In this document: piece by piece, positions 1-64,000 of the stretch
Layout of the letters: each line of letters begins with the position of its first letter
Position numbering within the stretch: the first letter of the stretch is position 1
Assembly (NCBI RefSeq): GCF_026616195.1
Contig: NZ_JANHDH010000004.1
Coordinates: forward strand, 124,001 to 188,000
Direction of reading: 5' to 3'
Length of the DNA stretch: 64,000 bases
DNA from: Haloarchaeobius amylolyticus
GTDB lineage: Archaea > Halobacteriota > Halobacteria > Halobacteriales > Natrialbaceae
Notes under the pieces: generated by a model
Told to the model about the DNA's origin: nothing
The model's database searches: none
Seen by the model: the letters and a program-made list of their open reading frames with translations, nothing else
Position numbers and translations under genes: made by a program

Positions 1-636
1 ATCACGAGCAAATGCCCTGGCTGTGGGAACTCACCTTCGTATCACGACAGTAGCGACTGTGAATACGACGAGACGCCACCCGACGAGTGGGACGACGGGC
101 TGGTCGGCTTCAAACCCGTCCCCGTGTTCGATGTCTCCCAGACGGACGGCGAACCCCTCCCCCAACTCGAAACCGAAGCACAGGGTGACGGCGGCGGCGA
201 GGCCGAACTCCTCGATGCGCTGCTCAGAGCCGCTCCAGAACTGGGCGTTCGTGCGACCATCGTCCCACCGGAGAACTGGGAACACGGGAGCGCAGACGGC
301 GTGTGTACCGAGCGAAGCACCTACGACTGCTCCCTGCTCGTCGAGGTGAAAGACACCGAGAACGAGGCACACGTCGCCAGTGTGCTCGCCCACGAGTACG
401 CACACGCTCTCCTGCACTTCGACGTCGACGACCGAACCGAACAGGAGAAACGTGAGGTCGAAGCCGAGAGCACTGCCTACGTCGTCTCACAGTACTTCGG
501 GCTGGATGCCTCGAACAGCGCGCTCTACGTCGCTGCCTGGGACGGTGACCCTGCAGATGCAATTCGCGAGCGGTTACAACGGATTGTGGGTACTGCACGG
601 GAGATTATCGAGGCCATCGACCGACAGGGAACCTGA
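1..636 (+). CDS. ArdC-like / ImmA-IrrE-type metalloprotease, 5' end missing
   Basis: The reading frame is open from the first base, so the true start lies outside the window. The visible 211 residues begin with a Cys-rich CPGCG segment, followed by a GFKPVPVFDVSQT stretch typical of ArdC-type N-terminal domains in haloarchaeal plasmid proteins. The C-terminal half has the zinc protease motif HEYAHALLH with downstream acidic residues (E-V-E-A-E) that could supply the third ligand. Known family members combine an ssDNA-binding ArdC domain with an ImmA/IrrE peptidase domain and are common on plasmids as anti-restriction or regulatory proteases. That role is inferred from the family, not shown here. 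A small wHTH-like gene follows 58 bp downstream on the same strand. Confidence 0.8.
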   Translation: MTSKCPGCGNSPSYHDSSDCEYDETPPDEWDDGLVGFKPVPVFDVSQTDGEPLPQLETEAQGDGGGEAELLDALLRAAPELGVRATIVPPENWEHGSADGVCTERSTYDCSLLVEVKDTENEAHVASVLAHEYAHALLHFDVDDRTEQEKREVEAESTAYVVSQYFGLDASNSALYVAAWDGDPADAIRERLQRIVGTAREIIEAIDRQGT

Positions 637-694
637 ACTAAACAGGGGATACTTCTATGATATTCCAGTGATTATCGATAGACGAACTGAACCC

Positions 695-916
695 ATGCCC
701 GGCGAACCAACGCCGATTCCACCGTATGCCGAGGATTGCCTCGACGTCCTGTCCGGGACTATCTCACCGCCCGAACCCGGCATCGACGAAACAACCGCGA
801 AACAAGTGCTGGTGAATGAAGGATTCACGAAGGGCGACGCGAAAGAGGCGCTCGAAGTACTGGAGATGCGTGGGTATATCTATCGGGTGAACTCCGAGAT
901 TCGGATCACAGATTGA
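695..916 (+). CDS. Small winged-helix-like hypothetical protein
   Basis: A 73-residue protein starting MPGEPTPIPPYAED. The central part (TTAKQVLVNEGF, then DAKEALEVLEMRGYIYRVN) reads as a helix-helix-wing pattern in which a loaded helix precedes a short beta wing (GYIYRVNSEIRI), so a DNA-binding or adaptor role is plausible. ATG 695 was chosen because the frame upstream is antisense-like sequence running through the preceding protease gene. It follows the ArdC/ImmA-like gene with a 58-bp gap and is probably co-transcribed with it. No function is assigned. Confidence 0.6.
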   Translation: MPGEPTPIPPYAEDCLDVLSGTISPPEPGIDETTAKQVLVNEGFTKGDAKEALEVLEMRGYIYRVNSEIRITD

Positions 917-987
917 AGCTTTCGACAGTGGGAGACCTCCCTGCTCGCTTCACATTTTTCCTATCTTCAGTTCGCAGAGGCCATTTT

Positions 988-1013
988 ATCGGCCCCTACC
1001 GGGGTGCGGGGCC
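988..1013 (+). promoter_or_regulatory. GC palindrome after a T-rich tract, copy 1 of a recurrent leader element
   Basis: A T-rich tract (CATTTTATC) is followed by GGCCCC, a CGGGGTGC-containing loop and GGGGCC, which can form a 6-bp stem. The same architecture (T tract, CCCC, GGGTGC, GGGG) occurs near 2425, 7370, 20407 and 22300, each time upstream of a small plus-strand gene or its remnant. It could be an operator or a structured 5' leader; the sequence alone does not decide. Confidence 0.5.
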
Positions 1014-1154
1014 ATTCTCGTGAGCATCATGCAGATCAGTAGCTCTGACTGGAGGTGATACTTCCAGCTCCCGAATGCCCCGGCAGCGATGCGTAGTCGG
1101 CGTTTCTGGTCGACTGCCCGAGCATTAAAATACGATACTGGAACTAAGCAGATC

Positions 1155-1355
1155 ATGACAGAGACAACGTGGTACACTGCCGATCTTGACCTCGCTGAGC
1201 TTGTTGACGAACTCCCCAGGGAACGTGTCCTGACCCGTGTTCAGGTCCGGGAAGATATCACGGCCGAAGAGCGTGAACTCGTCGCTGCCCACCTCCGTGG
1301 GCTCGCTGCGTCGTTGAGTGAACAAGAAGAACATCCTCGCCCGCAGGTCGAATGA
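1155..1355 (+). CDS. Small acidic hypothetical protein
   Basis: A 66-residue protein starting MTETTWYTADLDLAEL. It is helical and acidic (ELVDELPRERVLTRVQ, then ITAEERELVAAHL) with no recognisable domain. ATG 1155 is preferred over the upstream ATG at 1089 because the extension (RSRRFWSTARALK) is basic and unlike haloarchaeal protein. A GC palindrome lies about 140 bp upstream. Its 3' end is immediately next to the end of the convergent pilin gene. Confidence 0.5.
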   Translation: MTETTWYTADLDLAELVDELPRERVLTRVQVREDITAEERELVAAHLRGLAASLSEQEEHPRPQVE

Positions 1356-1356
1356 C

Positions 1357-2325
1357 TTAGCCGAGGTCGATCCGGAACACCAGCTCCTCGCTCCCGTCGA
1401 TCTCACTGGGGTTGAACGTGAACGTTACGTCACCACTGAGGGTGAAACCGTTCTTCAAATCCGCGCTGTCGATGAGGAGGTTCTTCGTCTGCCCATCACC
1501 GCTCACAGAGAGACCGTCCGGAGAGCCGATACTCGCTCCATCCAGTGTGAGCGAATCCACACTGATGGATTTGCTCGCGCCGCCATTTCGTGTCTTCAAC
1601 AGGATACCGAGTTCCCCGTCGTCAGGCGTCGGTGCTGGCTGTTCGCTCACCACGGTCCCATCGACCTCGAATTCGAGTTTGTCCGTACTCGGATTGTATC
1701 GGAGCTCGAAGTCGTACGTCGACCCGGCTGTGGGAGTGAACGATGTGCTCGAAATCTTCGCGTCGCCAGCGTTCGAATTTCGAATCTCGACCCTGGGTTG
1801 ACTGTCTTCGTTCACCAGCCGCATGTTCCGGTCAGGGCTCGTCATCCGACTATTCGCCCATCCATTCGACGTTCCCTGATTAGTCGCAGAGAACACCGGG
1901 CTACCAGATGCACTGAACGTGCGAGTCGCGAGGACAGTCGAGGTCTCACCGCTTGGACTTTTCCAGACGAGTTGAACCTTCCGCGACGAGCCAACCGACA
2001 CGTCGACTTCGTCACCCGCAGTCACCGCTGTTGCACCTCCAAGGTTTACCCACGATTCCTCGACGCCATCGTGCAACACGTACAATTCCGTCCCAGAGAG
2101 TTCCGTTCCACCCTGATAGCTGATAGTCGTCTTGCCGCTTACGCTGTCGTATTCGTACGAGAACGCGCTTTGTGGCGGTGATTCAGTCGCGCGTTCACCC
2201 AGATCGAAGACGAACGTCCCCGCTGCGGCTGCAAGAACGAGCACGAGTGCGATCATCAGGACCGTTGATAGCGCAGAACTCACTCCTCGACGATTCCCCA
2301 GACTCCCCGTCAATTCCCCCATCAT
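1357..2325 (-). CDS. Archaeal type IV pilin-like secreted protein
   Basis: A 322-residue protein. Near its N-terminus is a class III signal: a basic stretch (GNRRG) followed by the hydrophobic segment VSSALSTVLMIALVLVLAAAAGTFVF, as in haloarchaeal pilins cleaved by prepilin peptidase PibD. The rest is Ser/Thr/Gly-rich and acidic, with beta-rich segments (TYDFELRYNPSTDKLEFEVDG; DVTFTFNPSEIDGSEELVF) suited to a surface-exposed domain. ATG 2325 (MMGELTGS) places the signal correctly; the frame stays open upstream to 2433. The cargo domain is not assigned. It may be a pilus-associated adhesin subunit or another pilin-anchored surface protein. Confidence 0.75.
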   Translation of the reverse strand: MMGELTGSLGNRRGVSSALSTVLMIALVLVLAAAAGTFVFDLGERATESPPQSAFSYEYDSVSGKTTISYQGGTELSGTELYVLHDGVEESWVNLGGATAVTAGDEVDVSVGSSRKVQLVWKSPSGETSTVLATRTFSASGSPVFSATNQGTSNGWANSRMTSPDRNMRLVNEDSQPRVEIRNSNAGDAKISSTSFTPTAGSTYDFELRYNPSTDKLEFEVDGTVVSEQPAPTPDDGELGILLKTRNGGASKSISVDSLTLDGASIGSPDGLSVSGDGQTKNLLIDSADLKNGFTLSGDVTFTFNPSEIDGSEELVFRIDLG

Positions 2326-2415
2326 ACTCCCGTTCGATTGTGGATTACTGTAAGAGGTGATTCTTCTTTCGGCCGAAATACCGAATATGTGAGTGACTGT
2401 TCTGCAGAGACGGCC

Positions 2416-2445
2416 AATTTTTCTGCGCCTCAACGGGTGAGGCGC
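2416..2445 (+). promoter_or_regulatory. GC palindrome after a T-rich tract, copy 2
   Basis: An AATTTTTC tract is followed by GCGCCT-CAACGGGTG-AGGCGC, a perfect 6-bp stem, ending 26 bp before the SprT-like start codon. The loop keeps the CGGGTG core of the other copies although the stem bases have changed in a compensating way. That favours function of the paired structure or of the palindrome rather than of a fixed sequence. Confidence 0.5.
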
Positions 2446-2471
2446 TCATCGTGAGAGCGTCCGTGTTCTCC

Positions 2472-3080
2472 ATGACTGGCAGACAGACTACCCTCGACAG
2501 CGCACTGTTCATCGAACGACCGAGCCCCCGAGGCCCGCCAGCGACGAAAGCCGAACTCTGCAAGCGTGCGGCCGAGTACGCACAGACTGTTGCCCTGAAC
2601 GAGGATCTCTCGACAGTGTCGTGGAAGGTGTCGTCGCGAGCGAAGCGCCGTGCCGGTGCCTGCCGCTACAACTCGCACACTGGAGCCATCACGATTCGTC
2701 TGACCTGGAAAGCACACCGGAAGTTCGGCTGGGAGCAGTTCAAGCGGGTCATCCGGCACGAACTCATCCACGCATGGGAGTTCCAGACCTTCGGCGAATC
2801 CTCCCATGGCGACCGGTTCAAGCGGAAGGCTGACGAACTGAACGTCGACGTCCACTGTCCCAAGTTCGTCGAGCTGCGGTTGCTGCTTGAGTGTGAGGAC
2901 CACAACTGCCACTGGGAAGCTCATCGATACCGGGCATCGAAGGCCGTGAGCCAGCCGGAACAGCGTCGCTGTGGGTCCTGTCACAGCCGATACCGCGTCA
3001 CCCACGTCGCGACCGGCCGGTCGTGGCAGACGAATCGCGAATATCGGAAACTTCGGAAGGAGATCGGAGGCGAGTGGTAG
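2472..3080 (+). CDS. SprT-like zinc metalloprotease
   Basis: A 202-residue protein with an N-terminal helical part, the active-site motif HELIHAWEF followed by a third His in SSHGDRF, and a C-terminal zinc ribbon with Cys/His positions in LECEDHNCHWEAH and CGSCHSRYRV. This matches the SprT/Spartan fold, whose characterised members cleave DNA-protein crosslinks. Haloarchaeal plasmids often carry such genes. ATG 2472 is used; an in-frame GTG at 2451 lies inside the leader palindrome region. Substrate and role here are inferred from the family only. Confidence 0.85.
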   Translation: MTGRQTTLDSALFIERPSPRGPPATKAELCKRAAEYAQTVALNEDLSTVSWKVSSRAKRRAGACRYNSHTGAITIRLTWKAHRKFGWEQFKRVIRHELIHAWEFQTFGESSHGDRFKRKADELNVDVHCPKFVELRLLLECEDHNCHWEAHRYRASKAVSQPEQRRCGSCHSRYRVTHVATGRSWQTNREYRKLRKEIGGEW

Positions 3081-3120
3081 GGCAAAATCAATCTCCAACA
3101 AGTCCCTCACATAGGTACGA

Positions 3121-3154
3121 GGGGGAAGCCCATGGCTTCAGTCGTGGGATAAAG
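3121..3154 (+). mobile_element. Probable right-end remnant of an IS200/IS605 (IS1341-type) element
   Basis: The string GGGGGAAGCCCATGGCTTC followed by AGTCGTGGGAT resembles the 3' end of haloarchaeal TnpB-only elements: a GAAGCC/GGCTTC hairpin and then a GTGGG-containing tail. No tnpB reading frame lies upstream; the SprT-like gene ends at 3080. Only the terminal hairpin is left, so the call rests on recall of the motif and would need comparison with complete elements. Confidence 0.4.
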
Positions 3155-3214
3155 CCGACAATGAATCGATTGTTCCTGGGGGAGAAGTTCCTCGTATCGA
3201 ACGACTGGTGTTGT

Positions 3215-3241
3215 GGAGGGGAGGGGAGGGGAGGGGAGGGG
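3215..3241 (+). repeat. Five-fold GGGGA tandem tract
   Basis: A pure purine run made of five consecutive GGGGA-type units sits two bases beyond the stop codon of the minus-strand histidine kinase. On the plus strand it has at least four G-tracts separated by single A residues, which is enough for a G-quadruplex. It may be a simple microsatellite or may influence the 3' ends of the two convergent transcripts. Confidence 0.7.
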
Positions 3242-3243
3242 AA

Positions 3244-3993
3244 TCAGTCCTGGTTTTGGACTGGAGCTGCGCGGAGGCTGACGTCGATCTGGCAGCCGGT
3301 TGGATTGTTCTCGCTAGCGGTGAGGGTGCCGCCGGAACGGGTGATCGTCCAGTAGGCGATCCAGATTCCGAGTGACGTCAAGTGGTTCGTGCTGTCGACG
3401 TTCGTGGACTCGAGGACGGAGGCAGTGCCTGGTGGCATTCCGGGACCGTTGTCCGTAATCTGGATGTTAACAGTCTGTCCTTCCGACACCCGGACGCGAA
3501 CGCGAGGATCGATGTCGTCGTTATGCTCGACCGCATTCTCGATGAGTTCGCCGAGAGCGTGGTCGATTGTCGGATTCGCCCACACCCACACCCCCTCCGG
3601 AATGTGAGTCTCAAACTCGGCCTCTGTTTCACTGTCGTATCGCTCGACGCATTCGGTGAGAACGTGAGAGAGGTCCACCACCTCGGGCGTCGCATCCGAG
3701 GAGGCGAGCTGTTCGACAACGTTGGCCTCCTCGACCGTTTCGATGAGCTTGGAAGTCGTCTCAAGCACGATTTCCAGGGAGTCGGCAGCCTCGGGGTCAT
3801 CGGTCTTCGATTGGGCACGCTCCGCGTGGCCACGAATGGTGTTGAGTTGATTGCGAAAATTGTGCCGGAAGACCCGATGGAGCACAGCGAGCTCCTTTCG
3901 CATCTCGCCCTCCATCGTCTCCGCCCCAGTCATCACTTCATCACTCCTCGGTTTCCCCGGTTGGGCGTTTTCCTCCACACCCTGTTCTTCCAT
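3244..3993 (-). CDS. Sensor-less histidine kinase (HisKA + HATPase_c)
   Basis: A 249-residue protein with a dimerisation/phosphoacceptor helix VFRHNFRNQLNTIRGHAE (His at residue 44) and a HATPase_c domain with N box ELIENAVEHN, G1 box DNGPGM and a late glycine-rich region (GIWIAYWTITRSGG). There is no transmembrane segment and no PAS or GAF input domain, so it is soluble and probably works with another sensor or receiver. Haloarchaea encode many such orphan kinases. No receiver-domain gene is adjacent. The first ATG is used; internal Met codons at residues 21, 27 and 31 are possible starts. Confidence 0.85.
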   Translation of the reverse strand: MEEQGVEENAQPGKPRSDEVMTGAETMEGEMRKELAVLHRVFRHNFRNQLNTIRGHAERAQSKTDDPEAADSLEIVLETTSKLIETVEEANVVEQLASSDATPEVVDLSHVLTECVERYDSETEAEFETHIPEGVWVWANPTIDHALGELIENAVEHNDDIDPRVRVRVSEGQTVNIQITDNGPGMPPGTASVLESTNVDSTNHLTSLGIWIAYWTITRSGGTLTASENNPTGCQIDVSLRAAPVQNQD

Positions 3994-4557
3994 ACGAACG
4001 CGAACACAGACGGGTTAGATAAGCAATATGCCTGTCTGGTATGACTCCGCAATTACGAGAGAGCTCATGTTAGGGAGTTCTACAACGATGCTGATTAGTA
4101 GATTCCTCTCGTTTTCTTGCATATACCCTTTTGATTCTGCTGACTGCACTCTCTGAGTCGGTCACAGTCCTATTAACAAACCACGAGTAATTTTTTGATC
4201 TACTGCTGACTAGAGAGCGCGAATCGGGTACTGACAATTGGCCGCTTAGGCAACTTCCGATTCGGTTGATTTAGAGATGCATTCAGCACAATAAGGGTGG
4301 GCTGTGGGTCCCACAGCCCGACTTGGATACCTTTCCGAGTTCTGAGGAACTTCTTCTACGGGTCCCTCGAACTCACGAGAGAGTCAGCCTCCTGAACAGG
4401 TCACAACCGATGATACACACCTTCTGGGATGAGGTGCTGGTCATCTGGTGTTGGTCAGGTAACTGCAAACTACAGTATTACTCAGAGAATGATAACTCTA
4501 ACCCTTGATACCTTCACACCATTGGACTTTCATCCAAGAGGCGAAGTCGACCAATCC
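3994..4557. other. Non-coding stretch with a perfect 10-bp hairpin
   Basis: No convincing gene is visible: both frames longer than 60 codons lack haloarchaeal composition. The stretch is AT-richer than its surroundings. It contains a perfect inverted repeat at 4299-4319 (GGGCTGTGGG, one T, CCCACAGCCC) about 240 bp beyond the end of the minus-strand DUF3006/ComEC-like pair. There is no following T run, so it could be a terminator of unusual form or a protein-binding palindrome. Confidence 0.5.
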
Positions 4558-4848
4558 TCAGCTTTCGTCGTGCGGTTCCTGATCCGAGAGCGACTGCGAC
4601 AGCCTGTCGAAGCGGCTCTGCGCCTCCTTCTGACGCTTCTCAGTCTCCGCTGGTTGGTATGCCAGGACTGTCTGGTCAACCTCACCGGTTCGAAGCGTGA
4701 AGATTGCGTCCTGGTGCCGGCCGTCCGGTGGCAGGAACCACTTCGGGACGACGAGTTCCTCGACGACCTCGCCATCGTCCTCGCAGAGGAGAACTGCCTG
4801 CTCGTCCTCGAACCGGTCGAGTACCACAGTGTAGGTCTGCTCAGGCAT
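4558..4848 (-). CDS. DUF3006-type small protein
   Basis: A 96-residue protein starting MPEQTYTVVLDRFEDEQAVLL. It has a beta-rich N-terminal domain with a conserved acidic pattern (LCEDDGEVVEELVVPKWFLP) and a basic/acidic helical tail, matching the DUF3006 family that commonly accompanies ComEC-like metallo-beta-lactamase genes. Its ATG overlaps the stop codon of the upstream ComEC-like gene by one base (TGATG), so the two are almost certainly translated from one mRNA. DUF3006 function is unknown; a regulatory or partner role is inferred from the pairing. Confidence 0.75.
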   Translation of the reverse strand: MPEQTYTVVLDRFEDEQAVLLCEDDGEVVEELVVPKWFLPPDGRHQDAIFTLRTGEVDQTVLAYQPAETEKRQKEAQSRFDRLSQSLSDQEPHDES

Positions 4849-6269
4849 CAGTATGCCTCCTCTAGGACGGTCTCGCCGTTAGCTGTTTGGACGATGACGG
4901 TGTCCCCGTCGTTGTTCCACACTGGCGACCCGCTCCCCCAGTAGAGGTCCGTTTCCGTATCCTCGCCACTGCCGGTATGGAGCGTCACCGACTCGCCCGG
5001 CTCGAGTGTGAACCCATCAGGGACCGTGTAGCTGTTCCCAGCAGCGTCCGTGACCATCCATCCCGACATGTCGACCGTCGAATCGCCGTCGTTGCTGAAG
5101 ACCACGTACTCGTCGTTGAGGTTCTCCGATTCAGTCCCTTCTGCGTCGGCGTGGACGTGATCGACAGTGATGCCACCGTCAGTCGCGACCGGCGTGGCGG
5201 TGAACTGCTGTGGCGTCTTCGTGGCGCCACCAGTCTGAGCCGATGCACCATCGACTGTAATCGTCTTCCTGACACTGAACGAGCCAGTCGACCCGGGCTC
5301 GACCGGCGACCCCTCACGGAGTGCAGTCGGCTCGGTCGGTGCCTGGCGTTGCGTCGCGATGCTCAGCGACTGACCGTCGCTGACGAGCTCTATCGTTCCG
5401 TGAGTCGCGGTCCAGTACGTCGCCACGGACCGCTCGGAGAGCCGCTGGAGGACTGCCTCGTTCGGGTGCCCGTACTGTGAGTCGTAGGCACTGGAGACGA
5501 TCGCGACCCGTGGCGAGGCCGCGTCGAGGAGCGCCGCACTGTTACTCGACTCACTCCCATGGTGCCCCGTCTTCAGGACCGTCACGTCGAGTTTGTCCCG
5601 CTGGTTCTCGACGAGGTACTCCTCGAGTGCCTCCTCACCGTCGCCGGTGAATAGGAACGACACCGCACCGTGTTGGACGCGAAGCGAGAGACTATTCTCG
5701 TTGCGAGCCTCGTTCGCGATGTATCCTTCCGGTGGCGCGATGACAGACACATCGGCCCCTGCGAAGGGAATGCTATCGCCTGCACTGGCGCGATAGAGCT
5801 GGACGTCATGCTCCTCGACGGCATCGAGGTACCGACCATAGGTTTGCGACGACGAGGCGAGACCGGGGTCGTAGATCGCGCCGACGCCATCGTACTCGGT
5901 CTCGAACGTCTCGATAACAGCTGCGTGCCCACCGATATGATCCGCATCAGCGTGGGACGTGACGAGATGGTCGATCCGCGTGATGCCCCGGGACTCTAGG
6001 TACTCGATGACGTATTCGCCATCGTTCGGCCAGTCGCCCGTGTCGATGAGCATCGTCTCGTTCTCCGGGCTGACCAGCAAGACGCTCGTGGATTGCCCCA
6101 CGTTGATGAAGTGGACGCTCAGGGTTCCGTTGGCCGTCGGTGTGGCCTGTTGAGTCGTCGCCTGGTCTGCAGTCGTGTTTACGGTAGCTGTCTCAGGAAG
6201 CCCCGTACAGCCTGCCAGCAGAATGAGACAGACGACGAGGACCGCCCCCCAGGACCGATTTGTGCTCAT
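4848..6269 (-). CDS. ComEC/Rec2-like metallo-beta-lactamase lipoprotein with a C-terminal lamin-tail domain
   Basis: A 473-residue protein. A signal peptide with lipobox (LLAGC, Cys about residue 20) predicts membrane anchoring on the outer face. A metallo-beta-lactamase domain follows, with THADADHIGG-type metal ligands (TSHADADHIGGH), KTGHHGS and a late SSAYDSQYGHPN segment. A second beta domain near the C-terminus (NDEYVVFSNDGDSTVDMSGW, then SGSPVWNNDGD) looks like a lamin-tail (LTD) fold. The family resembles the soluble nuclease-like domain of ComEC, so an extracellular nuclease or phosphodiesterase is plausible. ATG 6269 was chosen because it puts the lipobox where expected. It pairs with DUF3006 downstream. 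Confidence 0.8.
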   Translation of the reverse strand: MSTNRSWGAVLVVCLILLAGCTGLPETATVNTTADQATTQQATPTANGTLSVHFINVGQSTSVLLVSPENETMLIDTGDWPNDGEYVIEYLESRGITRIDHLVTSHADADHIGGHAAVIETFETEYDGVGAIYDPGLASSSQTYGRYLDAVEEHDVQLYRASAGDSIPFAGADVSVIAPPEGYIANEARNENSLSLRVQHGAVSFLFTGDGEEALEEYLVENQRDKLDVTVLKTGHHGSESSNSAALLDAASPRVAIVSSAYDSQYGHPNEAVLQRLSERSVATYWTATHGTIELVSDGQSLSIATQRQAPTEPTALREGSPVEPGSTGSFSVRKTITVDGASAQTGGATKTPQQFTATPVATDGGITVDHVHADAEGTESENLNDEYVVFSNDGDSTVDMSGWMVTDAAGNSYTVPDGFTLEPGESVTLHTGSGEDTETDLYWGSGSPVWNNDGDTVIVQTANGETVLEEAY

Positions 6270-6364
6270 GTCTCCCCCCACAGGGCCGAGTCTCAAAGTC
6301 CCTCTCGTTTTAGTCAACCAGAGATTAATGTTCCTCAATAATCCATACATACCTGTCAACCAGT

Positions 6365-6583
6365 ATGCCACAGTCACCGGGAGACACGCCCCTGACTTCG
6401 GGCGAGCGAAAGGCGCTGTCGATCGCGTTCAAACAGGGGTATTTCGAGGTCCCCCGGCAGAGTACGTTGACCGAGCTAGCAGACGAGCTGGGCGAGTCGA
6501 GCGCGGAACTGTCTGAAACACTTCGACAGGGAGTCGACAAGCTCATCGACGAACACCGGGAGGTCCTCCTCGATTCTTCCTAA
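6365..6583 (+). CDS. HTH_10 (Bat-type) minimal regulator
   Basis: A 72-residue protein consisting essentially of one HTH_10 domain: LTSGERKALSIAFKQGYFEV, then TLTELADELGESSAELSETL. This matches the C-terminal DNA-binding domain of haloarchaeal bacterioopsin-activator proteins, but without PAS or GAF sensor domains. It is divergent from the ComEC-like gene (95 bp between starts) and could regulate it. The DNA target is unknown. Confidence 0.75.
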   Translation: MPQSPGDTPLTSGERKALSIAFKQGYFEVPRQSTLTELADELGESSAELSETLRQGVDKLIDEHREVLLDSS

Positions 6584-6777
6584 GAACGGCGCGACGGCAA
6601 CTAACTATCAGGCTAGCCATTTACTGGGTTAGTTCCCGTCAGAATTCGACAGCCACAGGCTGAGAGTGCCATTCACCAGTCTACCGACCGGCGACCTCGG
6701 GAAGAGCAAGAGTGAGGTCAGGATGAATGGAACACTACACTGGACCTGTCGGCACACCGTACCCAACAGGGGGCACC

Positions 6778-6984
6778 ATGGACGACTCACAAAGCCATCG
6801 AGACGGCCCACGGACGACCGCTGAGTTCCAAGCACGACTAAAGAAGACCATCCAGTCGGCACACGCGAATGGTATCGACATCAAGGGTGGGTGGGACTGT
6901 CGCGCTCCGCCCAACGAGCAGCCAGACTGGACTGTAGAAATCACCGAGGTACAGCGAACCGAAGACAAACACAGGCCAGACTAG
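6778..6984 (+). CDS. Small hypothetical protein
   Basis: A 68-residue protein starting MDDSQSHRDGPRTTAEF, with a central helix (FQARLKKTIQSAHANGI) and a C-terminal beta pair (WTVEITEVQR). A start at 6727 is possible, but its extension is Gly/Pro/Thr-rich and less typical. No family is recognised. It stands alone between the HTH_10 gene and the CRISPR region. Confidence 0.5.
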   Translation: MDDSQSHRDGPRTTAEFQARLKKTIQSAHANGIDIKGGWDCRAPPNEQPDWTVEITEVQRTEDKHRPD

Positions 6985-7072
6985 GGACGGCGTGACGCTC
7001 ACGCTGACTCATCTTCCTTCCGGACGTCGTCGGAACAAGGAGAGGGATCGTCAAGACGACCGTCCCGGCGCG
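6985..7072. other. Short intergenic segment before the relict CRISPR
   Basis: No gene is visible. The segment separates the small hypothetical gene from the two degenerate CRISPR repeats. Confidence 0.4.
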
Positions 7073-7171
7073 ACTTCAACCCCATAAGGGGTTCATCTGA
7101 AACCGATCCGTCTGCTTGACGATGTTCCCTTCGACACGTCTGCTTCAACCCCACGGGGGCTCATCTGTAAC
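7073..7171. CRISPR. Relict two-repeat CRISPR of haloarchaeal I-B type, one spacer
   Basis: Two related 30-31-nt units (7073-7103 and 7142-7171) share CTTCAACCCCA and TCATCTG(A/T)AAC around a G-rich centre. They are separated by a 38-nt spacer (7104-7141). The sequence resembles the 30-nt repeats of haloarchaeal subtype I-B arrays, which end in GAAAC on one strand and GAAGC on the other, and differs clearly from the 37-nt repeats of the I-D arrays nearby. The two copies have diverged from each other (ATAAGGGGT versus ACGGGGGC), and no I-B cas genes are in the window, so it looks inactive. Confidence 0.6.
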
Positions 7172-7338
7172 CATGGCCGATTCGGCCACTATCAACCCTG
7201 TACAACCTAAATTCAAATGAGCTTTTCCGTCGACCTTCGATAGCCGCTAAAACCGGGGGAGGTCGATGGAAATCCGGTTGGACTTACAAATGTGGACGAA
7301 TTCTCCTCTGACGATACGCAAAAATCAGCCTTGCACAC
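7172..7338. other. Intergenic stretch between relict CRISPR and tfb remnant
   Basis: No gene is supported. A small palindrome (GGCCGATTCGGCC, about 7175-7187) directly follows the second relict repeat. Otherwise nothing is recognised. Confidence 0.4.
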
Positions 7339-7475
7339 CGATTCCACATGCAATTTTTCTCCCCCTGAAGGTTGCGGGAGGTCCCTCAAGAGCGTCCTGC
7401 AGAGCAGTGATTTCGACAATGGCGAGCAGCACATCTACGCGAGTGGCTTCGATGAGACCGAACGACACTGATTAA
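7339..7475 (+). pseudogene. Truncated, frameshifted copy of the 5' end of the tfb gene at 20466
   Basis: Bases 7339-7466 align with 20385-20514 at roughly 85% identity by eye. The alignment includes the T tract, the GC palindrome (copy 3 of the leader element), the leader segment CCTGCAGAGCAGTGATTTCG and the first 16 codons. One base is missing after ATGGCGA (7420-7426), which shifts the frame so that translation ends at TGA/TAA within 19 codons. Homology stops just before CRISPR array 1. It is a direct repeat of the tfb start lying on the other side of the CRISPR-cas locus. Confidence 0.75.
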
Positions 7476-7492
7476 TTAGCTCGCGCGGCGGT

Positions 7493-8835
7493 GTTACATT
7501 CCATTCGTAGGTTTTCTAGCCGCTTCGACAGTCTGCGAGGTTCTGCCAGCCGTACGTCGTCGGCGTGTTTCAATCCCGTTGTAGGTTTTCTAGCCGCTTC
7601 GACGTGGTTCGCTCACTGGACGCGCTGGATGACGCGGCGTTTCAATCCCGTTGTAAGTTTTCTAGCCGCTTCGACGCGATCCTCGGACTGTCTGTCTGGC
7701 ACTACTCGAGTTTCAATCCCGTTGTAGGTTTTCTAGCCGCTTCGACGAGGGCGTCGAGCAGGGCCGCGAGCAGGAGGTCGTGTTTCAATCCCGTTGTAGG
7801 TTTTCTAGCCGCTTCGACCGCTTCTCTACTCCGCACTCCGAACAGGTCCAGACGTTTCAATCCCGTTGTAGGTTTTCTAGCCGCTTCGACCGGGTTGGCT
7901 GTTCTCCGTTTCTTCTTGGCCGACCCGTTTCAATCCCGTTGTAGGTTTTCTAGCCGCTTCGACGGTGGTGAGGAAGCAGAACCCAGGAAGCGGCCGAAGT
8001 TTCAATCCCGTTGTAGGTTTTCTAGCCGCTTCGACTTCGACCCCGGCGGGTCCCGGTCTTCTATCGCAGAGTTTCAATCCCGTTGTAGGTTTTCTAGCCG
8101 CTTCGACACGGCGACGGCAGCGACGAGACCGGCATCTTCCAGTTGTTTCAATCCCGTTGTAGGTTTTCTAGCCGCTTCGACGATCTCGGCGCTGCACGTC
8201 CGCACTGGCGACGGGTTTCAATCCCGTTGTAGGTTTTCTAGCCGCTTCGACGAGACGACTTTACCCGCTGGTACAAGTACGACCTGTTTCAATCCCGTTG
8301 TAGGTTTTCTAGCCGCTTCGACGTTTGCGCGCCGGCGGGCGCCGACGGCGACGTGTACTGTTTCAATCCCGTTGTAGGTTTTCTAGCCGCTTCGACTACA
8401 TTTCCGGCGAACTCCTCCAAACTGTTGTGCAAGGTTTCAATCCCGTTGTAGGTTTTCTAGCCGCTTCGACGAGGTCCCGTCGTTACTATCGACTGTGGCC
8501 GACGAGTTTCAATCCCGTTGTAGGTTTTCTAGCCGCTTCGACCGTATTTCTTTGATTTTGTCATCCTCCATAAGGCTCGTTTCAATCCCGTTGTAGGTTT
8601 TCTAGCCGCTTCGACAGGCCGAGCGCCTCGACGACCCCGCGGTCCTCCTCCGGTTTCAATCCCGTTGTAGGTTTTCTAGCCGCTTCGACCCAGCAACACC
8701 GACTTTAGACGCCTGTTCATGCTCCGTTTCAATCCCGTTGTAGGTTTTCTAGCCGCTTCGACGACACGGTAGATGACGGCGAACGCGAAAAACATCTTGT
8801 TTCAATCCCGTTGTAGGTTTTCTAGCCGCTTCGAC
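7493..8835 (-). CRISPR. CRISPR array 1, subtype I-D, 19 repeats and 18 spacers
   Basis: Nineteen 37-nt repeats; on the plus strand they begin GTTTCAATCCCGTTGTAGG and end TAGCCGCTTCGAC. Spacers are 33-37 nt. The crRNA strand is the minus strand, giving the usual ATTGAAAC 3' end of the repeat. The repeat at 7493-7529 is degenerate (GTTACATTCCATTCG), marking the leader-distal, oldest end, and the one at 7639-7675 has a single G-to-A change. The leader is at 8836-8943, directly downstream of cas2 on the same strand, so some read-through from the cas operon is possible. Confidence 0.97.
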
Positions 8836-8943
8836 AGGGGGTGTAAATCAGTGGAGAGGGCGCTTAATCCTTTCTCCGTCGTCGAAATGATGGGGCTGCT
8901 TCGTGGACTGGGGTTGTACACAACCGTCTTAAAGGTCCACGAA
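8836..8943 (-). promoter_or_regulatory. Leader of CRISPR array 1
   Basis: Read on the minus strand, the leader carries TTCGTGGAC (8943-8935), 26 nt, then GTCCACGAA (8908-8900), and 64 nt later the first repeat. A TTAA-containing degenerate TATA (8864-8867) lies about 30 nt before the array. The last bases before the repeat are ATTT-N4-CCCCT. The same elements with the same spacings occur in the array 2 leader, although most other positions differ. The inverted repeat is a candidate binding site for Csa3 or for the Cas1-Cas2 adaptation machinery. Confidence 0.75.
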
Positions 8944-8953
8944 GGGCGAATAA

Positions 8954-9232
8954 TCAGATGACGTTGGATTGGTTGTCAGGCGGGGTGTTTCCGAGGTCAG
9001 TGATATCGTCTTGGCATGAGCTACAAATTCGGTATATTCTGATTCGGTCACCGTCTGTTGTTTCGATGTGATTTTCAAGTTCGTCCCTGAGTTTGATGCG
9101 TTCAGTCTTCGAGACCTCAGCTTCGAAAACACTGAACTGCCGCCATGCACCATATCGTTGGAGGGTTTGGTACACTCGTCTTCGGTTTGAGTCGTCATGT
9201 ATATCATAGGTAATTACTATTCGAATCGTCAT
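8954..9232 (-). CDS. cas2: Cas2 adaptation endonuclease-fold protein
   Basis: A 92-residue protein with the ferredoxin-like Cas2 signature: TIRIVITYDIHDDSNRRRVY with the conserved Asp after beta-1, then YGAWRQFSVFEAEVS. It forms the central dimer of the Cas1-Cas2 integrase. Its ATG overlaps the cas1 stop codon by four bases (ATGA). It is the last gene of the cas operon, and the leader of array 1 begins about 10 bp beyond its stop. Confidence 0.95.
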   Translation of the reverse strand: MTIRIVITYDIHDDSNRRRVYQTLQRYGAWRQFSVFEAEVSKTERIKLRDELENHIETTDGDRIRIYRICSSCQDDITDLGNTPPDNQSNVI

Positions 9233-10224
9233 CGATTGACCTCCAGTGCGTGGTACTCGTCCAGTTCGCCCGTGATTCGCTTCCTAAGGAGAATTGCCTG
9301 TTGGCGGATAGCTTTCCGCCGAGACACCTCGTATTTGAAATACGGGTGTGTCAACGTTTCAGTCATGTAGTTGTCGAATTTCTCTAGATATAGTTGGAAG
9401 GTCTCGTCCTTGAGGTGGTTTTCCTGAGTAAAGTCGTCGTGAGTGATGGTACTTCGGTTTACTAACCTGGTCACGAACGTGTCACAGAACAATGGACGGA
9501 ACTCCTCCTGAAGGTCTAACGCAAGCGACGGGCGTCCGTGTCGGTCTGCATGCAACACGCCGAGGAATGGGTCGAGGTTATACTGACGTAGTGCGCTCAA
9601 GACCTCGTTTTTCATCATCACGTAGGTCAACGAGAGCAAACTGTTGATGTGGTCTTCTGGTGGTCGCTTCGTCCGTTTCTCGAACGTCCAACCGCTTGCC
9701 AGTGTATCGTCAAGCAAGGTGAAATATCGCTCTGCGGCCTCACCTTCGACGCCTCGCAGGTCGTCTTTACTGTCAGTCCGGTGCACTTTATTGCCGAGGT
9801 CTTTCAGGAGGTCAGTTCCAGTCACCCCTTTTCGACTTAGAAGCGTCCGAGCGTTTCGAATTTTTGCGCTAATCATCGCTTGAGAGATACTGAGTTCAGC
9901 GGCTTCATCGAGATCGTATTGGGCTCGTCGAACGGTTGCGATGGTGTTTTTCTCTGGGACGAAACTTCCCCTATACTGGCCATTCTGAGTGAAGTAATTG
10001 AGGACGATACCATGTTCATTGGCGCGACGGACGAATGGTGTCGAGAAATTGACCCCACCGAACACGTTCAGCGTGTCGATTTTCTCTGTCGGAAACGTCG
10101 CGATCTCTCCACCGTCACCATCAACGTCGTAGACGACGATACGACCACCATCGGTCTGAACCTGTGTCCCTTGCTTCGTGACATAGACGACCGAATCGTC
10201 GAACATGGCTTCAGCTGCTTTCAT
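9229..10224 (-). CDS. cas1: Cas1 integrase
   Basis: A 331-residue protein with an N-terminal beta domain (MFDDSVVYVTKQGTQVQ) and a C-terminal helical catalytic domain. Metal ligands are visible as the Glu in GVEGEAAERYF, the His in GVLHADRHGRP and the Asp/Glu in LALDLQEEFRPL. It inserts new spacers at the leader end together with Cas2. ATG 10224 (MKAAEAMF) overlaps the cas4 stop by four bases; the longer frame to 10311 is the cas4 overlap. Confidence 0.95.
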   Translation of the reverse strand: MKAAEAMFDDSVVYVTKQGTQVQTDGGRIVVYDVDGDGGEIATFPTEKIDTLNVFGGVNFSTPFVRRANEHGIVLNYFTQNGQYRGSFVPEKNTIATVRRAQYDLDEAAELSISQAMISAKIRNARTLLSRKGVTGTDLLKDLGNKVHRTDSKDDLRGVEGEAAERYFTLLDDTLASGWTFEKRTKRPPEDHINSLLSLTYVMMKNEVLSALRQYNLDPFLGVLHADRHGRPSLALDLQEEFRPLFCDTFVTRLVNRSTITHDDFTQENHLKDETFQLYLEKFDNYMTETLTHPYFKYEVSRRKAIRQQAILLRKRITGELDEYHALEVNR

Positions 10225-10814
10225 AATTCGTCCTCCCAACCGGTCCCTCTGACCTTCTGTGGCTCTAGCTTGATTGTCTCCGCTGGCATACAGTACTCGC
10301 GTGTCGAACACGCCTCACATTTCGCGGGGTTATCTGTGAATGAAGGGACAGTGTCGACAGACATGGATTGCATCGCCTCTACGATGTCACGGACACTGTC
10401 TCGGTGATCGTCAGTAATCGGGATGTGCATACGCTGGTCGGTTTCATACAGGTAAATCGCGCCTTCATCGACTTGCTGATCGATGTGGTCTTCAAGCAGC
10501 ATGCAGTACCCGGCGAGCTGTATTTCGTCGCTCTTGTAGTACTCCCCACTTGCGGCTCGCTTTCTTTCAATTGGAACTGGCGTACTTGTATCTCGTTCTA
10601 GGACATCGATTTTCCCTTTTAGACCGAGGGTTTCGGACTCTAGATATAGCTCGTTGAGCCACCCTCCACGGGTCGATTGAGCGTCGTGGAGGGAAGTTCC
10701 CTCAACTCGCTCATAATTCTGGCCTTGTGTGTCGAAAAAGTGGAGATACCAGTACCGACGAGGGCAATATACGTACTGATTCAGGTCAGAGACGTTCACT
10801 AAGTTGTCCATCAT
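10221..10814 (-). CDS. cas4: Cas4 Fe-S exonuclease
   Basis: A 197-residue protein with one Cys near the N-terminus (YCPRRYWYLHF, Cys17) and three near the C-terminus (KCEACSTREYC, Cys166, 169, 175), the four ligands of the Cas4 iron-sulfur cluster. The RecB-type nuclease core is seen in LKGKIDVLE and VPIERKRA. Cas4 trims prespacers and selects PAM-proximal ends. It overlaps both cas3 and cas1 by four bases, so translation is coupled. Confidence 0.93.
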   Translation of the reverse strand: MMDNLVNVSDLNQYVYCPRRYWYLHFFDTQGQNYERVEGTSLHDAQSTRGGWLNELYLESETLGLKGKIDVLERDTSTPVPIERKRAASGEYYKSDEIQLAGYCMLLEDHIDQQVDEGAIYLYETDQRMHIPITDDHRDSVRDIVEAMQSMSVDTVPSFTDNPAKCEACSTREYCMPAETIKLEPQKVRGTGWEDEL

Positions 10815-12700
10815 TGTGAACGCTCCTCGATTTCAAGCTCTGGTGGGGCATTCGAATGAGTCGTGACTGTGATGTCGTAGTTTGCAGTCGTGATTCTTTC
10901 GGGAACCACCGCGTCAGTGATGCGGATAATACGGAAGAACCGATGAAGGAGATTGGTATCGAGGGGGAATGTATCGTCTAGTTCAAGTCTGTCGATTTCT
11001 CGATGGACTTTTGTCTGGAGGAGGTCTTCAATCTCGGTCGTCGGCTGGTCGTAGCGCGTTGGTTCAGTTTCAAATTCTGGGAGACGAGCGGTGACGACCG
11101 ATTGCGTATCGTCACGAGACTCGAGTACGAGACAGCCCTCATCGTCGACTTCTGCAATGGCGTAGTTTCGAAGAGTCGATGTGAGGTCATAGGTAGTGAG
11201 TCCAAGACGGTCACCACGAGGATACCGGATCTCAGCAGGGAGTGATCGACCTCGGAGTCCACAGAACATCTTGAAACATTCGCGGGTGAACTTGAGAATC
11301 TTCGCTGCATCGCTGTTCTGTGTATACGTCGGGGCGAACCCACCCAAGTTGTCGATGGCAGTGTCGGCTTCGTCGATGAGCCGTCGCCAACGGCCGAAGT
11401 GCTCTATGTTCTCAGCGAAGTCAGCATGGAGTTCTTGGTTGTACCACGTGGCACTTTCGTCGCGTACCGCAATAGCGTAGGCGGCACGGAACCCGACGAG
11501 ATCTGCGAGTTGGTCAAGGTACATCTCGCTGTCGTCCAGTCCCTCGTATATTTGTTGTTCGAAGGTCTGGAACGAGACATCCTCTCCCCACGGTCCCTGT
11601 CCGAGACCATACACGTGAACCGTGGCGGGTGCTTGTCGACCAGCACGACCGAACCGTTGCAGGAAGGCGTTGGCCTCCCTGGGTTTCTCCATGAATAGTG
11701 TTCGGATGTCATAGTCGAGACCGACCTCACCTTTACTCGTCGTATTCAGAATGAAAAACGACTTGTCGGCAAGGGCGCTTACGTCATCATTCGTGTCGAA
11801 CCCGTTGTCTTTCGCCGTGTGTTCGAATATATTAGGATACTCGTCAGCAAGGAACGTATGGAATTGGTTGCTGTCTCTGACGCTATTGAACACGAGGACA
11901 ACCTGTGGCTCAGACAATGTAGCTGCCTTTGAAATTGCTTGTTCGAGCTGATTTGCAACCGCGTGCTTTGTATCGTCATCGGTGAGAATGCGTCTGGCCT
12001 CGTGGCGTTCAACGGTGACCGGGTATCGGAATTGATCGCCAGTCATGGCGTATTCGGCAGCAATCTTTTCCACGTCGATTCCGATTCGGTTATCGATGAA
12101 GTCGATGAACGTCTGGTTTGGAGTTGCAGAGGCTAGCAAAATTTTCGGGTCCGGCAACCGTTCCGAGATTATCTTAATCTGAAGGAGGAGACCGCTGGCT
12201 GCGAGCGGGCCGTAGAAGTGAAACTCGTCGTAGACAATCGCGTCGAATCGATTGAAGAAGTCCATCGCATCGCTCCCGGAGTACATATCCTGGATAATGG
12301 CCTGGAGAATGTCCGGGTTCGTGACGATAACATCGTGATCAGCTTCATATCGATCTACAAACTGAAGCAGATTCGCGGTTCGGTCGTGTGCCCGGCCCTC
12401 AAGCGTGTTACCATTCAGAATAGCGACATCGATGCCAGCAGCATCGAAGCGGTCGTGTTGTTGTCTGAGCAAGGCGTTCGTGGGATAGACCAGCAGTGTG
12501 ATGTCCCGCGTCTCGATGAGTTCATGAAACGTGACGGTCTTTCCCGCTCCGGTCGGTGCGCGAACCGCCGCCACAGGTGCGTCTCCGTGATGCACCCACT
12601 CAACGACTCGGTTCTGGAACGCACGAGCTTCCTCAAAGCCTTGTTCTTTAAGCCCGTACTTGGGGGGTTCAGTTTGAAGGAACGCCTCGCCGACTTGCAT
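10811..12700 (-). CDS. cas3: Cas3 helicase of subtype I-D (no HD domain)
   Basis: A 629-residue SF2 helicase with Walker A APTGAGKT (48-55), DEFH box (158-161), SAT motif (191-193) and a C-terminal helicase core with RFGRAGR. No HD nuclease domain is present at either end, and no separate cas3'' gene exists. This is the subtype I-D arrangement, in which the HD nuclease is carried by Cas10d. Its start overlaps the csc1 stop by one base (TGATG). Confidence 0.93.
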   Translation of the reverse strand: MQVGEAFLQTEPPKYGLKEQGFEEARAFQNRVVEWVHHGDAPVAAVRAPTGAGKTVTFHELIETRDITLLVYPTNALLRQQHDRFDAAGIDVAILNGNTLEGRAHDRTANLLQFVDRYEADHDVIVTNPDILQAIIQDMYSGSDAMDFFNRFDAIVYDEFHFYGPLAASGLLLQIKIISERLPDPKILLASATPNQTFIDFIDNRIGIDVEKIAAEYAMTGDQFRYPVTVERHEARRILTDDDTKHAVANQLEQAISKAATLSEPQVVLVFNSVRDSNQFHTFLADEYPNIFEHTAKDNGFDTNDDVSALADKSFFILNTTSKGEVGLDYDIRTLFMEKPREANAFLQRFGRAGRQAPATVHVYGLGQGPWGEDVSFQTFEQQIYEGLDDSEMYLDQLADLVGFRAAYAIAVRDESATWYNQELHADFAENIEHFGRWRRLIDEADTAIDNLGGFAPTYTQNSDAAKILKFTRECFKMFCGLRGRSLPAEIRYPRGDRLGLTTYDLTSTLRNYAIAEVDDEGCLVLESRDDTQSVVTARLPEFETEPTRYDQPTTEIEDLLQTKVHREIDRLELDDTFPLDTNLLHRFFRIIRITDAVVPERITTANYDITVTTHSNAPPELEIEERSQ

Positions 12701-13407
12701 CAGAGGACCTCCGGAAGGACCCTGTCTCGGACGAACACCGGGTCAGCTCCGACGAAGTGTTGGAGACGCGGATCATTTCCACGTTTGAATCGGTTGCTGT
12801 TAGTCATCAACCCTGTCAGTACATCGTCAGAGAGGTCGTAGACCTCGGCGAGCAGGTACTTGTTCAATACAAGTGTGTCCAAATCAGATTCGACAGATCG
12901 GAACTCACCAGTCTGCTTGATTCCCATCCTGAAGAACGGCCGGGAAGGAAGATCAGTGTCGTCGTGGGCCCAGATTGTGAACTCGAACGTCGAGCCCGGG
13001 GTGAGTCCCAGATAATTTCGAATCGTCTGGTACGCTGCGCCCGAGTCTTCGAGGATGGCTGGCATGGAATCGGTATTGGCGATTCGCCTGGCAAGATCTC
13101 GGTCGTTCGTGGTGAAATGACGCTCGGACCTGAAGTCCGTACTCCTGAACGTCCGTTCGTCAGCGTCGACAGCGACCGGCCGCATGTCGGTCACGAAAAA
13201 CGGTGCGTCCACGAGGTGTGAGTAGTCCGCGGTCGTCGCGTCAGACCCACGTTCAGCATACCGTTTCTCAAGCCCGAAGTACCGATAGCCGAGGGCATGC
13301 ATCAACGCGGTCGCCGACAGCGTCGGCTGTGTTCTGACCGACCGCCCTTCCGTACTCGAATAGAAGAGCGGTGCGTACAGCGTTGCCTCGTACGTCTGTT
13401 CAATCAT
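12700..13407 (-). CDS. csc1: Csc1 (Cas5 of subtype I-D)
   Basis: A 235-residue RAMP-type protein starting MIEQTYEATLYAPLFYSS. An early histidine/tyrosine segment (HALGYRYFGLEKRY) and the N-terminal beta strand pattern fit Csc1. The assignment is supported by position between csc2 and cas3 in a canonical I-D order. It caps the 5' handle side of the crRNA in Cascade. It overlaps csc2 by eight bases. Confidence 0.88.
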   Translation of the reverse strand: MIEQTYEATLYAPLFYSSTEGRSVRTQPTLSATALMHALGYRYFGLEKRYAERGSDATTADYSHLVDAPFFVTDMRPVAVDADERTFRSTDFRSERHFTTNDRDLARRIANTDSMPAILEDSGAAYQTIRNYLGLTPGSTFEFTIWAHDDTDLPSRPFFRMGIKQTGEFRSVESDLDTLVLNKYLLAEVYDLSDDVLTGLMTNSNRFKRGNDPRLQHFVGADPVFVRDRVLPEVL

Positions 13408-14338
13408 CGCCGAACAGATCCTGTGCCTCCTTGGTCAGGTTCGTGAACTCTTCTCGAAGCACCTCGTCTGCGTCTTCGGCCTCACGGCTCGCAACCGCTT
13501 TCAGCCGTTCGTACCACTCGGGGAAGGGTTCTGCGTTGTCGAACTCGCCGTAGACATCCCAGTCTGTACGTTGAACATCCGTGATGTACTCGGCGACTGA
13601 GGTCACGAGTTCCTCGCCCGGATCGTGGTATTCTAGGAGGAGTTCACCCGTCGAGAGCGAGGTGTCATGGTTTCCGAGGATGACACCGAGGACTTCGTTG
13701 CGGATGTTCCGTCCGGTCCGGGTCTCACGCGCACCGTACTTGCCCGTGTTCAAGATGTTATGAAGGACGTACAACAACATCTCTCCAGTCGCAGCTTCGA
13801 GCGTGATGAAGTGCACGAGGTCGTTCCCGGGTTGGACTTTGACGAAGTCGAACAGGGCCTCGGACTGATTTCCTTCGTCGTCTTTCATCGTCCCGGACTC
13901 GTAGACGGCGTTCCGAGTTTCTTTGTTCATCAGATCGTACTCGTTCGTGGTGTAGGTGTAGCCCTCGATGACACGTGATTTTATCGCGAAGTCTTGGTCG
14001 CCAGTTCCAGCGAGGCCGTACGTCAGAGTACCGACATTCAGTGAGCCATCGAGGTCGGTTGGCTCGTTGTAGGCGTATTCTTCATCAACGAACTCGTCGT
14101 CAAGTCCACGCAGCAGGTCCAGGCCCGTGAGGCGTTCCTTGCTGGTGAACTTCTCACCGTTGACCTGTGCGTAGAGGCGGTCGCCGAATTCTTGTGTCTC
14201 TGCACGGTCGTGGTTCGAGTTCCTGAACAGCGTCGGCTCTGTCACATCTCGTCGGACGACCAGAGTAACCGAAGGCTTCCGCTTCCGGTAGATTTCGATC
14301 GATTCAATCAGTCCTTTGTCGGGGTATTCCAGTGTCAT
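13400..14338 (-). CDS. csc2: Csc2 (Cas7 backbone subunit of subtype I-D)
   Basis: A 312-residue protein with the Csc2 signature LNVGTLTYGLAGTGDQ and KSRVIEGYTYTTNEYD, typical of the I-D Cas7 subunit that lines the crRNA. A second conserved region is TGKYGARETRTGRNIRNEV. It starts directly after the cas10d stop and overlaps csc1 by eight bases. Confidence 0.93.
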   Translation of the reverse strand: MTLEYPDKGLIESIEIYRKRKPSVTLVVRRDVTEPTLFRNSNHDRAETQEFGDRLYAQVNGEKFTSKERLTGLDLLRGLDDEFVDEEYAYNEPTDLDGSLNVGTLTYGLAGTGDQDFAIKSRVIEGYTYTTNEYDLMNKETRNAVYESGTMKDDEGNQSEALFDFVKVQPGNDLVHFITLEAATGEMLLYVLHNILNTGKYGARETRTGRNIRNEVLGVILGNHDTSLSTGELLLEYHDPGEELVTSVAEYITDVQRTDWDVYGEFDNAEPFPEWYERLKAVASREAEDADEVLREEFTNLTKEAQDLFGDD

Positions 14339-16750
14339 TTATGAGTCGGTGAGTGTTTGATCGAATGCGTAGTAGTACGAGTTTACGAGCGCGTCTTCCC
14401 AGTCAGATAGCTTCTTCAAGTTGTACAGGTCGTTCTCGATGAGGTACGTCCGAGTTGCTTCAACGAACGCCTGTGCTTGCTCGGGAGTGACCCTGCCAGC
14501 GTAGTCTTCCCGTTGTGCAGTGGCGTAGACCTGACTCTCAACGTAGTCGACGAGTTGCTCGTCTTCCATCTGTTGATTCATTCCGCTGAGAAACGCGTCG
14601 AGTGCCTCGCGGAAGATTTTCGTCTTCTTGTACTTGCTGTCGAATTGTTTGCCGAACAGGTCGACACCTCGCTCGGCGACAGTTCGCATCTCCATGAGTG
14701 CTTCCTGGTGATAGGTTTCGAAATACGACTGCACGACATCGAGCTGCGTCGCGTAGTCGTGGTTGACAACGGCGAAATTCGCGATGCTGTGGAACGTATC
14801 TTGGTCGAGCTGCAGGTACGGATTTGTCATTTTGGCTTCCGCACCAACCATGCTCATGATTTTGAACAACTGGAGTGCACGCCGAAGATGAGACTGTGAA
14901 TCCTCGCCATCGACGAACGACGGCTTCGGCCCGAATCGTTCGGCCACGTCCAGTCCGAGGAGTTCCTGCGGTCGGGTGGCCTCCTCGTCAGCGAAGACCG
15001 CATCCGCGCCGTCGAAGCGCGTGAACGGTCGTCCGATGACCACCTTCATCCCGGATTCTCGGGCTGCCGCCATCACCTGCCGGACCACCTGCATCCGGTG
15101 ATTCTCGTCCATGACGTACACCGGCTGCAAGTAGTACTGCGGTTTGATGAGGCTGACCTGAACGTCGCGGTCGTCCAGTTCATCGCTGTTACCTTGTACG
15201 ATGTTTCCGGTCCGGCGTCGACGAAGACGGATGTCTCCGAGGAACTCGTCAAAGTAAAAGTACGCAACCTCAACGTTATTATTCGTGCTGACATCGCTCT
15301 GGTCGCAGATATCTGCGAACAAGGCGTACTCGAGGTTGCACACCTCGCAGATAGATTTATACTTCGCGTGCGGCGGGACGCGCCGAGAGTACTCTTGAGT
15401 TCTGTAGACGGCGCTCAGGCCCTTTTGATACTTCGTCTCGGTGGGTGCGCCGCAGAGGAAGCACATCTCGTCTTTCCCGGGCAAATCTTCGACAGTGTGA
15501 CTGCCGAAGAATCGGTCTACGACTGCGCTGATAGCATCACTTTCAGGCGTAAGGTCGGCTTCGAGTTCTGGACGGGTTTTTTCACGAAGGTCTTCGAGGA
15601 ACTCGTGATGAGACTCTGCGTTGTTGACGAGGTAGGCGATGAAGTGGAGTTTTACTTTCTGTGGGCCCTGCTCATCTCGAATACGATCGTACTCTTCTTG
15701 GACTGCGTCATCGTCGAACTCGGACCGACCGTCGACGTAAACGGCTTTCGCAAGGACAGGGAAGTATTCGTGGAACGAATCCGGGATATGCTCGAACGCT
15801 TCTACACCCGCTGAACCACGCGAGAGCAATTTTTCGAACGCCTTTGCAATAGTATCTTCTTTCTCCTCGAACGGGAGTTCGATTTCCGCGAGGATGTCGT
15901 AGTCGAACGAATTCCAGTTGAGCTTGCAGCTAAAGTCGAACGAGTTACTGATTTGCTTTGGCAGAGTGTCTGCCACGGCTCCCTCGAGTTGCTCTCGGTC
16001 GATGGAGTCACCGAGGTAGACGATGCTCTCTTGGTCGCTTCCGATGACCAGGCCCGGGTGCTCCATCCCTCGCTCACCGGCGATTGCGGCTTTCGTCGTG
16101 CCGAGCAGAAGGTCGTTGAGGACAGGTTGCTCGACGGCTGTAAACTCTACGAGGTGGACATCATCAGCGTCGAGTTTTCGCTTGAGTTGGTCGTAGACGC
16201 CGTGTACACCATCGCGGAGAGCTATCGACGCGGCTTGGTCTCCGATGCGCGTGTATCGTTCCAGCCCTCTGAACTCGCTCGACGTGCCGCGAGTCTCGGT
16301 GCTGTCTTCCGAAATCTCCGTGTTCTGCACGAGATAGAGAAGATCTTCCCGATAGCCTTCTCCGAGAAATTCCTCGATTCCGAAATCGTCGCCCGACTCG
16401 TCGTCGAGATTCGGTTCGAAGTAGTACTCGAAAGCCTCGTGTGTGTTCCCGTCTGTATCGACGCCATAGGCTTCACGGATGTACTTGTTCGTGTCGTGCA
16501 GCGCAAGTGCGGCCGCGAGCACGCGGATGTCCTCTTCGTAGTCGTCGACAGACTCGTCGTCTCCGACAGCTGTATAGACAAACGTGTTCACGCCGACTGC
16601 AACCGCGTTCAGGATATGTGCTGCCAGGGATGAGTTCGCGGTGCTGTCGACCTTGGCGTCATACTCACCAGCCGCGTCGAGGACGTTCGAATACAATCCA
16701 GAGTCCTCTACCAGCCACCCATGGACACGCTGGACGCCAGAGCGAGCCAT
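14339..16750 (-). CDS. cas10d: Cas10d (Csc3), HD-nuclease-bearing large subunit
   Basis: An 803-residue protein. The N-terminal HD domain shows His45 (AAHILNA) and His85-Asp86 (LALHDTNKY). A zinc-binding centre is formed by Cys430, Cys433, Cys468 and Cys471 (CFLC, CEVC). The C-terminal third is helical. In subtype I-D, Cas10d recognises the PAM and supplies the nuclease that Cas3 lacks. In characterised I-D systems a small subunit, Cas11d, is translated from an internal start near the 3' end. Candidate internal Met codons here are residues 632, 634 and 641 (14857, 14851, 14830), leaving 163-172 residues; no clear Shine-Dalgarno precedes them. Confidence 0.93.
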   Translation of the reverse strand: MARSGVQRVHGWLVEDSGLYSNVLDAAGEYDAKVDSTANSSLAAHILNAVAVGVNTFVYTAVGDDESVDDYEEDIRVLAAALALHDTNKYIREAYGVDTDGNTHEAFEYYFEPNLDDESGDDFGIEEFLGEGYREDLLYLVQNTEISEDSTETRGTSSEFRGLERYTRIGDQAASIALRDGVHGVYDQLKRKLDADDVHLVEFTAVEQPVLNDLLLGTTKAAIAGERGMEHPGLVIGSDQESIVYLGDSIDREQLEGAVADTLPKQISNSFDFSCKLNWNSFDYDILAEIELPFEEKEDTIAKAFEKLLSRGSAGVEAFEHIPDSFHEYFPVLAKAVYVDGRSEFDDDAVQEEYDRIRDEQGPQKVKLHFIAYLVNNAESHHEFLEDLREKTRPELEADLTPESDAISAVVDRFFGSHTVEDLPGKDEMCFLCGAPTETKYQKGLSAVYRTQEYSRRVPPHAKYKSICEVCNLEYALFADICDQSDVSTNNNVEVAYFYFDEFLGDIRLRRRRTGNIVQGNSDELDDRDVQVSLIKPQYYLQPVYVMDENHRMQVVRQVMAAARESGMKVVIGRPFTRFDGADAVFADEEATRPQELLGLDVAERFGPKPSFVDGEDSQSHLRRALQLFKIMSMVGAEAKMTNPYLQLDQDTFHSIANFAVVNHDYATQLDVVQSYFETYHQEALMEMRTVAERGVDLFGKQFDSKYKKTKIFREALDAFLSGMNQQMEDEQLVDYVESQVYATAQREDYAGRVTPEQAQAFVEATRTYLIENDLYNLKKLSDWEDALVNSYYYAFDQTLTDS

Positions 16751-17622
16751 TACTGAATTGCCTCCACAGTGACATCCCCACAGCCACGTGCAACGGCTGA
16801 CCCAACCCCGGAGTACTCAGCAAAGAGGGAGACAGCGGTGACGGCGTTCTGGAGGCTTTCAGAAGCGTCCTTGAACGCATAGGTACAGGTACCGGTGAAT
16901 CCTTGTCGGAAGATCGGGCGCGGGTTATCATCGTCGTCGCTGACCCGGTTTACCAGAACGCTGTGGGTATCGTAGGAGCTGGCGTCGGGTTTTTCGATGA
17001 CTGAGCGAGCGAGTGCGTCGCGGTCGAATTCAAGGTTGAGGTCATCGGGAGCCGTTCGGTTCCACTTTCCGAGTAAACTGCGGAACACAGAGACTCTGTG
17101 AGGGAACATGGTTGTCACAGACCCGGCCTCCTCAATGCATGTCGGGCTCTGAAAATCGAAGGTAAGCCGGGGTTCGTCGAGTGAGCCAGCTTCTTCAAGC
17201 AATTCTGTGTGGTTTGTATTGGAGTTCTCGAACTCGCGGACGTGAAGAGATCCGTTAGTGAGAGAAATCTCGTCATTTTCGAGCACTAAGCCACGAACCA
17301 GAGTTTGGAAAACCCTGGCGTCGCTTGGGTCGGTAACCCCAATCGTGGCTGTGTAGCGGTTGTTCGGGAGGATTGTCTTGTGGTGGGGCCGGTCGCTGTC
17401 GGCGAAGACACCACGAAGGGCGCTGACGTGGAGCGATCCGAGGTCGGAATCGTGGACCTGTTGGCTTACTGTTTCGTCCATAGCGTCGATACTGGAAAGG
17501 ACTGCGCTGTAGAGGCTGTATCCGTCTGAGTTCGGGACAGAGAATCGTGAGTCGGGTGCAAGTTTGATCTGCACCCGGCGGAGGGTAGTGGATTCGTGAC
17601 CAGACTCACTCGATGTCGCCAT
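16750..17622 (-). CDS. cas6: Cas6 crRNA-processing endoribonuclease
   Basis: A 290-residue RAMP protein starting MATSSESGHESTTLRRVQIK. The C-terminal glycine-rich loop SGVGSAVARGCGDVTVE is the Cas6 hallmark, and an N-terminal histidine-containing region (PHHKTILPNNRYTA) may supply catalytic residues. It is the first gene of the cas operon, and its stop overlaps the cas10d ATG by one base. A TATA-like GTTTTACA at 17647-17654 lies about 25-30 bp upstream of the ATG, suggesting a leaderless mRNA. Confidence 0.93.
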   Translation of the reverse strand: MATSSESGHESTTLRRVQIKLAPDSRFSVPNSDGYSLYSAVLSSIDAMDETVSQQVHDSDLGSLHVSALRGVFADSDRPHHKTILPNNRYTATIGVTDPSDARVFQTLVRGLVLENDEISLTNGSLHVREFENSNTNHTELLEEAGSLDEPRLTFDFQSPTCIEEAGSVTTMFPHRVSVFRSLLGKWNRTAPDDLNLEFDRDALARSVIEKPDASSYDTHSVLVNRVSDDDDNPRPIFRQGFTGTCTYAFKDASESLQNAVTAVSLFAEYSGVGSAVARGCGDVTVEAIQ

Positions 17623-17639
17623 GGTACTGGACGCGATGA

Positions 17640-17735
17640 CTAACCGTGTAAAACTTTCCCCTCCGGTGACAACTTTTCAATGTTCTTCCGAGAACACATT
17701 CGATTGCAGGTTAGTGGGACGGTATTACTAAGTCA
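17640..17735. promoter_or_regulatory. Divergent promoters of the cas operon and csa3
   Basis: The 134-bp gap between cas6 and csa3 holds a minus-strand TATA (GTTTTACA, 17654-17647) correctly spaced for a leaderless cas mRNA. It also holds a plus-strand TATTACTAA at 17723-17731, about 26-30 bp before the csa3 ATG. The leader inverted repeat TTCGTGGAC/GTCCACGAA is not found here. Confidence 0.55.
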
Positions 17736-17756
17736 CTGTCGACATCTCAAAACAGC

Positions 17757-18431
17757 ATGAAGAACTTCATTCTCCCTGTTGGACACGACACGCGTCGTGT
17801 TACAAGACCCATCATCTCGCATGGAATAGACGCGCATGACACTGTGGTACTCGTCAGACCCAGCGACGATGATGCGCCCGGGGCAGAGGACTCTCGGTCG
17901 TCCCAGGCAATTGCAGACATCCGGGATTTTCTACGCGAAATTGAACCGAACGCTGCGCTTGAGGTCGAGCATGTCAGCGTTGATACTTGGACTGAGACGA
18001 CACTCGCATGTAGTGATCTCATTCAAGCCGCACGAAACCCGATTCTCGGTCTTTGTGGAGGTCCCAGAGACGTCCTGCTCCCGATGACGGTTGCTGGTGT
18101 CATTCATGCGAATGAACTTGAATTCGCCTATGTGTTCAGTGATCTCAATCAGAGCGTCGACACATGGACGCTCCCAGATCTCTCCCCATCGATTCCAGAA
18201 GTTACGAAGAACACGCTCGGTGCGGTCCACGAACTCGGCCCATGTTCACTGTCAGAGCTCGCTCAGCACACCGACTCTTCAAAAAGTACTATCGGCCGCC
18301 ACCTCGACACCCTCGAAGAGGCCGGTATCATCGACTCCTGGGCCGAAGGAAAACACCGATACGCGTGTGTAAACGAATCTGCACGCGTCTTGGCTTACAG
18401 TGCCCTAGACAACGACTTCGTGGACCTTTAA
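17757..18431 (+). CDS. csa3: Csa3-type CARF-wHTH regulator of CRISPR
   Basis: A 224-residue protein. The N-terminal half is a CARF/Rossmann-like domain (MKNFILPVGHDTRRVTRPI; LGLCGGPRDVLLPMTVAGV). The C-terminal half is a winged helix (LGPCSLSELAQHTDSSKSTI, GRHLDTLEEAGIID, then KHRYACVNESARVL). Csa3 proteins in archaea bind cyclic oligonucleotides and control cas and array transcription. The gene is divergent from the cas operon and points into array 2. Its last five codons plus stop (TTC GTG GAC CTT TAA) are also the distal element of the array 2 leader. Confidence 0.88.
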   Translation: MKNFILPVGHDTRRVTRPIISHGIDAHDTVVLVRPSDDDAPGAEDSRSSQAIADIRDFLREIEPNAALEVEHVSVDTWTETTLACSDLIQAARNPILGLCGGPRDVLLPMTVAGVIHANELEFAYVFSDLNQSVDTWTLPDLSPSIPEVTKNTLGAVHELGPCSLSELAQHTDSSKSTIGRHLDTLEEAGIIDSWAEGKHRYACVNESARVLAYSALDNDFVDL

Positions 18432-18524
18432 GAAGAGAGTGTAGAGTCCCGGTCCACGAATGCGAAGTGAGAAACAACGGTAGCAGAAGAATTTATAGCA
18501 TCGGAGGCGGTATTTCGCACCCCT
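18417..18524 (+). promoter_or_regulatory. Leader of CRISPR array 2, overlapping the csa3 3' end
   Basis: TTCGTGGAC (18417-18425), 26 nt, GTCCACGAA (18452-18460), then 64 nt to the first repeat. TTTATA at 18492-18497 lies 27-32 nt before the array and would start transcription at the array edge. The 64-nt part ends in ATTT-N4-CCCCT as in leader 1. The first 17 bases (TTCGTGGACCTTTAAGA) are identical to leader 1 apart from orientation. Confidence 0.78.
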
Positions 18525-20085
18525 GTCGCGGTAGGGAGAAAACCCAGAACGGGATTGAAACACTTCAACCCGTGGGGGGAGAACTACGCTCGGCGCGGTC
18601 GCGGTAGGGAGAAAACCCAGAACGGGATTGAAACCCCGCAGTGCGGTTGCATGAAGTTCGCCGAACAGCGTCGCGGTAGGGAGAAAACCCAGAACGGGAT
18701 TGAAACGCCATCATCACGGCGGCCGGGGTGCTGTTCCAGTTCGTCGCGGTAGGGAGAAAACCCAGAACGGGATTGAAACACCGCGACCATCGTGACCACC
18801 GCGGCGAGGAACGCGGCGTCGCAGTAGGGAGAAAACCCAGAACGGGATTGAAACTGGTCCTCGCCGCGGGCGGTGATGGTCATCTTTGCGTCGCAGTAGG
18901 GAGAAAACCCAGAACGGGATTGAAACCCATCGGCGTCAGTGAGCCAGTAGCGTTGGACGAGGTCGCAGTAGGGAGAAAACCCAGAACGGGATTGAAACCC
19001 TTCGTCGAGGTCGACGCGCTCCCAGCGCAGCCCGGTCGCAGTAGGGAGAAAACCCAGAACGGGATTGAAACGCTTGCCGGGCGCTTACATTAACGTTGGT
19101 GACGACGTCGCAGTAGGGAGAAAACCCAGAACGGGATTGAAACTTGACCTGTTCGCCGAGTTTGTCCTGCTGCCAGCCGTTGTCGCAGTAGGGAGAAAAC
19201 CCAGAACGGGATTGAAACCAATCCGGCCACGCGAACGCGATTCGGAACTTGACTGTCGCAGTAGGGAGAAAACCCAGAACGGGATTGAAACACGATGAGT
19301 CGGTATCGCTGGTCTTCGTGAAGCTGTCGCAGTAGGGAGAAAACCCAGAACGGGATTGAAACATGGCGTCACTCATGACGTTCAGCCCGATCTCGACGTC
19401 GCAGTAGGGAGAAAACCCAGAACGGGATTGAAACCTGGCTGCTGGCATCGCTGGCGTCGTCGCGCTGTGGTCGCAGTAGGGAGAAAACCCAGAACGGGAT
19501 TGAAACACCTCAACGTCGCGGGGGCCGGGCGTGTCGACGGTCGCAGTAGGGAGAAAACCCAGAACGGGATTGAAACTCCTCGCCCTCGCCGCCGATGGCG
19601 ATGAACGCGTCGTCGCAGTAGGGAGAAAACCCAGAACGGGATTGAAACTCGCCGTCGAGCACGTCGAGGTAGGTCCACTCGATGTCGCAGTAGGGAGAAA
19701 ACCCAGAACGGGATTGAAACAGTGCGTCGGTCTCGGACGGGCAGGGGAACAGTGTGGTCGCAGTAGGGAGAAAACCCAGAACGGGATTGAAACACGCTCC
19801 TCGTCGGGGGCGTCGTCGGGCTCGTCGGCGTCGCAGTAGGGAGAAAACCCAGAACGGGATTGAAACAAGGCCGACGATAGATTGCTCGAGTATTTGGATT
19901 CGTCGCAGTAGGGAGAAAACCCAGAACGGGATTGAAACGTCGCCGATGACTGACATCGACGGCAGCCCGCGCCCGTCGCAGTAGGGAGAAAACCCAGAAC
20001 GGGATTGAAACGTTCGCCCGGTTCCGTCGAGGGCATCGGCGACGTCGGGTCGCAGTAGGGAGAAAACCCAGAACGGGATTGAAAC
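18525..20085 (+). CRISPR. CRISPR array 2, subtype I-D, 22 repeats and 21 spacers
   Basis: Twenty-two 37-nt repeats beginning GTCGC(A/G)GTAGGGAG and ending AGAACGGGATTGAAAC on the plus strand, with spacers of 33-38 nt. In crRNA orientation the repeat matches the array 1 repeat at 30 of 37 positions, including both ends. The four leader-proximal repeats (18525, 18598, 18670, 18743) have G at position 6 and the other eighteen have A. This is expected if the repeat next to the leader is the template for new ones. The last repeat shows no decay. Confidence 0.97.
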
Positions 20086-20406
20086 GCTATCCACGGATAC
20101 GCTGTGATGTAGTTCCAGCTATGCCAGTAAGTACAATATTCTGACCCTGAGAGCAGGTCTGAAATGGTAGAATTCTCCACCTGACCCATCCAACAATACC
20201 GAGTACGACAGCGACTACTTCCTCTACTTCGATATCACGGCTGGAAGTATTTCAGCCGACGCCATTTTGGCAAATCGGAACAGAAAAGCTAGTTAATCGC
20301 AAGACATCATCCCTCGATGCCAACCAACGAGATAGCAACCGTAATTTCGGGATAGGTTATCGACGATGTATACGTGATAGTCCTCGATTCCACACAGCAT
20401 TTTTTC
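20086..20406. other. Intergenic stretch between array 2 and tfb
   Basis: No complete gene is visible. An open plus-strand stretch (about 20188-20296) reads NNTEYDSDYFLYFDI and ends at a TAG. It could be a tail remnant of a lost gene, but no family is recognised. Homology to the tfb remnant upstream of array 1 begins at 20385. Confidence 0.4.
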
Positions 20407-20427
20407 GCCCCCTGAAGGGTGCGGGGC
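20407..20427 (+). promoter_or_regulatory. GC palindrome after a T-rich tract, copy 4 (tfb leader)
   Basis: A T6 tract is followed by GCCCC, a loop with GAAGGGTGC and GGGGC, 39 bp before the tfb ATG. It is nearly identical to the copy inside the tfb remnant at 7362-7385. Confidence 0.5.
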
Positions 20428-20465
20428 GTTCCTCGAGAGCGCCCTGCAGAGCAGTGATTTCGACA

Positions 20466-21392
20466 ATGGCGACCAGACACATCTACGCGAGTGGTTTCGA
20501 CGAGTCCGAACGACTTCCGATCGACCTGCCGTGCCCCGAGTGCAACGGCGACCTCGAACGAGAACAGAGACAAACCTACTGTACGGAGTGCGGGCTCGTG
20601 GTTCGGGAGTACGAGATCGACCACGGTCCAGACTGGTTCGATGGGCAGAGCCAGAAATCGAACAGGCACGTCGGCTCACCACTGACCCCGTCCAGACACG
20701 ACAAAGGGCTCTCGTCCGAAATCGCCGAACGGCGAGATGCGAAGGGAAATCGACTCACTGGACGCACCAGGCGACGATTCAGCAGGCTCAGACGCCATCA
20801 CAGTCAGGCTCGGCAGCCAACGAAGCGGTCACGGAACAGACTCAGAGGGCTCGTCGATGTGCGACGAATCACGAGCACCCTCGAGCTCCCGGCGAGCGTC
20901 CGCGACCGGGCAGCGTCCCTGTTCCGAGAGTCGCAGTCCCGAGGGCTCCTGCCAGGCCGCTCAGTCCATTCCTTCACCGCAGCGAGTGTATACGCCGCAT
21001 GTCGGTGCTTCGACCTGCCACGGACGCTGCAGGAGGTCGAGAGCGTCGCCCGGTGTGATCGCTCCGCCCTCCGAAACGCCTACCGCGTCATGAACATCGA
21101 GCTGGGACTAGAAGTGACGCCTCCCTCACCCAGTGCGTTCATCCCGAAGTTAGCCTCCAGATTCGCCGTTTCGAGTTCAACCCGTCACCAGGCAGTTCAA
21201 TTCGCACAGGAACTCGAGTCCGCGGGGAAAGCGATTGGAAAGCAACCTGTCGGAGTAGCCGCTGCCTGCCTCTACGAAGCTAGCCAGCAGACTGGAGAGA
21301 GGCTTGTGCAGACAGAGCTCGCGGACGAAGCCGGTGTGTCAGCGCCGACGATTCGAAAGCGACGAGACGAAATACGTAGCCTCGAAGAGTAA
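20466..21392 (+). CDS. TFB-type transcription initiation factor
   Basis: A 308-residue protein with an N-terminal zinc ribbon (Cys23, Cys26, Cys39, Cys42: CPEC, CTEC), a linker rich in basic residues, and two cyclin-like repeats (around SVHSFTAASVYAACRCF and GVAAACLYEASQQ) with terminal TFB-type helices (ADEAGVSAPTIRKR). Haloarchaea have several TFB paralogues; this one is divergent and lies next to CRISPR array 2. ATG 20466 is preferred because the same ATG and leader are conserved in the truncated copy at 7420. Specific promoters served by it are unknown. Confidence 0.9.
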   Translation: MATRHIYASGFDESERLPIDLPCPECNGDLEREQRQTYCTECGLVVREYEIDHGPDWFDGQSQKSNRHVGSPLTPSRHDKGLSSEIAERRDAKGNRLTGRTRRRFSRLRRHHSQARQPTKRSRNRLRGLVDVRRITSTLELPASVRDRAASLFRESQSRGLLPGRSVHSFTAASVYAACRCFDLPRTLQEVESVARCDRSALRNAYRVMNIELGLEVTPPSPSAFIPKLASRFAVSSSTRHQAVQFAQELESAGKAIGKQPVGVAAACLYEASQQTGERLVQTELADEAGVSAPTIRKRRDEIRSLEE

Positions 21393-21516
21393 TTCAGCTC
21401 TCCACCTCCATTCTCCCTATCCCCTGAAGGCGGAGACTAAACACTCCTAACCGGGGTAATACTGGCGAAGACAGCTCCCATAGATGTTTAAGACACCTCG
21501 GAACGACACTACCAAC

Positions 21517-21768
21517 ATGGCCACGGATCTCACCGAACGGGTTCAAGAAATCGCCGAAGCGCGCGGGATTCCCGAGTCCGAGATCCTCGAACAGGCACTT
21601 GAACGAGGGGTCGAGGACCTCTGGGTCGACCTTATCCTCTCCCGATACATCAACGACGAAATCGACCGCGAGAAAGCAATCGAACTCGTCGGTCGTGACC
21701 GCGTGAAACGAGCAGACCGCGAACTGCAGGCGGTTGAAGACGATGTGCAGTGGGGACTCAATGCGTGA
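21517..21768 (+). CDS. UPF0175-like antitoxin
   Basis: An 83-residue protein (MATDLTERVQEIAEARGIPE...). The pattern of a short helix-turn-helix start, YINDEIDREKAIELVGRDRV and an acidic tail fits the UPF0175 antitoxin group that pairs with DUF3368 PIN proteins. Its stop overlaps the GTG start of the PIN gene (GTGA), the usual toxin-antitoxin coupling. ATG 21517 is preferred to 21484. Confidence 0.75.
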   Translation: MATDLTERVQEIAEARGIPESEILEQALERGVEDLWVDLILSRYINDEIDREKAIELVGRDRVKRADRELQAVEDDVQWGLNA

Positions 21769-22232
21769 TCCTCGCGGTTTCTGATACCGGCCCTCTCATT
21801 CACCTCGACGAAATCGATTCCCTCGACCTACTCTCCACGGTCGACGAATTACTGATTCCACAGACCGTTTTCGACGAACTAGACGCAGGGGGACTCCCAC
21901 CCGGTCTCATCGAACTCGAATACGAGATTGTCGAAGCAGAATCGGAGCCGCTCGCTGTCGAGTTAGACCCTGGTGAAACAGCAGCAATCGCAATCGCGTC
22001 TGAGCGGTCAGCTGTCCTTCTCACGGATGATCTGGAAGCGAGGGAGGCAGCAACCGACCACGATATCGAGGTACACGGCTCAATCGGCATCATCGTGCTC
22101 GCGTATTCCCACGGAGAGTTAGACAAAACAGAAGCAGCCGAACGGATGCGGTCTCTCCAGGCAGAAACGAGTCTGTTCATCACGGACGCAGTCGTGGAGA
22201 AGGGCATCTCCTTGCTCGAAAACTCGTCCTGA
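21765..22232 (+). CDS. PIN-domain toxin (DUF3368-like)
   Basis: A 155-residue protein beginning at GTG 21765 (VILAVSDTGPLIHL). PIN acidic residues are visible as the Asp in VSDTGPL, the Glu in LDPGETAAIA, the Asp pair in LLTDDLEA and a late Asp. The protein is a probable ribonuclease toxin held by the upstream antitoxin. The pair sits just beyond the CRISPR locus and may stabilise the island or replicon. Confidence 0.8.
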   Translation: MILAVSDTGPLIHLDEIDSLDLLSTVDELLIPQTVFDELDAGGLPPGLIELEYEIVEAESEPLAVELDPGETAAIAIASERSAVLLTDDLEAREAATDHDIEVHGSIGIIVLAYSHGELDKTEAAERMRSLQAETSLFITDAVVEKGISLLENSS

Positions 22233-22299
22233 GTACCGGGTTCTTGCAGGCCATCGTGCCACTGTCCTGTCCTGGATGCGCTCCCACGGGATTTTATTA

Positions 22300-22320
22300 C
22301 CCCCTGAGGGGTGCGGGGGG
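22300..22320 (+). promoter_or_regulatory. GC palindrome after a T-rich tract, copy 5
   Basis: An ATTTTATTA tract followed by CCCCC, a TGAGGGGTGC loop and GGGGGG, 26 bp before the SWIM gene ATG. It shares the layout of the copies near 991, 2425, 7370 and 20407. Confidence 0.5.
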
Positions 22321-22345
22321 CTGAAACGGCCTCTCGTCGATTGTA

Positions 22346-22768
22346 ATGTCGACGAACCCACTCTCCAAACTGAAGTTCCTGACCCGCGTCGGGAAGCGAG
22401 CACAGTACGAAGCCTTCGAGTTCGAACTGACCTCGGCAGGCGTTCGCGTCCGTAACTGCAGCCACGCGACCCCGAGCGAGCACGAGTACCTCGTCACCGT
22501 CGACGATGGCGTGCCCACCGCGTGCACCTGTCCCGCCGACGCGAACTACGACGGCGCCTGCAAGCACCGCATCGCCGTCGCGATTCGCCGGCCCGTCCTC
22601 GAGTCCGCAACTGAAAACCAGCTCGTCGCTGACGGCGGCGCGCGTGCAGTCGACTCTGAGCCTGAGCCCGACGACCCGTCGAACGCGGACTGCGACTGCG
22701 ATACCCTTCCTGAGGGCAGTCCGTGCTGGCCGTGCTACCGAGACGGCAAGCGCGACTTCGACGACTGA
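22346..22768 (+). CDS. SWIM zinc-finger protein
   Basis: A 140-residue protein with a SWIM motif: ACTCPADANYDGACKHRIAV gives the CxC...CxH ligand set. A Cys-rich C-terminus follows (DCDCDT, CWPCYRDGK). SWIM proteins bind DNA or protein; haloarchaeal plasmid copies are common and of unknown role. It is followed 48 bp later by the next gene on the same strand. Confidence 0.8.
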   Translation: MSTNPLSKLKFLTRVGKRAQYEAFEFELTSAGVRVRNCSHATPSEHEYLVTVDDGVPTACTCPADANYDGACKHRIAVAIRRPVLESATENQLVADGGARAVDSEPEPDDPSNADCDCDTLPEGSPCWPCYRDGKRDFDD

Positions 22769-22816
22769 CCGCCCACGCCGCTCGACAGCACTGAACTATC
22801 TCAACCCATCACCACA

Positions 22817-23305
22817 ATGCACCAACTCATCTACGCACTCGTCCAGGCATCGTCCACCGAACACGCCCTCGCGAACGCCCGCTCCGTCTTCGACACCCTC
22901 GTCGGCTCCGGCCCCGCCGAACTCGCCGCCTTCGACTACTACGTCACCTTCGACAACCACGACGCATCCTTCGCCGGCCCCGCCCGCTGGGGCGACCTTC
23001 CCGTCGCGGCACGAGCCAGTACCCCCGCCGGCGCCGAACTCATCGACCGCGGCTGGCGCGCCACCCGCGACGAATTCGAACGCAACCTCACCATCGCCAA
23101 AGAAGCACTCGCCGAGCTCACCACCGACGAAATCATGCATGACGCCGATCTCGTCAGACACGCCTTCTACAACGTTGGTCGCTACCAGGGCCCCACCATC
23201 ACCCTCTACGACGAACACGCCTGCGGCATTCGCCATCGTCGAAAACTCAACGCCATTCTCGACACCGAGAACCTCTGGGTCGTCCCCGCCGACGTCCACT
23301 ACTGA
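22817..23305 (+). CDS. Haloarchaeal conserved hypothetical protein
   Basis: A 162-residue protein starting MHQLIYALVQASSTEHAL. Mixed alpha/beta with a conserved-looking core (FDYYVTFDNHD, then LITLYDEHACGIRH-like segment near the C-terminus). Codon use is strongly GC-biased. It is probably co-transcribed with the SWIM gene. No function is assigned. Confidence 0.6.
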   Translation: MHQLIYALVQASSTEHALANARSVFDTLVGSGPAELAAFDYYVTFDNHDASFAGPARWGDLPVAARASTPAGAELIDRGWRATRDEFERNLTIAKEALAELTTDEIMHDADLVRHAFYNVGRYQGPTITLYDEHACGIRHRRKLNAILDTENLWVVPADVHY

Positions 23306-23757
23306 CCGACGACTCCCCGCTTCGTGTGGACGACAAATCGTACCTCGAGAGCAGTCCCACTTCGACCATGCAGGTAGTTCTGTTTCCGCGCTGAATCACG
23401 ACCCGAACTGGCGGCAGCATCGACATTTATGCCAGAATAGTATCACTAGAAATCCCCCGGACTCCATCAGTGCGTTTTCGACGGAAATTCGAGCCAGTAT
23501 ATAAGGGGATTCGATGGGGCACCGGTTTGAGTCTCTTGGGCAAGTTAAAGGTGTGCTGCACATTCGGAATAACCCTGTTACGTGTGGCGATTTGCTGTGC
23601 AGCACATTTGGTGGTGTGCAGCAAATCGTGCAGCACACCAATTTCGGGACTGTGGGCGACTACTTTCTCAGGGGGTCGCCACAATACTACCAGATATTTT
23701 TCACAACTAGGTTGGGTTGCGAAGAACGTTGACGGCAGGGGTACTGAAGGTATCAGA
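23306..23757. other. Non-coding region with a strong TATA box
   Basis: No gene with haloarchaeal composition is present; open frames here merely translate DNA repeats. A consensus-like TATATAAGG lies at 23498-23506 on the plus strand, followed by the TGTGCAGCACA cluster described separately. The region lies just beyond the 3' end of the minus-strand mobilisation operon, so a small RNA or a replication/control site is possible. Confidence 0.45.
23552..23637. repeat. Four TGTGCAGCACA-type sites
   Basis: An 11-bp element occurs as TGTGCTGCACA (23552, inverted), TGTGCAGCACA (23596), TGTGCAGCAAA (23615) and CGTGCAGCACA (23627). The first two are exact reverse complements. The cluster starts about 45 bp downstream of a strong TATA box. 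The arrangement fits a regulator's operator array or replication iterons; no rep gene is adjacent. Confidence 0.6.
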
Positions 23758-26748
23758 TTACTCGGTGACCTTCCCTTCTCGAGGTTCGTAAATCGGAATG
23801 TGCGCCCCGCGGTCACGGAGGGATTTCACTGCGTTCCAGAAGTCATCGCCCTTCGGGTAGTCGCCAGGGTGGTTGATGATTCGCTCCTCGAGTGCGACCA
23901 CCTGTATCGCGTCCAGACCGTGCATTCCCTTCCGATAGACCCACCCGTCGTGGAGTTGCGCGAGGCGAGTCCCGCTCTCGGACCGTTCCCAAGACGGGTC
24001 GAGAGACTTCGACCCATCAGCTCGTTCCTCAGTTACTGTCGACCGGAGCCGGATATCGCTGGGACGGACGTGCTGAATCGCGTCAAGGACGTCCTGGATG
24101 TCGTCGGTACTGGTGAGTGATTCGATCGACTCACGGTCTTTAATTGGCTCATGGACTATCTGATCCGGCGCCTGATCCGTGACCGTCGCGAACTCGTCGA
24201 CGAGTTCGTCGATGAAGTCCTGGCACTCTCTCGTCTGTGCAGGTGTCTCGGCGAGATGCTCGCCGGTCATCGCGATGAACCGGGCCGAGTCGTAGACCTC
24301 GATTTCTGCGTTGGGGAAACCAGAATCTGTCGGCAGTGATGCGTCGACGGATTTTACGCCCTCAGGAAGTTCCCCCTGACAGAGGATATGCACGCCGGAC
24401 CCAGAGGTGGAGATATCGGTATAGCTCTCGGCGCAGTCGATGTGCGTTTGGACGCTTGAGTGAATCGCGCCAGTCTCGGGGTCCCGGACCGAGTCGTAGT
24501 CGACGAGCACGTATTGCTCAGTAGGGAATTCGCTACGGTTCCTGATGGTGAACGCCATCTTGTGACCACTGTGTTTCCCTGCCGCGCGGTGAGCAGTCCC
24601 GAAGGTCGTCCAACAGTCAGGATCTTGGGCACTCACATACTTATCGGGCCACTCGCTCACCCAGGGGGCTCGCGGGATTTTCCGTCCATCGTCGGTCTCC
24701 TTCCAGGTGAGCCACTGTGGATGGTCCTGCATATCAGCAGGGTAGACTGCAGATTCGACCGCGAAACTGGCTCTCTCTTCCTCACGTTCCCTCACCTCCT
24801 CTTGTTCAGTAGACGAGGGCCCACCTATCGAGTCTGTCGGGGGTTGCGTTGTGGGACCGTCGTCAACAAACCGTTCGAGTTCCCCACCAACCTCGTCGGG
24901 AGCTGGGAGCGGGAGGGGCTCGTCGATATCGCTCGTCGACGAGGGCGTTTCTCCGGGGTCTTCGACAAACCGAGTGTCATCCCCACCAGTGCAAGCATTG
25001 TCTTGCCCATCAGGTGAGGACAGAGCGGGAGTCGGCGAGTGGTCGGGTGGCGAGGGGTCTGCCACGAGGCGATGACGAATCGCGGAGAGTTGCTCGATTC
25101 GACCCAGCCACCAGTCCTCCCTGCTCTTGACGATACAGTCCCCAGTTCCGAACGCCTTGAGGGTTCCAGAGACGACCGGATACCTGTCGTTCTCGCTGAC
25201 AGTCCGCGAGCGGGACGCGGCGCTCCCCGACGTACCAGCGCGGCTGTTGCGTCGGACAGTCGTCGACCTGACGCGCTGCCGCTGGTGGCCGACCTCTGAC
25301 TGAATGTACTCCGTCGTCTTGGGCTCGCCGCCGCTGAAGTAGACTCCCTGGGGGCAGTTCCCGAGGATGCCGTCGCTTCGCTTCCCATACTGGGCTTCGA
25401 GCTGGCCCACCGTCTGGATCCCGAGCAAAGCTCTGGCCTGTGCCGACCGCCCACGGGCCGTCAGGACGTGTAACTGCGACAGCGGTGGAAGCTGGTCGAC
25501 CTCGTCGAGGATGAAGTTCACTGGATTGTCAGACTCCATCGCGAACCGTATCGCCCAGTCCAGGAGCAGCCGGAACATCGGGCCGACCGATTCCATCTCC
25601 GTCGCCGCAGAGTCAACGACCAGTACACGACCGCCAGGATTCTCGACGTACTCGCGTATCGAGAACGCACCGGCAGTGGCGAAGTCACCGACGAACACCT
25701 GACTGGCGTTCTCGTGGATGGTCTGGTAGACGTTCACCGCCGACTTTCCGGTCTCCGAAACCAGATGTGCCGCGCTCGGTGCAAGGTCGCTGTACTGCTG
25801 GAGTCGCTCCTGCATCACTTCTCGGTCGAGTCGGAGGAACTCGACGAGGTCCTCGTGTGTGGGCGTGTCGTGGTTCTCTGCTGCCGGAGGGCCACGGTGG
25901 ACGTAGCGAAGGGCTGCTTCGAACACCTGCTTCGCCGGTCTGTGGAACGGGTCTGATCCCTGTGGCTCACCGAAAACCGCTCCCGCGAGTTCTCTGAAAT
26001 CGCGCTCCTTCTCAACGTCTGCGAACAGATTCCAGATACCATCAGCGTCTTCCACGGCGACTCTGAGTACCTCGAAGCCGAGGTCCTCATAGAACGTCTG
26101 GAAGTCATCACCGAAGTCGTGTGCGATGACGGCCGTCTCGGCCTCGTAGGGGAACTGGTAGGCGAGAAGCTCGAGTGCGGATGTCTTCCCGCTCCCCGTC
26201 TCGCCAATCGCAAGGGTCGACACATCCGGGTCAAGCCTCGGCAGTGCGGAGGCCCCTTCGCTGCCGGTCTTCACTGAAGCCATGGGAGCGATTAATTCGT
26301 CCTCGCTCTGGTGGTAAGTGATACTTGAGAGTCCGAAGATTGGCGACTTGTAGCGCAGCACCTGCAGCACCACGCCAGCACCACTCCCGAGTACGAGTCC
26401 CCACAGCACCCATCTATCGGCGACCTCAAGGAAGGGGATGCCAACGCCAGCGATCGGTCCCACGGTTTCTATCCAGAAGAGAACCGCGAGTCCGAGTACG
26501 TGTGGTGCCACAGCAAGCGCGAGTGGCGAATAGACTCCCGTGAGTAGCCCGTCCCAAGACACGAAGAGTGTGAGGACGCCGAACAGCCCGTAGACGTACC
26601 GCCAGCGCCACAGGCGAGTCGAGAGTGGCGCATCCCTGTTGAGCGACAGCCAAGGGAACATCACGGCGATGAGGACCTTTCCAGCCAGCGTGAGAATCTC
26701 ATCGAAGAAGCCAGCCGGCGGACCTGTCTTCCCACCTGTACCAGTCAT
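23758..26748 (-). CDS. VirD4/TraD-like coupling ATPase fused to a primase-polymerase-like domain
   Basis: A 996-residue protein. Four hydrophobic segments in residues 24-130 predict a membrane anchor. A motor domain follows with Walker A GETGSGKT (182-189), FILDEVDQLP as Walker B, and QTVGQLEAQYGKR as in type IV coupling proteins. After a low-complexity acidic linker, residues about 670-860 resemble the NrS-1-type prim-pol fold: HPQWLTWKETDDGRKIPRAP, VLVDYD (D-x-D metal site), SGSGVHILCQG (catalytic His) and ARFIAMTGEHL. Coupling proteins bring relaxosome DNA to the transfer channel. The fused domain could prime the transferred strand (inference). Its ATG overlaps the relaxase stop by four bases. 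Confidence 0.8.
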   Translation of the reverse strand: MTGTGGKTGPPAGFFDEILTLAGKVLIAVMFPWLSLNRDAPLSTRLWRWRYVYGLFGVLTLFVSWDGLLTGVYSPLALAVAPHVLGLAVLFWIETVGPIAGVGIPFLEVADRWVLWGLVLGSGAGVVLQVLRYKSPIFGLSSITYHQSEDELIAPMASVKTGSEGASALPRLDPDVSTLAIGETGSGKTSALELLAYQFPYEAETAVIAHDFGDDFQTFYEDLGFEVLRVAVEDADGIWNLFADVEKERDFRELAGAVFGEPQGSDPFHRPAKQVFEAALRYVHRGPPAAENHDTPTHEDLVEFLRLDREVMQERLQQYSDLAPSAAHLVSETGKSAVNVYQTIHENASQVFVGDFATAGAFSIREYVENPGGRVLVVDSAATEMESVGPMFRLLLDWAIRFAMESDNPVNFILDEVDQLPPLSQLHVLTARGRSAQARALLGIQTVGQLEAQYGKRSDGILGNCPQGVYFSGGEPKTTEYIQSEVGHQRQRVRSTTVRRNSRAGTSGSAASRSRTVSENDRYPVVSGTLKAFGTGDCIVKSREDWWLGRIEQLSAIRHRLVADPSPPDHSPTPALSSPDGQDNACTGGDDTRFVEDPGETPSSTSDIDEPLPLPAPDEVGGELERFVDDGPTTQPPTDSIGGPSSTEQEEVREREEERASFAVESAVYPADMQDHPQWLTWKETDDGRKIPRAPWVSEWPDKYVSAQDPDCWTTFGTAHRAAGKHSGHKMAFTIRNRSEFPTEQYVLVDYDSVRDPETGAIHSSVQTHIDCAESYTDISTSGSGVHILCQGELPEGVKSVDASLPTDSGFPNAEIEVYDSARFIAMTGEHLAETPAQTRECQDFIDELVDEFATVTDQAPDQIVHEPIKDRESIESLTSTDDIQDVLDAIQHVRPSDIRLRSTVTEERADGSKSLDPSWERSESGTRLAQLHDGWVYRKGMHGLDAIQVVALEERIINHPGDYPKGDDFWNAVKSLRDRGAHIPIYEPREGKVTE

Positions 26749-27392
26749 CGCTCAGCTCCCCGTTCTGGGGTAGCCGAGCGGGCTGACTCAGCTGTCCTCG
26801 ATTCCTCCTGTTTCGACGCCTCATCTTCTGCTTCGGAGCGGAGTGCAGTAGGGTCGTACTGCAACGCCTTCTCGGTCTGCTCTTTTCTAGGTCGTTCGAT
26901 AGTTTGCTTCCTCTCAGCGTTCAGGTCACGCTTCGCCGACTGTTCCTCGAGTCGCTGTGCGACCCGTTGTGGTTCTTTGAACACCTCTCTGGCGAGACTC
27001 TCGAAGGACTCGAGGTCAGTGGTATCCATGTAGAGCTGCTCTTTGTGCCCGGTGACCGCCACGTGCGCGTGAGGCGTCTCCTTGCTGTCGTGAACTGCGT
27101 AGACGTACTCCGTAGCCTTCCTGTCTGCTCGCCACTCCCGCATGAGTGACCGAACGTTCCGGTCGACTTCGCGGGCGCCGTAGGCAGCTTTCGGGTCTGG
27201 TGCGACAATGAAGTGGCGTTCCATGTCGTATCGTTCTGACACCCCGATGAACCGTTCGCGCGCCCGGGCGTCGAGTTCTCGACCGGTGTGATCCCTCACC
27301 GGGACTTTCTTCCCGTTGTCCCGGCGGATGTACGCGAGGAGGTCGGCCGCACCACCGCGCTGGAAATCGGTCTTCGTAATCAGAAGTACCAC
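26745..27392 (-). CDS. HUH relaxase-like mobilisation protein
   Basis: A 215-residue protein with GTG start (MVLLITKTDF). The metal-binding motif YVYAVHDSKETPHAHVAVTGH contains the HxH pair (His108, His110) plus His101, as in MobP/MobA-type HUH endonucleases. Tyr21 (LLAYIRRDNGKK) is a candidate nucleophile. The C-terminal 70 residues are charged and probably flexible. It overlaps the RHH gene by 13 bases and the coupling-protein gene by four, so the three form one transcription unit. It is short for a relaxase and has no helicase domain. Confidence 0.75.
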   Translation of the reverse strand: MVLLITKTDFQRGGAADLLAYIRRDNGKKVPVRDHTGRELDARARERFIGVSERYDMERHFIVAPDPKAAYGAREVDRNVRSLMREWRADRKATEYVYAVHDSKETPHAHVAVTGHKEQLYMDTTDLESFESLAREVFKEPQRVAQRLEEQSAKRDLNAERKQTIERPRKEQTEKALQYDPTALRSEAEDEASKQEESRTAESARSATPERGAER

Positions 27393-27844
27393 CCGTCATC
27401 ATCGTCCGTCGACTGCTCGTCCATGTTTTGACGGCTGGAGGGCCGCTCATCGGCTAGGTCCAAGTCGCTGCCGAGTTGATTGGCCTGGTCCCGAACCCGT
27501 CGCCGGCCAGCCTGCATCGCGTTCTGGCGTGCCACTTCCCCGTGATTTCCCTTCACAAGTTCCCATGCAGCGACTGAATAGACGCCTGTCTGCAGAATCG
27601 CCTCCTCAAGCCCGTTCGTTGCGTCAGTCACCTCGTCGGTTGCGTGTGCAACGAGTTCTTCTATTCGACGCTCGACGGCGGCCTCGTGACCAATTTCGGT
27701 CATGAGGTCGTTCTGGACGTGCGCCTCGAGAACCTCGGCGACGTAACCTGACTTCGACTTATTGGCCTCATTTGCCCGTGCCACAACCTCTTGATACAGA
27801 TCCGTGTCGAGGTATACATCGATCTGGTTATCTCTCCGAGGCAT
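27380..27844 (-). CDS. Ribbon-helix-helix relaxosome accessory protein (MobC-like)
   Basis: A 154-residue protein. The N-terminus (NQIDVYLDTDLYQEVVARAN then KSGYVAEVLEAHV) is a ribbon-helix-helix DNA-binding fold; the rest is helical with an acidic tail. Position directly upstream of a relaxase-like gene suggests an oriT-binding accessory factor that also represses its own promoter. A palindromic AT-rich tract (CTTTAAATATAGTTTAAG, 27844-27861) covers the start and could be its operator. Confidence 0.7.
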   Translation of the reverse strand: MPRRDNQIDVYLDTDLYQEVVARANEANKSKSGYVAEVLEAHVQNDLMTEIGHEAAVERRIEELVAHATDEVTDATNGLEEAILQTGVYSVAAWELVKGNHGEVARQNAMQAGRRRVRDQANQLGSDLDLADERPSSRQNMDEQSTDDDDGWYF

Positions 27845-28058
27845 CTTTAAATATAGTTTAAGGAGATATAAAATAAACCTGTCTAAGCCGGGGGCGAAGG
27901 TATCCTCAACTTGCTGATAGGTTACCTAGATTGGCGTTATCTGGTATAAATGCATATATTTGGAACTGGGATGGGCTGAAACGAAGTATTTCAGTTCGGT
28001 ACACTTTGCGATACTGTCCGATATCCCGGTTGGCGCTGTGTGGATTGTCCTATTGAAG
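27845..28058. other. Mobilisation operon promoter and candidate oriT
   Basis: AT-rich relative to its surroundings. On the minus strand TTTTATATC (about 27868-27876) is a TATA box for the RHH gene. An inverted repeat CTGAAA-CGAAGTA-TTTCAG lies at about 27975-27993. Hairpins of this kind next to a relaxase operon are typical of transfer origins, but no nick site can be defined from the sequence alone. Confidence 0.4.
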
Positions 28059-28787
28059 TCAATCAGCCCTCTCCCCAGTTTGATACTCCCGGACAGGCGC
28101 ACTGAATTCGTTTGCTAACCCAACGACAGCATAAACTAGAGGAGTATCGGCAACGGCGATTGCGAGTTTCAGCAGATATTGCCCCACTATCAGTTGAATC
28201 GCAATAGAGAGAGGCGTGCCTCCTCCCGTTCCAAGTACGGCCGGCGCCACGACGAACCCGATTCCCACAAAGAGAACAGTGTCGATTGCCTGACTGGTTG
28301 CTGTCGACCCGATATTGCGGAGCCACAAATGCTCGCCATGCGTATACGCCTTGATTTTATGGAACACGATGACATCCCAGTTCTGGCTCACGACGTATGC
28401 GACGAGACTCCCGATGATGATGTTTGTACTCGCACCGAGGACAGTTTCGAACGTGCCAGGGTCAACTCCTGCCGGACTTGCCGGTGCCGCGATAGTCGAC
28501 CAGACAAGAGCGAGCAAGACGAAATTCATGCCGAACCCAACGAGAACGAGCCGCTGTGCAGCCTCCATTCCGTAGAGTTCTGCGTAACAGTCACTGGCGA
28601 AGTACGTGAGTGCATACGCGAGTGCAGCGCCTGGCAGCGCTAATGTTGCTCCTGTGATTGGAAGACTAAAGGGGAGGGTAAACGCCAGCACCTTCGAAGC
28701 GGTGAGTTGGGCAGTCACTATTGCAGTAATGAATAGACCGATTAGCACGACTTCGATGGTCGATTTCGTCGTCGAGTTCATCGCCAC
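28059..28787 (-). CDS. VUT-family transporter (queuosine/archaeosine precursor uptake, YhhQ-like)
   Basis: A 242-residue membrane protein with about six hydrophobic segments and the family signatures TAQLTASKVLAFTL, GAALAYALTYFASDCYAELYG and QNWDVIVFHKIK. The VUT/QPTR (YhhQ) family imports 7-deazaguanine precursors such as preQ0 and preQ1. Archaea use preQ0 for archaeosine. Because DpdA-like genes lie 30 kb away in this window, a link to DNA deazaguanine modification is worth testing, but the gene could simply serve tRNA modification. Confidence 0.85.
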   Translation of the reverse strand: MAMNSTTKSTIEVVLIGLFITAIVTAQLTASKVLAFTLPFSLPITGATLALPGAALAYALTYFASDCYAELYGMEAAQRLVLVGFGMNFVLLALVWSTIAAPASPAGVDPGTFETVLGASTNIIIGSLVAYVVSQNWDVIVFHKIKAYTHGEHLWLRNIGSTATSQAIDTVLFVGIGFVVAPAVLGTGGGTPLSIAIQLIVGQYLLKLAIAVADTPLVYAVVGLANEFSAPVREYQTGERAD

Positions 28788-29573
28788 ACCCCCTCTGGTG
28801 CTCTTCGAGTCATATTCAAGGATTATCCCAATGCTATAAAGAATGTCGCCCCATCCTGAAAGTGAAGCACTCGTATATTGCCCAGTTGTGCTGCGATCGC
28901 AAACAGGACTGAGGTTCGCCTCTTCAGCCTCACGTCGATATCACATACGAAGGAATCGCCGACAGGATAGAGCACTATCGGGTCCTCCTCAGCATTTAAT
29001 CCGGGCGACTCCTTCGACCGTCCAATCAGCGTCTTCCGTCCCAATCCAGGTCAATGTTATACTTCGGCCTGCAACGGCGAAGTCAAGCACTCCAGTACCA
29101 CTGGCTTCGCTGTATTCTACCTCTATAGCCTGCATGAGGAGTCGATATAGAACAGACGGGACGCTTATTCGCAACCGTATCTGAACATGCGTGGAACGTA
29201 GAGATACACCTCGAGAGTAAACAATCGTACCTCGTCTTCTCTAGCAATAGCTGAGTCAGCAGTCATCAGAGAGGCCGTGTGGAAGAAGAAGGGAAGGTAG
29301 AGAGAAATCGGAACCCCCTGTATCGACACGAGTGAAGCAGGCAACGACGCCACGAGAGCAGCATCGAATCCATCAGCGACCCCCCAGCGCTTCCTCGAGC
29401 TGCTCACCACTGCGGTAGCGTCGGCAACCTGCCGTCGGCAACTCGTACCCCCCAGTCGAACGAATTGCAGCACCCTACTTAAACAAGAAACAGGGAACAC
29501 TTTCGATACCAAGCGGAGTTCCTCTTATAACTCGCAAGCGGCTGACCAAGGCCCGAAAATCACAGTCGAGTTC
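28788..29573. other. Long region without a convincing gene
   Basis: Several short frames exist on the minus strand, for example 28989-29174 (QAIEVEYSEASGTGVLDF...) with haloarchaeal-like composition and 29165-29512, but none has a clear start context or recognisable domain. The 28989-29174 frame might be the C-terminal remnant of a HalOD1-like domain; this is uncertain. A decayed gene is the most likely content. Confidence 0.35.
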
Positions 29574-30218
29574 CTACTCCGTGTCCGACCGCCCTGCCTC
29601 GGACTGGCGTTTACGATCGTCTTCATCGAACCCACCAGTCTCACCGGCACGGCGAGCGTTGCTGATCCGTTTCGACGTCGACTCGTACGCAGAGCGAGCT
29701 CCTTCCCCACTGTGAGCCATGTCAAGTGACTTCTTCGAGTCCATACCCATCCCCTCAGCAGTGAGTGCAGCATCCTGATTCGCGCCGATGAACAGGAACT
29801 CCCACTCGAGTTCTTCTCGACGGTACTCGACCTGGTTCCGGACCGTCTGTTGTGACGTCTCGGACGCGTTCTCTTTGCCGTCAGTCAGTATTACGATCAC
29901 GACACTCTCTGGTCTGTCAGCTGCGTCGAGTGCCGCGAGGTACGATTCAGTACCATCGATTGCAGTCACGATAGCGTCGTGGAGTGCTGTTCGACCGCTT
30001 GGGGTATACGTTTCGGCGTCGAGTTCTGGTGCCTCTTCGATGTCTTCACCGTGGTAGACGCGGTCGACAGAGGAATCGAAGTCGTAGAGGCTGACGGTCG
30101 CATTGCCCTCTTCCCCCCGTTGTTCATCCAAGAAGGAATTGAACCCGCCGACGGTGTCGGCTTCGATCTTGGCCATCGAACCTGACGAGTCGAGAACGAA
30201 GGTGACGTGTGTGTCCAT
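29574..30218 (-). CDS. VWA-domain protein
   Basis: A 214-residue protein with a von Willebrand A fold: MIDAS motif DSSGSM at residues 9-14, TPSGRTALHDAI and LTDGKENASE. No membrane anchor is seen. The C-terminal 40 residues are charged and disordered-looking. ATG 30218 gives an N-terminus directly at beta-1 (MDTHVTFVLDSSG); a TTTTTATAG TATA box lies about 25-30 bp upstream. VWA proteins often act with AAA ATPases or in toxin/defence modules; no partner is adjacent. Confidence 0.85.
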   Translation of the reverse strand: MDTHVTFVLDSSGSMAKIEADTVGGFNSFLDEQRGEEGNATVSLYDFDSSVDRVYHGEDIEEAPELDAETYTPSGRTALHDAIVTAIDGTESYLAALDAADRPESVVIVILTDGKENASETSQQTVRNQVEYRREELEWEFLFIGANQDAALTAEGMGMDSKKSLDMAHSGEGARSAYESTSKRISNARRAGETGGFDEDDRKRQSEAGRSDTE

Positions 30219-30291
30219 CTCACTCCAATGAGACTGTCCTACTATAAAAAGTAGAAATCGAGTGGTGAGCAAAGCGAGTATCAGATGAGAG

Positions 30292-33200
30292 TCAGTCGTT
30301 CAATGAGTACTCCGGGCGGGCCCTGCAACTCCAGCGGATGTCGCACTCTGCGCAGGTACCCTCTGAAGGGACATCTTCTGCGTCGATATCGAACCAGTTG
30401 TTCGATTCTCTGTCGGTTCGAATCTGGTCGACCGTCTCCTCAAAGTCGCCCAGGGAGTCATGGATCTTCTCGTCGTCGAACGCCAATTCGAAGCGAGCGT
30501 CGTCTCGATCTTCTTCGCCGAGGAAGTAGATCACACCTCGGTCAGGGCAGGACTCTTCGTTGTACCGATAGAGTTCAGCGTACGTGTACAGTTGCGCGCG
30601 ATAATCTGCAAGTTCATCACCTTCATCTGGGCGTTTTCCGGCTTTGTAGTCCCATACCTCACGTTCACCTTGCTTCCCGGCCAGAACGTCGACAACGCCT
30701 TCGAGGACGAACTCGTCGCGGTTGCTCTGCAATCGATGCTCCGTGTCCAGGACACGGGGATAGAGAGAGTTCCCCTCCCGCCGATTGAATCGCTGTATGT
30801 ATTCGAGTGCAGTCTTCTCGGCCTTCTCGGTCATCGGGTAGACGTTCCGAGCCTTCAACGCCTCCGCGACTTCCCTGAAGTAGCTCTTGATGTCCTCATC
30901 AGAGGGAACCGTCCCGGCATCTACACCGTCGAGTTCACCTGCATAGTGGCGGTGTGCCCGGTCTAGCGTCTCGTGGACAACTCGCCCGAAGAACAGCTGG
31001 GTGACGTGGTTGGGCGTAAAGTCCATGTCGGTGTAGTAGCCATACTGGCGTTTACACCGTCTGTATGCCAGCACGTCCCCGGTGATGCTGTATCGCCGTT
31101 TCAACTCCGTTTTCCGGAACGCACCGACCGATCCGTCGATAGACCGTGCGAATTCCGCGGGGTCATCGACGCGGCGTAACCCATCGAACCAATCCGGTGT
31201 GAGTGCCTGTCCGGATTCGTATCCAAGTGCAAGGTCATTTGGGGCATCTTCAGTATCCAACAAGAACAGGTCCTCTTCCGCTCGTGAGTACGCGACGTAG
31301 AACCGTCGAATCTCGTCACGGGTCGAGCGGGAGTCCTCGTCGCCGAGCGGCGAGATGTCAGCATAGGATGTAAGTTCTTCCTCTATCCAGTACGTCCCAC
31401 CGAACGTCCACGGTTCACTATCGAGGTCACTCACGAACACGACAGGGAACTCGAGCCCCTTCGCCTGGTGGACTGTCATCACCTGCACGTGTTCAGCTGG
31501 AAGTTGGTCGTGCGGGTCCTCGGGTTCGTCGAAATCTGTCGAGTGAAGATACCCACAGAAGAGGTAGTAGAACGAGCCGAGGAATTTGGTAGAGACCGAG
31601 TCCGCTCTGGAGGAGGGGTGAAGGGTTGAACGTCCGGAAACACTTGCGAACGAGTCGAATAGTTTGGAGAGTCGTCCGAGCCGCTTCCCACGGGCGGGTT
31701 CGTCGTCTCTCTCGATCCATCCCACGAATGGCTCGAACGAGAGGATACGATAGAAGACGTCGAGGAGATTCATCCCGAGAGAATCGTCGGAGTCGGTCTC
31801 TCGGATATCGCTCGCCATACGCTCGGTGTACTTTGCAAGCTCAGTCGCGCCATACTGGTCGACGTAATCCTCGAAGTCAGCGTGCCAGTCTTCGATCTGC
31901 TCGGTGAGTCGGCCCCAGACCCGTGCCTTCTCCATCCCATCGAGACTGGGGTCGAGGCACCGGACGACTGCACCGAGAGCAAAGCGTATCTCGTCCTGAT
32001 CGAGGAACGCCTTGTTCCTGGGATTGTGTACCGGGATGTCCCGGTCGCGCAATGCCTCAACGAATCGACCAGCCCACCTGTCTGTCTCCTTCGTGCTCTT
32101 GAACAGGAACGCGACCTGACTGTAATCGTCAATGTACCCCACCGACTCTAACTCGTCGACAAGTTCAGCGGCGGTCGAGGCAGGGATGGTGTCTTGCTCG
32201 CCCGCCAGTATCGCGCGTACGCTCTCGATATCTTCAGTCCCCTCGCGACCGACCAACATCGGCTCCTTTCCTGCCGCTCGAGCGCCGTCCTGCTGCATCT
32301 CTGGATGCTCACCCACATAACGGTTGCACCAGTCGATGATGTCCGTCGTCGAACGGTAATTCGTCTTGAGCTGAACGGTCTCGACTGGCGTCCCGAACCG
32401 GGATTCAATTCGCTCGGGGAACTGGATGAGACATTCGACTGTCCCGCCACGGAACCGATAGAGAGCCTGATCATCATCACCGACTACCGTGAGGTTCGGT
32501 TCCTTCAGCGTCTCCAGTAACTCGAAGTACAACTCCTGCTGGAGCGGGTTGGTATCCTGATATTCGTCGACAAGGACGTGCTGGAGCGGTGGTCGGTCCC
32601 GTTCCGGTTCACCTTCGACGAACCGTCGACCAGCGTCGTGACCGAGGAAGTCGATGAACCGTTCGATAAGGCGCGCGAAGTCACAGCGCTGGTTCTCTCG
32701 GAGGGTCTCCCGGTACTTTTCGAGTCCCTCTGCACACATCCGCCATGGGCGTTCGTCGTGGCTGCGAAGCTCGTTCGTCGAGGTCCGATACTGGGAGACA
32801 CGGTTAAAGAGTTTCGACGCCACCTCGGTCGACTGCCACTTGTTTGGTCCGTATTCCGTTGAAACTCCCCACCCGAACAGTTCCTCGAAGAACTGCCAGT
32901 CATCGCTCGTATCGACCCCTCCAGCAGGAAGCCGGTCCCACTCTTCGGCGTCCAGATCCTTCCCCCGCAGGTAGTCGACGAATGCACAGTTGTCGTGCAT
33001 GAACAGTTGCTGACCGTCTTCGTCGAGCAACTCGACGTTCGCATACTCGGGGTACCTGTACTCTTGCATGATATCGTTACAGAGCGAGTGCAACGTCCCC
33101 ACACGGAGTTCGTTGGTGTCGACAGCATCCCCGAACCCGACTGCATCAAGTCGGTCGACGATTCGTTCTTCGAGACTCTGTGCGGCCTTTTCGGTGAATG

Positions 33201-33462
33201 TCGTCAGGAGGATGCTTCCAGGTTCACTTTCGTCCACTAACAGCAGTTTCAGCGTTCTCGCAACCAGAACCTCGGTCTTGCCACTTCCGGGTCCCGCAGT
33301 TACGTGGAGTGGTCCACGCCCCTGAAGGATTGCGCGTCGCTGTGCGTCGTTGAATGACCACGAAGGGTCGTCGAAACGCTCGGCGTTGGCGCCCTCCAGT
33401 GCTTCGAGAAATTCCTGTTCCGATAGCGGCAGGGCAGTCGAGGGGTGTGCGTCTGAAGTCAT
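30292..33462 (-). CDS. UvrD/Rep helicase fused to a PD-(D/E)XK nuclease
   Basis: A 1056-residue protein. SF1A helicase motifs are clear: Walker A AGPGSGKT (56-63), TTFTEKAA, VDEYQDTN, GDDDQALYRFRG, MTVHQAKGLEFPVVF and FYVAYSRAEEDL. The C-terminal part is a RecB/Cas4-like nuclease (YRRCKRQYGYY, LEGVVDVLAG, WDYKAGKR) ending in CAECDIRWSCRA, so four Cys may bind an Fe-S cluster. This layout resembles archaeal AddAB-like end-processing enzymes, usable in repair or degradation of foreign DNA. ATG 33462 (MTSDAHPST) is preferred over 33528. Confidence 0.9.
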   Translation of the reverse strand: MTSDAHPSTALPLSEQEFLEALEGANAERFDDPSWSFNDAQRRAILQGRGPLHVTAGPGSGKTEVLVARTLKLLLVDESEPGSILLTTFTEKAAQSLEERIVDRLDAVGFGDAVDTNELRVGTLHSLCNDIMQEYRYPEYANVELLDEDGQQLFMHDNCAFVDYLRGKDLDAEEWDRLPAGGVDTSDDWQFFEELFGWGVSTEYGPNKWQSTEVASKLFNRVSQYRTSTNELRSHDERPWRMCAEGLEKYRETLRENQRCDFARLIERFIDFLGHDAGRRFVEGEPERDRPPLQHVLVDEYQDTNPLQQELYFELLETLKEPNLTVVGDDDQALYRFRGGTVECLIQFPERIESRFGTPVETVQLKTNYRSTTDIIDWCNRYVGEHPEMQQDGARAAGKEPMLVGREGTEDIESVRAILAGEQDTIPASTAAELVDELESVGYIDDYSQVAFLFKSTKETDRWAGRFVEALRDRDIPVHNPRNKAFLDQDEIRFALGAVVRCLDPSLDGMEKARVWGRLTEQIEDWHADFEDYVDQYGATELAKYTERMASDIRETDSDDSLGMNLLDVFYRILSFEPFVGWIERDDEPARGKRLGRLSKLFDSFASVSGRSTLHPSSRADSVSTKFLGSFYYLFCGYLHSTDFDEPEDPHDQLPAEHVQVMTVHQAKGLEFPVVFVSDLDSEPWTFGGTYWIEEELTSYADISPLGDEDSRSTRDEIRRFYVAYSRAEEDLFLLDTEDAPNDLALGYESGQALTPDWFDGLRRVDDPAEFARSIDGSVGAFRKTELKRRYSITGDVLAYRRCKRQYGYYTDMDFTPNHVTQLFFGRVVHETLDRAHRHYAGELDGVDAGTVPSDEDIKSYFREVAEALKARNVYPMTEKAEKTALEYIQRFNRREGNSLYPRVLDTEHRLQSNRDEFVLEGVVDVLAGKQGEREVWDYKAGKRPDEGDELADYRAQLYTYAELYRYNEESCPDRGVIYFLGEEDRDDARFELAFDDEKIHDSLGDFEETVDQIRTDRESNNWFDIDAEDVPSEGTCAECDIRWSCRARPEYSLND

Positions 33463-33704
33463 TATGAGAAATCTTTGTGGATGGGAGTCGTTATCAGGTC
33501 CGTGCCTGAATGGTCCAGATTCGAGCACAGCGGACCACTGTAGCCTTCGGTGAATCAGACTGGTAACGGATGTGTCGTCACAATCCTCTCGCTCGGATGA
33601 ACTGGGCCAACCAATATAAAGTAGGAATCACGTGGTTCGTGCGATCATTTCTCGTTTAAAACAGGTGGAGTAGTCCAGATTGATGACAGAGGACTCAGGA
33701 CTCC

Positions 33705-34148
33705 ATGAAGAACCCGAACCAGCCCACGTTGATGGAGGATGGCAACGACCGGAAGAAAATCAAGGTCTCGCTGCCGGGTGGCCGATACCAGCTGTCGCTC
33801 AACGACCCGGGTGTGGTCTTGCTCGAAGACGAACTTGGTTACACGAGTGGGGACGTTGTCTCTGATCTTCTCGTACGGATTCTGGTCGCGTGTGGAGACG
33901 CATGGTTCCCGAACCAGTCCAACTACCGCAGTATCGTGGCTGATATCGAGGATACGAACGACCCGTCGGCTCACGAGCTTCAGGCTCTCGCTGACTTTCT
34001 TCGGTCTCGCAACGTCCCCGAGGCGCGAGCGAAGGTCGTTCGAAATCTCGTAACGACCTCGCCACTTTCCAACCACCTCCAGCCAGACGAAATCGCGGTG
34101 AACAAACTACCGACCGCACCGCCCGGGATATTCGATGAATCTGCCTGA
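33705..34148 (+). CDS. Hypothetical protein with a beta-rich N-terminus
   Basis: A 147-residue protein. The N-terminus (IKVSLPGGRYQLSLNDPGVV) suggests beta hairpins; the rest is helical (SGDVVSDLLVRILVACGDA; ELQALADFLRSRNV). No family is recognised. A TATA-like AATATAAAG lies about 90 bp upstream (near 33612). It precedes the TRAM-like gene on the same strand. Confidence 0.55.
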   Translation: MKNPNQPTLMEDGNDRKKIKVSLPGGRYQLSLNDPGVVLLEDELGYTSGDVVSDLLVRILVACGDAWFPNQSNYRSIVADIEDTNDPSAHELQALADFLRSRNVPEARAKVVRNLVTTSPLSNHLQPDEIAVNKLPTAPPGIFDESA

Positions 34149-34220
34149 GGACGTATTCGACTCCCGCTATCCAGGCAAAGCAACTTCCCGAGCGCTCAAA
34201 ACGAGGTACAAAATCCCGAT

Positions 34221-35255
34221 ATGATTCTAAAACCAGACGATAGGATTCAGGTATCGATCATCGAAGCCAGCCACCGGGGCGTCCGGGGCAACCCCGAGGA
34301 GTGGTCCAACATCGAGACCATCGAAGTGGCTTCGAAGGTACCCGGATATAATCTGACTCCCGGCAGTCAGATTCAATCAGTCGTCGAGCGCATCGAAGAG
34401 GGCGTCGCGTACGTAACGCAACAGCCCGGTGGGTACCAGAGGCATACAGCTCCGGGTGACCAGATCGAGGTCTCCATCGAGCGCATGGTCGCTGACTCGG
34501 TTGGCGAGTCGTCTGCCGGGAGTGCCACGCAAATCGAGCGCCTCATCGTACCCGGGGTCACGCCCCTCGAGCGGGCACGCGTCGAAGTCGCCAAGATGAG
34601 GGGCGACCTAGCTTTCGGTCGCGTCGTCGAAACGCTGGAGTCGGGCCTCGACATTGGCGACGAAGTCCGTGCCCAGACCATCAAGGGAGAGTCGAAGGTC
34701 ACAGTCATCGACAGCAAGGTCACCGTCGATACAGGGCACGAAGCGAAGTGTCAGACCGAGGTGACAGTTCGGGTCGAGGCGATTGGGGATCCAAGTACCG
34801 GTATGATAACCGACGCTGGTGACCTCCCGATAGAAGGGACGACTGTAAGTGCGAATGTAACCGAAGGGGAGGAACGAGCAGTCGCGAAGTACAACGGTTT
34901 CGCTGTCACCCTCTCGAAGCCGGCACTGGTCTCGGGAACAGTGAGTGTACGGATCACGGAGCGGTCGAATGGTAATCTATTCGGGAGAGTTTCGGATTAC
35001 AGGGGGAGACTCCCGAGTGCAGGTGACAGCGTCGCAGCAAAGGTGTACGCACACAACCAGACTGCGAGTCCAGCAAAGGGCAGATATACGATACAACTCA
35101 CGTCGAAGGTGAAGCAATCAGGGAAGGCAACGGTTCACATCACAGGCGTGGGTGAACGCATCTCCGGTGTGGTCGAACAGTACGAGGAGGACGAGGGAGA
35201 CAGTGATCGCGTCGCAGGCTCGAAGAATCACTTGCTCAATGGGACCAGTCTCTGA
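34221..35255 (+). CDS. Protein of repeated small beta-barrel (TRAM-like) domains
   Basis: A 344-residue protein with at least four units of the type GDxIxVxIE...V, each about 70 residues: DRIQVSIIEAS, GDQIEVSIERM, GDEVRAQTIKG, GTTVSANVTEG and GDSVAAKVYAHNQ. TRAM-like OB barrels of this type bind nucleic acid in haloarchaea. It follows the 147-residue gene and converges on the Dna2-like gene. Role is unknown; nucleic acid sensing is an inference. Confidence 0.6.
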   Translation: MILKPDDRIQVSIIEASHRGVRGNPEEWSNIETIEVASKVPGYNLTPGSQIQSVVERIEEGVAYVTQQPGGYQRHTAPGDQIEVSIERMVADSVGESSAGSATQIERLIVPGVTPLERARVEVAKMRGDLAFGRVVETLESGLDIGDEVRAQTIKGESKVTVIDSKVTVDTGHEAKCQTEVTVRVEAIGDPSTGMITDAGDLPIEGTTVSANVTEGEERAVAKYNGFAVTLSKPALVSGTVSVRITERSNGNLFGRVSDYRGRLPSAGDSVAAKVYAHNQTASPAKGRYTIQLTSKVKQSGKATVHITGVGERISGVVEQYEEDEGDSDRVAGSKNHLLNGTSL

Positions 35256-35314
35256 ACGGATGAGAACCCCGTTCTGAGGGCCCGACCTCCCTGCGGTGAA
35301 TTTGTCGTAGCTCC

Positions 35315-38300
35315 TTACTCTCGATATGATTCAGCGGTGTCGATTAGGCGATCGAATACGTCCTTCGAACGGAGCGTTGGGCCGTTTCCGACCATCGTGA
35401 GATTTCGGCCACTCGAGAGCATAGAGTAGAGAACGGCCGCATCGTCGAGTGGGGGGCGCACTATCCCAGTATCATTCGCAGTCGCAAAACTAACCACTGC
35501 ATGGTCAACTATCGTCCCGTCGAGAGACTCGGGCCGTTTGACCGGGACGTCCATTCCACGCTCCATGAGTTCCCGTTTGATTCCGGTGGCGTGGCGCTCG
35601 AAGGGGGTGACAACTACATCCGGATCTCTCTGGTCGACGACCTCTGCGACGATCCGCTCAGCGATGCTGTTCGAGAGTAATGCGCGACTGAACTGTGGAA
35701 GCTCCGCTGCAACGGCGCGAACGACGACGCTGTGGTGGGACGGAGTGCCACCATCGAGTGGGGTTTTCGACTCAAGGTAGAGGCTCTCGTCGTCGAGGAC
35801 GACGACCGACTCTGACTGTAGTGCGGTCGCATCAAGTTCGATTCGATTCTCGAATAATTCGTGTGCAGCCATCGGTGATAATGGCGTGTCCGTGACGTCG
35901 AACACGAGTCGTTTGCCAGAACCGCTCGCAGCTGGCACGGTCGACTCGAGTTCGACGGTCTCGAGCACGGTCTCTTCGTCACCCTGAACGCTCAGGAACG
36001 CAAGGTCACCATCGAGGGCCTCCCACGGTCCGTCACGATAGAACTGTCGGAGAGCGGGTGGTGCCTCGCCTGAGATCTGGAGACTGACGGCATCGCTCGT
36101 GGGGAACGACCTGTATCGTTCGAACTCGGTCTCGAAGTAGCCGTCCAGGTTCGCGCCTGCCGCGGCACTGCTGAGAATGTCGGGACCGGTACGGCGAACG
36201 TCGCCAACAGCAATCACCCGGTCTGCGATATCAGACAGGAATTCGTACTCGGGTTCTGTGAGGCGCTCGGCGCCGAGGATGACCAGCGAGTCGAAAAAGT
36301 TCGACGTGTGCTCACGGTCGCTGAATGGAGCGGTCTGCAGTCGGTGGAAGAACTCGCGGATGCCTCCGGGCCCGGCCTTGCTCGTCGCCTGTTGTACGGT
36401 CGAAACTATCGAGCGCGAATCCAGGAGACGAGTCTGGATCTGGTGATAGCCATCGTCGTTCTGGATGGTTCTGTCTCCGCCGGTACCGTCCAGTCTGTAG
36501 TGATCACCAGCAGGTTGACCGGCAACGGCACTTTCGACCAGTTCGGGACGCGTTCCGAGGACGAGAGTCCGACACTCGCTATCAGGGATAGTCGTTTCTT
36601 CATCGAGAAGGGGGTGTGGGGCAGTGACCAGTGACCGGACGATCTCTGCGATGGATTCGTGCCGGTTCGTGCTGACCGGCACGTCGACGAACACCTGTTC
36701 GCGGTCCAGATACTCTGGGAGAGAGGCGGGGTCGACTGTCTCTGGGACGCCCTGGGTGGTTTCGTCGTCTCGCGTCGTCTGTCTCGGTTCCCCTTCGTTC
36801 CGCCGTTGCGCAAAGTCGAGGTATGGTAAGTACCGGTCCTGTACCGACTCCACGCTGAACGTATATCGGGCTCTCGCAGGAGCTCCGTCCCCGAGGAATT
36901 GGGCGAGACTGACGCTGTCATCCAGCGGCCCGAACAGATACTCGCCGTCGGTCACCCCGTAGAACACTGCTCTTCCCCGTACATCCACGGATGGACGCTC
37001 GAGTTCGACCACATCTCCAGGCTCGAATGCCGGGACAACTGGGTTTGCAGACGTGAATCGAATCACTGTGCCCGCAGCTGTTGCTCCGACGCATTCCAAT
37101 TCGGAGAGTAGGTACCCAGCTTCGGAGAGGACATCGTCGTCGAGTTTATCCACAATGCGTTTCGCGCTTTTCCGGGCGGATTCCTCAGCACGGAACGCGG
37201 TTCGAACGCTCTCGTAATGGTCGATCACATCCGGAATTCGGTATTGGGTCCGCTGGTCGCACGAGTCGAACAGTGAACACTCGGAGGTGAGTTCGCCGGT
37301 CGTATCGTAGCATGGCCATCGGCGTTCGTTCTGACAGTGGTACGTGCACGCGGGGGGGAGTGCATCATCCGGGCCTGACAGCCACTCATCTCTCGCGAAC
37401 GCACAACCCTCGCAGTCTCGATTGTACGTCGACGGCGGCGCGAAAGCATCACCAGTCGCGATGACATCGTTTCGGGCGGTCAGAAACGCTTCGACATCGT
37501 CCATGGTGAGAGTAACTTCTTCGAACCGAACCGAATCGTCTGGTGTGTTCGGATAGACGATTTCTCCCGAGAGCCCGTTCGAAATCGCCTCGTTGAACGA
37601 GGCCCCTGGCTCGATACGTTCCATGAGGAGGCCGAACAAGTAGAGTTTCACCTGCCGACTATGTTTCTCGACGAGGTCTTGACTCGGGTTCCGTGTCGTC
37701 TTGATATCGAGCGGAACGTCGTCAAGGATGATGTCGACTCTCCCCGCATAGCCGAACTCCTGCGAGAGGAATCGTTCGGCATCAATGGACTCAGCGGCGT
37801 CGATACGCTCACAGAACTCTTCGTTCTGGAACAATTTGGACACTGCCTCCTTGACGTGCTCCTTGACGTCTAGCCCGGCCCCAGCTATGATTAGCAACGC
37901 CTGTCTGAACCCGAACTCCGAGTCGAACATCGACTCGCAGAACTCTTCGATGTCCTCCTCGGTCCACGACCTGGCACGGAACCTGTCTTCGTGGTTCTGT
38001 AATCCCAGTTCTACAGCTTTGTGGATTGCATCTCCACGAAACCGATTTATTTTGTCACTGGTCCCCGAATCGAACTTGTCTCCAGGGTACACCTGCTTGA
38101 CGTATCGAAGGTAGTATTCCCGTGGACAGCGGTCTTGCGTCCGGAGTTTGCTCTTGCTGATGAGTTTATCTGGTGTCCGAATGACGAACGACGTCACGTT
38201 CAGATACAGTGCGCCATCGCTCTGGCGCCGGTTCGGAATTGCTCGCACGAGGAGTTCTTCACCTCGCTGAAGAGACCCACCCTCTTGACCGCCGTGTTCG

Positions 38301-38566
38301 AGGTCTTCACCAGTTGGGATATCAAGCGTCGAGAGGACGTAGGGTGCCGTCCGTTCGAGGGTAGCGTGTGCAGTCGATTCTTCGGTCCAGAACGAGAGGA
38401 AAACCTCCTCATCGGTGTCGTGGTACGGATCGTCGATATGGTAAACCGTCTTCTTTCCACCAGTTTCACCCGGGAGTGGCTGGCTCTGGACACGGCACCG
38501 GATAGTCTGTTCGTCTCCTGGCGATTCGCCGACTTCCTCTAGAACTGTCGATAACGACGTGATCAT
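35315..38566 (-). CDS. Dna2-like: Cas4-type nuclease fused to a decayed SF1 helicase
   Basis: A 1083-residue protein. Residues about 135-420 form a RecB/Cas4-type nuclease (RTQDRCPREYYLRYV, YAGRVDIILDD, PLDIKTTR) with a CEGCAF cluster as an Fe-S ligand set. A second Cys-rich stretch follows (CTYHCQNERRWPC...CSLFDSC). The C-terminal half keeps Dna2/Upf1-like traces (VIAVGDVRRTGPDIL for motif III; VVSFATAND and MVGNGPTL near the end) but has no Walker A, so helicase activity is unlikely. It is the last gene of a four-gene operon, overlapping the DUF1998 gene by four bases. Confidence 0.75.
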   Translation of the reverse strand: MITSLSTVLEEVGESPGDEQTIRCRVQSQPLPGETGGKKTVYHIDDPYHDTDEEVFLSFWTEESTAHATLERTAPYVLSTLDIPTGEDLEHGGQEGGSLQRGEELLVRAIPNRRQSDGALYLNVTSFVIRTPDKLISKSKLRTQDRCPREYYLRYVKQVYPGDKFDSGTSDKINRFRGDAIHKAVELGLQNHEDRFRARSWTEEDIEEFCESMFDSEFGFRQALLIIAGAGLDVKEHVKEAVSKLFQNEEFCERIDAAESIDAERFLSQEFGYAGRVDIILDDVPLDIKTTRNPSQDLVEKHSRQVKLYLFGLLMERIEPGASFNEAISNGLSGEIVYPNTPDDSVRFEEVTLTMDDVEAFLTARNDVIATGDAFAPPSTYNRDCEGCAFARDEWLSGPDDALPPACTYHCQNERRWPCYDTTGELTSECSLFDSCDQRTQYRIPDVIDHYESVRTAFRAEESARKSAKRIVDKLDDDVLSEAGYLLSELECVGATAAGTVIRFTSANPVVPAFEPGDVVELERPSVDVRGRAVFYGVTDGEYLFGPLDDSVSLAQFLGDGAPARARYTFSVESVQDRYLPYLDFAQRRNEGEPRQTTRDDETTQGVPETVDPASLPEYLDREQVFVDVPVSTNRHESIAEIVRSLVTAPHPLLDEETTIPDSECRTLVLGTRPELVESAVAGQPAGDHYRLDGTGGDRTIQNDDGYHQIQTRLLDSRSIVSTVQQATSKAGPGGIREFFHRLQTAPFSDREHTSNFFDSLVILGAERLTEPEYEFLSDIADRVIAVGDVRRTGPDILSSAAAGANLDGYFETEFERYRSFPTSDAVSLQISGEAPPALRQFYRDGPWEALDGDLAFLSVQGDEETVLETVELESTVPAASGSGKRLVFDVTDTPLSPMAAHELFENRIELDATALQSESVVVLDDESLYLESKTPLDGGTPSHHSVVVRAVAAELPQFSRALLSNSIAERIVAEVVDQRDPDVVVTPFERHATGIKRELMERGMDVPVKRPESLDGTIVDHAVVSFATANDTGIVRPPLDDAAVLYSMLSSGRNLTMVGNGPTLRSKDVFDRLIDTAESYRE

Positions 38567-40626
38567 TGGGTTAACACCGCCGCAAGTAGCCGTCTATTCA
38601 GCTGTGCTTCCTGTTGGCCGGTGCCGTGAAGACAGAGACCCGGATCAGTTTTCAGACAGTCCGGGCACGCAGTGACGCACTGGACAGTGAGCTCTCCAAG
38701 GCGCTCACCGAGTTCAGCGATGTCTCGCCGGCCGGAATCGTTGGCGAAGCGATCGTACGTCGTCTTGATACTGGGATCCGTGAAAACGTGTCTGTCCAGA
38801 TGCAGCGCCAGATCGACGACGCGGGGCACTCGTCCGACAACTTCCTCGACACTCTCGTACTCACTGGCGACATACGAATAGAACTCGGCGAGTTCCCGTG
38901 TCTCGAACAGGCTCTGAGTGCGTTGCTCGACATAGGACACGAGGTCGTCGACCGAATACCCGGTCTTTCCGTCGATCCAGGACTCTATGGTCTCCCTGAC
39001 CAGTGAGAGGAAGTCTTCGTGGTCGTTCCGATAGATATCGTACAGTGACCCATCCGGATAGGATGCGAGTAAATCGATTGTCGCACGGTCAGCTGTCGCC
39101 GAGTGACACCGTGCCTGGGCCGCGAGCCCAGATTCGATGTCTGGTGACTCTTCTCGCAGGTGTCCGTGAACCTCCTTTGCGATACCGGCTCCACCCTGTA
39201 TTGGGTCGTACACTGCAATCCGTGCGGTGTTAGAGTCTTCCTCCTGGAATTTCAGGTCATACCAGAGTTCGAACGAGGTCCCGGACCCGGTGAGGTCGTT
39301 CGACCATGTCGAGAGGGCATGCTCGGCAGAATGAACGAACACGCGTTCGGCGAAATTCATGAGCAGTTCGTCGTTCCGAGAGCGAGCGAGCAGTTCCGCG
39401 AGCGGTCCGGGGTTCTCTTTGACAGTCGAATGGACATCGGAGACAGCCCGGTCCTCATGACCGAGGATTCGAAGATGACGCGATGAGTCGTCCGGCAGCA
39501 GTCGTTCGATGTTCCTCGCGAGCCGGGTCCCGGGTAGTCCGAACACGCCCAGGTCCTCATCCTTGACCTCTCGCTGCCAGTAATCAACGCCCATGAGGTG
39601 CTCTACGAGCGGGTCGATAGCGAAGACGTGGTCGATGGCTTCCTCGTGGAAGAACAACCGCTTCCAGATGTTTGACTCCAGTAGTGCAAACTGGAGGTCT
39701 CGTTTGAGGCGTGGATGGGTCTCCAGAGCGTGTTCGATGCGGGACCGAATCGTGTCGCGGTCGAGTTCGAACGTCAATAGCTGGCTTCGCTCGTGACTGG
39801 CGACAAACGCGTCAGTGTCGTCTGCCTCGTTTCGGTACCGCACCGTCTCTGTTCGGGTGCGAGTACCATTCCGTGGATACAGTGTCAGTAGTGAAGCGTA
39901 GTAGCACCGGACGAACTCACGCTGGTCGTCGAAGGAGAATCCGGCGATAAGTTCTGAACTGTCGACATCCGCCAGGTCGGCATCGAATGGTTCTGGTGAG
40001 TGTTTGAACCAGAGGTAGTTCGTCGTCGGGTCAGATGAAAGGTCCTCGGACGCCATCGGTGGGTTCCCGATCCATGGGAGTCCTTTCTCTGGAATCCATA
40101 CGTACGATGGGTTCCCCTTGTCTTCTTGCGTCACGCGAACCGACAGCGGTTCGTACACACGAACAGCCTGTGGGTCGAAATCAGGTTCAGTGTAAGCAAC
40201 ATCAGAGACATCCCCCAGAAGCTCTGTCAGTGGATACGAATCCGCCCAGTCGAACATCGGGCCAATATCTGCATGGCCGGGTTTCGACTGGTGGTCCCAG
40301 GCACCGCGCCACAGATCGAAGTTCCCCCATCGCTTTTTGTACCCACCGGGAAGGAAATTGTTCAACATCTGATTGAGGTTCTCTCGTGCGAGCGTCTCTT
40401 CGGGGTCTCTGTCACTGTTCACGACCGTGACTGACCCACCAATCTCTTCGGGGATGAACGTCCCTGTTACGACAAACGGAGTCTCAGCGAGAGGATCCGC
40501 ACTGTAGATGCCCGCCAGATCCAGATAGCCGTACTTGTCGTCTTCGACGTAGCTCCGGATACCCTGGAGTCTGGCAACACGGAGGGGATCGTCCAGTTGT
40601 TTGCCTGCTTCTTCTTCCTCGGTCAT
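38563..40626 (-). CDS. DUF1998-type protein (DrmB-like)
   Basis: A 687-residue protein. The C-terminal region has the DUF1998 features: an HSAEHALSTW helix, ARIAVYDPIQGGAGIAKEV and a late Cys set (CVTACPDCLKTDPGLC) likely to bind zinc. The N-terminal half is unassigned. In DISARM, a free-standing DUF1998 protein (DrmB) partners the helicase DrmA; the helicase gene is directly upstream here with a four-base overlap. No DISARM methyltransferase is in the window. Confidence 0.65.
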   Translation of the reverse strand: MTEEEEAGKQLDDPLRVARLQGIRSYVEDDKYGYLDLAGIYSADPLAETPFVVTGTFIPEEIGGSVTVVNSDRDPEETLARENLNQMLNNFLPGGYKKRWGNFDLWRGAWDHQSKPGHADIGPMFDWADSYPLTELLGDVSDVAYTEPDFDPQAVRVYEPLSVRVTQEDKGNPSYVWIPEKGLPWIGNPPMASEDLSSDPTTNYLWFKHSPEPFDADLADVDSSELIAGFSFDDQREFVRCYYASLLTLYPRNGTRTRTETVRYRNEADDTDAFVASHERSQLLTFELDRDTIRSRIEHALETHPRLKRDLQFALLESNIWKRLFFHEEAIDHVFAIDPLVEHLMGVDYWQREVKDEDLGVFGLPGTRLARNIERLLPDDSSRHLRILGHEDRAVSDVHSTVKENPGPLAELLARSRNDELLMNFAERVFVHSAEHALSTWSNDLTGSGTSFELWYDLKFQEEDSNTARIAVYDPIQGGAGIAKEVHGHLREESPDIESGLAAQARCHSATADRATIDLLASYPDGSLYDIYRNDHEDFLSLVRETIESWIDGKTGYSVDDLVSYVEQRTQSLFETRELAEFYSYVASEYESVEEVVGRVPRVVDLALHLDRHVFTDPSIKTTYDRFANDSGRRDIAELGERLGELTVQCVTACPDCLKTDPGLCLHGTGQQEAQLNRRLLAAVLTQ

Positions 40627-43334
40627 CGACCATCACCCACCTTCTCGATCTGCTCGTCGATTTCCTGCAATGCAGACTCGCCTCCGGACTCGACCATCCG
40701 TGCGAAGAACTCCCAGTAAGCTTCCTCGGAGGTGTCGTCGATTTCCTCATCGAGATAGTCGAGATACCGCTCGAACTGGGCGAGCACTTCCTCGATTTCA
40801 TCCGAATCGTCCCCGAATGTCTGCGAAAGCCAGATCGAGAGTTCTTGTCGATGCTTTTCGAACATCTGGCGCAGATACCCGATGTCAGGCCCTGTCGCGC
40901 TCTGGGTGCCGCTGAACAACCGTTGTGCGTCGACTCTGTCAGTGACGTTGAAATAGTCCAGCAATGACGCAGTCATGTGCTCCGCCCGAATGAATCGGTT
41001 GTTCTCGTCGAGCGGAATTTCAAGGTGCTTGTCGCTTGGGTCACTAAGATAGTTCGAGTGGTGGAAATAGTAGGAGTCGGTCGGGGTCGAGCCGAGCACG
41101 ACAACAGTGATCGGTTCGTCACGCGCGTCGCGCCCGCCCCGCCCTTTCCGCTGAAGAAACCCGGGAACGTTCCGGGGTGCACGGTACTGGAACGTTCCGA
41201 TGATGCTCGCGTGGTCGAAACCAACCTCGAGCGCGCTCGTCGTGATGAGCTGGTCCCAGTCGTCTCCTGCGGGGGCTTCCGAGCCTGCTCGTTTCGTTCG
41301 GCCACTCTTGTGGATCGCGACAGTCATCTCCTCCAGGTCCATCTCCCGGTCTCGCATCGTCCACCAACACTCTCCATCCTGGTAGACTGGGCAGGGATTG
41401 ACGTTCGGGTTCGGCGGCATCGACTCGCAGACAGCAGTTTCCTCGTACTCGTCGTCGGTAGCGCCCCGGAACAGATCGCGTGGACAGTCTGGGTTGTTGC
41501 CGCGGTCCCCGAGAATCGCGTCGGGCATCCGAAACTTGTACAGGCCATCGTTCTCGGCTTCTTGTACATACCCACCGAGTCGACTCACAGAGTCGATAGA
41601 GTCGACGAACCCGAGCACCCGGTCCTTGTTGTCGTCGAGTCCGGGACGGTCCCCTGCGCGTTCTTTTCGCATCGTATGGAAGAACGCGAACGCAATCTGG
41701 ATCATGCACGAGAGGTTCGTTGCTGTCGACTGGCTCACCTCGCTCCAGTCCTCGCTCGGTTCGTACATTGAATCGCCGACCGGAATCCGGACCTCGCGAG
41801 GGTCCGTCGCTTTCACGAAGAGGAAGTGCTCACGACTGAGTGTATCCTGTTCTTCATCAGTCGGGTTGATTCGGACTGCTTCTTTCGTGTCGAAGATACG
41901 TCGAGTGAAATCCTCGGCGTTGTTAATGGTTGCACTGGATGCGACCAGAGTCGGGGATTGCTGTGAGGCCTTCTTTCGGAGTGCTTGCTTGAACCGCCGC
42001 ACCACGTTCGAGACGTTCATTCCGGCCTGGTCCGTGTAGATGTGGACCTCGTCTAGGACAAGAAACTTTGTCGGGTACGGGTGGTCCCAGAACGCTTCAC
42101 GACCGTAGTTGTCCATCATGCGTCGGTGAAGCGAGTTCTGAGTGGTCACGATGACATCAGCCGATGCTGCTCGGTCCACGGTGACGTACTCGACAGTGTG
42201 TGAACTATCCGCAGAGCATTCGAAGTGCTTTTCTTTGTATTCGTCAGGAACCGAAAGCTCGCCGTCGCAGTGAGGACAGTCGAGGGTGACCTGCCGCCGG
42301 CTACTGTGCTGGATGCTAAGGGTCAGCGGTGCATCCTCGAAGGACGCATCGAGTGCCCCCTCTAGCCGGTTCAGCTCGGTAATGTAGTCGAACGCACGCT
42401 CGAACTGGTTGTTACAGAGGTCCCGGCGCGGGTAGGTAAGCAGTGCCTTGTTCCCACTGATGTTAGCTTTCTCTGCAGTGAGACAGTATGCCAGCGTTGG
42501 GAAGAGGAACGCCTCGGTCTTGCCTCCCCCAGTACTGGCAGTGACGACGTGTGAGCGGGACTGCTCCGATTCGGCAGTGACGGCATCAAGATACAGGTCT
42601 TTGAACGCACGTGCCTGATACGCGGCTAGCGAATCGAAGTCCTCCGTCAGACCGTCGTCGAAGAACTCACTCATCGTCTCCATCGTTTCGTGGACGAGGT
42701 TGCGCCAATCCGGCCCAGCAGCATCAACGAGTTCCCACGCACCGTCGACAGACTCGTCGCGTACACGTTCGTTGATCTTCCGGATTGGTCCCCTGAAGCG
42801 GGTGGCCTCGGGTTCTTCCCGACCCATAATCGGCTGCTTGCGGTCGGCAGACGCCATCTTGACCATCTTGACGAGGTTAGGCGTGAACGAGTAGTGCGCG
42901 TCCTTTCTGATGCGCTGCCTGATGAGCGCGAAGTACCGTGCCATCTCTGCGACGTGGGTCCTGACCTCCTGCCGGGTCCCGACGTACAATAGTTGACCGT
43001 CTTCAACGAGCTGTTCGATAAGCCGCTGGAATAGCTCGCGCGCGATTGTTTCTTCACCCAGGTCGATGGTGTCAACCACGAGTTCATCGGATTGCAAAAC
43101 CTCGGTCACGAATTCACTGTCGGGATTACAGTGTTCGTCGACGAACGCTTCGTAGATCACTGAGAGTGCCGCCGTGCCGTCGTAGTTGCCCGCATTGATT
43201 TTTCTCTGGCACTCGTCCGTGACCGCATCCACGACGCTGTCCTCTACTTGTTGGTACACAGCCCGTTTCTCACGGAACGTCTGCCAGGCACGGTCGATAG
43301 TCTGCAGGTCGGCAGTTGAGGCGTCAGAACTCAT
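40623..43334 (-). CDS. DEAD/DEAH-type SF2 helicase (DrmA-like)
   Basis: A 903-residue protein with a long helical N-terminus, Walker A STGGGKTEA (about residue 270), LTYPRRDLCNNQ, a zinc ribbon insert (CPHCDGELSVPDEYKEKHFEC), DEVH box VLDEVHIYTD, SSATINNAEDF and the C-terminal QRKGRGGRD motif VI. It has no nuclease domain. It is operonic with coiled-coil, DUF1998 and nuclease genes. DrmA-like is the closest match by neighbourhood; a DpdF-type helicase is an alternative. Confidence 0.75.
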   Translation of the reverse strand: MSSDASTADLQTIDRAWQTFREKRAVYQQVEDSVVDAVTDECQRKINAGNYDGTAALSVIYEAFVDEHCNPDSEFVTEVLQSDELVVDTIDLGEETIARELFQRLIEQLVEDGQLLYVGTRQEVRTHVAEMARYFALIRQRIRKDAHYSFTPNLVKMVKMASADRKQPIMGREEPEATRFRGPIRKINERVRDESVDGAWELVDAAGPDWRNLVHETMETMSEFFDDGLTEDFDSLAAYQARAFKDLYLDAVTAESEQSRSHVVTASTGGGKTEAFLFPTLAYCLTAEKANISGNKALLTYPRRDLCNNQFERAFDYITELNRLEGALDASFEDAPLTLSIQHSSRRQVTLDCPHCDGELSVPDEYKEKHFECSADSSHTVEYVTVDRAASADVIVTTQNSLHRRMMDNYGREAFWDHPYPTKFLVLDEVHIYTDQAGMNVSNVVRRFKQALRKKASQQSPTLVASSATINNAEDFTRRIFDTKEAVRINPTDEEQDTLSREHFLFVKATDPREVRIPVGDSMYEPSEDWSEVSQSTATNLSCMIQIAFAFFHTMRKERAGDRPGLDDNKDRVLGFVDSIDSVSRLGGYVQEAENDGLYKFRMPDAILGDRGNNPDCPRDLFRGATDDEYEETAVCESMPPNPNVNPCPVYQDGECWWTMRDREMDLEEMTVAIHKSGRTKRAGSEAPAGDDWDQLITTSALEVGFDHASIIGTFQYRAPRNVPGFLQRKGRGGRDARDEPITVVVLGSTPTDSYYFHHSNYLSDPSDKHLEIPLDENNRFIRAEHMTASLLDYFNVTDRVDAQRLFSGTQSATGPDIGYLRQMFEKHRQELSIWLSQTFGDDSDEIEEVLAQFERYLDYLDEEIDDTSEEAYWEFFARMVESGGESALQEIDEQIEKVGDGR

Positions 43335-44371
43335 TGCTCGAAGTGGATTGTAATATCTGTAATCGTTCCGTCATCGTACAGTGTAGTGATATGGTCGAGA
43401 AGGTCATCGATATCAAACTCAGTCGCAGCAGCCGTTCGCATGACACTCCCATCGTGTTCCGCCAGTAGACGCTTGACGCGGCCTGCCGTTGATTGTGCTG
43501 CTTCACCAGTGAGTGCCTCCCCGATCTCTTCCAGAAGCCGAGATGAATCACCACGTGCGACACATTCGTCTATATTCGCCTGGATCGATAAATCAGTATC
43601 ACGAATCGTACTGGCCAAGGCTGACGCCAGGGCGTGGCTTGCGTACGAGCGGGCGGTGGTGTAATGCAACATCAGCGCACCCTCGAAGGCAACACTCGCA
43701 TCATCGACAGCACCTTCGTCGCGAGATTTTGCCTGCTCAACTCGTTGCTTGACGAGTTTCAGCCCATCCGCAAACGAGGTCCGGTCGTCATTCTCGTCTC
43801 CAAGCGCACTGAGAAATTCGTGGATTTCTGGGAGCAATTCCTCTGTGTGCTCGACCAGTACTGTCGCGTATTCGCCGTCTAGGTGTCGCGCTCTCGTCTC
43901 GTGCCGCATCGCCATCAATTCGGCTTCCAATTCGTCGATATCGATTCGTTCACTACTCGCGATCCGTTCATGACGGCCAGTCTCGACAAGTTTCGTCAGT
44001 ATCGCATAATTCTGTTCGATAGCTGCTGTCGATGGCCCGTCTTCAACCGAATCGACCAACTCCCACTCCTTTTCGAGTCGGCGAACGTCGGATTCGATGA
44101 CGGTCTTCTGGTGTTCCGTTAGAGCAGATAGTACCCCAGAAAGAGCCTCGATACGTCCTGAAACACGTTCTGCGATTTCGACGTCTTTCCCGTGGACGTC
44201 CAGTCTGTCATCAAGTTCTTCGAGTTCCCGCTCGAAGCTCGACAAGGCGTCGACGATACTGTGTGGTACTGTTTCGGTCTGTTCTAACGCCTGGTACCGG
44301 GCCCGTGCAGCCGTCAGCGACTCCCGTGCGTCGTCAAGAGTAGATTCGAAAGTATCTGTGACAGATTCCAT
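43331..44371 (-). CDS. Coiled-coil protein heading the helicase/DUF1998/nuclease operon
   Basis: A 346-residue protein that is almost entirely helical with heptad patterns (SSFERELEELDDRLDV; LEAELMAMRHETRARHL) and a small C-terminal domain that looks like a winged helix (SVMRTAAATEFDIDDLLDHI). ATG 44371 (MESVTDTFE) is preferred; the frame extends to 44389. It overlaps the helicase gene by four bases. Function is unknown; a scaffold or DNA-loading adaptor is possible. Confidence 0.65.
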   Translation of the reverse strand: MESVTDTFESTLDDARESLTAARARYQALEQTETVPHSIVDALSSFERELEELDDRLDVHGKDVEIAERVSGRIEALSGVLSALTEHQKTVIESDVRRLEKEWELVDSVEDGPSTAAIEQNYAILTKLVETGRHERIASSERIDIDELEAELMAMRHETRARHLDGEYATVLVEHTEELLPEIHEFLSALGDENDDRTSFADGLKLVKQRVEQAKSRDEGAVDDASVAFEGALMLHYTTARSYASHALASALASTIRDTDLSIQANIDECVARGDSSRLLEEIGEALTGEAAQSTAGRVKRLLAEHDGSVMRTAAATEFDIDDLLDHITTLYDDGTITDITIHFEQ

Positions 44372-44494
44372 CTCGTAACAGTATACCAACAGCCAACTGC
44401 GACAGTCATAATAAATCTAGTTGCCAGTAACCCGGAGACAGAGGTTGGAAATTTCTATTCTCCCAACGTTAATATCCCTAGACGCCCAATCTCT
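44372..44494. other. Intergenic region with divergent promoters
   Basis: AT-rich. A TTAATATC box at 44469-44476 on the plus strand would start transcription near 44498, at the beginning of the hairpin cluster. The minus-strand promoter of the coiled-coil operon should also be here (ATAATAAATC near 44409-44418). Confidence 0.45.
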
Positions 44495-44640
44495 AGTTGG
44501 CGCCTTGTGCGCCTACGGTGATAACCGAATAAACCATCGTCGATCGGGCTATCCGTGGCTGGCAAAAGCCACGGACAAGTGGTCGGCGTAGACTTCGGCG
44601 TAACCAACCGAAGTCAACCAGTCTTTCCAGACTGGTTTTC
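44495..44640 (+). ncRNA. Candidate structured RNA with four perfect hairpins
   Basis: Consecutive perfect stems: GGCGC/GCGCC (44499-44513), TCCGTGGCT/AGCCACGGA (44552-44575), GACTTCGG/CCGAAGTC (44591-44615) and AACCAGTCT/AGACTGGTT (44616-44637) followed by TTTTC, which looks like a terminator. No reading frame explains them. A TATA-like box sits about 25 bp upstream. Bases 44515-44527 (ACGGTGATAACCG) are the exact complement of 44823-44835 just before the tfb start. Strand and transcript ends are inferred. Confidence 0.5.
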
Positions 44641-44722
44641 GAATCGTATCCGACCAGTTTCTAATTTATAAGTAGGCGTGAACTCCACGATAGTAGAAGA
44701 ATCAGACTGACACCCCCACAAG

Positions 44723-44841
44723 TTTAATAGGTTAATGGAATCAACAACTCTGCTAGGAGATACGCGGACCAAAATCCGCGCCCACCGAGGGCCGACAAAA
44801 ATCGGCCACCGTGGTGGTTCCACGGTTATCACCGTACACCA
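44723..44841 (+). promoter_or_regulatory. Promoter and structured 5' leader of the tfb-dpd-like operon
   Basis: TTTAATAG (44723-44730) is a TATA candidate with expected start near 44752. The leader would contain CGCGGA/TCCGCG (44763-44780) and GGCCGA/TCGGCC (44790-44807, enclosed by CCAC/GTGG), both with A-rich loops. The 13-base element CGGTTATCACCGT (44823-44835) follows, seven bases before the ATG. Haloarchaeal mRNAs are often leaderless, so a 90-nt structured leader is unusual. Confidence 0.5.
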
Positions 44842-45801
44842 ATGCACGCCAACACGCGTACTTCGACCCAGGCATCGCCAGCAACTCGCCAGGATTCTCC
44901 GTCGGGGAGTACTACCCGTACAGAACAATCACCACACACATGTTCATCCTGTGGTGCAGCGGTCCAACACGTAGACGGTCGCGAGACCGTCTGCCCGGAT
45001 TGTCACGTCGTACTGACTGACGAACCGCTATCGCACAAACCACGTCCGCACTATGGGGAAGACGACCGAAAGCAATCCGGCGGCCGTACTACCTACCAGT
45101 GGGCCGACCGTGGACTCGGTGTCGGCCTGTCCGCCGAGGACACATGGTCGCTCTCTACAACGCATCGCCGCCTGACACGGGACAAGGGATGGCTGAACCA
45201 CCGGACACCTGACGAGTGCCGACTGGACTACGCTCTGGGTGAAATTCAGCGGATGGGTGCCGCGTTCGAACTCCCCGAACCAGAACTAGAGGAGGCAGCA
45301 CGCCTGTATCGAATCGCCAGAGCGGCGGGAAGCGTCGAAGGCCGGTCGGTCGAAGGCTTCGTGACAGCGTGTCTACTCGCTGCGATTCGCCAGAGTCCTC
45401 GACCGATTCCCGTCTCAGAACTGGAGCTGCGAAGTGTTACCCGTGCCGACGAGGAGCAGATTCGCGTCGCAAGAGGTGCTCTGTCTGTGGAACTAAACAT
45501 CGAGATTCCGCCCATCAGACCGGAAGCCTTCCTGCCAAAGGCTGCATCGGAGCTCTCGATTCCCGGGCACGTTGAGCAAGAAGCACGGCGAATACTCGAA
45601 GCGTACGCGAACGGCGATGGGGCGTTTCGAGGTCACTCTCCAAGGACCCTCGCAGCGGCATCGGTCCATGCTGCATACGAGGTCGTCAACTGGGAGCAGC
45701 GGCCGACGCTAGAGTCGCTGTCGAATGTCTTTGGGACGAGTGAAAGTACTATCAGCGAAAAGAAAGGTATGCTGTTGGAGAGCATAGATGTTGATGAGTG
45801 A
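44842..45801 (+). CDS. TFB-type transcription initiation factor heading the operon
   Basis: A 319-residue protein with a zinc ribbon (Cys34, Cys37, Cys51, Cys54: CSSCG, CPDCH), a B-finger/linker region (YQWADRGLGVGLSAEDTW) and two cyclin repeats (GRSVEGFVTACLLAAI; RTLAAASVHAAYEVV) ending in a recognition helix (VFGTSESTISEKKG). The first 30 residues are Ser/Thr-rich and atypical, so a downstream start is conceivable. The next gene begins within or just after its stop codon, so this TFB is part of the defence operon and may direct its promoter. Confidence 0.88.
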   Translation: MHANTRTSTQASPATRQDSPSGSTTRTEQSPHTCSSCGAAVQHVDGRETVCPDCHVVLTDEPLSHKPRPHYGEDDRKQSGGRTTYQWADRGLGVGLSAEDTWSLSTTHRRLTRDKGWLNHRTPDECRLDYALGEIQRMGAAFELPEPELEEAARLYRIARAAGSVEGRSVEGFVTACLLAAIRQSPRPIPVSELELRSVTRADEEQIRVARGALSVELNIEIPPIRPEAFLPKAASELSIPGHVEQEARRILEAYANGDGAFRGHSPRTLAAASVHAAYEVVNWEQRPTLESLSNVFGTSESTISEKKGMLLESIDVDE

Positions 45802-45857
45802 AAATGACTGCCACACCGAAGTTCGCGTGCTTCGAATCGGCAACAACATTAATTAAT

Positions 45858-46724
45858 ATGCAATCTGACACCGCACACGTGCAAACGCCGTCGACGTTAG
45901 CCGAGTTCATTGGGACGAGTGAATCCCCAATAGTCGTCTACGATCCACAACTCGAGAAGCGGGACCGGACAGCACGAGCTCAACTCCGTTCGATCCCATT
46001 CTTCCAGACGTTTGGGGTTGACTCGTTCCTGTACGACTCACTCTGGGAGGAGGAGTTCCAGTTGGTTGAACACCAGTTCCATACGCCTACCGGTGTCCAT
46101 GCGGACGGACTGCCATTCCCACTCGTGCAGTTGACAACGACGGACCAACTCAAGCCCCGGCACAGGCAGGAGTTCGAACACGAAGACATCTCGCAGGCTG
46201 ATCTTACCTGGGAGTTGTTTAAGCGAGCAACCAACGAGGACGAACCGTACATCTTCGTGTCCGACACCGACGCTCCGCAGGTGCCGACGCGAACGCCCTC
46301 GATTGGTCGGTCAGTGGCCGACCAGTTCGATGCCGTCACGTTCGAGTACGAGCAGTTGATTCATGATTACGTCGACGCCTTCGTCGACTCGAGGCTCCCA
46401 CTGTCTGACACAAAGAACCTCTACTTCCACCAGATATCTGAGTGTCATGCCGCACATGATGCTCCGGCCTCGACGCTGCCGGAACTCTTCGACTACGAGC
46501 GTGCACCTAGTGAGAGCCCCATCTGGGACCCTCTCTACTACTTCATCGAACACGAACTCGAGGAGATTCTGAACAAGTACACCGCACACGTGACCAGCGC
46601 GCTCCGCTCGTGGGTGGAATACGGTGACACGGAAAAGATCGCGAAGAAGATGATCGCTACGCTCCACCGGTGTGACTTCGACACGGAACAGCTCGCGAAC
46701 TACCAGCAGAACTCAAACCGATGA
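45858..46724 (+). CDS. Hypothetical protein of the dpd-like operon
   Basis: A 288-residue protein from ATG 45858 (MQSDTAHVQTPSTLAEF). The frame is open upstream to a GTG at 45798 that overlaps the tfb stop and an ATG at 45804, but that extension is AT-rich and not haloarchaeal in composition. It is alpha/beta at first (SPIVVYDPQLEKRD, PFFQTFGVDSFLYDSLW) and helical at the C-terminus (YFIEHELEEILNKYTAHV). No family is recognised. It ends in an ATGA overlap with the next gene. Confidence 0.6.
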   Translation: MQSDTAHVQTPSTLAEFIGTSESPIVVYDPQLEKRDRTARAQLRSIPFFQTFGVDSFLYDSLWEEEFQLVEHQFHTPTGVHADGLPFPLVQLTTTDQLKPRHRQEFEHEDISQADLTWELFKRATNEDEPYIFVSDTDAPQVPTRTPSIGRSVADQFDAVTFEYEQLIHDYVDAFVDSRLPLSDTKNLYFHQISECHAAHDAPASTLPELFDYERAPSESPIWDPLYYFIEHELEEILNKYTAHVTSALRSWVEYGDTEKIAKKMIATLHRCDFDTEQLANYQQNSNR

Positions 46725-47578
46725 CCTACACACACGCATCCAGTAAATCCGAGAAAGATCTTATCAGCTACCAGTCTGTCCGTGGTGCCGAAACGAAGGC
46801 GATCTACGAGACGATTCGCGAGGGGACATCCCTCTCCAGTATCGAGAAGAAGTTCGTGAAACCAACGGAGACAAGCAACTCGAAGAGTGTCAAGGACACA
46901 ATTCAGTTCCTCCATGCGACGGACTTCCTCGAACGACCCTCCGAACGAACAGTGGAACCGCTTGATGGTCAGCCGTTCGGCGACCTACCGTTCGAACTGC
47001 AGCTGTTCCACCACCTCTCTCAGCAAGAAGCACCACAAGACCACTTTATCGAGGTGGCTGAGGTTATCGCCAACCAAGATCAGATCACATACGACAAGGA
47101 CGACCTGCTGGAGGACCTGAAGCGAGAACTGGGGTCGTATCCCTTCGACTGGAACATCGAAAAAGTCCAGATGTGGTATAACATGATGGCGCCAATGGGC
47201 CTGGTTTCTGTTCGTGACAATCAGGAGTTGCTGACGAGCCCGAGCCCCGCTGTCGTCTATGACCTCCTGGACGCCTACCGATCGAGAGAGAATGACCACA
47301 GACTCCGCTCGGCGTTCGACTGGGTCGAAAAGAACTTTTTCTCGTGTTACGCCTCCAGAGGCGGTATTCCACGCGTCCACAGAGGATTGTCCGACACCCT
47401 TGGAACCCTCGTCTCGGACGGCGTTCTCGATTTGGAAGCCCCGAGCGATGCAACGTACGAAGTCAAGGTTTCGAGTGCGAACGCAGACAAGGTAAGTAGT
47501 TTCACGCTCCACGAACGCCCCCAACGACCCGCCTACCGGTATCCCCTCGATGCACACGAGATTGAGGTGAAAGCATGA
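46721..47578 (+). CDS. DpdG-like protein
   Basis: A 285-residue mostly helical protein: wHTH-like N-terminal segment (VRGAETKAIYETIREGTSLSS), a central helical domain, and a C-terminal region with YASRGGIPRVHRGLSDTLG. Size and position directly upstream of a 1000-residue P-loop ATPase match DpdG in bacterial dpd clusters, where dpdG and dpdH are neighbours. The assignment is by neighbourhood and size, not by a unique motif. It overlaps both neighbours by four bases. Confidence 0.5.
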   Translation: MTYTHASSKSEKDLISYQSVRGAETKAIYETIREGTSLSSIEKKFVKPTETSNSKSVKDTIQFLHATDFLERPSERTVEPLDGQPFGDLPFELQLFHHLSQQEAPQDHFIEVAEVIANQDQITYDKDDLLEDLKRELGSYPFDWNIEKVQMWYNMMAPMGLVSVRDNQELLTSPSPAVVYDLLDAYRSRENDHRLRSAFDWVEKNFFSCYASRGGIPRVHRGLSDTLGTLVSDGVLDLEAPSDATYEVKVSSANADKVSSFTLHERPQRPAYRYPLDAHEIEVKA

Positions 47579-50500
47579 GTATCCACAAACAGACCTACGA
47601 CACCACAGCATGGACCGAAAGCGTCGTCAAGGAGTACCTGACGGCTACGTCTCAGCAGAAGGACGACCCTGAGAAGTTCTACGACACACACCTGGACATC
47701 GACAAGATTCACGCCGAGTTCCTTGGCAGTTCGTTCCAGAACGAGTTCGTCACCCAAGAGGAGTTCCGTGACGAGATTCTGTCTGGTGATGTCGACGACG
47801 ATATCCGGACGTACATCTTACGCGGTGAGACGGGGGCCGGGAAGAGCCAACTCTGTCAGTGGCTCGACTACGAACTGCAGGGCATCGGTGACGCCGACGA
47901 CGTCGAGAAACGCGTCCCGCTTCATATCAAGGCCAGCGAGACGAGTCTGGAAGAGATAATCTCCACGCTGGCGGAACCGCTGGACGTAGACCCCGAAGTG
48001 GATCAGGTCACCGAGTTGAACGCGACAGATATCGCCGAGGGAATTGTCGCAAGCATCAAGGCGAATCCCGGGCCTGCTCTCAAAGATGTCGACCTGACCC
48101 ACCTCCTGAGCCCGAAACAAGGTGATCTGGGGTCCGTTCTCGAGGAGAATATCAAAGCGTATCAGAAGGGGCTGCAAGCCGACGACGAGACGGAGTTCGA
48201 CCCGAACCTCATCTCCAAGGAGGACTATCGAGATATCCGATTGAAACTCGGGACTGATTCGATATTCCATAATGACGCCGACAGACTCCGTCAGGCGCTC
48301 CGCGACGAGATTCACCGGCACTTCTCCCACCTCATCGGTGTGGACGACTTTCAGGGACAACTCCGCGACTACACGAAACGAATGGTCCAAGAGCAGGGCC
48401 GACGGCCGGTCATCATCTGCGAGGACGTGACGACCTTCTCGGTGTTGAAAGAGCAGTTGCTCGACCAGATCATCCAGGTCGAAAGTGCGTCCTTCGACAT
48501 CGTGCTCGGATACACGACAGGGTTCGAGCAAGACGACCTTCAGGACGCTCTCGGCAGTCGTGGTTCGGAGGAGCCGTTGACCTACCTCAAGGACCGTGCT
48601 GAAGGCTACCTCTCCCTGACCGATGAGGGTGAAGCGTACTTCCTGGACGATAACATTTCGGTGGAACTGGTCCGGAAGTACCTCGATGTCATCAAGCGTG
48701 AATCGGGTGGGTCGGTCGATGAGTCAGTCGAAGACGGGTTCGATGGTCTCTACCCCTTCAACAGGGCGTTCATCCGTCGGACGTACCAGAACCTCCAGGA
48801 AGACGGGAGTCCGCGACGGACGCCACGGGTACTCCTGCAGAAGGTAATCCGTCGGTGTCTGCTCTCCGAAGACCAGCCTTACGAGGTCGTCGAGAAGAGC
48901 ACGAACGTATCCGATATCGTGCCGACTGTAGACCCCGCACGGTACGACGATACCACCGAGCAGGTCGCGACGTGGTACGGTATCGAAGATGAGGGTTCGG
49001 ACAAGATCACGGTTGCTGCGACCGTCTTCGATGCGTTCGGAATCGATGTCGATGGCGTGGTGACTGACGAGCGAGAGGGGAGAACGTACTACCAGTTCGA
49101 ACCGAATTCGATGGCGAATCAGATTTTGACACCGACTCAGAAGCCGAGTACTCGAGAGCAGACACCTGAGTCAGCGACAGAAGACGACGACGACGAACAG
49201 TCTGACGACACGGCGACGTCAGATTCGACCGGAGAAACAGAAACGTCTCCCGGTTCGACAGAGCAAGAGGAGTCAAATCGCCGTCAGAGCCAGGTTAAAG
49301 AGTTCTACGACTGGGTGAAGACGGGGGACGATTATGAGAGCTCTGAACGATTACGCAGTGGTGCCGAAGACCTGCTCGAACGCTGGCACGACCCGACCAG
49401 ACTAGCCAACCCGAACGCCAACACTCGGGGGACGAAAGGAATCTATTACACCCGTTCAGACTCGATACCTGTGTCGATTCAGGGTCCGAACGAACGACAG
49501 GGACTGGACATCATGCTGCCGTTCGGTGAGAAGAACATGCAGTTGTACATGGAAATTCTGGGATACGAACTCAACGATGGGTTCCAGGAAACCACCAACA
49601 TTGAGCAACTGCATTCCTGGGCGACGGACAAAGTAGTCGGGTTCCGTCAGGATATGCGAGCAGAGATTGAGGCCTGCCTCCCGGCCGGGTTGACCATCGA
49701 ACACTGCTTCCTCCTCGGGAAATATCTCCTGCTGAACGGTGAGTTAGGCGTCACCAGCCTCGACGCCGAGGACGTGTTTACTGAGATCAATCTCGAGGAA
49801 CGCGAGTATGAAAGTCCGATCAGGGCAGCGCTCGGTCACAACCACGCACTTTCGGAGGTTCTCACCGATCTCTGGCAACGCAACAGTGATATCAACGGGC
49901 TCATAGAGGGCTTTTTCCTGTTGAAGTCGAATGTCGTCGATTACGAGCGACTCCAGCCTGTGCGAACGGATATCGCGAGCGACCCCCAGAAGTACCTCCA
50001 ATTAGCACAACGCATCGACACCGAAGAACTCGACTATCCGAGTGCGTACGGAGTTGGAACCACGCGAAGCAACGCCAACGTCCAATTGACGAAGGTTCTC
50101 GACGCGATTTCCGACTACGCAATCGAGGTCGAAATGCTCGCTGATGACGACCTCAGGAACCACTTCGAGGACCACCTCGAACCGGTCGAGAAGTGGTACG
50201 ACCCGAGTCACGATGTTTCGGAACTGATCGACATGTTCGAACGGCTGGAAGACTGTCTTGGGACTTTCGGGGTCGCCAAAGAGGCCTCCTGGAGCGAGGT
50301 CAAAGACCTCCTGACCGATGATGAGACGAATCTACGCTTGAGCGAGTTCGAGCGACACGTGGAGGACTTCCTCAACCCAGACCCCGAAACCCCGTTCGAA
50401 CGGGTAGCGATCCTTCACTCTTTCGCCGAGAGCAGGGAGAACCACCATGCATGGGAGGTCTACAGAGCACTCGACGAGATGATCGAGACGCTCGACGAGT

Positions 50501-50610
50501 ACAACGTGGCCGAATCGACGGACCTCACAGACAAACTGTCTGAACTGGCCGAGCTCAGCGAGTATGAGTCAGCTCGTGTCGACGTTCGCACTGCACTGGA
50601 GGATTACTGA
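47575..50610 (+). CDS. DpdH-like P-loop ATPase
   Basis: A 1011-residue protein with Walker A GETGAGKS (84-91) and a candidate Walker B RPVIICEDVTTF. A low-complexity acidic Ser/Thr/Glu linker (about residues 520-570) separates the ATPase from a long helical C-terminal half. It is consistent with DpdH, the large ATPase of the restriction branch of dpd islands, given the order G-H-coiled coil-helicase. No nuclease motif is seen. Confidence 0.55.
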   Translation: MSIHKQTYDTTAWTESVVKEYLTATSQQKDDPEKFYDTHLDIDKIHAEFLGSSFQNEFVTQEEFRDEILSGDVDDDIRTYILRGETGAGKSQLCQWLDYELQGIGDADDVEKRVPLHIKASETSLEEIISTLAEPLDVDPEVDQVTELNATDIAEGIVASIKANPGPALKDVDLTHLLSPKQGDLGSVLEENIKAYQKGLQADDETEFDPNLISKEDYRDIRLKLGTDSIFHNDADRLRQALRDEIHRHFSHLIGVDDFQGQLRDYTKRMVQEQGRRPVIICEDVTTFSVLKEQLLDQIIQVESASFDIVLGYTTGFEQDDLQDALGSRGSEEPLTYLKDRAEGYLSLTDEGEAYFLDDNISVELVRKYLDVIKRESGGSVDESVEDGFDGLYPFNRAFIRRTYQNLQEDGSPRRTPRVLLQKVIRRCLLSEDQPYEVVEKSTNVSDIVPTVDPARYDDTTEQVATWYGIEDEGSDKITVAATVFDAFGIDVDGVVTDEREGRTYYQFEPNSMANQILTPTQKPSTREQTPESATEDDDDEQSDDTATSDSTGETETSPGSTEQEESNRRQSQVKEFYDWVKTGDDYESSERLRSGAEDLLERWHDPTRLANPNANTRGTKGIYYTRSDSIPVSIQGPNERQGLDIMLPFGEKNMQLYMEILGYELNDGFQETTNIEQLHSWATDKVVGFRQDMRAEIEACLPAGLTIEHCFLLGKYLLLNGELGVTSLDAEDVFTEINLEEREYESPIRAALGHNHALSEVLTDLWQRNSDINGLIEGFFLLKSNVVDYERLQPVRTDIASDPQKYLQLAQRIDTEELDYPSAYGVGTTRSNANVQLTKVLDAISDYAIEVEMLADDDLRNHFEDHLEPVEKWYDPSHDVSELIDMFERLEDCLGTFGVAKEASWSEVKDLLTDDETNLRLSEFERHVEDFLNPDPETPFERVAILHSFAESRENHHAWEVYRALDEMIETLDEYNVAESTDLTDKLSELAELSEYESARVDVRTALEDY

Positions 50611-50612
50611 CA

Positions 50613-51371
50613 ATGAGTGACACACAGACGCTCTCGAAGACGGTCGAACGCATCGAGTCGAAAGCTGCACAGAAAGATGAGGCAGACAACGTCGAGGACC
50701 GTGTAGAAAGAGCACAGACCACTGTCGCCCGTATCAATACCGAATTACGAGACCTTGCCGAAGCCATCGAGCACCTCCAGTTCTATCGTCAAATACTGCT
50801 TGAAGCGTTCGACGGGACCGAACCTCCGATCGTCCGACGAGCGCTCGATGACGCAGAGGCTGTCATTACGAAGGACCGTCGGGAGATGGTTTCTGTGCTC
50901 CGTGACGGCAACCCGGAAGAATTCCGGAAACAGGTCTCCGAGGCGACCGAAAAGGTCAAAGACGCAAGGCAGTCGGTTTACCAACGACTCAAGGATGACC
51001 ACTGGTCTGAGTGGAACGAGAAGATCGCCTCCGCTCGCGAACTCCAACGTATCCTGGGGAGCAGTGATACGAAGTTCGATAAGACGATTAAATGGACCCA
51101 CTCGATCGTGACCCAGAAGATGCAGAACCCCGACAAGTCGGCAGCGGGGATCGTCCAGGAGTGGGAGAACGCGAAGACTCAGTGGGAGAACCATCAGGAC
51201 ATGCAGGGCATCTCACAGTTCCAGCAGTCTCATGGAATCTCCGACGAGGCCGTCGACGAAATCCGAACCTTGAGCCAGGGTTCGACGACGCTTGCCGAAG
51301 TCGACCTTGAGATACTGCGGGAATTGAAAGACATCCCCGAACTTGCCAAGTCGATCTCGCTCGAAATCTAA
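50613..51371 (+). CDS. Coiled-coil protein of the dpd-like operon (DpdI position)
   Basis: A 252-residue protein, helical and coiled-coil throughout (VERIESKAAQKDEADNVEDR; ARINTELRDLAEAIEHLQ). It starts two bases after the ATPase stop. Its place between ATPase and giant helicase corresponds to dpdI in bacterial clusters; sequence alone does not identify it. Confidence 0.5.
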   Translation: MSDTQTLSKTVERIESKAAQKDEADNVEDRVERAQTTVARINTELRDLAEAIEHLQFYRQILLEAFDGTEPPIVRRALDDAEAVITKDRREMVSVLRDGNPEEFRKQVSEATEKVKDARQSVYQRLKDDHWSEWNEKIASARELQRILGSSDTKFDKTIKWTHSIVTQKMQNPDKSAAGIVQEWENAKTQWENHQDMQGISQFQQSHGISDEAVDEIRTLSQGSTTLAEVDLEILRELKDIPELAKSISLEI

Positions 51372-51408
51372 CTAACCGAAGAACTCTACCCATCCTCCTG
51401 TCCCCTCT

Positions 51409-54400
51409 ATGAAGAATCCCGAACGCCACGCTGAAACGATTCGAACTGCCTACCAGCGATACCTCGAAGGTCGGAACGGCCGTAGTGCGCGGAGTGTCGC
51501 GACACGTCTGCGACCGGACGCTGCGGGCGAGGACACACTCACCGGGATGCGCGGGCCGTACTTGCAGGCGCTACCGGTGGCGAACTGGAGTGATACCGAC
51601 TGGCAATCATTCGCCCGGTCGCAATCGTTGCATCCGAACGTCCGTCGTGCCTTCCACGAGGAGGGCTTTCAGCGACTCTACGATTTCCAGGAGCGGAGCG
51701 TAGAGACGATTCTCGATAGCGAGAACACAGTCATCACAGCAGCGACTGGCCGCGGAAAGACCGAGGCGTGGCTCATCCCGATTCTAGACCAGATTGTCAA
51801 GGAGAAACGGAACGGGGTTACAGACGGACGGACATCCACGAAGGCGTTGCTTCTGTATCCAACGAAGGCTCTGGCCCAAGACCAGTTCAAGCGACTCGTC
51901 CAGATCCTCTACCGAATCAACCGGAACCTCCGGCAAAAAGAGTGGGTGACGGTTGGGATCTACGACGGCGACACCCCACGCCACATATTCGAGGATGAGG
52001 CACAGGGCTACCTCAATCGGACGTTCGAACACTTTGGCTGCCCAGGGTGTAACGACGACCTGGAGAAGTGCCAGAGCTGTGGACAGGGAGTGTTCGTCGA
52101 GCGAACGACCGACGATTTCAAACTTCGCCCGGACAAGCCTGAATGCGAGACCGATGAGGACCACCGTGTCCCGCTGAATTTCGTCCGGATGACGCGCAAC
52201 GGGCTGATGGATGAGGGAGCCGACATCGTCCTGACGAATCCTGACACCCTGAACTACCGATTGTTCAACATCAACGCAGAGACGGAACACGAGACGTTCG
52301 TCACCGACCCCGACTTCTTGGTCTTCGACGAGGTTCACACCTACGACGGTTTGCTCGGGAGCTATACAGCAACGCTCGTCAAACGCCTCCGCCAGCGTCG
52401 GCAGGCAGAGGGCTGTGACAGCCTCCAGGTAATCGGGAGCTCCGCGACGGTAGACAACGACGTCGAATTGTTCCGCCAAGTCAGTGGCGCACAGTCGGTC
52501 GCGTCAGTCAGCGAAGACCCGACATCTTTGTCAGCCCGGCCGCCGACAGAGGTTCCTCAATCGCTGTACGACGATCGAGTCTCCATCGGTGAAATCCTCG
52601 ACGCGGGGCGCGGAAGAGGCCACGTGCCACAACTCGGTGAGATCGACCTTGAGGTTCCCGAGAGCGGCAGCCTAGATAACGACCGCCTCCGCGACCGCGT
52701 CGCCGATGAACTGTTCGATACACTACGTGCTGAAGATGTGGACGACCCCGTCGTACAAACCGTCCAGACACTGCACGAGGAACTCCGTACAGACCCGAGA
52801 CCGCCAAACGAGTTCAGGGGCTGGGTTGCAGAGGAATTCAACCTCGAGGATGATCAGGCAGAGGTCCTCGTCGATAACTTCCAGACCATCGGTCAGTTCT
52901 CTGGGCTGCTCGAGAGTCGTCACCACCTCTTCTCCTGGCCTCTTGACGGTTTCTACACCTGTTCAGCCTGTACCGCCGTCTATCGGTCGCCACAGGAGAG
53001 CTGTGAGGTATGTGATTCGCAGTTCGTCACCAGAGCTACCTACTGTAGCCAGTGCGACGACGAATATCTCCTCGCACAAGCGTGCTCACAGTGTGACCAG
53101 TTGACCCCGTACGTCCACACAGAGGAGGGCCTCATCGGTGAAAGCCGTGACCAGGCATGCCCATACTGTGACGCATCGACAGGCAGCCAGATTGCGATGC
53201 ATACCGTCCTGTTCCGACCGGTCCAAGAGTGTGGAGACTGTGGACAGCACCGGGAACGAAGCGTAACCGGGAGCTGTTCTGCCTGCGGTTCACCCGGTGT
53301 TCCGACGACCGACGGGCAGTTCGTCTGTCGGAATCCCGATTGCGAGCAGAACTGGGAACGCGAGACCGCTTGTGGCCGCTGTGGGAGTGATAATTGGACT
53401 GCCACCGTAGCCTCTGAACCAGTCGATTGCCCTGACTGTGGTGCGGAACATGAGAGCAACACCCTTCCACTGACGTGTGAATGTGGCGAGACAGTGGCGA
53501 ATACTCGCCTCGTTCCGTGGAGTTGCACGCATTGCGAGACACTTCACTGGGGACGCGACCCGCCAGAGACCTGTTCCTGTGGCAGTGACGCGTTCGTCAA
53601 GCAAGGGCTATTCGATCTCTCGAACACTCTTGAGTGCGAAAACTGTGGAGACGTCTACCTCCCAGGCTGGTCCTGTAGTTGTGACGACCCCGCTCCATCC
53701 ACGAACCAGAATCCGTACCGACGGTACAAGACCTGGTTAGGTGACGGAATGGTTGCTTCTCCGCTGACCCACGACGATGCGACCCCCTGTGAGCACGATC
53801 TCTGGTCGACAGTCGTTGGCGACGCCTTCAGCGAACTGATGCGCAGTCCGACCAACGTCTCGGTCACTACCACGCAGTATCTGCTCCGGAACGTCGCCGA
53901 CACGGAAGGCTTCGACGCTGCAAAACTGCTCGCGTTCTCCGATTCGCACAGCGACATGAAAGACCTCGATCGGTCGTTCACCGACCCCGAGGTCGATTCG
54001 GCACTCGACCAGTTAGTGCTCTGTGCACTAGAACTATGCCGTGCCGAGGCCGACCTGGAAGCACTTGACAGCGAGACACTTCAGACCCTTCGTCCTGGCA
54101 GCAGTGTAGATGAATGTGAGTCTCCGTGGGTGTCGCTGGCGGCTGTCGTTGAGATGGCGAACGATCTTATCGACGTTCTGGAAGTGGAACTCACCGGGGA
54201 GAGTGCGATAGCGCACTCCGCGCCTGACCTACGGGAAGTGATTCTCGGAACGAGTCATGTCAGGGACAAACGAGAAGCAGTCCGCGAGAAACTACGACGA
54301 AGGGCACTCCAGACTGTCGGCGAACGGGGGTCTCCTGGACACGGTTCGCTGGAGACCGCTGGTCTCCTCGATGTCCGACTCCATCCCAGTGCGAAAGAGG

Positions 54401-56952
54401 CCCTCGAACCGTCACACAGACGCGTACTGGCGGCGCTGGTTGACTCTGGTGACGGTGTCGAACGAGACGACAGACGACTCGATGGTGTCCACGGGAACGC
54501 GATAGAAGAGCTGGTCGACGGAGGAGTGCTCGAAATCGACGATGGCCGACTATGGCTCGACCCATCCACGGTGGAGGTGGCGCGACCAGAAGATGGCACC
54601 GTAGCCTATGATCCGGGTCGCGATGACTATTACTCGCAACTCCACGCAGAATTCGGCGACATCGACGACATAGTCTCTTGCCCAGACAGCATCGAAGACC
54701 GCGCAGACCCCGACAACCCGCGGTTCACCGATCGGGCGTATACAGCGACAAACTCTCGACTCACGATGCTCCTGAGTGAGTTGTACTTCGGAGCAACCCC
54801 AAAGATGCGCCGCCGAGAAATCGAACACCAGTTCCGGGACGAGCCATACCCGCACTTCCTCTCCTCGGGTCCGACGATGGAACTCGGGGTGGATATCGGG
54901 TCACTCGACGCGTTGCTATTGAACGGGACGCCGCCGAACATGAATGCGTACTTGCAACGTGTTGGTCGTGCGGGCCGGAGCTCGCATTCGTCGCTCGTCC
55001 ATAGCGTCAGCCAGCGCAACCCCATCGACTACTACTACTATGATGAACCGACCGAACTCATCACCGCCGATGAGCAACCGGTTCCACTAAACGAACATAA
55101 CGAACGCGTCCTCGGTATCTCGCTCGCGTGGGCTGTCCTGGACTATATCGCGATGACCTACACCATCCCGTGGAACGTGACCCGTCACAGCGTCAGTGGT
55201 GGTGAAGAGATCAGGCTGAAAGAGGACGCGGCCCCAAACGTCCGCGAGAACGCGGCGAAGTTCTCACAGTTACTGGCGAAATCGGTCGGTGAACTCGGTC
55301 TAGGGACAGACGCTTCGCGACTCCGACCACTCGGGACGCTCATCGCTGATGACGAGGCAGGCGTCCGTGAGTACCTCACCGATCTCCTCGACTACGCGTA
55401 CTGTCCCACCTGTGCCCGGCACTACGACCGAGAGCGCTCCAACGAGGAATGTTCAGCGGGGGACTGTGACGGCCTACTCGTCGACGCAGTCGACGAATAC
55501 GGGTCGCTAGTTGACGACGCGATTGAAGCGGTCACCGACGTCTACGTCAACGGATTCGAGCGCCGGGTCAACCAACTCGAGCAGCGGATTGCCCGTTACG
55601 AAGACCGACTCGAACGGCTCGATGTCGAACTCGATGATGCTGACCCGGACGAGACGCGACGCCTCGAAGCGGAACTCGACCAAGTAGAAGCACGCGTCGA
55701 CGTCCTCAGGCAGTACAGGCGTGACCTCTCCAGTGACTCGTTTTACACCGTCCTCGATGAAGAGTTCGGTGAGTATGCGTTCAATCTCCGGTCGGTCTCT
55801 GACAACGTCGACATCAGCGTCGTCGACGAAACGGGCGATCCCGAGCGGATCGGGGGCGAAAACGGCGGCCGTGCGAGTCGTCTCGCACTGACCGAGGTCC
55901 ACCCATACGCCGCGTATCTGCACGACCGCCGCCCCCACGTCGTTGCCCGGGTCCATACAGACGACAAGAAGTCAGAGGATATCCGCGAACGAATCGATGA
56001 GGTAAGCGGGTCGGATACAAATAGCCCAGCCAGTTACGAATACATCTGTCAAGGCTGTGGGGCCGTCGTGGCAGACCCTGACACGGCCTGTGAGTGCTCG
56101 GACGACACCGACTATCTGGAACGTCGGTTCTTCGCACTCGATTCGGTCGAAGCGACCCTCGATACCCAACGGCTCCCCAATGGACGTGATACAGCTGGGT
56201 CGATGTACGAAAAGACCGGGACCCGAGTTCAGAATACCTTCGCATTGCGGGAGACCGAAATCCTCGCATTCGACGCCACGGAGCAGTTCCGTCTGGAAGC
56301 TGACGACGGGTCATACGTGGGGACACTCGCATATGGTGACTACGACATCCTCGAATACACCGGGTCGTGTCGGGCAAAATACAAGAACGGCAGTATCGAC
56401 GAAGCAGCGACCCAGTTCCGGCTGTGCGATGAGCCGGACTGTTCAGGTATCATTTACAATGGCGAAGACGAACAGGATGTGTGTTCGGTGAACCCCGAGC
56501 ACCGGCCCGAAGATGGCTCAAATTCGGTTCTGGCCCGTTTCGGATACCAGTATGAGACCGAGGGTGTCCGTCTCACGCTCGCCGACCACGACATCGAGGT
56601 TACACACTCGCTCGCACACGGTCTCCGCCTCGGGCTGCAGAAACTCTCCGGTGTCACTATCCGCGATGTCAACGAGTACATTGGTGCCGACCACGTCGAT
56701 GTCTTCGACGCCCAAGAGGGCGGCGCGGCCGTCTCACGAGCCCTAGTCACCAGACGAGACGGGACCTACCGGAACTTCGAGATTGCGCGCTCACTGATGG
56801 CACAACAGTTCGATTGTGAGTGCGACAACGGGTGCCCTCGCTGTCTCTACCAGTACGGGTGTGCAAAACGGAACGACCCGAACTCCCTCGCTCGCCAGCA
56901 CGTCCGTGAACTCCTTGCTGACGGACTGAACCTCGTCTCTTCAGGACAGTGA
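51409..56952 (+). CDS. Giant SF2 helicase with zinc-ribbon array and DUF1998 (DpdJ/DruE-like)
   Basis: An 1847-residue protein. Helicase motifs: AATGRGKTEA (Walker A, 112-118), LLLYPTKALAQDQ, FDEVHTYDG, GSSATVDN, then QRVGRAGRS in the second RecA domain. Between the two lobes a Cys-rich segment (about residues 510-760) holds more than a dozen CxxC pairs, i.e. a series of zinc ribbons. The C-terminus is DUF1998 (DVFDAQEGGAAVSRAL) with CECDNGCPRCLYQYGC. The same layout occurs in DpdJ and in Druantia DruE; the DpdG/DpdH-like neighbours favour DpdJ. It is the last gene of the plus-strand operon. Confidence 0.7.
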   Translation: MKNPERHAETIRTAYQRYLEGRNGRSARSVATRLRPDAAGEDTLTGMRGPYLQALPVANWSDTDWQSFARSQSLHPNVRRAFHEEGFQRLYDFQERSVETILDSENTVITAATGRGKTEAWLIPILDQIVKEKRNGVTDGRTSTKALLLYPTKALAQDQFKRLVQILYRINRNLRQKEWVTVGIYDGDTPRHIFEDEAQGYLNRTFEHFGCPGCNDDLEKCQSCGQGVFVERTTDDFKLRPDKPECETDEDHRVPLNFVRMTRNGLMDEGADIVLTNPDTLNYRLFNINAETEHETFVTDPDFLVFDEVHTYDGLLGSYTATLVKRLRQRRQAEGCDSLQVIGSSATVDNDVELFRQVSGAQSVASVSEDPTSLSARPPTEVPQSLYDDRVSIGEILDAGRGRGHVPQLGEIDLEVPESGSLDNDRLRDRVADELFDTLRAEDVDDPVVQTVQTLHEELRTDPRPPNEFRGWVAEEFNLEDDQAEVLVDNFQTIGQFSGLLESRHHLFSWPLDGFYTCSACTAVYRSPQESCEVCDSQFVTRATYCSQCDDEYLLAQACSQCDQLTPYVHTEEGLIGESRDQACPYCDASTGSQIAMHTVLFRPVQECGDCGQHRERSVTGSCSACGSPGVPTTDGQFVCRNPDCEQNWERETACGRCGSDNWTATVASEPVDCPDCGAEHESNTLPLTCECGETVANTRLVPWSCTHCETLHWGRDPPETCSCGSDAFVKQGLFDLSNTLECENCGDVYLPGWSCSCDDPAPSTNQNPYRRYKTWLGDGMVASPLTHDDATPCEHDLWSTVVGDAFSELMRSPTNVSVTTTQYLLRNVADTEGFDAAKLLAFSDSHSDMKDLDRSFTDPEVDSALDQLVLCALELCRAEADLEALDSETLQTLRPGSSVDECESPWVSLAAVVEMANDLIDVLEVELTGESAIAHSAPDLREVILGTSHVRDKREAVREKLRRRALQTVGERGSPGHGSLETAGLLDVRLHPSAKEALEPSHRRVLAALVDSGDGVERDDRRLDGVHGNAIEELVDGGVLEIDDGRLWLDPSTVEVARPEDGTVAYDPGRDDYYSQLHAEFGDIDDIVSCPDSIEDRADPDNPRFTDRAYTATNSRLTMLLSELYFGATPKMRRREIEHQFRDEPYPHFLSSGPTMELGVDIGSLDALLLNGTPPNMNAYLQRVGRAGRSSHSSLVHSVSQRNPIDYYYYDEPTELITADEQPVPLNEHNERVLGISLAWAVLDYIAMTYTIPWNVTRHSVSGGEEIRLKEDAAPNVRENAAKFSQLLAKSVGELGLGTDASRLRPLGTLIADDEAGVREYLTDLLDYAYCPTCARHYDRERSNEECSAGDCDGLLVDAVDEYGSLVDDAIEAVTDVYVNGFERRVNQLEQRIARYEDRLERLDVELDDADPDETRRLEAELDQVEARVDVLRQYRRDLSSDSFYTVLDEEFGEYAFNLRSVSDNVDISVVDETGDPERIGGENGGRASRLALTEVHPYAAYLHDRRPHVVARVHTDDKKSEDIRERIDEVSGSDTNSPASYEYICQGCGAVVADPDTACECSDDTDYLERRFFALDSVEATLDTQRLPNGRDTAGSMYEKTGTRVQNTFALRETEILAFDATEQFRLEADDGSYVGTLAYGDYDILEYTGSCRAKYKNGSIDEAATQFRLCDEPDCSGIIYNGEDEQDVCSVNPEHRPEDGSNSVLARFGYQYETEGVRLTLADHDIEVTHSLAHGLRLGLQKLSGVTIRDVNEYIGADHVDVFDAQEGGAAVSRALVTRRDGTYRNFEIARSLMAQQFDCECDNGCPRCLYQYGCAKRNDPNSLARQHVRELLADGLNLVSSGQ

Positions 56953-57172
56953 CGCCACCCACAAAGTGGTGAATCGACTGCGTACATTCGGGGAGCCATC
57001 GAGTGGTCGAGGCGAGCCGATGAGAATCGGAGAACCGCTTCCATCTGGAGTTTAGCTCGTGCCAGCCGTGGGAAATTTATGGAGAACCTGATGAGTCCAG
57101 ATCTGCCTGGTAGGAAGAAAGATATACTGTCCTGCATCCTCAGTCCTGCGCGCCTCTACTCGTGGCTAGCAC
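56953..57172. other. Intergenic region between convergent operons
   Basis: A short hairpin CCAC-CCACAAA-GTGG follows the giant helicase stop (about 56955-56969) and could contribute to termination. Nothing else is recognised. Confidence 0.4.
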
Positions 57173-58333
57173 TCAGCCGAGGCTGTCGATAATCACCTCT
57201 TCGGTCGCTTTCGACCGACCGGTCGCGACCAAATCGTCGATGACCACACTGCAAGAGGAGAGTACCTGTCGAATGTTCCCCTGGCTCCGCTGCAATAGCA
57301 CGTCAAGTCCGTTCTCGGTGAACGGTTCGATCGACCCGGTCTGTTCCTCACGGACTGAATCGAGATACGAGGCAACGAGCTGTTGAATGTGTTCACTGGT
57401 CAATGGACGAAGTGCGACTTCTTGCCCAATTCGCTCGGAGAAAGCGTGGTATTCGCTCATCACGTCCTGCCAGACTTCGGGAGCACAGCCAAAGAGCAGA
57501 CTCAGTCCCGAACTGTTCTGGTCCATCAGATGGCGGATACTGTTCAGTGCCGACTGCTTATTCTTCGAAGAGAGGCGTGAGATACTCTCGAACTCGTCGA
57601 CAAACACGAAGACGCCGACGTACTTGAGATCGATGAGGAGATTCTTGAGGGCGGTGAACGCCCGCACTCCGGAGGTATCGTCGTCGAGTGCAGAGTGAAT
57701 CTCCATCTCCTTGCGTTGCTCGTACCGGATACCCTCGGCGGTCAGCCACTGCCACGCATAGAGATTCGTGTCGTCGTAGACCATATGGACAATCGCCCGG
57801 GCGAAATCGGCGAATTTAGTTACGTCGCTAAGTCGTTGGACCGTCTTCGGAACGAGCTCCGAAAGGAGGACTTTCCCTTCATCGATGAGTGAACGCATCG
57901 CATTCGCGCTGATCGGGTTGAATTCAGTTGTCTTCCGGGTAACCTCAGCCATGTACTCGTATGCAAGGTCCTGAATACGGTCGAAGCCGAGGTCATAGAT
58001 GAACTCGTGGTAGATGTCCAGGAAGCCTTCACCCGGTTGAGCGACGTAACCTGCGATGACGTCCTCTCGGTCCCGGACGAGCGACCGGGCATATTTCAGC
58101 GTGTGTGATTTCCCGTTGCCGTACTTGCCCGTGACGACGAGGTGTTTCGACTTCCCCGTCGAGAGCATCGTCGAGATGGTCTCACCGACAGCCTCGGCGA
58201 CGTGTTCCTGTCCACAGTAGATGTCCGGGTCATCGGCTGGGACTGGGCTGTAGGGGAAGGGATTCGATTCGAGGCCGAGGGCCGAGTAATCCGTCTGCTG
58301 GTCGCTGATGCTGAAGGGGTCGTTGGTGCTCAT
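57173..58333 (-). CDS. ORC/Cdc6-like AAA+ ATPase
   Basis: A 386-residue protein with Walker A VTGKYGNGKSHTL (about 68-80), Walker B FVFVDEFESI, sensor-1-like LLFGCAPEVW and a C-terminal lid with QGNIRQVLSSC. The N-terminal SNPFPYSPVP segment resembles ATPases of the TniB/ExeA/BrxD kind. It is the last gene of a three-gene minus-strand unit and overlaps the wHTH gene by four bases. It may load or regulate a helicase; the partner is not identified. Confidence 0.75.
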   Translation of the reverse strand: MSTNDPFSISDQQTDYSALGLESNPFPYSPVPADDPDIYCGQEHVAEAVGETISTMLSTGKSKHLVVTGKYGNGKSHTLKYARSLVRDREDVIAGYVAQPGEGFLDIYHEFIYDLGFDRIQDLAYEYMAEVTRKTTEFNPISANAMRSLIDEGKVLLSELVPKTVQRLSDVTKFADFARAIVHMVYDDTNLYAWQWLTAEGIRYEQRKEMEIHSALDDDTSGVRAFTALKNLLIDLKYVGVFVFVDEFESISRLSSKNKQSALNSIRHLMDQNSSGLSLLFGCAPEVWQDVMSEYHAFSERIGQEVALRPLTSEHIQQLVASYLDSVREEQTGSIEPFTENGLDVLLQRSQGNIRQVLSSCSVVIDDLVATGRSKATEEVIIDSLG

Positions 58334-59247
58334 ACTGATTTCTCCGTGGAAAACGTGAGGTCTCGGTCGTGGACCGCGAGGTAGTAGTAGCGTTTACCGT
58401 ACTGTTCGACACCGCGCATCACCTGGTCAGTCGACTGGTCCGTCGAGACCAGTCCGTCCTCGTCGGCTAACCGGATCGTCTTCACACCTAACCGAGCGTC
58501 TTTTGCACCCGTGTCGACCGGTGCACCAGAGAGTTCCAGTTTCCCGACGTTCTCGCTAGCCAGATCGACAAGAGCCTCGTCGAATACTGACCGGGGCAGC
58601 GCGAGGCGCTCGCACGTGTGCTCTCTGAGCAGAGGAATCGACAGGTATCGCTGTCGCATCCCGACACCGGTCGTCTCTTCGAGTTCATCGAAGACGGAGA
58701 GCAGTACCCAGGGGAAGTTCGACGGAACCGTATGTGTCTCGACTGGGTAGTACGTCCCTGTGAAGGCATTTCGTTGGATGGCGCCGAGTCGTTCCGCCCA
58801 ATCCCCGATAACCTCGATGGAGGTCTGATTGTACGCGTAGGGTGTGAATTCAGCCCCCTTTTCGAGTTCATTAAGAAGGACGTCGAGGGTACCGGTGGCC
58901 GTATCCTCGAGTCCATCGAGGGTTTCGAGGAAGGCTCCGTAGTGCGGTGATCGCTTCTCGAGTATGTCACTGGCCTGTTCCCAGTCCTCTTGCATGACGG
59001 CGTCGAGAAAATTCTCACCGACCGTGGTCGTTTGATACACCGCTGCATCCGTCTCATCAGCTGGCCCATGTTCGTCAAGCAGGTCGATTCGGGCGGCTTC
59101 GAGAATCGTCTCCCGTGCACGCCTGTGTGAGACATCCAGCGCGGACTCGATGGCTTTCGTCGGGAGAGCCTCATCGCGACACGCATGTGTGACTTCGACG
59201 AGTCGCATGAGAGTCACGGGGCGAACCGTCGGACGTTCGTCGCTCAC
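58330..59247 (-). CDS. wHTH-containing protein between AAA ATPase and TGT paralogue
   Basis: A 305-residue protein from GTG 59247 (SDERPTVRPVTLMRLVEV), which overlaps the stop of the TGT paralogue (GTGA). The N-terminal 70 residues look like a winged helix (LPTKAIESALDVSHRRARE). The remainder is helical/mixed with no named domain. The longer frame to 59469 would run inside the TGT gene. It might be a specificity adaptor for the ATPase. Confidence 0.6.
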   Translation of the reverse strand: MSDERPTVRPVTLMRLVEVTHACRDEALPTKAIESALDVSHRRARETILEAARIDLLDEHGPADETDAAVYQTTTVGENFLDAVMQEDWEQASDILEKRSPHYGAFLETLDGLEDTATGTLDVLLNELEKGAEFTPYAYNQTSIEVIGDWAERLGAIQRNAFTGTYYPVETHTVPSNFPWVLLSVFDELEETTGVGMRQRYLSIPLLREHTCERLALPRSVFDEALVDLASENVGKLELSGAPVDTGAKDARLGVKTIRLADEDGLVSTDQSTDQVMRGVEQYGKRYYYLAVHDRDLTFSTEKSV

Positions 59248-60281
59248 GACGCCAACCTCCGAACCTGCTGTTTCGCGGTCTCGTAGGCTCGTTGCGTGAC
59301 CTCGTTCCCCTGAAATCGCAGGTCGAGGTAGTCCTCGATGTCTTCGCCAGTGGTCGCCATGAACCGGAACCGGCGGAGCTCGGTAACGAGTGACCAGAGG
59401 TTGTGTTTTACCAGAAGGTCCCTGTCCTCGCGAACCGTTTTGAGGGTCCGTGTTGCACAAACCGGACACGAGCAGGGGAGATGGGTCATCTCCTCGAATT
59501 TGTGCATCTCGGTCCCGCCAAATCCAGGAACGAGGTAATTCCGATTCCCGGCGCTGCGAATAAATGCGGACGAATCGAAACTATCCACTCCCAGATACAA
59601 CAGGAGCGGTTGGTAGACGATTCCACCCAGTCCATAGACATGGAGGTGCTTCTCTGTGGCACGTCGCGCTGCGAGGACGAGACTCGTGACCTTACGGTAG
59701 TCAGTCCGGATCGGGACCATACTACCAAGCGCGTACCCGTCGAAGTCGCCGTTCGATTCGAGATATCGTAAGGTATTGGCAACGGTCTGAGGGTCGTGTC
59801 CGTGTACGCTGGCAAACAGCAATGCATCACCATTGTGGGCATCACTGGCCTTGAGGGCGTACTGTGTGCTCTGCTGGATGCGGTCTTGATTTTCAGATCG
59901 GCGTTCGTCCCGAGTAATCGGCACGTCGACGGTTCCGTAGATGTCCGCGTCAATCTCTCTTTGAGTCTCCAGTGTCCGCTCCGGGGTGGTATCGACCTCG
60001 TCGCTCGCGAAGTCCCAACCGCCGCTATCCGCGAAAATAATCGTCTCCTCGGAGACATCCATCTCTTCTCGAAGCGTCGAACCGTCTTGCAGACGTTCCC
60101 ATTGCGGTTCGCGTTGTCTTATCGCCCGGGCATTGACCATCGCTGTTCGTAAGTCGGGGATCGTGTCTGTGTACGAGGGGGTGTTGTCCGACGACCGCTT
60201 CCCGATATTGCGCACCGGGAAGAGAGTCGGCGTCTCCAACCCCCCGCGTGGGGTGTCGAGTGTGCGTTGTCTGTACAGCAT
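59244..60281 (-). CDS. TGT-family base transglycosylase, short DpdA-like paralogue
   Basis: A 345-residue TIM-barrel protein with canonical TGT features: ADSGGWD (Asp85, general acid position), YGLGG (217-220), GVDSFDSSAFIR (Asp236 at the nucleophile position of bacterial TGT FDC), and the zinc site CSC-PVC (Cys270, 272, 275 with His293). No PUA domain follows, unlike archaeal tRNA TGT (TgtA). The operon with ATPase and wHTH genes and proximity to a DpdA-like protein suggest DNA, not tRNA, as substrate (inference). Confidence 0.75.
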   Translation of the reverse strand: MLYRQRTLDTPRGGLETPTLFPVRNIGKRSSDNTPSYTDTIPDLRTAMVNARAIRQREPQWERLQDGSTLREEMDVSEETIIFADSGGWDFASDEVDTTPERTLETQREIDADIYGTVDVPITRDERRSENQDRIQQSTQYALKASDAHNGDALLFASVHGHDPQTVANTLRYLESNGDFDGYALGSMVPIRTDYRKVTSLVLAARRATEKHLHVYGLGGIVYQPLLLYLGVDSFDSSAFIRSAGNRNYLVPGFGGTEMHKFEEMTHLPCSCPVCATRTLKTVREDRDLLVKHNLWSLVTELRRFRFMATTGEDIEDYLDLRFQGNEVTQRAYETAKQQVRRLAS

Positions 60282-60378
60282 TCGCGACGCGCTCAGAGAG
60301 GCTCGGCTCTGTTATAAAACTTGGCGTCCACCAAGTAACACCGTCAGTTCTTTCTTACCGCTGACAGACAACCAGTGC

Positions 60379-60672
60379 ATGACGTTCGACGCAGTGGTCG
60401 AGGTCACGGGGAAGAAACGGACACTGGAAGTGCTGTGGACGGTCAACCAGTCATCAGATCCAGTCCGATTTTCTGCTATCGACGAAGCCGTCGCAACGTC
60501 GAGTGACATCACCACCGACCGGTTGCGCTTACTCGTCGAATACGGACTCCTCTCTCGAAGAGAGAAGAACAAACGGAACGTGACCTACGAAGTAACTACG
60601 CGTGGGGAAAGCGTCCTCGACTATCTCCTCGAAGTTGAATCTCTGCTCGAGCGTGGCCGAGTTCAGAACTGA
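60379..60672 (+). CDS. Winged-helix regulator (HxlR/PadR-like)
   Basis: A 97-residue protein (MTFDAVVEVTGKKRTLEVLW) with a winged helix (FSAIDEAVATSSDITTDRLR, LLVEYGLLSRREKN, NVTYEVTTRGES). It is divergent from the TGT-wHTH-ATPase operon (97 bp between starts) and its last ten bases overlap the DpdC-like gene end. It probably controls the divergent operon. ATG 60379 gives a complete domain. Confidence 0.7.
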   Translation: MTFDAVVEVTGKKRTLEVLWTVNQSSDPVRFSAIDEAVATSSDITTDRLRLLVEYGLLSRREKNKRNVTYEVTTRGESVLDYLLEVESLLERGRVQN

Positions 60673-61367
60673 TCCAATCCCTGCTGACTCGTGGCTTCGG
60701 TCGTACAGTACTCGATCAGGTCCTCGACCGAATCAATTGTCTTTCCAGCCCCCACATGGTCTGCGAAGTATTCCAGATAGCGTCCTTTGAGGCTCACGAC
60801 GATAGTACCGTGCTCTTTCGCCTCCGCTGTCCGTGCAGAGAGAGAAACAACCCGTGAGTCGTCAGCCGCCAACTCTTCCTTGTTGAAAACGACGACGTGC
60901 GTGTCTTCAGCCACTGCATCTAACACAGCGTCGAAATCGAGCGCTCGGTAGTAGTCCGTACCGAGCGGGAAGAAGACGGCATCGTAGTGCTCGGCGTTAT
61001 CGATGTGGTCCACGAGGTCGCGGGTCAGATTCAGCCGTTCTGCACGGTCGTTTATTTCAGTCGCGGTCATATCCGCGAACGTCACCTCGTACGGTGGTAG
61101 GGGAGTCTCCTCGTCAACGAGACCGAACCCTGCACTGATGAACAGTCGGTCGACATCGTGTTCGTCCGCCCGAAGCGAGTCTACCGCGTTGTCGATGTAC
61201 CCCTGCTGTCGACCGGTGTAGAGGGCACGCGCTTTCAGGCTCGGGACGCCATCGCGTGCGAGAAGTTCTGCACGACCGTTCCCGTCGATATCTGCTGCAT
61301 CAAACGGCTCGAAGTCGTCGGGGACATCCTTCGATCCCGAGCACTGGTCGACTATCAGTATCCGCAT
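60663..61367 (-). CDS. YaaA/DUF6884-like protein (DpdC-like)
   Basis: A 234-residue protein starting MRILIVDQCSGSKDVP, with ALYTGRQQGYI, FISAGFGLVDEETPLPPYEV and HYDAVFFPLGTDYYRAL. This pattern (CSxxK at the N-terminus, SAxxGL, PY) fits the YaaA/DUF6884 superfamily. The bacterial dpd component DpdC (DUF328/YaaA-like) works on the inserted 7-deazaguanine base. Two GTG codons upstream (61376, 61373) overlap the dpdA-like gene. It begins two bases after the stop of the large DpdA-like gene, so the two are co-transcribed. Confidence 0.65.
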   Translation of the reverse strand: MRILIVDQCSGSKDVPDDFEPFDAADIDGNGRAELLARDGVPSLKARALYTGRQQGYIDNAVDSLRADEHDVDRLFISAGFGLVDEETPLPPYEVTFADMTATEINDRAERLNLTRDLVDHIDNAEHYDAVFFPLGTDYYRALDFDAVLDAVAEDTHVVVFNKEELAADDSRVVSLSARTAEAKEHGTIVVSLKGRYLEYFADHVGAGKTIDSVEDLIEYCTTEATSQQGLDQF

Positions 61368-61369
61368 CG

Positions 61370-63559
61370 TCACCACTCCCCCAGACCGGCCTGTGTCGCT
61401 TTCTGCTCCTCCCCAGCGAATCCGATTCGTTCCCTGACCGCTCGCTCCAGAGCTGTCACATCTTGGAAAACGTGTACGCCACAGCCGACATTCTGGATTT
61501 TCTCGACGATTGCATTGTCTACGTCACCGTAGAGGTAGAGTTCCTGATACCGGATACAGTGGTCCGCCAGTTCCTCGGCAATTCGGTCCGGGTCAAACGA
61601 GATGGAGCGCGGCGGATCTTCCCACCATTCATGGACTCCCTTTGCAGTGACTGCGCCGACCTCGACGACCGGGAGACCGTGTGCGGCACTCCAGAACTCG
61701 CTGTGTTCCGTGGCCAGATACGACTCGATCGAGTCAGCGCCTGCAATAGTCGAATCACCAATCGTTGCGACGAGCACTTTCGGCAGCGAGTCTTCGAACT
61801 GGTCGTAGAACCGCCGGGTGTTATGGAAGCCTCGTCGTCGGTTCCGGTTGTTCCCACGGAATATCGCGACCTCGACGCCAACGTCCTGACAGATACGACA
61901 CCCGCACTCACGCCATGGCTCCGAGCGAGCAGTTGCATAATACTGGTCGAGCAATCGATCGTCGCCGATGAACTCGGCATAGTCCGAGAGCAAGAGCAGG
62001 AGTTGATTGATACTCGGGACTGTTTCACCACTCTCTTCGCGCTCTTTGACTTTTTCGAGCAGCCACGGATACCCCTGTTCGAACACCGATTCTGCTTCCT
62101 TGATAAGCGCGAGGTACCGACCGAAGTCGATGGGGTCCTCTGGTTCGTCTTCTCGAAGGAGCTTCACCAGTTGACTCCGGAAGGGGTCACCGAAACTCGC
62201 CTTCAACGCGCCTGCGTGCTCAAAGTCCTCTCGGAAGTGAGATTCGATTGGTCGGAGGGTTCGTCCACCATTCGCCGGGTCCCACCGATGACGTGCGAGA
62301 TAGTCAGGTAGCGCGCTCAGAGCCTCTCGGGCTGCATTGTGCCATTCCTCCAGTGCCTCTGAGATTGGTTCTCCGTTGTCGTACGCACGGAACGCGTGCA
62401 GTATCTCCTGTCCGCGAAGGGCCTTCTCAATCGCTGTCTTTCGGTCGTCGCGATTCGACGCGAAACGGACTCGGAAGGCGTCGTAACGACGCTCGTCGTC
62501 GAGGTGGTAGTTCTCGCCGCCCGTCCATGCAGCACGCAGCATACTCGCGCTGTCGAAACTTGAGACGTGGTTCTCACCGATATCATCGAAGGCGTCCGTC
62601 TTCGCGAACCCAAAGACGTGTGTATCGATGCGTGTCTCGTGAGCCTCTTGGTAGTCCTCGACGACCGTGCCGACCTCATCAACGATGTTGCGGACTGCTT
62701 TCGTGCTACTTCCCGCGACGCCACCGATACCGACATAATCGTAGCCCATACCGAGCACATGGCGCATTGCTTTGGCGTAGGAGGATGGGTCCCAGCCCTG
62801 AATGGCGACCATCAGTCTGAACGAGTAATCACCCTCACGATACAGGTCCGCCATCTCCGCTGCATTGTCGAGGGTTAGATCGTATCGGAACTGCATATCA
62901 TCGTCCCGGTAAACTGCACGCGGATCATCAGCAAGTCTCTCGATGACAGACGTGACATCGCCCTCAAAGTCAGAGCTGGTGAATGGCTCGATCTCCTCGC
63001 TGGTGCCCACGATGCTCGGTTCGTATTCGGCGACGTACGATGGCCAAGTTTCGGGCCAGGAGTCGACCATCACGTTCACTGCTTCAGTAAGCTTATCTGG
63101 GAGGTCACTCTTCGAGAAGCCTCCAGAGAACGCGCGTTTGTCCAGATAAAGCCTGCTAGCGTGGCCGGACCCGAGGACCAGATGGTCGATAGTGACACCG
63201 ACCGTGACATCCATTTCCTCGTAAAACTCCAGCATCCCCTCGTTGCCGTACGGGGGGAAGGGGAGTGATTTGTACCCCCAAGCACCGCAGTCGCTGATCG
63301 TTGGGAGCCACTCGGGGACGTGAAGACCCGAATCCTCACCATAGACACCATGTGAGGTCAACTTGTCGTACTTCCTCTGTGTCTCTTCTACCTGCTCTCG
63401 AGAGATGAGTACACCATCGATAGGAGTCGTTTCGTAATCAAAGAGGTCCCAGATGTACTGCAACTCCCGCTCTTCCTTTGACAGCCGCGAATGTTCGTCG
63501 TGGACGAAGTCGTAGTCCGCATCGACGTTGTCGTCCCACTCCGGTACATAGAACCGCAC
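61370..63559 (-). CDS. dpdA: Large DpdA-like 7-deazaguanine DNA transglycosylase
   Basis: A 729-residue protein. TGT landmarks: SDCGAWGY (Asp90) and TIDHLVLG (Asp125) in the first barrel half, GIGG (277-280), HVFGFAK, VSSFDSAS (Asp336 as candidate nucleophile) and zinc ligands CGCRIC (Cys552, 554, 557) with His579. Insertions make it far longer than tRNA TGTs, and there is a further C-terminal alpha/beta domain of about 140 residues (LPKVLVATIGDSTIAG...). The DCGA variant is typical of DpdA proteins, which exchange guanine for preQ0 in DNA. The DpdC-like gene follows immediately. Confidence 0.7.
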   Translation of the reverse strand: MRFYVPEWDDNVDADYDFVHDEHSRLSKEERELQYIWDLFDYETTPIDGVLISREQVEETQRKYDKLTSHGVYGEDSGLHVPEWLPTISDCGAWGYKSLPFPPYGNEGMLEFYEEMDVTVGVTIDHLVLGSGHASRLYLDKRAFSGGFSKSDLPDKLTEAVNVMVDSWPETWPSYVAEYEPSIVGTSEEIEPFTSSDFEGDVTSVIERLADDPRAVYRDDDMQFRYDLTLDNAAEMADLYREGDYSFRLMVAIQGWDPSSYAKAMRHVLGMGYDYVGIGGVAGSSTKAVRNIVDEVGTVVEDYQEAHETRIDTHVFGFAKTDAFDDIGENHVSSFDSASMLRAAWTGGENYHLDDERRYDAFRVRFASNRDDRKTAIEKALRGQEILHAFRAYDNGEPISEALEEWHNAAREALSALPDYLARHRWDPANGGRTLRPIESHFREDFEHAGALKASFGDPFRSQLVKLLREDEPEDPIDFGRYLALIKEAESVFEQGYPWLLEKVKEREESGETVPSINQLLLLLSDYAEFIGDDRLLDQYYATARSEPWRECGCRICQDVGVEVAIFRGNNRNRRRGFHNTRRFYDQFEDSLPKVLVATIGDSTIAGADSIESYLATEHSEFWSAAHGLPVVEVGAVTAKGVHEWWEDPPRSISFDPDRIAEELADHCIRYQELYLYGDVDNAIVEKIQNVGCGVHVFQDVTALERAVRERIGFAGEEQKATQAGLGEW

Positions 63560-63752
63560 AGTTACTACTCCCTAAAACAGTGAGTCTCAAATAAAGAGGT
63601 GTTGAATTCCCCCGACTGGACGAGGGACATTGCTGCTCCTGAATGCCCAATCTTAAATCCATTGTCGATAGACACGAGACGATTGACGTGATTGGCAGAA
63701 AGAATTTCTATATGCTCTTTATGCGGTGAATGCGTCGGGTGATGTGTATAAG

Positions 63753-64000
63753 ATGTCTCAGGTTAGCGAGCTAGAAATATTCAAGCAGGTTACTTCCTAC
63801 CTTAGTGAGGAGTCATATACCTTCTTTGTACACATCCCAGAAGCCCACACGGACCACTACAAGAGTATTTTACAGCGTTACGACCGCCACAACATCACTA
63901 TCGATGGACTCTATCCTGACATTCTCGGCCGTACCCCAGCAGGACACGTGTTCGCCGTGGAGGTGAAGGGGTCGAGGGACATTGAGAAGGGAATCAAACA
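63753..64000 (+). CDS. PD-(D/E)XK nuclease-like protein, 3' end missing
   Basis: An ATG at 63753 opens a frame of 82 codons that runs off the window: MSQVSELEIFKQVTSYLSEE, then DGLYPDILGRTPAGHVFAVE and VKGSRDIEKGIKQ. The P-D-x(n)-V-E-V-K spacing is that of the PD-(D/E)XK nuclease core. A TATA-like CTATATGC (63710-63717) lies upstream. It starts about 190 bp from the divergent dpdA-like start and may be the nuclease of the island. Codon use is AT-richer than the neighbours. Confidence 0.6.
   Translation, partial: MSQVSELEIFKQVTSYLSEESYTFFVHIPEAHTDHYKSILQRYDRHNITIDGLYPDILGRTPAGHVFAVEVKGSRDIEKGIK

Follow-up and report, generated by a model that had tools for sequence, protein, structure and literature searches.

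We analyzed a 64,000-nt stretch of the Haloarchaeobius amylolyticus genome (hereafter the window; assembly GCF_026616195.1, contig NZ_JANHDH010000004.1, positions 124,001–188,000 of the forward strand), in which a type I-D cas locus lies between two CRISPR arrays. The genes were assigned as listed below; the probable csc1 and cas10d have no Pfam match and are named from position only, the gene order being that of the annotated Halorubrum lacusprofundi locus.

7493–8835, minus strand: I-D CRISPR array 1, 19 repeats of 37 nt each
8954–9232, minus strand: cas2 (PF09827)
9229–10311, minus strand: cas1 of the I-D clade (PF01867)
10221–10814, minus strand: cas4 (PF01930)
10811–12700, minus strand: helicase cas3 (DEAD; Cas3-like C-terminus under the cut-off)
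12700–13407, minus strand: probable csc1
13400–14338, minus strand: csc2, the I-D marker (PF18320)
14339–16750, minus strand: probable cas10d
16750–17622, minus strand: cas6 (PF10040)
17757–18431, plus strand: csa3, CARF plus winged HTH (PF22662)
18525–20085, plus strand: I-D CRISPR array 2, 22 repeats of 37 nt each

Leader 1 starts directly after cas2 and leader 2 directly after csa3, with the left arm of leader 2 taking in the final codons and the stop of csa3. Both are built from the same parts, which are two inward-facing half-sites (the arms), an interior, and a stretch running from the right arm to the first repeat.

8935–8943, minus strand: leader 1, distal half-site TTCGTGGAC
8909–8934, minus strand: leader 1, interior with TATA-like CTTTAAGA, GTGTACA core and CCCC
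8900–8908, minus strand: leader 1, repeat-proximal half-site GTCCACGAA
8836–8899, minus strand: leader 1, 64-nt stretch from the right arm to the first repeat
18417–18425, plus strand: leader 2, distal half-site TTCGTGGAC, overlapping the last csa3 codons
18426–18451, plus strand: leader 2, interior
18452–18460, plus strand: leader 2, repeat-proximal half-site GTCCACGAA
18461–18524, plus strand: leader 2, 64-nt stretch from the right arm to the first repeat, with a promoter-like element and an ACCCCT end

A sequence-only reading of this DNA had reported that the two leaders share an inverted repeat 64 nt before the first repeat and end in ATTT-N4-CCCCT, and both observations are confirmed here. 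The pattern TTCGTGGAC-N26-GTCCACGAA has two matches in the whole window, 8900–8943 and 18417–18460, and none in 100 dinucleotide shuffles of it. The 64-nt stretch of leader 1 carries an AGAAA..TTAA promoter-like element at −40..−29 and a terminal ACCCCCT. The same reading had described the sequence in between as largely different, which is true only of the stretch from the right arm to the promoter-like element, where the leaders are truly unrelated; inside the inverted repeat they are alike when placed in leader orientation (CTTTAAGA..GTGTA..CCC).

The window contains a third leader (7172–7270), which is of type I-B, carries an inverted repeat like that of the I-D leaders, and precedes an orphan mini-array.

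7226–7270, minus strand: I-B leader inverted repeat TCCATCGAC-N27-GTCGACGGA
7172–7225, minus strand: 54-nt stretch from the right half-site to the first I-B repeat
7142–7171, minus strand: I-B repeat 1 of the mini-array
7074–7103, minus strand: I-B repeat 2 of the mini-array, degenerate

Across the 4.6-Mb genome, the pattern TYCRTSGACCN{23,26}GTCSAYGRA matches the two I-D leaders and this I-B leader only.

The fixed distance recurs in other haloarchaeal I-D leaders, whose half-sites have a consensus of about RTCGACRRA: the inverted repeat lies at 64 nt in 66 of 76 scored Halobacteria rows and at 65 nt in two (one of them an array-boundary error), while eight rows fail (the second piece of L062+, L080, L086, three of L087, L091, and the second array of L094). 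Left out of the 76 were L062+, which contains N bases, and L082 +/−, whose leaders duplicate those of L081. Across the analysis, L089–L096, L118–L121, L132, and L133 are a selected set, fetched because they matched the motif. The finder mis-set the arrays of L080 and L091, and the inverted repeat is present in both; at L005, L091, and L126, where the array was missed or mis-set, a repeat or relic repeat still follows 64 nt on. Both leaders of L067 carry the inverted repeat, with arrays that read N and so give no distance.

In 49 of 50 haloarchaeal I-B leaders, 54 nt separate the inverted repeat and the array. This count omits L162 as a duplicate and nine loci with no cleanly oriented array (L107, L124, L141, L143, L144, L145, L146, L152, and L176); when omitted loci were re-read, the distance was 54 in L146, L152, and L176 and 57 in L141, and the inverted repeat was present in L144 and L124. 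A further 29 I-B starts gave 21 at 54, one at 53, six with a one- or two-base variant in place, and one non-leader. I-B loci L097–L108 had been meant as a negative control and turned out positive. The notion that the arms are specific to I-D was rejected when the second class of relaxed-pattern matches proved to be I-B leaders; the sequence-only reading had not foreseen occurrence beyond I-D.

The fixed distance is kept across about 30 genera while the sequence around it diverges. Mean pairwise identity among 61 I-D leaders is 0.29 at −64..−51, and the distance from the cas2 stop to the left arm varies from 2 to 31 nt (36 loci). In the I-D consensus, the arms enclose a TATA-like TTTWTAA at −98..−91, and AGAAA..TTAT follows downstream at −40..−29, whereas I-B interiors in Halobacteria are GC-rich and lack a TATA-like box, with arms and distance retained. 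The inverted repeat accompanies Cas1, Cas2, Cas4, Cas6, and Csa3, though the effector genes of many loci have no detectable similarity. Thus, the leader element tracks the adaptation genes and not the effector type, with exceptions where Cas1 is distant: L086 (Cas1 51%) and L087 (Cas1 45%) keep the TATA-like box and a TGTACAG-like core without the arms.

Controls comprised shuffles, reversed patterns, 311 genomes outside Halobacteria, and 14 leaders of other loci. Four of the 311 genomes, all of one genus, had a pattern match, and these look coding-like. Many relaxed-pattern matches off leaders likewise look, by eye, like coding sequence common to several genomes; no CRISPR repeat was seen at the pattern-match loci L008, L011, and L122. 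The RTCGACRRA half-site occurred in none of the 14 leaders of 12 comparison loci. Among the loci lacking it are six cyanobacterial I-D loci with a cas1d-type Cas1, one Chloroflexota locus, and three loci annotated I-B (Thermus, Arcobacter, and Sulfurospirillum).

The same half-site is found in bacterial I-B leaders. A search of 84 bacterial loci, 20 of them without a usable array, yielded 66 scored leaders, including three (L211, L213, and L220) that prompted the search or were read earlier. Half-sites are paired at the haloarchaeal start-to-start spacing of 35 bp in 29 of the 66, as against at most one pair, whatever the spacing, in shuffled leaders, and RTCGACRRA is fixed at −54/−55 in 37. 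Most bacterial leaders have a third half-site fixed near the repeat, with the pair farther upstream at several distances. Salinibacter ruber has a variant pair 76–77 nt from the repeat. The element is therefore not an I-D specialty; I-B leaders of Halobacteria and of bacteria share its half-site.

What do the arms do? The site, its spacing, its fixed distance, and its distribution are direct observations, and a distance that holds while the sequence diverges over some 30 genera implies that some factor gauges its position from the integration site, as the sequence-only reading had proposed. Of its three candidates, Csa3 is now disfavored and an archaeal replacement for IHF weakened, which leaves Cas1–Cas2 (with Cas4) as the common denominator: these are the only evident parts common to leaders with the element, and from this we infer binding. 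A mark at an exact distance in haloarchaea, together with a similar mark in many bacteria, suggests that the insertion machinery probably uses this two-armed mark to find its place. We consider it likely, from the sequence comparisons, that the inverted repeat serves Cas1–Cas2, probably with Cas4, as a docking site in a group of I-B and I-D systems, comparable to the distance-measuring leader motifs known from types I-E and I-F. In such a model, each half of a symmetric complex would hold one of the half-sites, which begin 35–36 bp apart; the joint change of positions −107 and −66 across I-D leaders (see below) fits this symmetric reading. The near half-site lies at a constant distance from the leader–repeat junction, 54 bp for I-B and 64 bp for I-D in haloarchaea, and bending or wrapping of the leader would place a catalytic Cas1 on the junction; we infer the protein, the bend, and the effect on integration alike. 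Because these two distances are roughly one helical turn apart, the site would face the same way in both. The arms are missing in L086 and L087, in the cyanobacterial I-D leaders examined, and in some I-B leaders, which speaks against docking. So do the third half-site that is fixed in place of the pair in most bacterial leaders and the variant pair of Salinibacter ruber. The Cas1 proteins of the two haloarchaeal subtypes, moreover, are only about 30–35% identical, so that one recognition surface conserved in both is not self-evident.

A broader proposal, on which we are tentative and put the chances at a little under even, is that a single two-armed mark with half-sites 35 bp apart serves the spacer integrases of many systems, I-B in bacteria and both I-B and I-D in haloarchaea. 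Gripping this mark directly and symmetrically, an integrase without IHF could find its leader, and the mark could sit at either of two positions (54 or 64 bp) separated by one helical turn.

Haloarchaea are not known to have IHF, and a host DNA-bending or architectural protein standing in for it could instead bind the half-sites and fold the leader for Cas1–Cas2. One such protein would predict arms common to two subtypes within one class, as found, and specific integration in Sulfolobus solfataricus is described as needing host factors (PMC5815122). However, L086 and L087 belong to the same class and lack arms, and the half-site and spacing also occur in I-B leaders of Bacillota and Spirochaetota, which are unlikely to share such a protein; this weakens the explanation, and we regard it as unlikely. 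Csa3 was the first favorite as reader of the arms, regulating array and integration much as Csa3a does in Sulfolobus islandicus, where it is described as binding a leader-distal motif, contacting Cas1, and promoting adaptation (PMC9456107). Its gene adjoins leader 2, and of the I-D loci in the window and in L049–L088, 41 in all, 37 have a csa3 match. Yet 11 of 17 genomes without an I-D cas1 have no Csa3_N match, and ten of the 11 have I-B leaders in which the inverted repeat was read (G052 has a pattern match only). The half-site is present in bacterial I-B leaders too, and in Halorubrum lacusprofundi an insertion element lies next to a csa3 that seems disrupted while the inverted repeat is intact. 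Csa3 was set aside because the element occurs without csa3 in haloarchaeal and bacterial I-B, and we now hold this role to be very improbable.

Transcription offers two further explanations, neither of which requires a fixed distance to the repeat. An operator, bound by a factor that controls the pre-crRNA promoter or one farther upstream, would fit I-D leaders, in which the arms bracket TTTWTAA and the AGAAA..TTAT element lies downstream, but not the I-B leaders, which keep arms and distance around box-less, GC-rich interiors; we find it rather improbable. The alternative that the cas2 and csa3 transcripts end in an RNA hairpin or terminator agrees with the complementarity of the arms and with leaders that begin directly after these genes. 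Positions −107 and −66 do covary, being complementary in 57 of 61 leaders versus 45.5 expected, and this is the one position pair with significant compensatory pairing along the arms. At −103/−70, however, the bases pair in only 33 of 61 leaders, and the 28 unpaired include 16 C-C and 7 G-G combinations. The hairpin was rejected on this arm-pairing test, and its chance of being correct is slight in the extreme.

The docking model predicts that 5-bp shifts of the element should be more harmful than 10-bp shifts, and the element is an exact, mutable DNA target in tractable haloarchaea such as Haloarcula hispanica and Haloferax alexandrinus, the latter near the model H. volcanii. In H. volcanii itself, CRISPR locus C is reported to acquire no spacers (PMC7521656). 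The element bears on how CRISPR integrases locate the leader in cells without IHF, and can be used as a marker to recognize true leaders and relic arrays and to orient arrays.

Type I-F leader motifs work with IHF. In the Pseudomonas aeruginosa I-F system, the inverted repeats of the leader are described as phased motifs contacted by Cas2 residues R55 and N56 of Cas1-2/3 during integration (PMC12259127, there citing Santiago-Frangos 2021, 2023). This is a precedent for docking, and the element described here is likewise an inverted repeat at a fixed distance from the junction; it differs in belonging to I-B and I-D systems and in its half-site, RTCGACRRA, the I-F motifs having I-F sequence. 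For the I-E integrase anchoring site and motifs I–III of cyanobacterial I-D leaders (Kieper 2019), an upstream motif is thought to reach the integrase via DNA bending (PMC10212523); the cyanobacterial I-D leader is 202–220 bp long and lacks RTCGACRRA in the loci we examined, in contrast to haloarchaeal I-D leaders, which have it. The Sulfolobus islandicus I-A leader has a leader-distal site described as needed for efficient acquisition and read by Csa3a (PMC9456107), whereas the present element also occurs without csa3. In Clostridioides difficile strain 630, two inverted-repeat motifs are reported upstream of every I-B array (PMC8406132); that account, in the part drawn on here, concerns one species and gives neither a distance nor a link to archaea or I-D, and its motifs are probably the bacterial form of this element.

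The cas locus of the window lies between two flanking I-D arrays, and each leader starts directly after a gene, leader 1 (minus strand) abutting cas2 and leader 2 (plus strand) abutting csa3.

Minus strand: cas6, probable cas10d, csc2, probable csc1, cas3, cas4, cas1 and cas2, in that order
Plus strand: csa3 of the I-D locus
7074-7270, minus strand: an orphan mini-array of type I-B, its two repeats separated by a 38-nt spacer and preceded by a complete I-B leader

Both I-D leaders contain the inverted repeat TTCGTGGAC-N26-GTCCACGAA, followed by 64 nt to the first repeat. The csa3 gene ends within the left arm of leader 2; its last codons (FVDL, stop; 18417-18431) double as that arm and the bases following it. 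Read in leader orientation, the interior of the element is common to both leaders, so that the divergence described in the sequence-only reading is confined to the 64-nt stretch, chiefly its first half. A promoter-like AGAAA..TTAW element occupies -40 to -28, counted back from the first repeat (8863-8875 and 18485-18497). Archaeal promoter elements direct transcription to start about 26 nt downstream, and a start at this distance would coincide with the leader-repeat junction. Beyond both arrays lie copies, about 90% identical, of the 5′ portion of a TFB gene (20454-21392) together with the sequence upstream of it (7350-7466 and 20397-20514). The I-D locus is thus bracketed by the two copies, a duplication that may record how the locus came to be inserted.

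We searched 391 Halobacteria genomes with the window Cas1 and fetched 40 loci in or near the I-D Cas1 clade irrespective of their leaders, plus 8 stretches by exact motif. Of the 76 I-D leader rows scored, 68 contain the two arms, matching the consensus at 15 or more of its 18 positions; the right arm lies 64 nt from the repeat in 66 and 65 nt in 2, one of the latter a repeat-boundary error. By our reading of the I-D Cas1 and leader results about 30 genera carry the element. The inter-arm gap is 26 nt in 65 of the two-armed rows, 27 in 2 and 25 in 1; the three variants, all orphan arrays, retain the 64-nt distance. Among scored rows the arms are truly absent only at two loci, L086 and L087 (Cas1 51% and 45% identical). 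The consensus of 61 distinct I-D leaders reads as follows.

-108 to -99: TWCRTSGACC
-98 to -91: TATA-like TTTWTNAA
-86 to -79: STGTACAG
-73 to -65: GTCSAYGAA
-64 to -51: unconserved stretch
-40 to -36 and -32 to -29: promoter-like pair AGAAA and TTAT
-7 to -1: ACCCCCT

Identity across -64 to -51 is 0.29, approximately chance level, with length unchanged. On the other side, the left arm lies 2 to 31 nt from the cas2 stop (36 loci) and -15 to 63 nt from the csa3 stop (28 loci); length is therefore constrained on one side of the element only.

One genus (L005, L014, L089-L096, L126) has genomes with multiple orphan arrays or isolated relic repeats; most of these have the element at a distance of exactly 64 nt on their upstream side. 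About half of loci L049-L088 have effector genes (cas10d, csc1) without detectable similarity to the window's, and one such locus of the same Cas1 clade is nonetheless annotated I-D; from these sequences, two effector lineages would appear to share one adaptation module and leader in this clade.

A relaxed element pattern matched in 115 of the 391 genomes (3 for a reversed-pattern control) and revealed a second class of matches near I-B cas1. The haloarchaeal I-B element reads TYCRTCGACC .. GGTCGAYRRA. Of 50 distinct leaders (6 fetched via the motif, the remainder via Cas1), 49 place its right arm 54 nt before the repeat and one places it 55 nt before; the left arm is weak (7/9 or less) in 8. 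A later set of 29 starts, retrieved with one Haloferax leader as the similarity query, comprised 21 at 54 nt, one at 53, six with GGTTGACGGA or a close variant at the same place, and one that was not a leader. Named carriers are:

Haloarcula hispanica pHH126: I-B leader with the element
Haloferax mediterranei pHME505: I-B leader with the element, weak left arm
Haloferax alexandrinus: element at both I-B arrays

The window mini-array likewise has the element 54 nt from its repeat; the Cas1 search found no I-B cas1 in the H. amylolyticus genome at the cut-off used, the sole match being I-D cas1.

TCGACARA half-sites were seen by eye in I-B leaders of Lactobacillus, Listeria and Acetoanaerobium. 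A Cas1-based scan of species genomes, using bacterial and archaeal I-B queries, yielded 80 loci, and the bacterial set comprised 66 leaders, including those of four plasmid-collection records. Pairs matching TYYGTCGAY..RTCGACRRA (at least 8/9 in each arm) were spaced 35 nt start-to-start in 29 leaders and 16, 34 and 41 nt once each, against at most one pair at any spacing in 100 shuffled sets. The shuffles preserve nothing beyond base composition, and since the leaders are related to one another, the counts do not represent independent events. In haloarchaea the start-to-start spacing is 35 nt for I-D and 35-36 nt for I-B. A typical bacterial leader has the pair near -177/-142 and a third half-site near the repeat, a single RTCGACRRA starting at -54 or -55 in 37 of the 66. 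Some short leaders have the pair alone, several as weak matches; their right arms sit at roughly -64 or -74, near the positions occupied in haloarchaeal I-B (-63) and I-D (-73).

Neither I-B nor I-D leaders carry the element universally. L086 and L087 lack the arms, RTCGACRRA was found in none of 14 leaders (Thermus, Arcobacter and Sulfurospirillum I-B, cyanobacterial I-D, one Chloroflexota I-D, one I-C, and Rhodothermus), and within the phylum outside Halobacteria the pattern matched in 4 of 311 genomes, all of one genus and in coding-like sequence. In Salinibacter ruber the element takes a variant form, TCGTCRCCC..GGGTGACGA, 76-77 nt from the repeat.

Csa3, one reader proposed from the window sequence, is made unlikely by its distribution. 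Among 17 genomes without I-D cas1, Csa3_N had no match in 11, a match above cut-off in 1 and below cut-off in 5; yet 10 of those 11 have I-B leaders that carry the element, and the eleventh has a pattern match. Csa3 itself diverges quickly: in a comparison with 35 aligned relatives, identity to the window protein is 22-39%, but the GGxR motif of the CARF domain and SxST..RH of the winged HTH are largely retained. A presumed cyclic-oligoadenylate pocket would then be kept in an I-D locus. On Halorubrum lacusprofundi pHLAC01 (L051, L209), csa3 is seemingly cut to 138 aa beside an ISHla10 transposase gene, in a locus with an array of 76-79 repeats; this plasmid is possibly a natural csa3 knock-out.

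A host factor replacing IHF, also proposed there, is hard to reconcile with bacterial I-B leaders that have the same half-site and spacing, although one may act within Halobacteria. The third candidate, Cas1-Cas2, fared best: what haloarchaeal I-B and I-D systems share with bacterial I-B is the adaptation proteins. Binding of the arms by the integrase, probably with Cas4, would also accommodate the two distances, since 54 and 64 nt differ by 10 bp, which may correspond to about one helical turn.

In the passages that it covered, our literature search returned no report of the element in haloarchaea; earlier descriptions may stand in Wang 2016, Santiago-Frangos 2021 and 2023, Kieper 2019 or Buyukyoruk 2025. 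Two conserved inverted repeat motifs are described in C. difficile 630 leaders (PMC8406132). In type I-F, Cas2 contacts leader inverted repeats (PMC12259127); by analogy with this precedent, and given the shared adaptation proteins, docking of the integrase at the element is the most likely reading.

Follow-up and report, generated by a model that had tools for sequence, protein, structure and literature searches.

Haloarchaea are known to carry transfer operons of the kind analysed here. On Haloarcula plasmids, genes for an RHH protein, a relaxase and a type IV coupling protein (T4CP) follow one another in this order behind pilin and VirB4-like genes, and on a plasmid of another genome from the Haloarcula family (G138) a VirB4 gene comes shortly downstream of the RHH and T4CP genes. 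Haladaptatus halobius possesses a 10.7-kb RHH-relaxase-T4CP unit on a record without annotated VirB4. According to the survey by Guglielmini et al. (PMC3158045), pNG500 of H. marismortui is the one conjugative archaeal plasmid in that survey; going by the name, both being H. marismortui plasmids, its system would correspond to our locus L051. Papers on conjugative plasmids of archaea (PMC9905601, PMC6563490, PMC3158045) state that relaxases are absent or rare there and leave open whether DNA is transferred in single- or double-stranded form. The joining of a primase to a transfer protein has a described counterpart in MobA-like relaxases fused to RepB’ primases (prototype RSF1010 RepB’), as described in PMC5862659. 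For the primase-polymerase (PrimPol) of phage NrS-1, PMC8718748 describes a helix-bundle domain that matters for priming, not for extension.

The window, a 64-kb stretch of Haloarchaeobius amylolyticus DNA, contains such an operon, in which the T4CP is fused to a PrimPol. Three minus-strand genes with head-to-tail overlaps (RHH/relaxase 13 bp, relaxase/fusion 4 bp) span positions 23758-27844, and an ORF check found them exactly as described in a sequence-only reading of this DNA, which had placed an RHH protein, an HUH relaxase-like protein and a VirD4-like ATPase in one overlapping operon. The gene order is that of the Haloarcula pNG500/pHMA133-type operon, with T4CP cores 40-51% and relaxases 26-43% identical among the aligned relatives. 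However, the Haloarcula T4CP carries an acidic tail and is encoded downstream of VirB4, whereas the window T4CP continues past its core into a PrimPol, and a search of its plasmid yielded no VirB4. The first gene (27380..27844, minus strand) encodes a 154-aa RHH protein, a putative relaxosome accessory factor. Despite its weak, NikA-like HMM score (E=0.046), the assignment is supported by the gene position and the similarity to the Haloarcula-type RHH protein of locus L004 (BLAST E=1.4e-12).

The second gene (26745..27392, minus strand) encodes a MobA/VirD2-like protein of 215 aa that we take as a MobA-type HUH relaxase, based on family alignment and predicted fold. It scores 24.1 bits against PF03432 (E=4.9e-5), just below the curated cut-off of 24.6, while 20 of the 21 aligned family members match this profile at E<=0.01 (best E=6.4e-11). 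The family possesses the three-His metal motif and the catalytic Tyr, with Y21, H101 and H108 invariant and H110 nearly so in the context YAVHxxxxxPHAH. A search of the relaxase profile against PDB sequences gave no match; the predicted structure is closest in the PDB to the MobA minimal relaxase of R1162 (2ns6, E=1.3e-3, probability 1.00).

The third gene (23758..26748, minus strand) encodes the fusion protein of 996 aa, which is almost certainly intact. Its N-terminal hydrophobic region of about four membrane helices (residues 12-131, 26356..26715, minus strand; hydropathy scan) is followed by the T4CP ATPase core (residues 178-561, 25066..26217, minus strand), delimited by PF10412, PF12696 and the family alignment, with Walker A GETGSGKT at residues 182-189 and the Walker B region DEVDQL at 415-420. 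TrwB_AAD_bind (PF10412) matches residues 178-512 with E=7.5e-32 and 111 bits against a cut-off of 20.5, and further matches were found to TraG-D_C (E=1.6e-15) and to the PDB sequence of TrwB (E=3.2e-8). With an ATPase domain over the cut-off, both Walker motifs, an N-terminal hydrophobic region and a relaxase gene alongside, this half is, judged by sequence, a complete type IV coupling protein (VirD4/TrwB/TraD). An acidic linker rich in Pro, Ser and Thr (residues 562-660, 24769..25065, minus strand), with 26 D/E and 5 K/R among its 99 residues, leads over to the second half.

This second half consists of an NrS-1-type AEP/PrimPol domain (residues 664-876, 24121..24759, minus strand; D-x-D codons at 24493-24501) and a conserved C-terminal domain (residues 877-996, 23761..24120, minus strand), the latter common to haloarchaeal plasmid replication proteins. 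The sequence-only reading had the ATPase continue into an NrS-1-type domain with D-x-D and catalytic His motifs, and sequence, fold and motifs all agree with it. In a PDB sequence search the NrS-1 primase matched residues 673-876 (E=3.8e-11), and a profile of 18 related PrimPol modules matched NrS-1 with E=6e-27. In a Foldseek search with an AlphaFold2 model (mean pLDDT 85), NrS-1 came first (6jop, E=1.9e-14, probability 1.00), followed by the pRN1 PrimPol. The fusion carries the D-x-D motif (D750, D752), the SGxGxH histidine and EVYDxxR. In module numbering, all 18 aligned sequences share D96, D98, S128, G129, G131, H133 and E163, with R169 almost invariant, and these positions match the D-x-D, SPSGxGxH and EVYxxxR motifs of the NrS-1 alignment; a replacement of the two Asp or the His was looked for in homologues and found in none of the 18. 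By sequence and structural model, this half is an AEP primase-polymerase of NrS-1 type that keeps its active-site residues and would be enzymatically active.

AEP fold and catalytic motifs are common to our protein and the NrS-1 enzyme (6a9w, 6jop), but the partner here is a coupling ATPase and that of NrS-1 a helicase, and the fused module has no recognisable helix-bundle domain. Pfam gave no match in the module. Aligned by profile with PrimPols that possess the helix bundle (PF22763), it matches up to where the AEP domain ends and no further, and by this comparison its C-terminal domain (877-996) is not the NrS-1 helix bundle. Given the role of the helix bundle in priming by NrS-1, this lowers our confidence in de novo priming. 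The notion of a motor carrying its own primase thus holds for the AEP domain but not for priming as an established fact; activity as a primase, as opposed to a polymerase, is something we infer.

The operon type is known, and the T4CP-PrimPol fusion is new so far. No second fusion turned up in about 510 distinct genomes of Halobacteria, of which 391 were sampled class-wide and supplemented by the families of the source genome and of genomes G367 and G194, and the window gene is the only one to cover both halves. T4CP-seeded matches in these genomes reach no further than residue 643, or 679 in one fragment, PrimPol-seeded matches start at residue 583 or beyond, and the two always belong to different proteins. 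Plasmid records gave no second case either: no counted PLSDB record covers 80% of the fusion query. The fusion was likewise absent from INPHARED phage records, GTDB contigs, IMG/VR and all ORFs of the fetched loci, and no T4CP-primase fusion was found in titles, abstracts and selected passages of open-access papers. Its description as unusual is therefore borne out: across these genomes and the collections of plasmids, phages and viruses, the source genome is the only one in which the fusion was found. The known MobA-RepB’ fusions also combine a transfer protein with an AEP primase, but there it is the relaxase that is fused and here the coupling ATPase.

Both halves have close relatives that hint at how the protein was assembled. 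The nearest T4CPs (L029, 52% at best, and L049) group next to the window sequence and terminate right where the T4CP core does. The Haloarcula T4CPs have acidic C-terminal tails of 160-310 residues ending in -FM; that these tails might be a hidden, diverged PrimPol was ruled out, as they are acidic and without Pfam match. An 8.9-kb Halorientalis litorea plasmid (unnamed4) encodes a protein of 1062 residues whose N-terminal part shares 64% identity with the PrimPol module, C-terminal domain included, and many similar proteins match too. These large proteins of small plasmids are probably replication proteins; they have the module at the N-terminus and a large remainder after it, whereas the fusion is a membrane protein with the module at its C-terminus. 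Since the nearest T4CPs end at the core and the module is found in further architectures too, a movable PrimPol module has probably been joined to a tail-less coupling protein.

The contig measures 253,758 bp, and a 126-bp overlap of its ends makes a circular plasmid of about 253.6 kb the probable host replicon. Two Orc1/Cdc6 proteins and one ParA are encoded on it. Two VirB4 queries found no VirB4 on this contig, and a search of the genome found VirB4 only on two other contigs, C3 and C5. By its gene content the module thus looks mobilisable and not self-transmissible, and a channel would need to be provided from elsewhere, e.g. by the systems on C3 or C5. The sequence-only reading had called the module conjugative, which it does not appear to be by itself.

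The two VirB4 clusters of the source genome (C5:62-65 kb and C3:441-444 kb) offer a second pairing of a transfer motor with a PrimPol. Both contain an ATPase of 1430-1440 aa and, within a few hundred bases downstream, a PrimPol of 412-415 aa that is encoded separately and carries the NrS-1 helix-bundle domain PF22763 (E=1.3e-31). The ATPase (C5 copy examined) matches HerA/TraG/TrwB weakly and has a C-terminal domain of Pox_D5 type. Among 73 close PrimPol copies drawn from 145 genomes across the class Halobacteria, a HerA/TraG-like ATPase gene lies directly upstream, on the same strand and at near-constant spacing, in 50 (40 of 50 genomes). By a simple random-placement estimate such adjacency is essentially impossible by chance, an estimate to be read with the genomes being related and the copies not independent. 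Two inspected clusters, on pNATPE02 of Natrinema pellirubrum and in Halobacterium sp. GN101, are typed MPF_T in PLSDB; there, pilin and type IV secretory ATPases are annotated beside the PrimPol of the former, and a primase-like DNA-binding protein beside that of the latter.

These adjacent genes resemble our fusion in uniting a transfer-type ATPase with an NrS-1-type PrimPol. They differ in being separate genes, in the PF22763 domain of the PrimPol, in the D5-like C-terminus of the ATPase and in an ATPase family other than that of the fused T4CP. What the fused and separate PrimPols have in common is the AEP domain (hhalign E=1e-34, 33% identity); they do not share the C-terminal one, and the two arrangements therefore seem to have arisen separately. 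As far as domain comparison goes, the fusion most likely represents a second, independent pairing of a transfer motor with a PrimPol. The recurrent adjacency is the best evidence linking these PrimPols to haloarchaeal DNA transfer; it is an argument from context and not a proof. A broader reading, to which we give somewhat less than even weight, is that transfer motors of haloarchaea are regularly teamed with NrS-1-type PrimPols, as neighbours or fused, which would prime relaxase-made plasmid ssDNA at the channel as a built-in second-strand step. The wider pairing suggests that such a step may be general in haloarchaea.

For the window operon itself we favour a mechanism whose chances we regard as about balanced. 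The relaxase, together with the RHH protein, would nick one plasmid strand. The coupling ATPase would sit on the inner side of a channel that another plasmid of the cell provides in trans and would move the single strand, and the tethered PrimPol would prime plasmid ssDNA at the channel, so that it could become double-stranded without waiting for the host primase. Conservation of the operon beside pilin and VirB4 genes in Haloarcula and G138 speaks for this mechanism, as do the matches in domain and fold, the catalytic residues kept across the 18 modules, the recurrent pairing of the two functions as adjacent genes, the Orc1/Cdc6 genes that make the PrimPol an improbable initiator, and the precedent of the MobA-RepB’ fusions (PMC5862659). 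Against it stand the single occurrence of the fusion, the unrecognisable helix bundle and a relaxase match to PF03432 just below the cut-off.

The location of priming is constrained by the membrane part of the protein. T4CPs normally remain in the donor membrane, and we know of none that travels to recipients. With about four N-terminal membrane helices, the window T4CP is expected to be donor-resident as well, and an immediate start of complementary-strand synthesis in the recipient, as had been proposed from the sequence, does not follow. Priming on the donor side might instead serve a replacement strand or the rescue of an aborted transfer. By analogy with archaeal import systems, a benefit to the recipient could arise, provided that the motor is at work in the receiving cell.

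An alternative along these lines is that the fused motor acts in the DNA-receiving cell, where the PrimPol would convert incoming single strands while they emerge. It draws on the homology of archaeal DNA-import machines to conjugation machinery (PMC9905601), and through the fusion a primase would indeed sit where the channel opens into the cell. Nevertheless, we consider it improbable: the operon includes the genes of its own relaxase and RHH protein, which points to a donor or export role, and the fusion protein would be needed before the plasmid arrives. Moreover, to our knowledge no import function exists for the T4CP family of the window protein.

The main rival to priming at the channel is an accidental or decaying fusion, in which recombination put the N-terminus of a small-plasmid replication protein behind the T4CP gene and the PrimPol has no role in transfer. 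The fusion occurs once, the nearest modules are N-termini of plasmid proteins of about 1060 aa whose remainder is missing here, and T4CPs such as L029 and L049, ending exactly at the core, offer a ready docking point. Yet 996 codons are open without a stop, all family-invariant residues are kept although the module differs by about 35% from its nearest relative (a divergence that may in part predate the fusion), GC3 is alike in the ATPase and PrimPol parts (0.74 and 0.69), and the same pairing recurs as adjacent genes. We therefore regard an accident as rather unlikely. The kinship of the PrimPol with large and probably replicative small-plasmid proteins might also suggest a role in plasmid replication or damage tolerance, with fusion to the T4CP for membrane placement only. 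This we rate lowest, marginally below action in the receiving cell, as the rest of the replication protein is absent and the gene is integral to a transfer operon. In addition, with two Orc1/Cdc6 genes and ParA on the plasmid, the PrimPol is probably not the plasmid initiator, and its candidacy as the replication protein of this plasmid was disfavoured for the same reason.

That one haloarchaeal operon unites a relaxase of MobA type with a true coupling protein and a PrimPol argues for transfer of single-stranded DNA with its own priming. The operon also offers a concrete active-site test (D750/D752 of the PrimPol and Y21 of the relaxase) in a genetically tractable group.

A candidate DNA site lies close by. 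Immediately past the 3’ end of the fusion gene, an intergenic gap between convergent genes, and hence away from the promoter of either, contains a branched hairpin region (23549..23640, no strand assigned) that was detected by motif scan and ssDNA folding. The near-palindrome TGTGCWGCACA occurs there in two exact and two one-mismatch copies, all within 86 bp, with 0.66 expected in the whole window. Neither the own genome nor plasmids contained a match to the region beyond chance, and no Rfam match was found near it. Folded as ssDNA, the region is branched (-32.2 kcal/mol, z=-5.0), and no 100-mer elsewhere on the plus strand of the window is as stable. It could be an oriT or a single-strand initiation site.

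In T4CPs of the Haloarcula type (loci L004, L005, L006, L008-L010, L022, L043, L044 and others), the C-terminus is a long acidic tail with a conserved terminal -FM. This tail, possibly for relaxosome docking, is absent from the T4CP-PrimPol fusion of the window. Within the fusion, the acidic linker between the T4CP core and the PrimPol domain contains an imperfect direct repeat of 31 bp (window 24859-24889 and 24958-24988), which codes for the repeated peptide motif RFV[E/D]D.

NrS-1-type PrimPols also occur in two VirB4 clusters of the host genome, on contigs C5 (57510-70823) and C3 (435778-449109; loci L068-L071 for both copies), where the PrimPol is a gene of its own, separate from the ATPase. 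The two clusters are closely related, with ATPase and PrimPol 90-91% identical, and both encode pilin-like and VirB6-like proteins, a split VirB4 and a HerA/TraG-like ATPase of 1430-1440 aa with a D5-like C-terminal domain; no relaxase was recognised in either on inspection by eye. In two haloarchaea, the PrimPol module of the window belongs to a single protein in which helix-hairpin-helix repeats precede it at the N-terminus and TFIIB repeats follow it at the C-terminus (L031, 793-3489; L032, 805-3441; both on the minus strand), an odd architecture.

By its annotation, the 21.5-kb plasmid record of Haladaptatus halobius (L049, NZ_CP085343.1) looks like a 10.7-kb unit duplicated in tandem, with identical protein accessions occurring twice. 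This unit bears RHH, relaxase and T4CP genes, and its strongest single-strand hairpin (L049 8521-8600), about 500 bp upstream of the RHH gene, is a candidate oriT.

Adjoining the transfer operon of the window is a gene for a putative vitamin-uptake transporter (Vut_1, PF02592), which, together with genes matching the 7-deazaguanine DNA-modification defence system Dpd (DpdA, E=1.8e-73; DpdC; DpdH; DpdJ-like), occupies window 28059-28787 and about 40600-63559. Elsewhere, two CRISPR-like repeat arrays, noticed via repeat-encoded ORFs in the ORF list of the window, lie on either side of a cluster of genes that appear Cas-like on visual inspection (window 7565-8377, 9229-17622 and 18936-20189).
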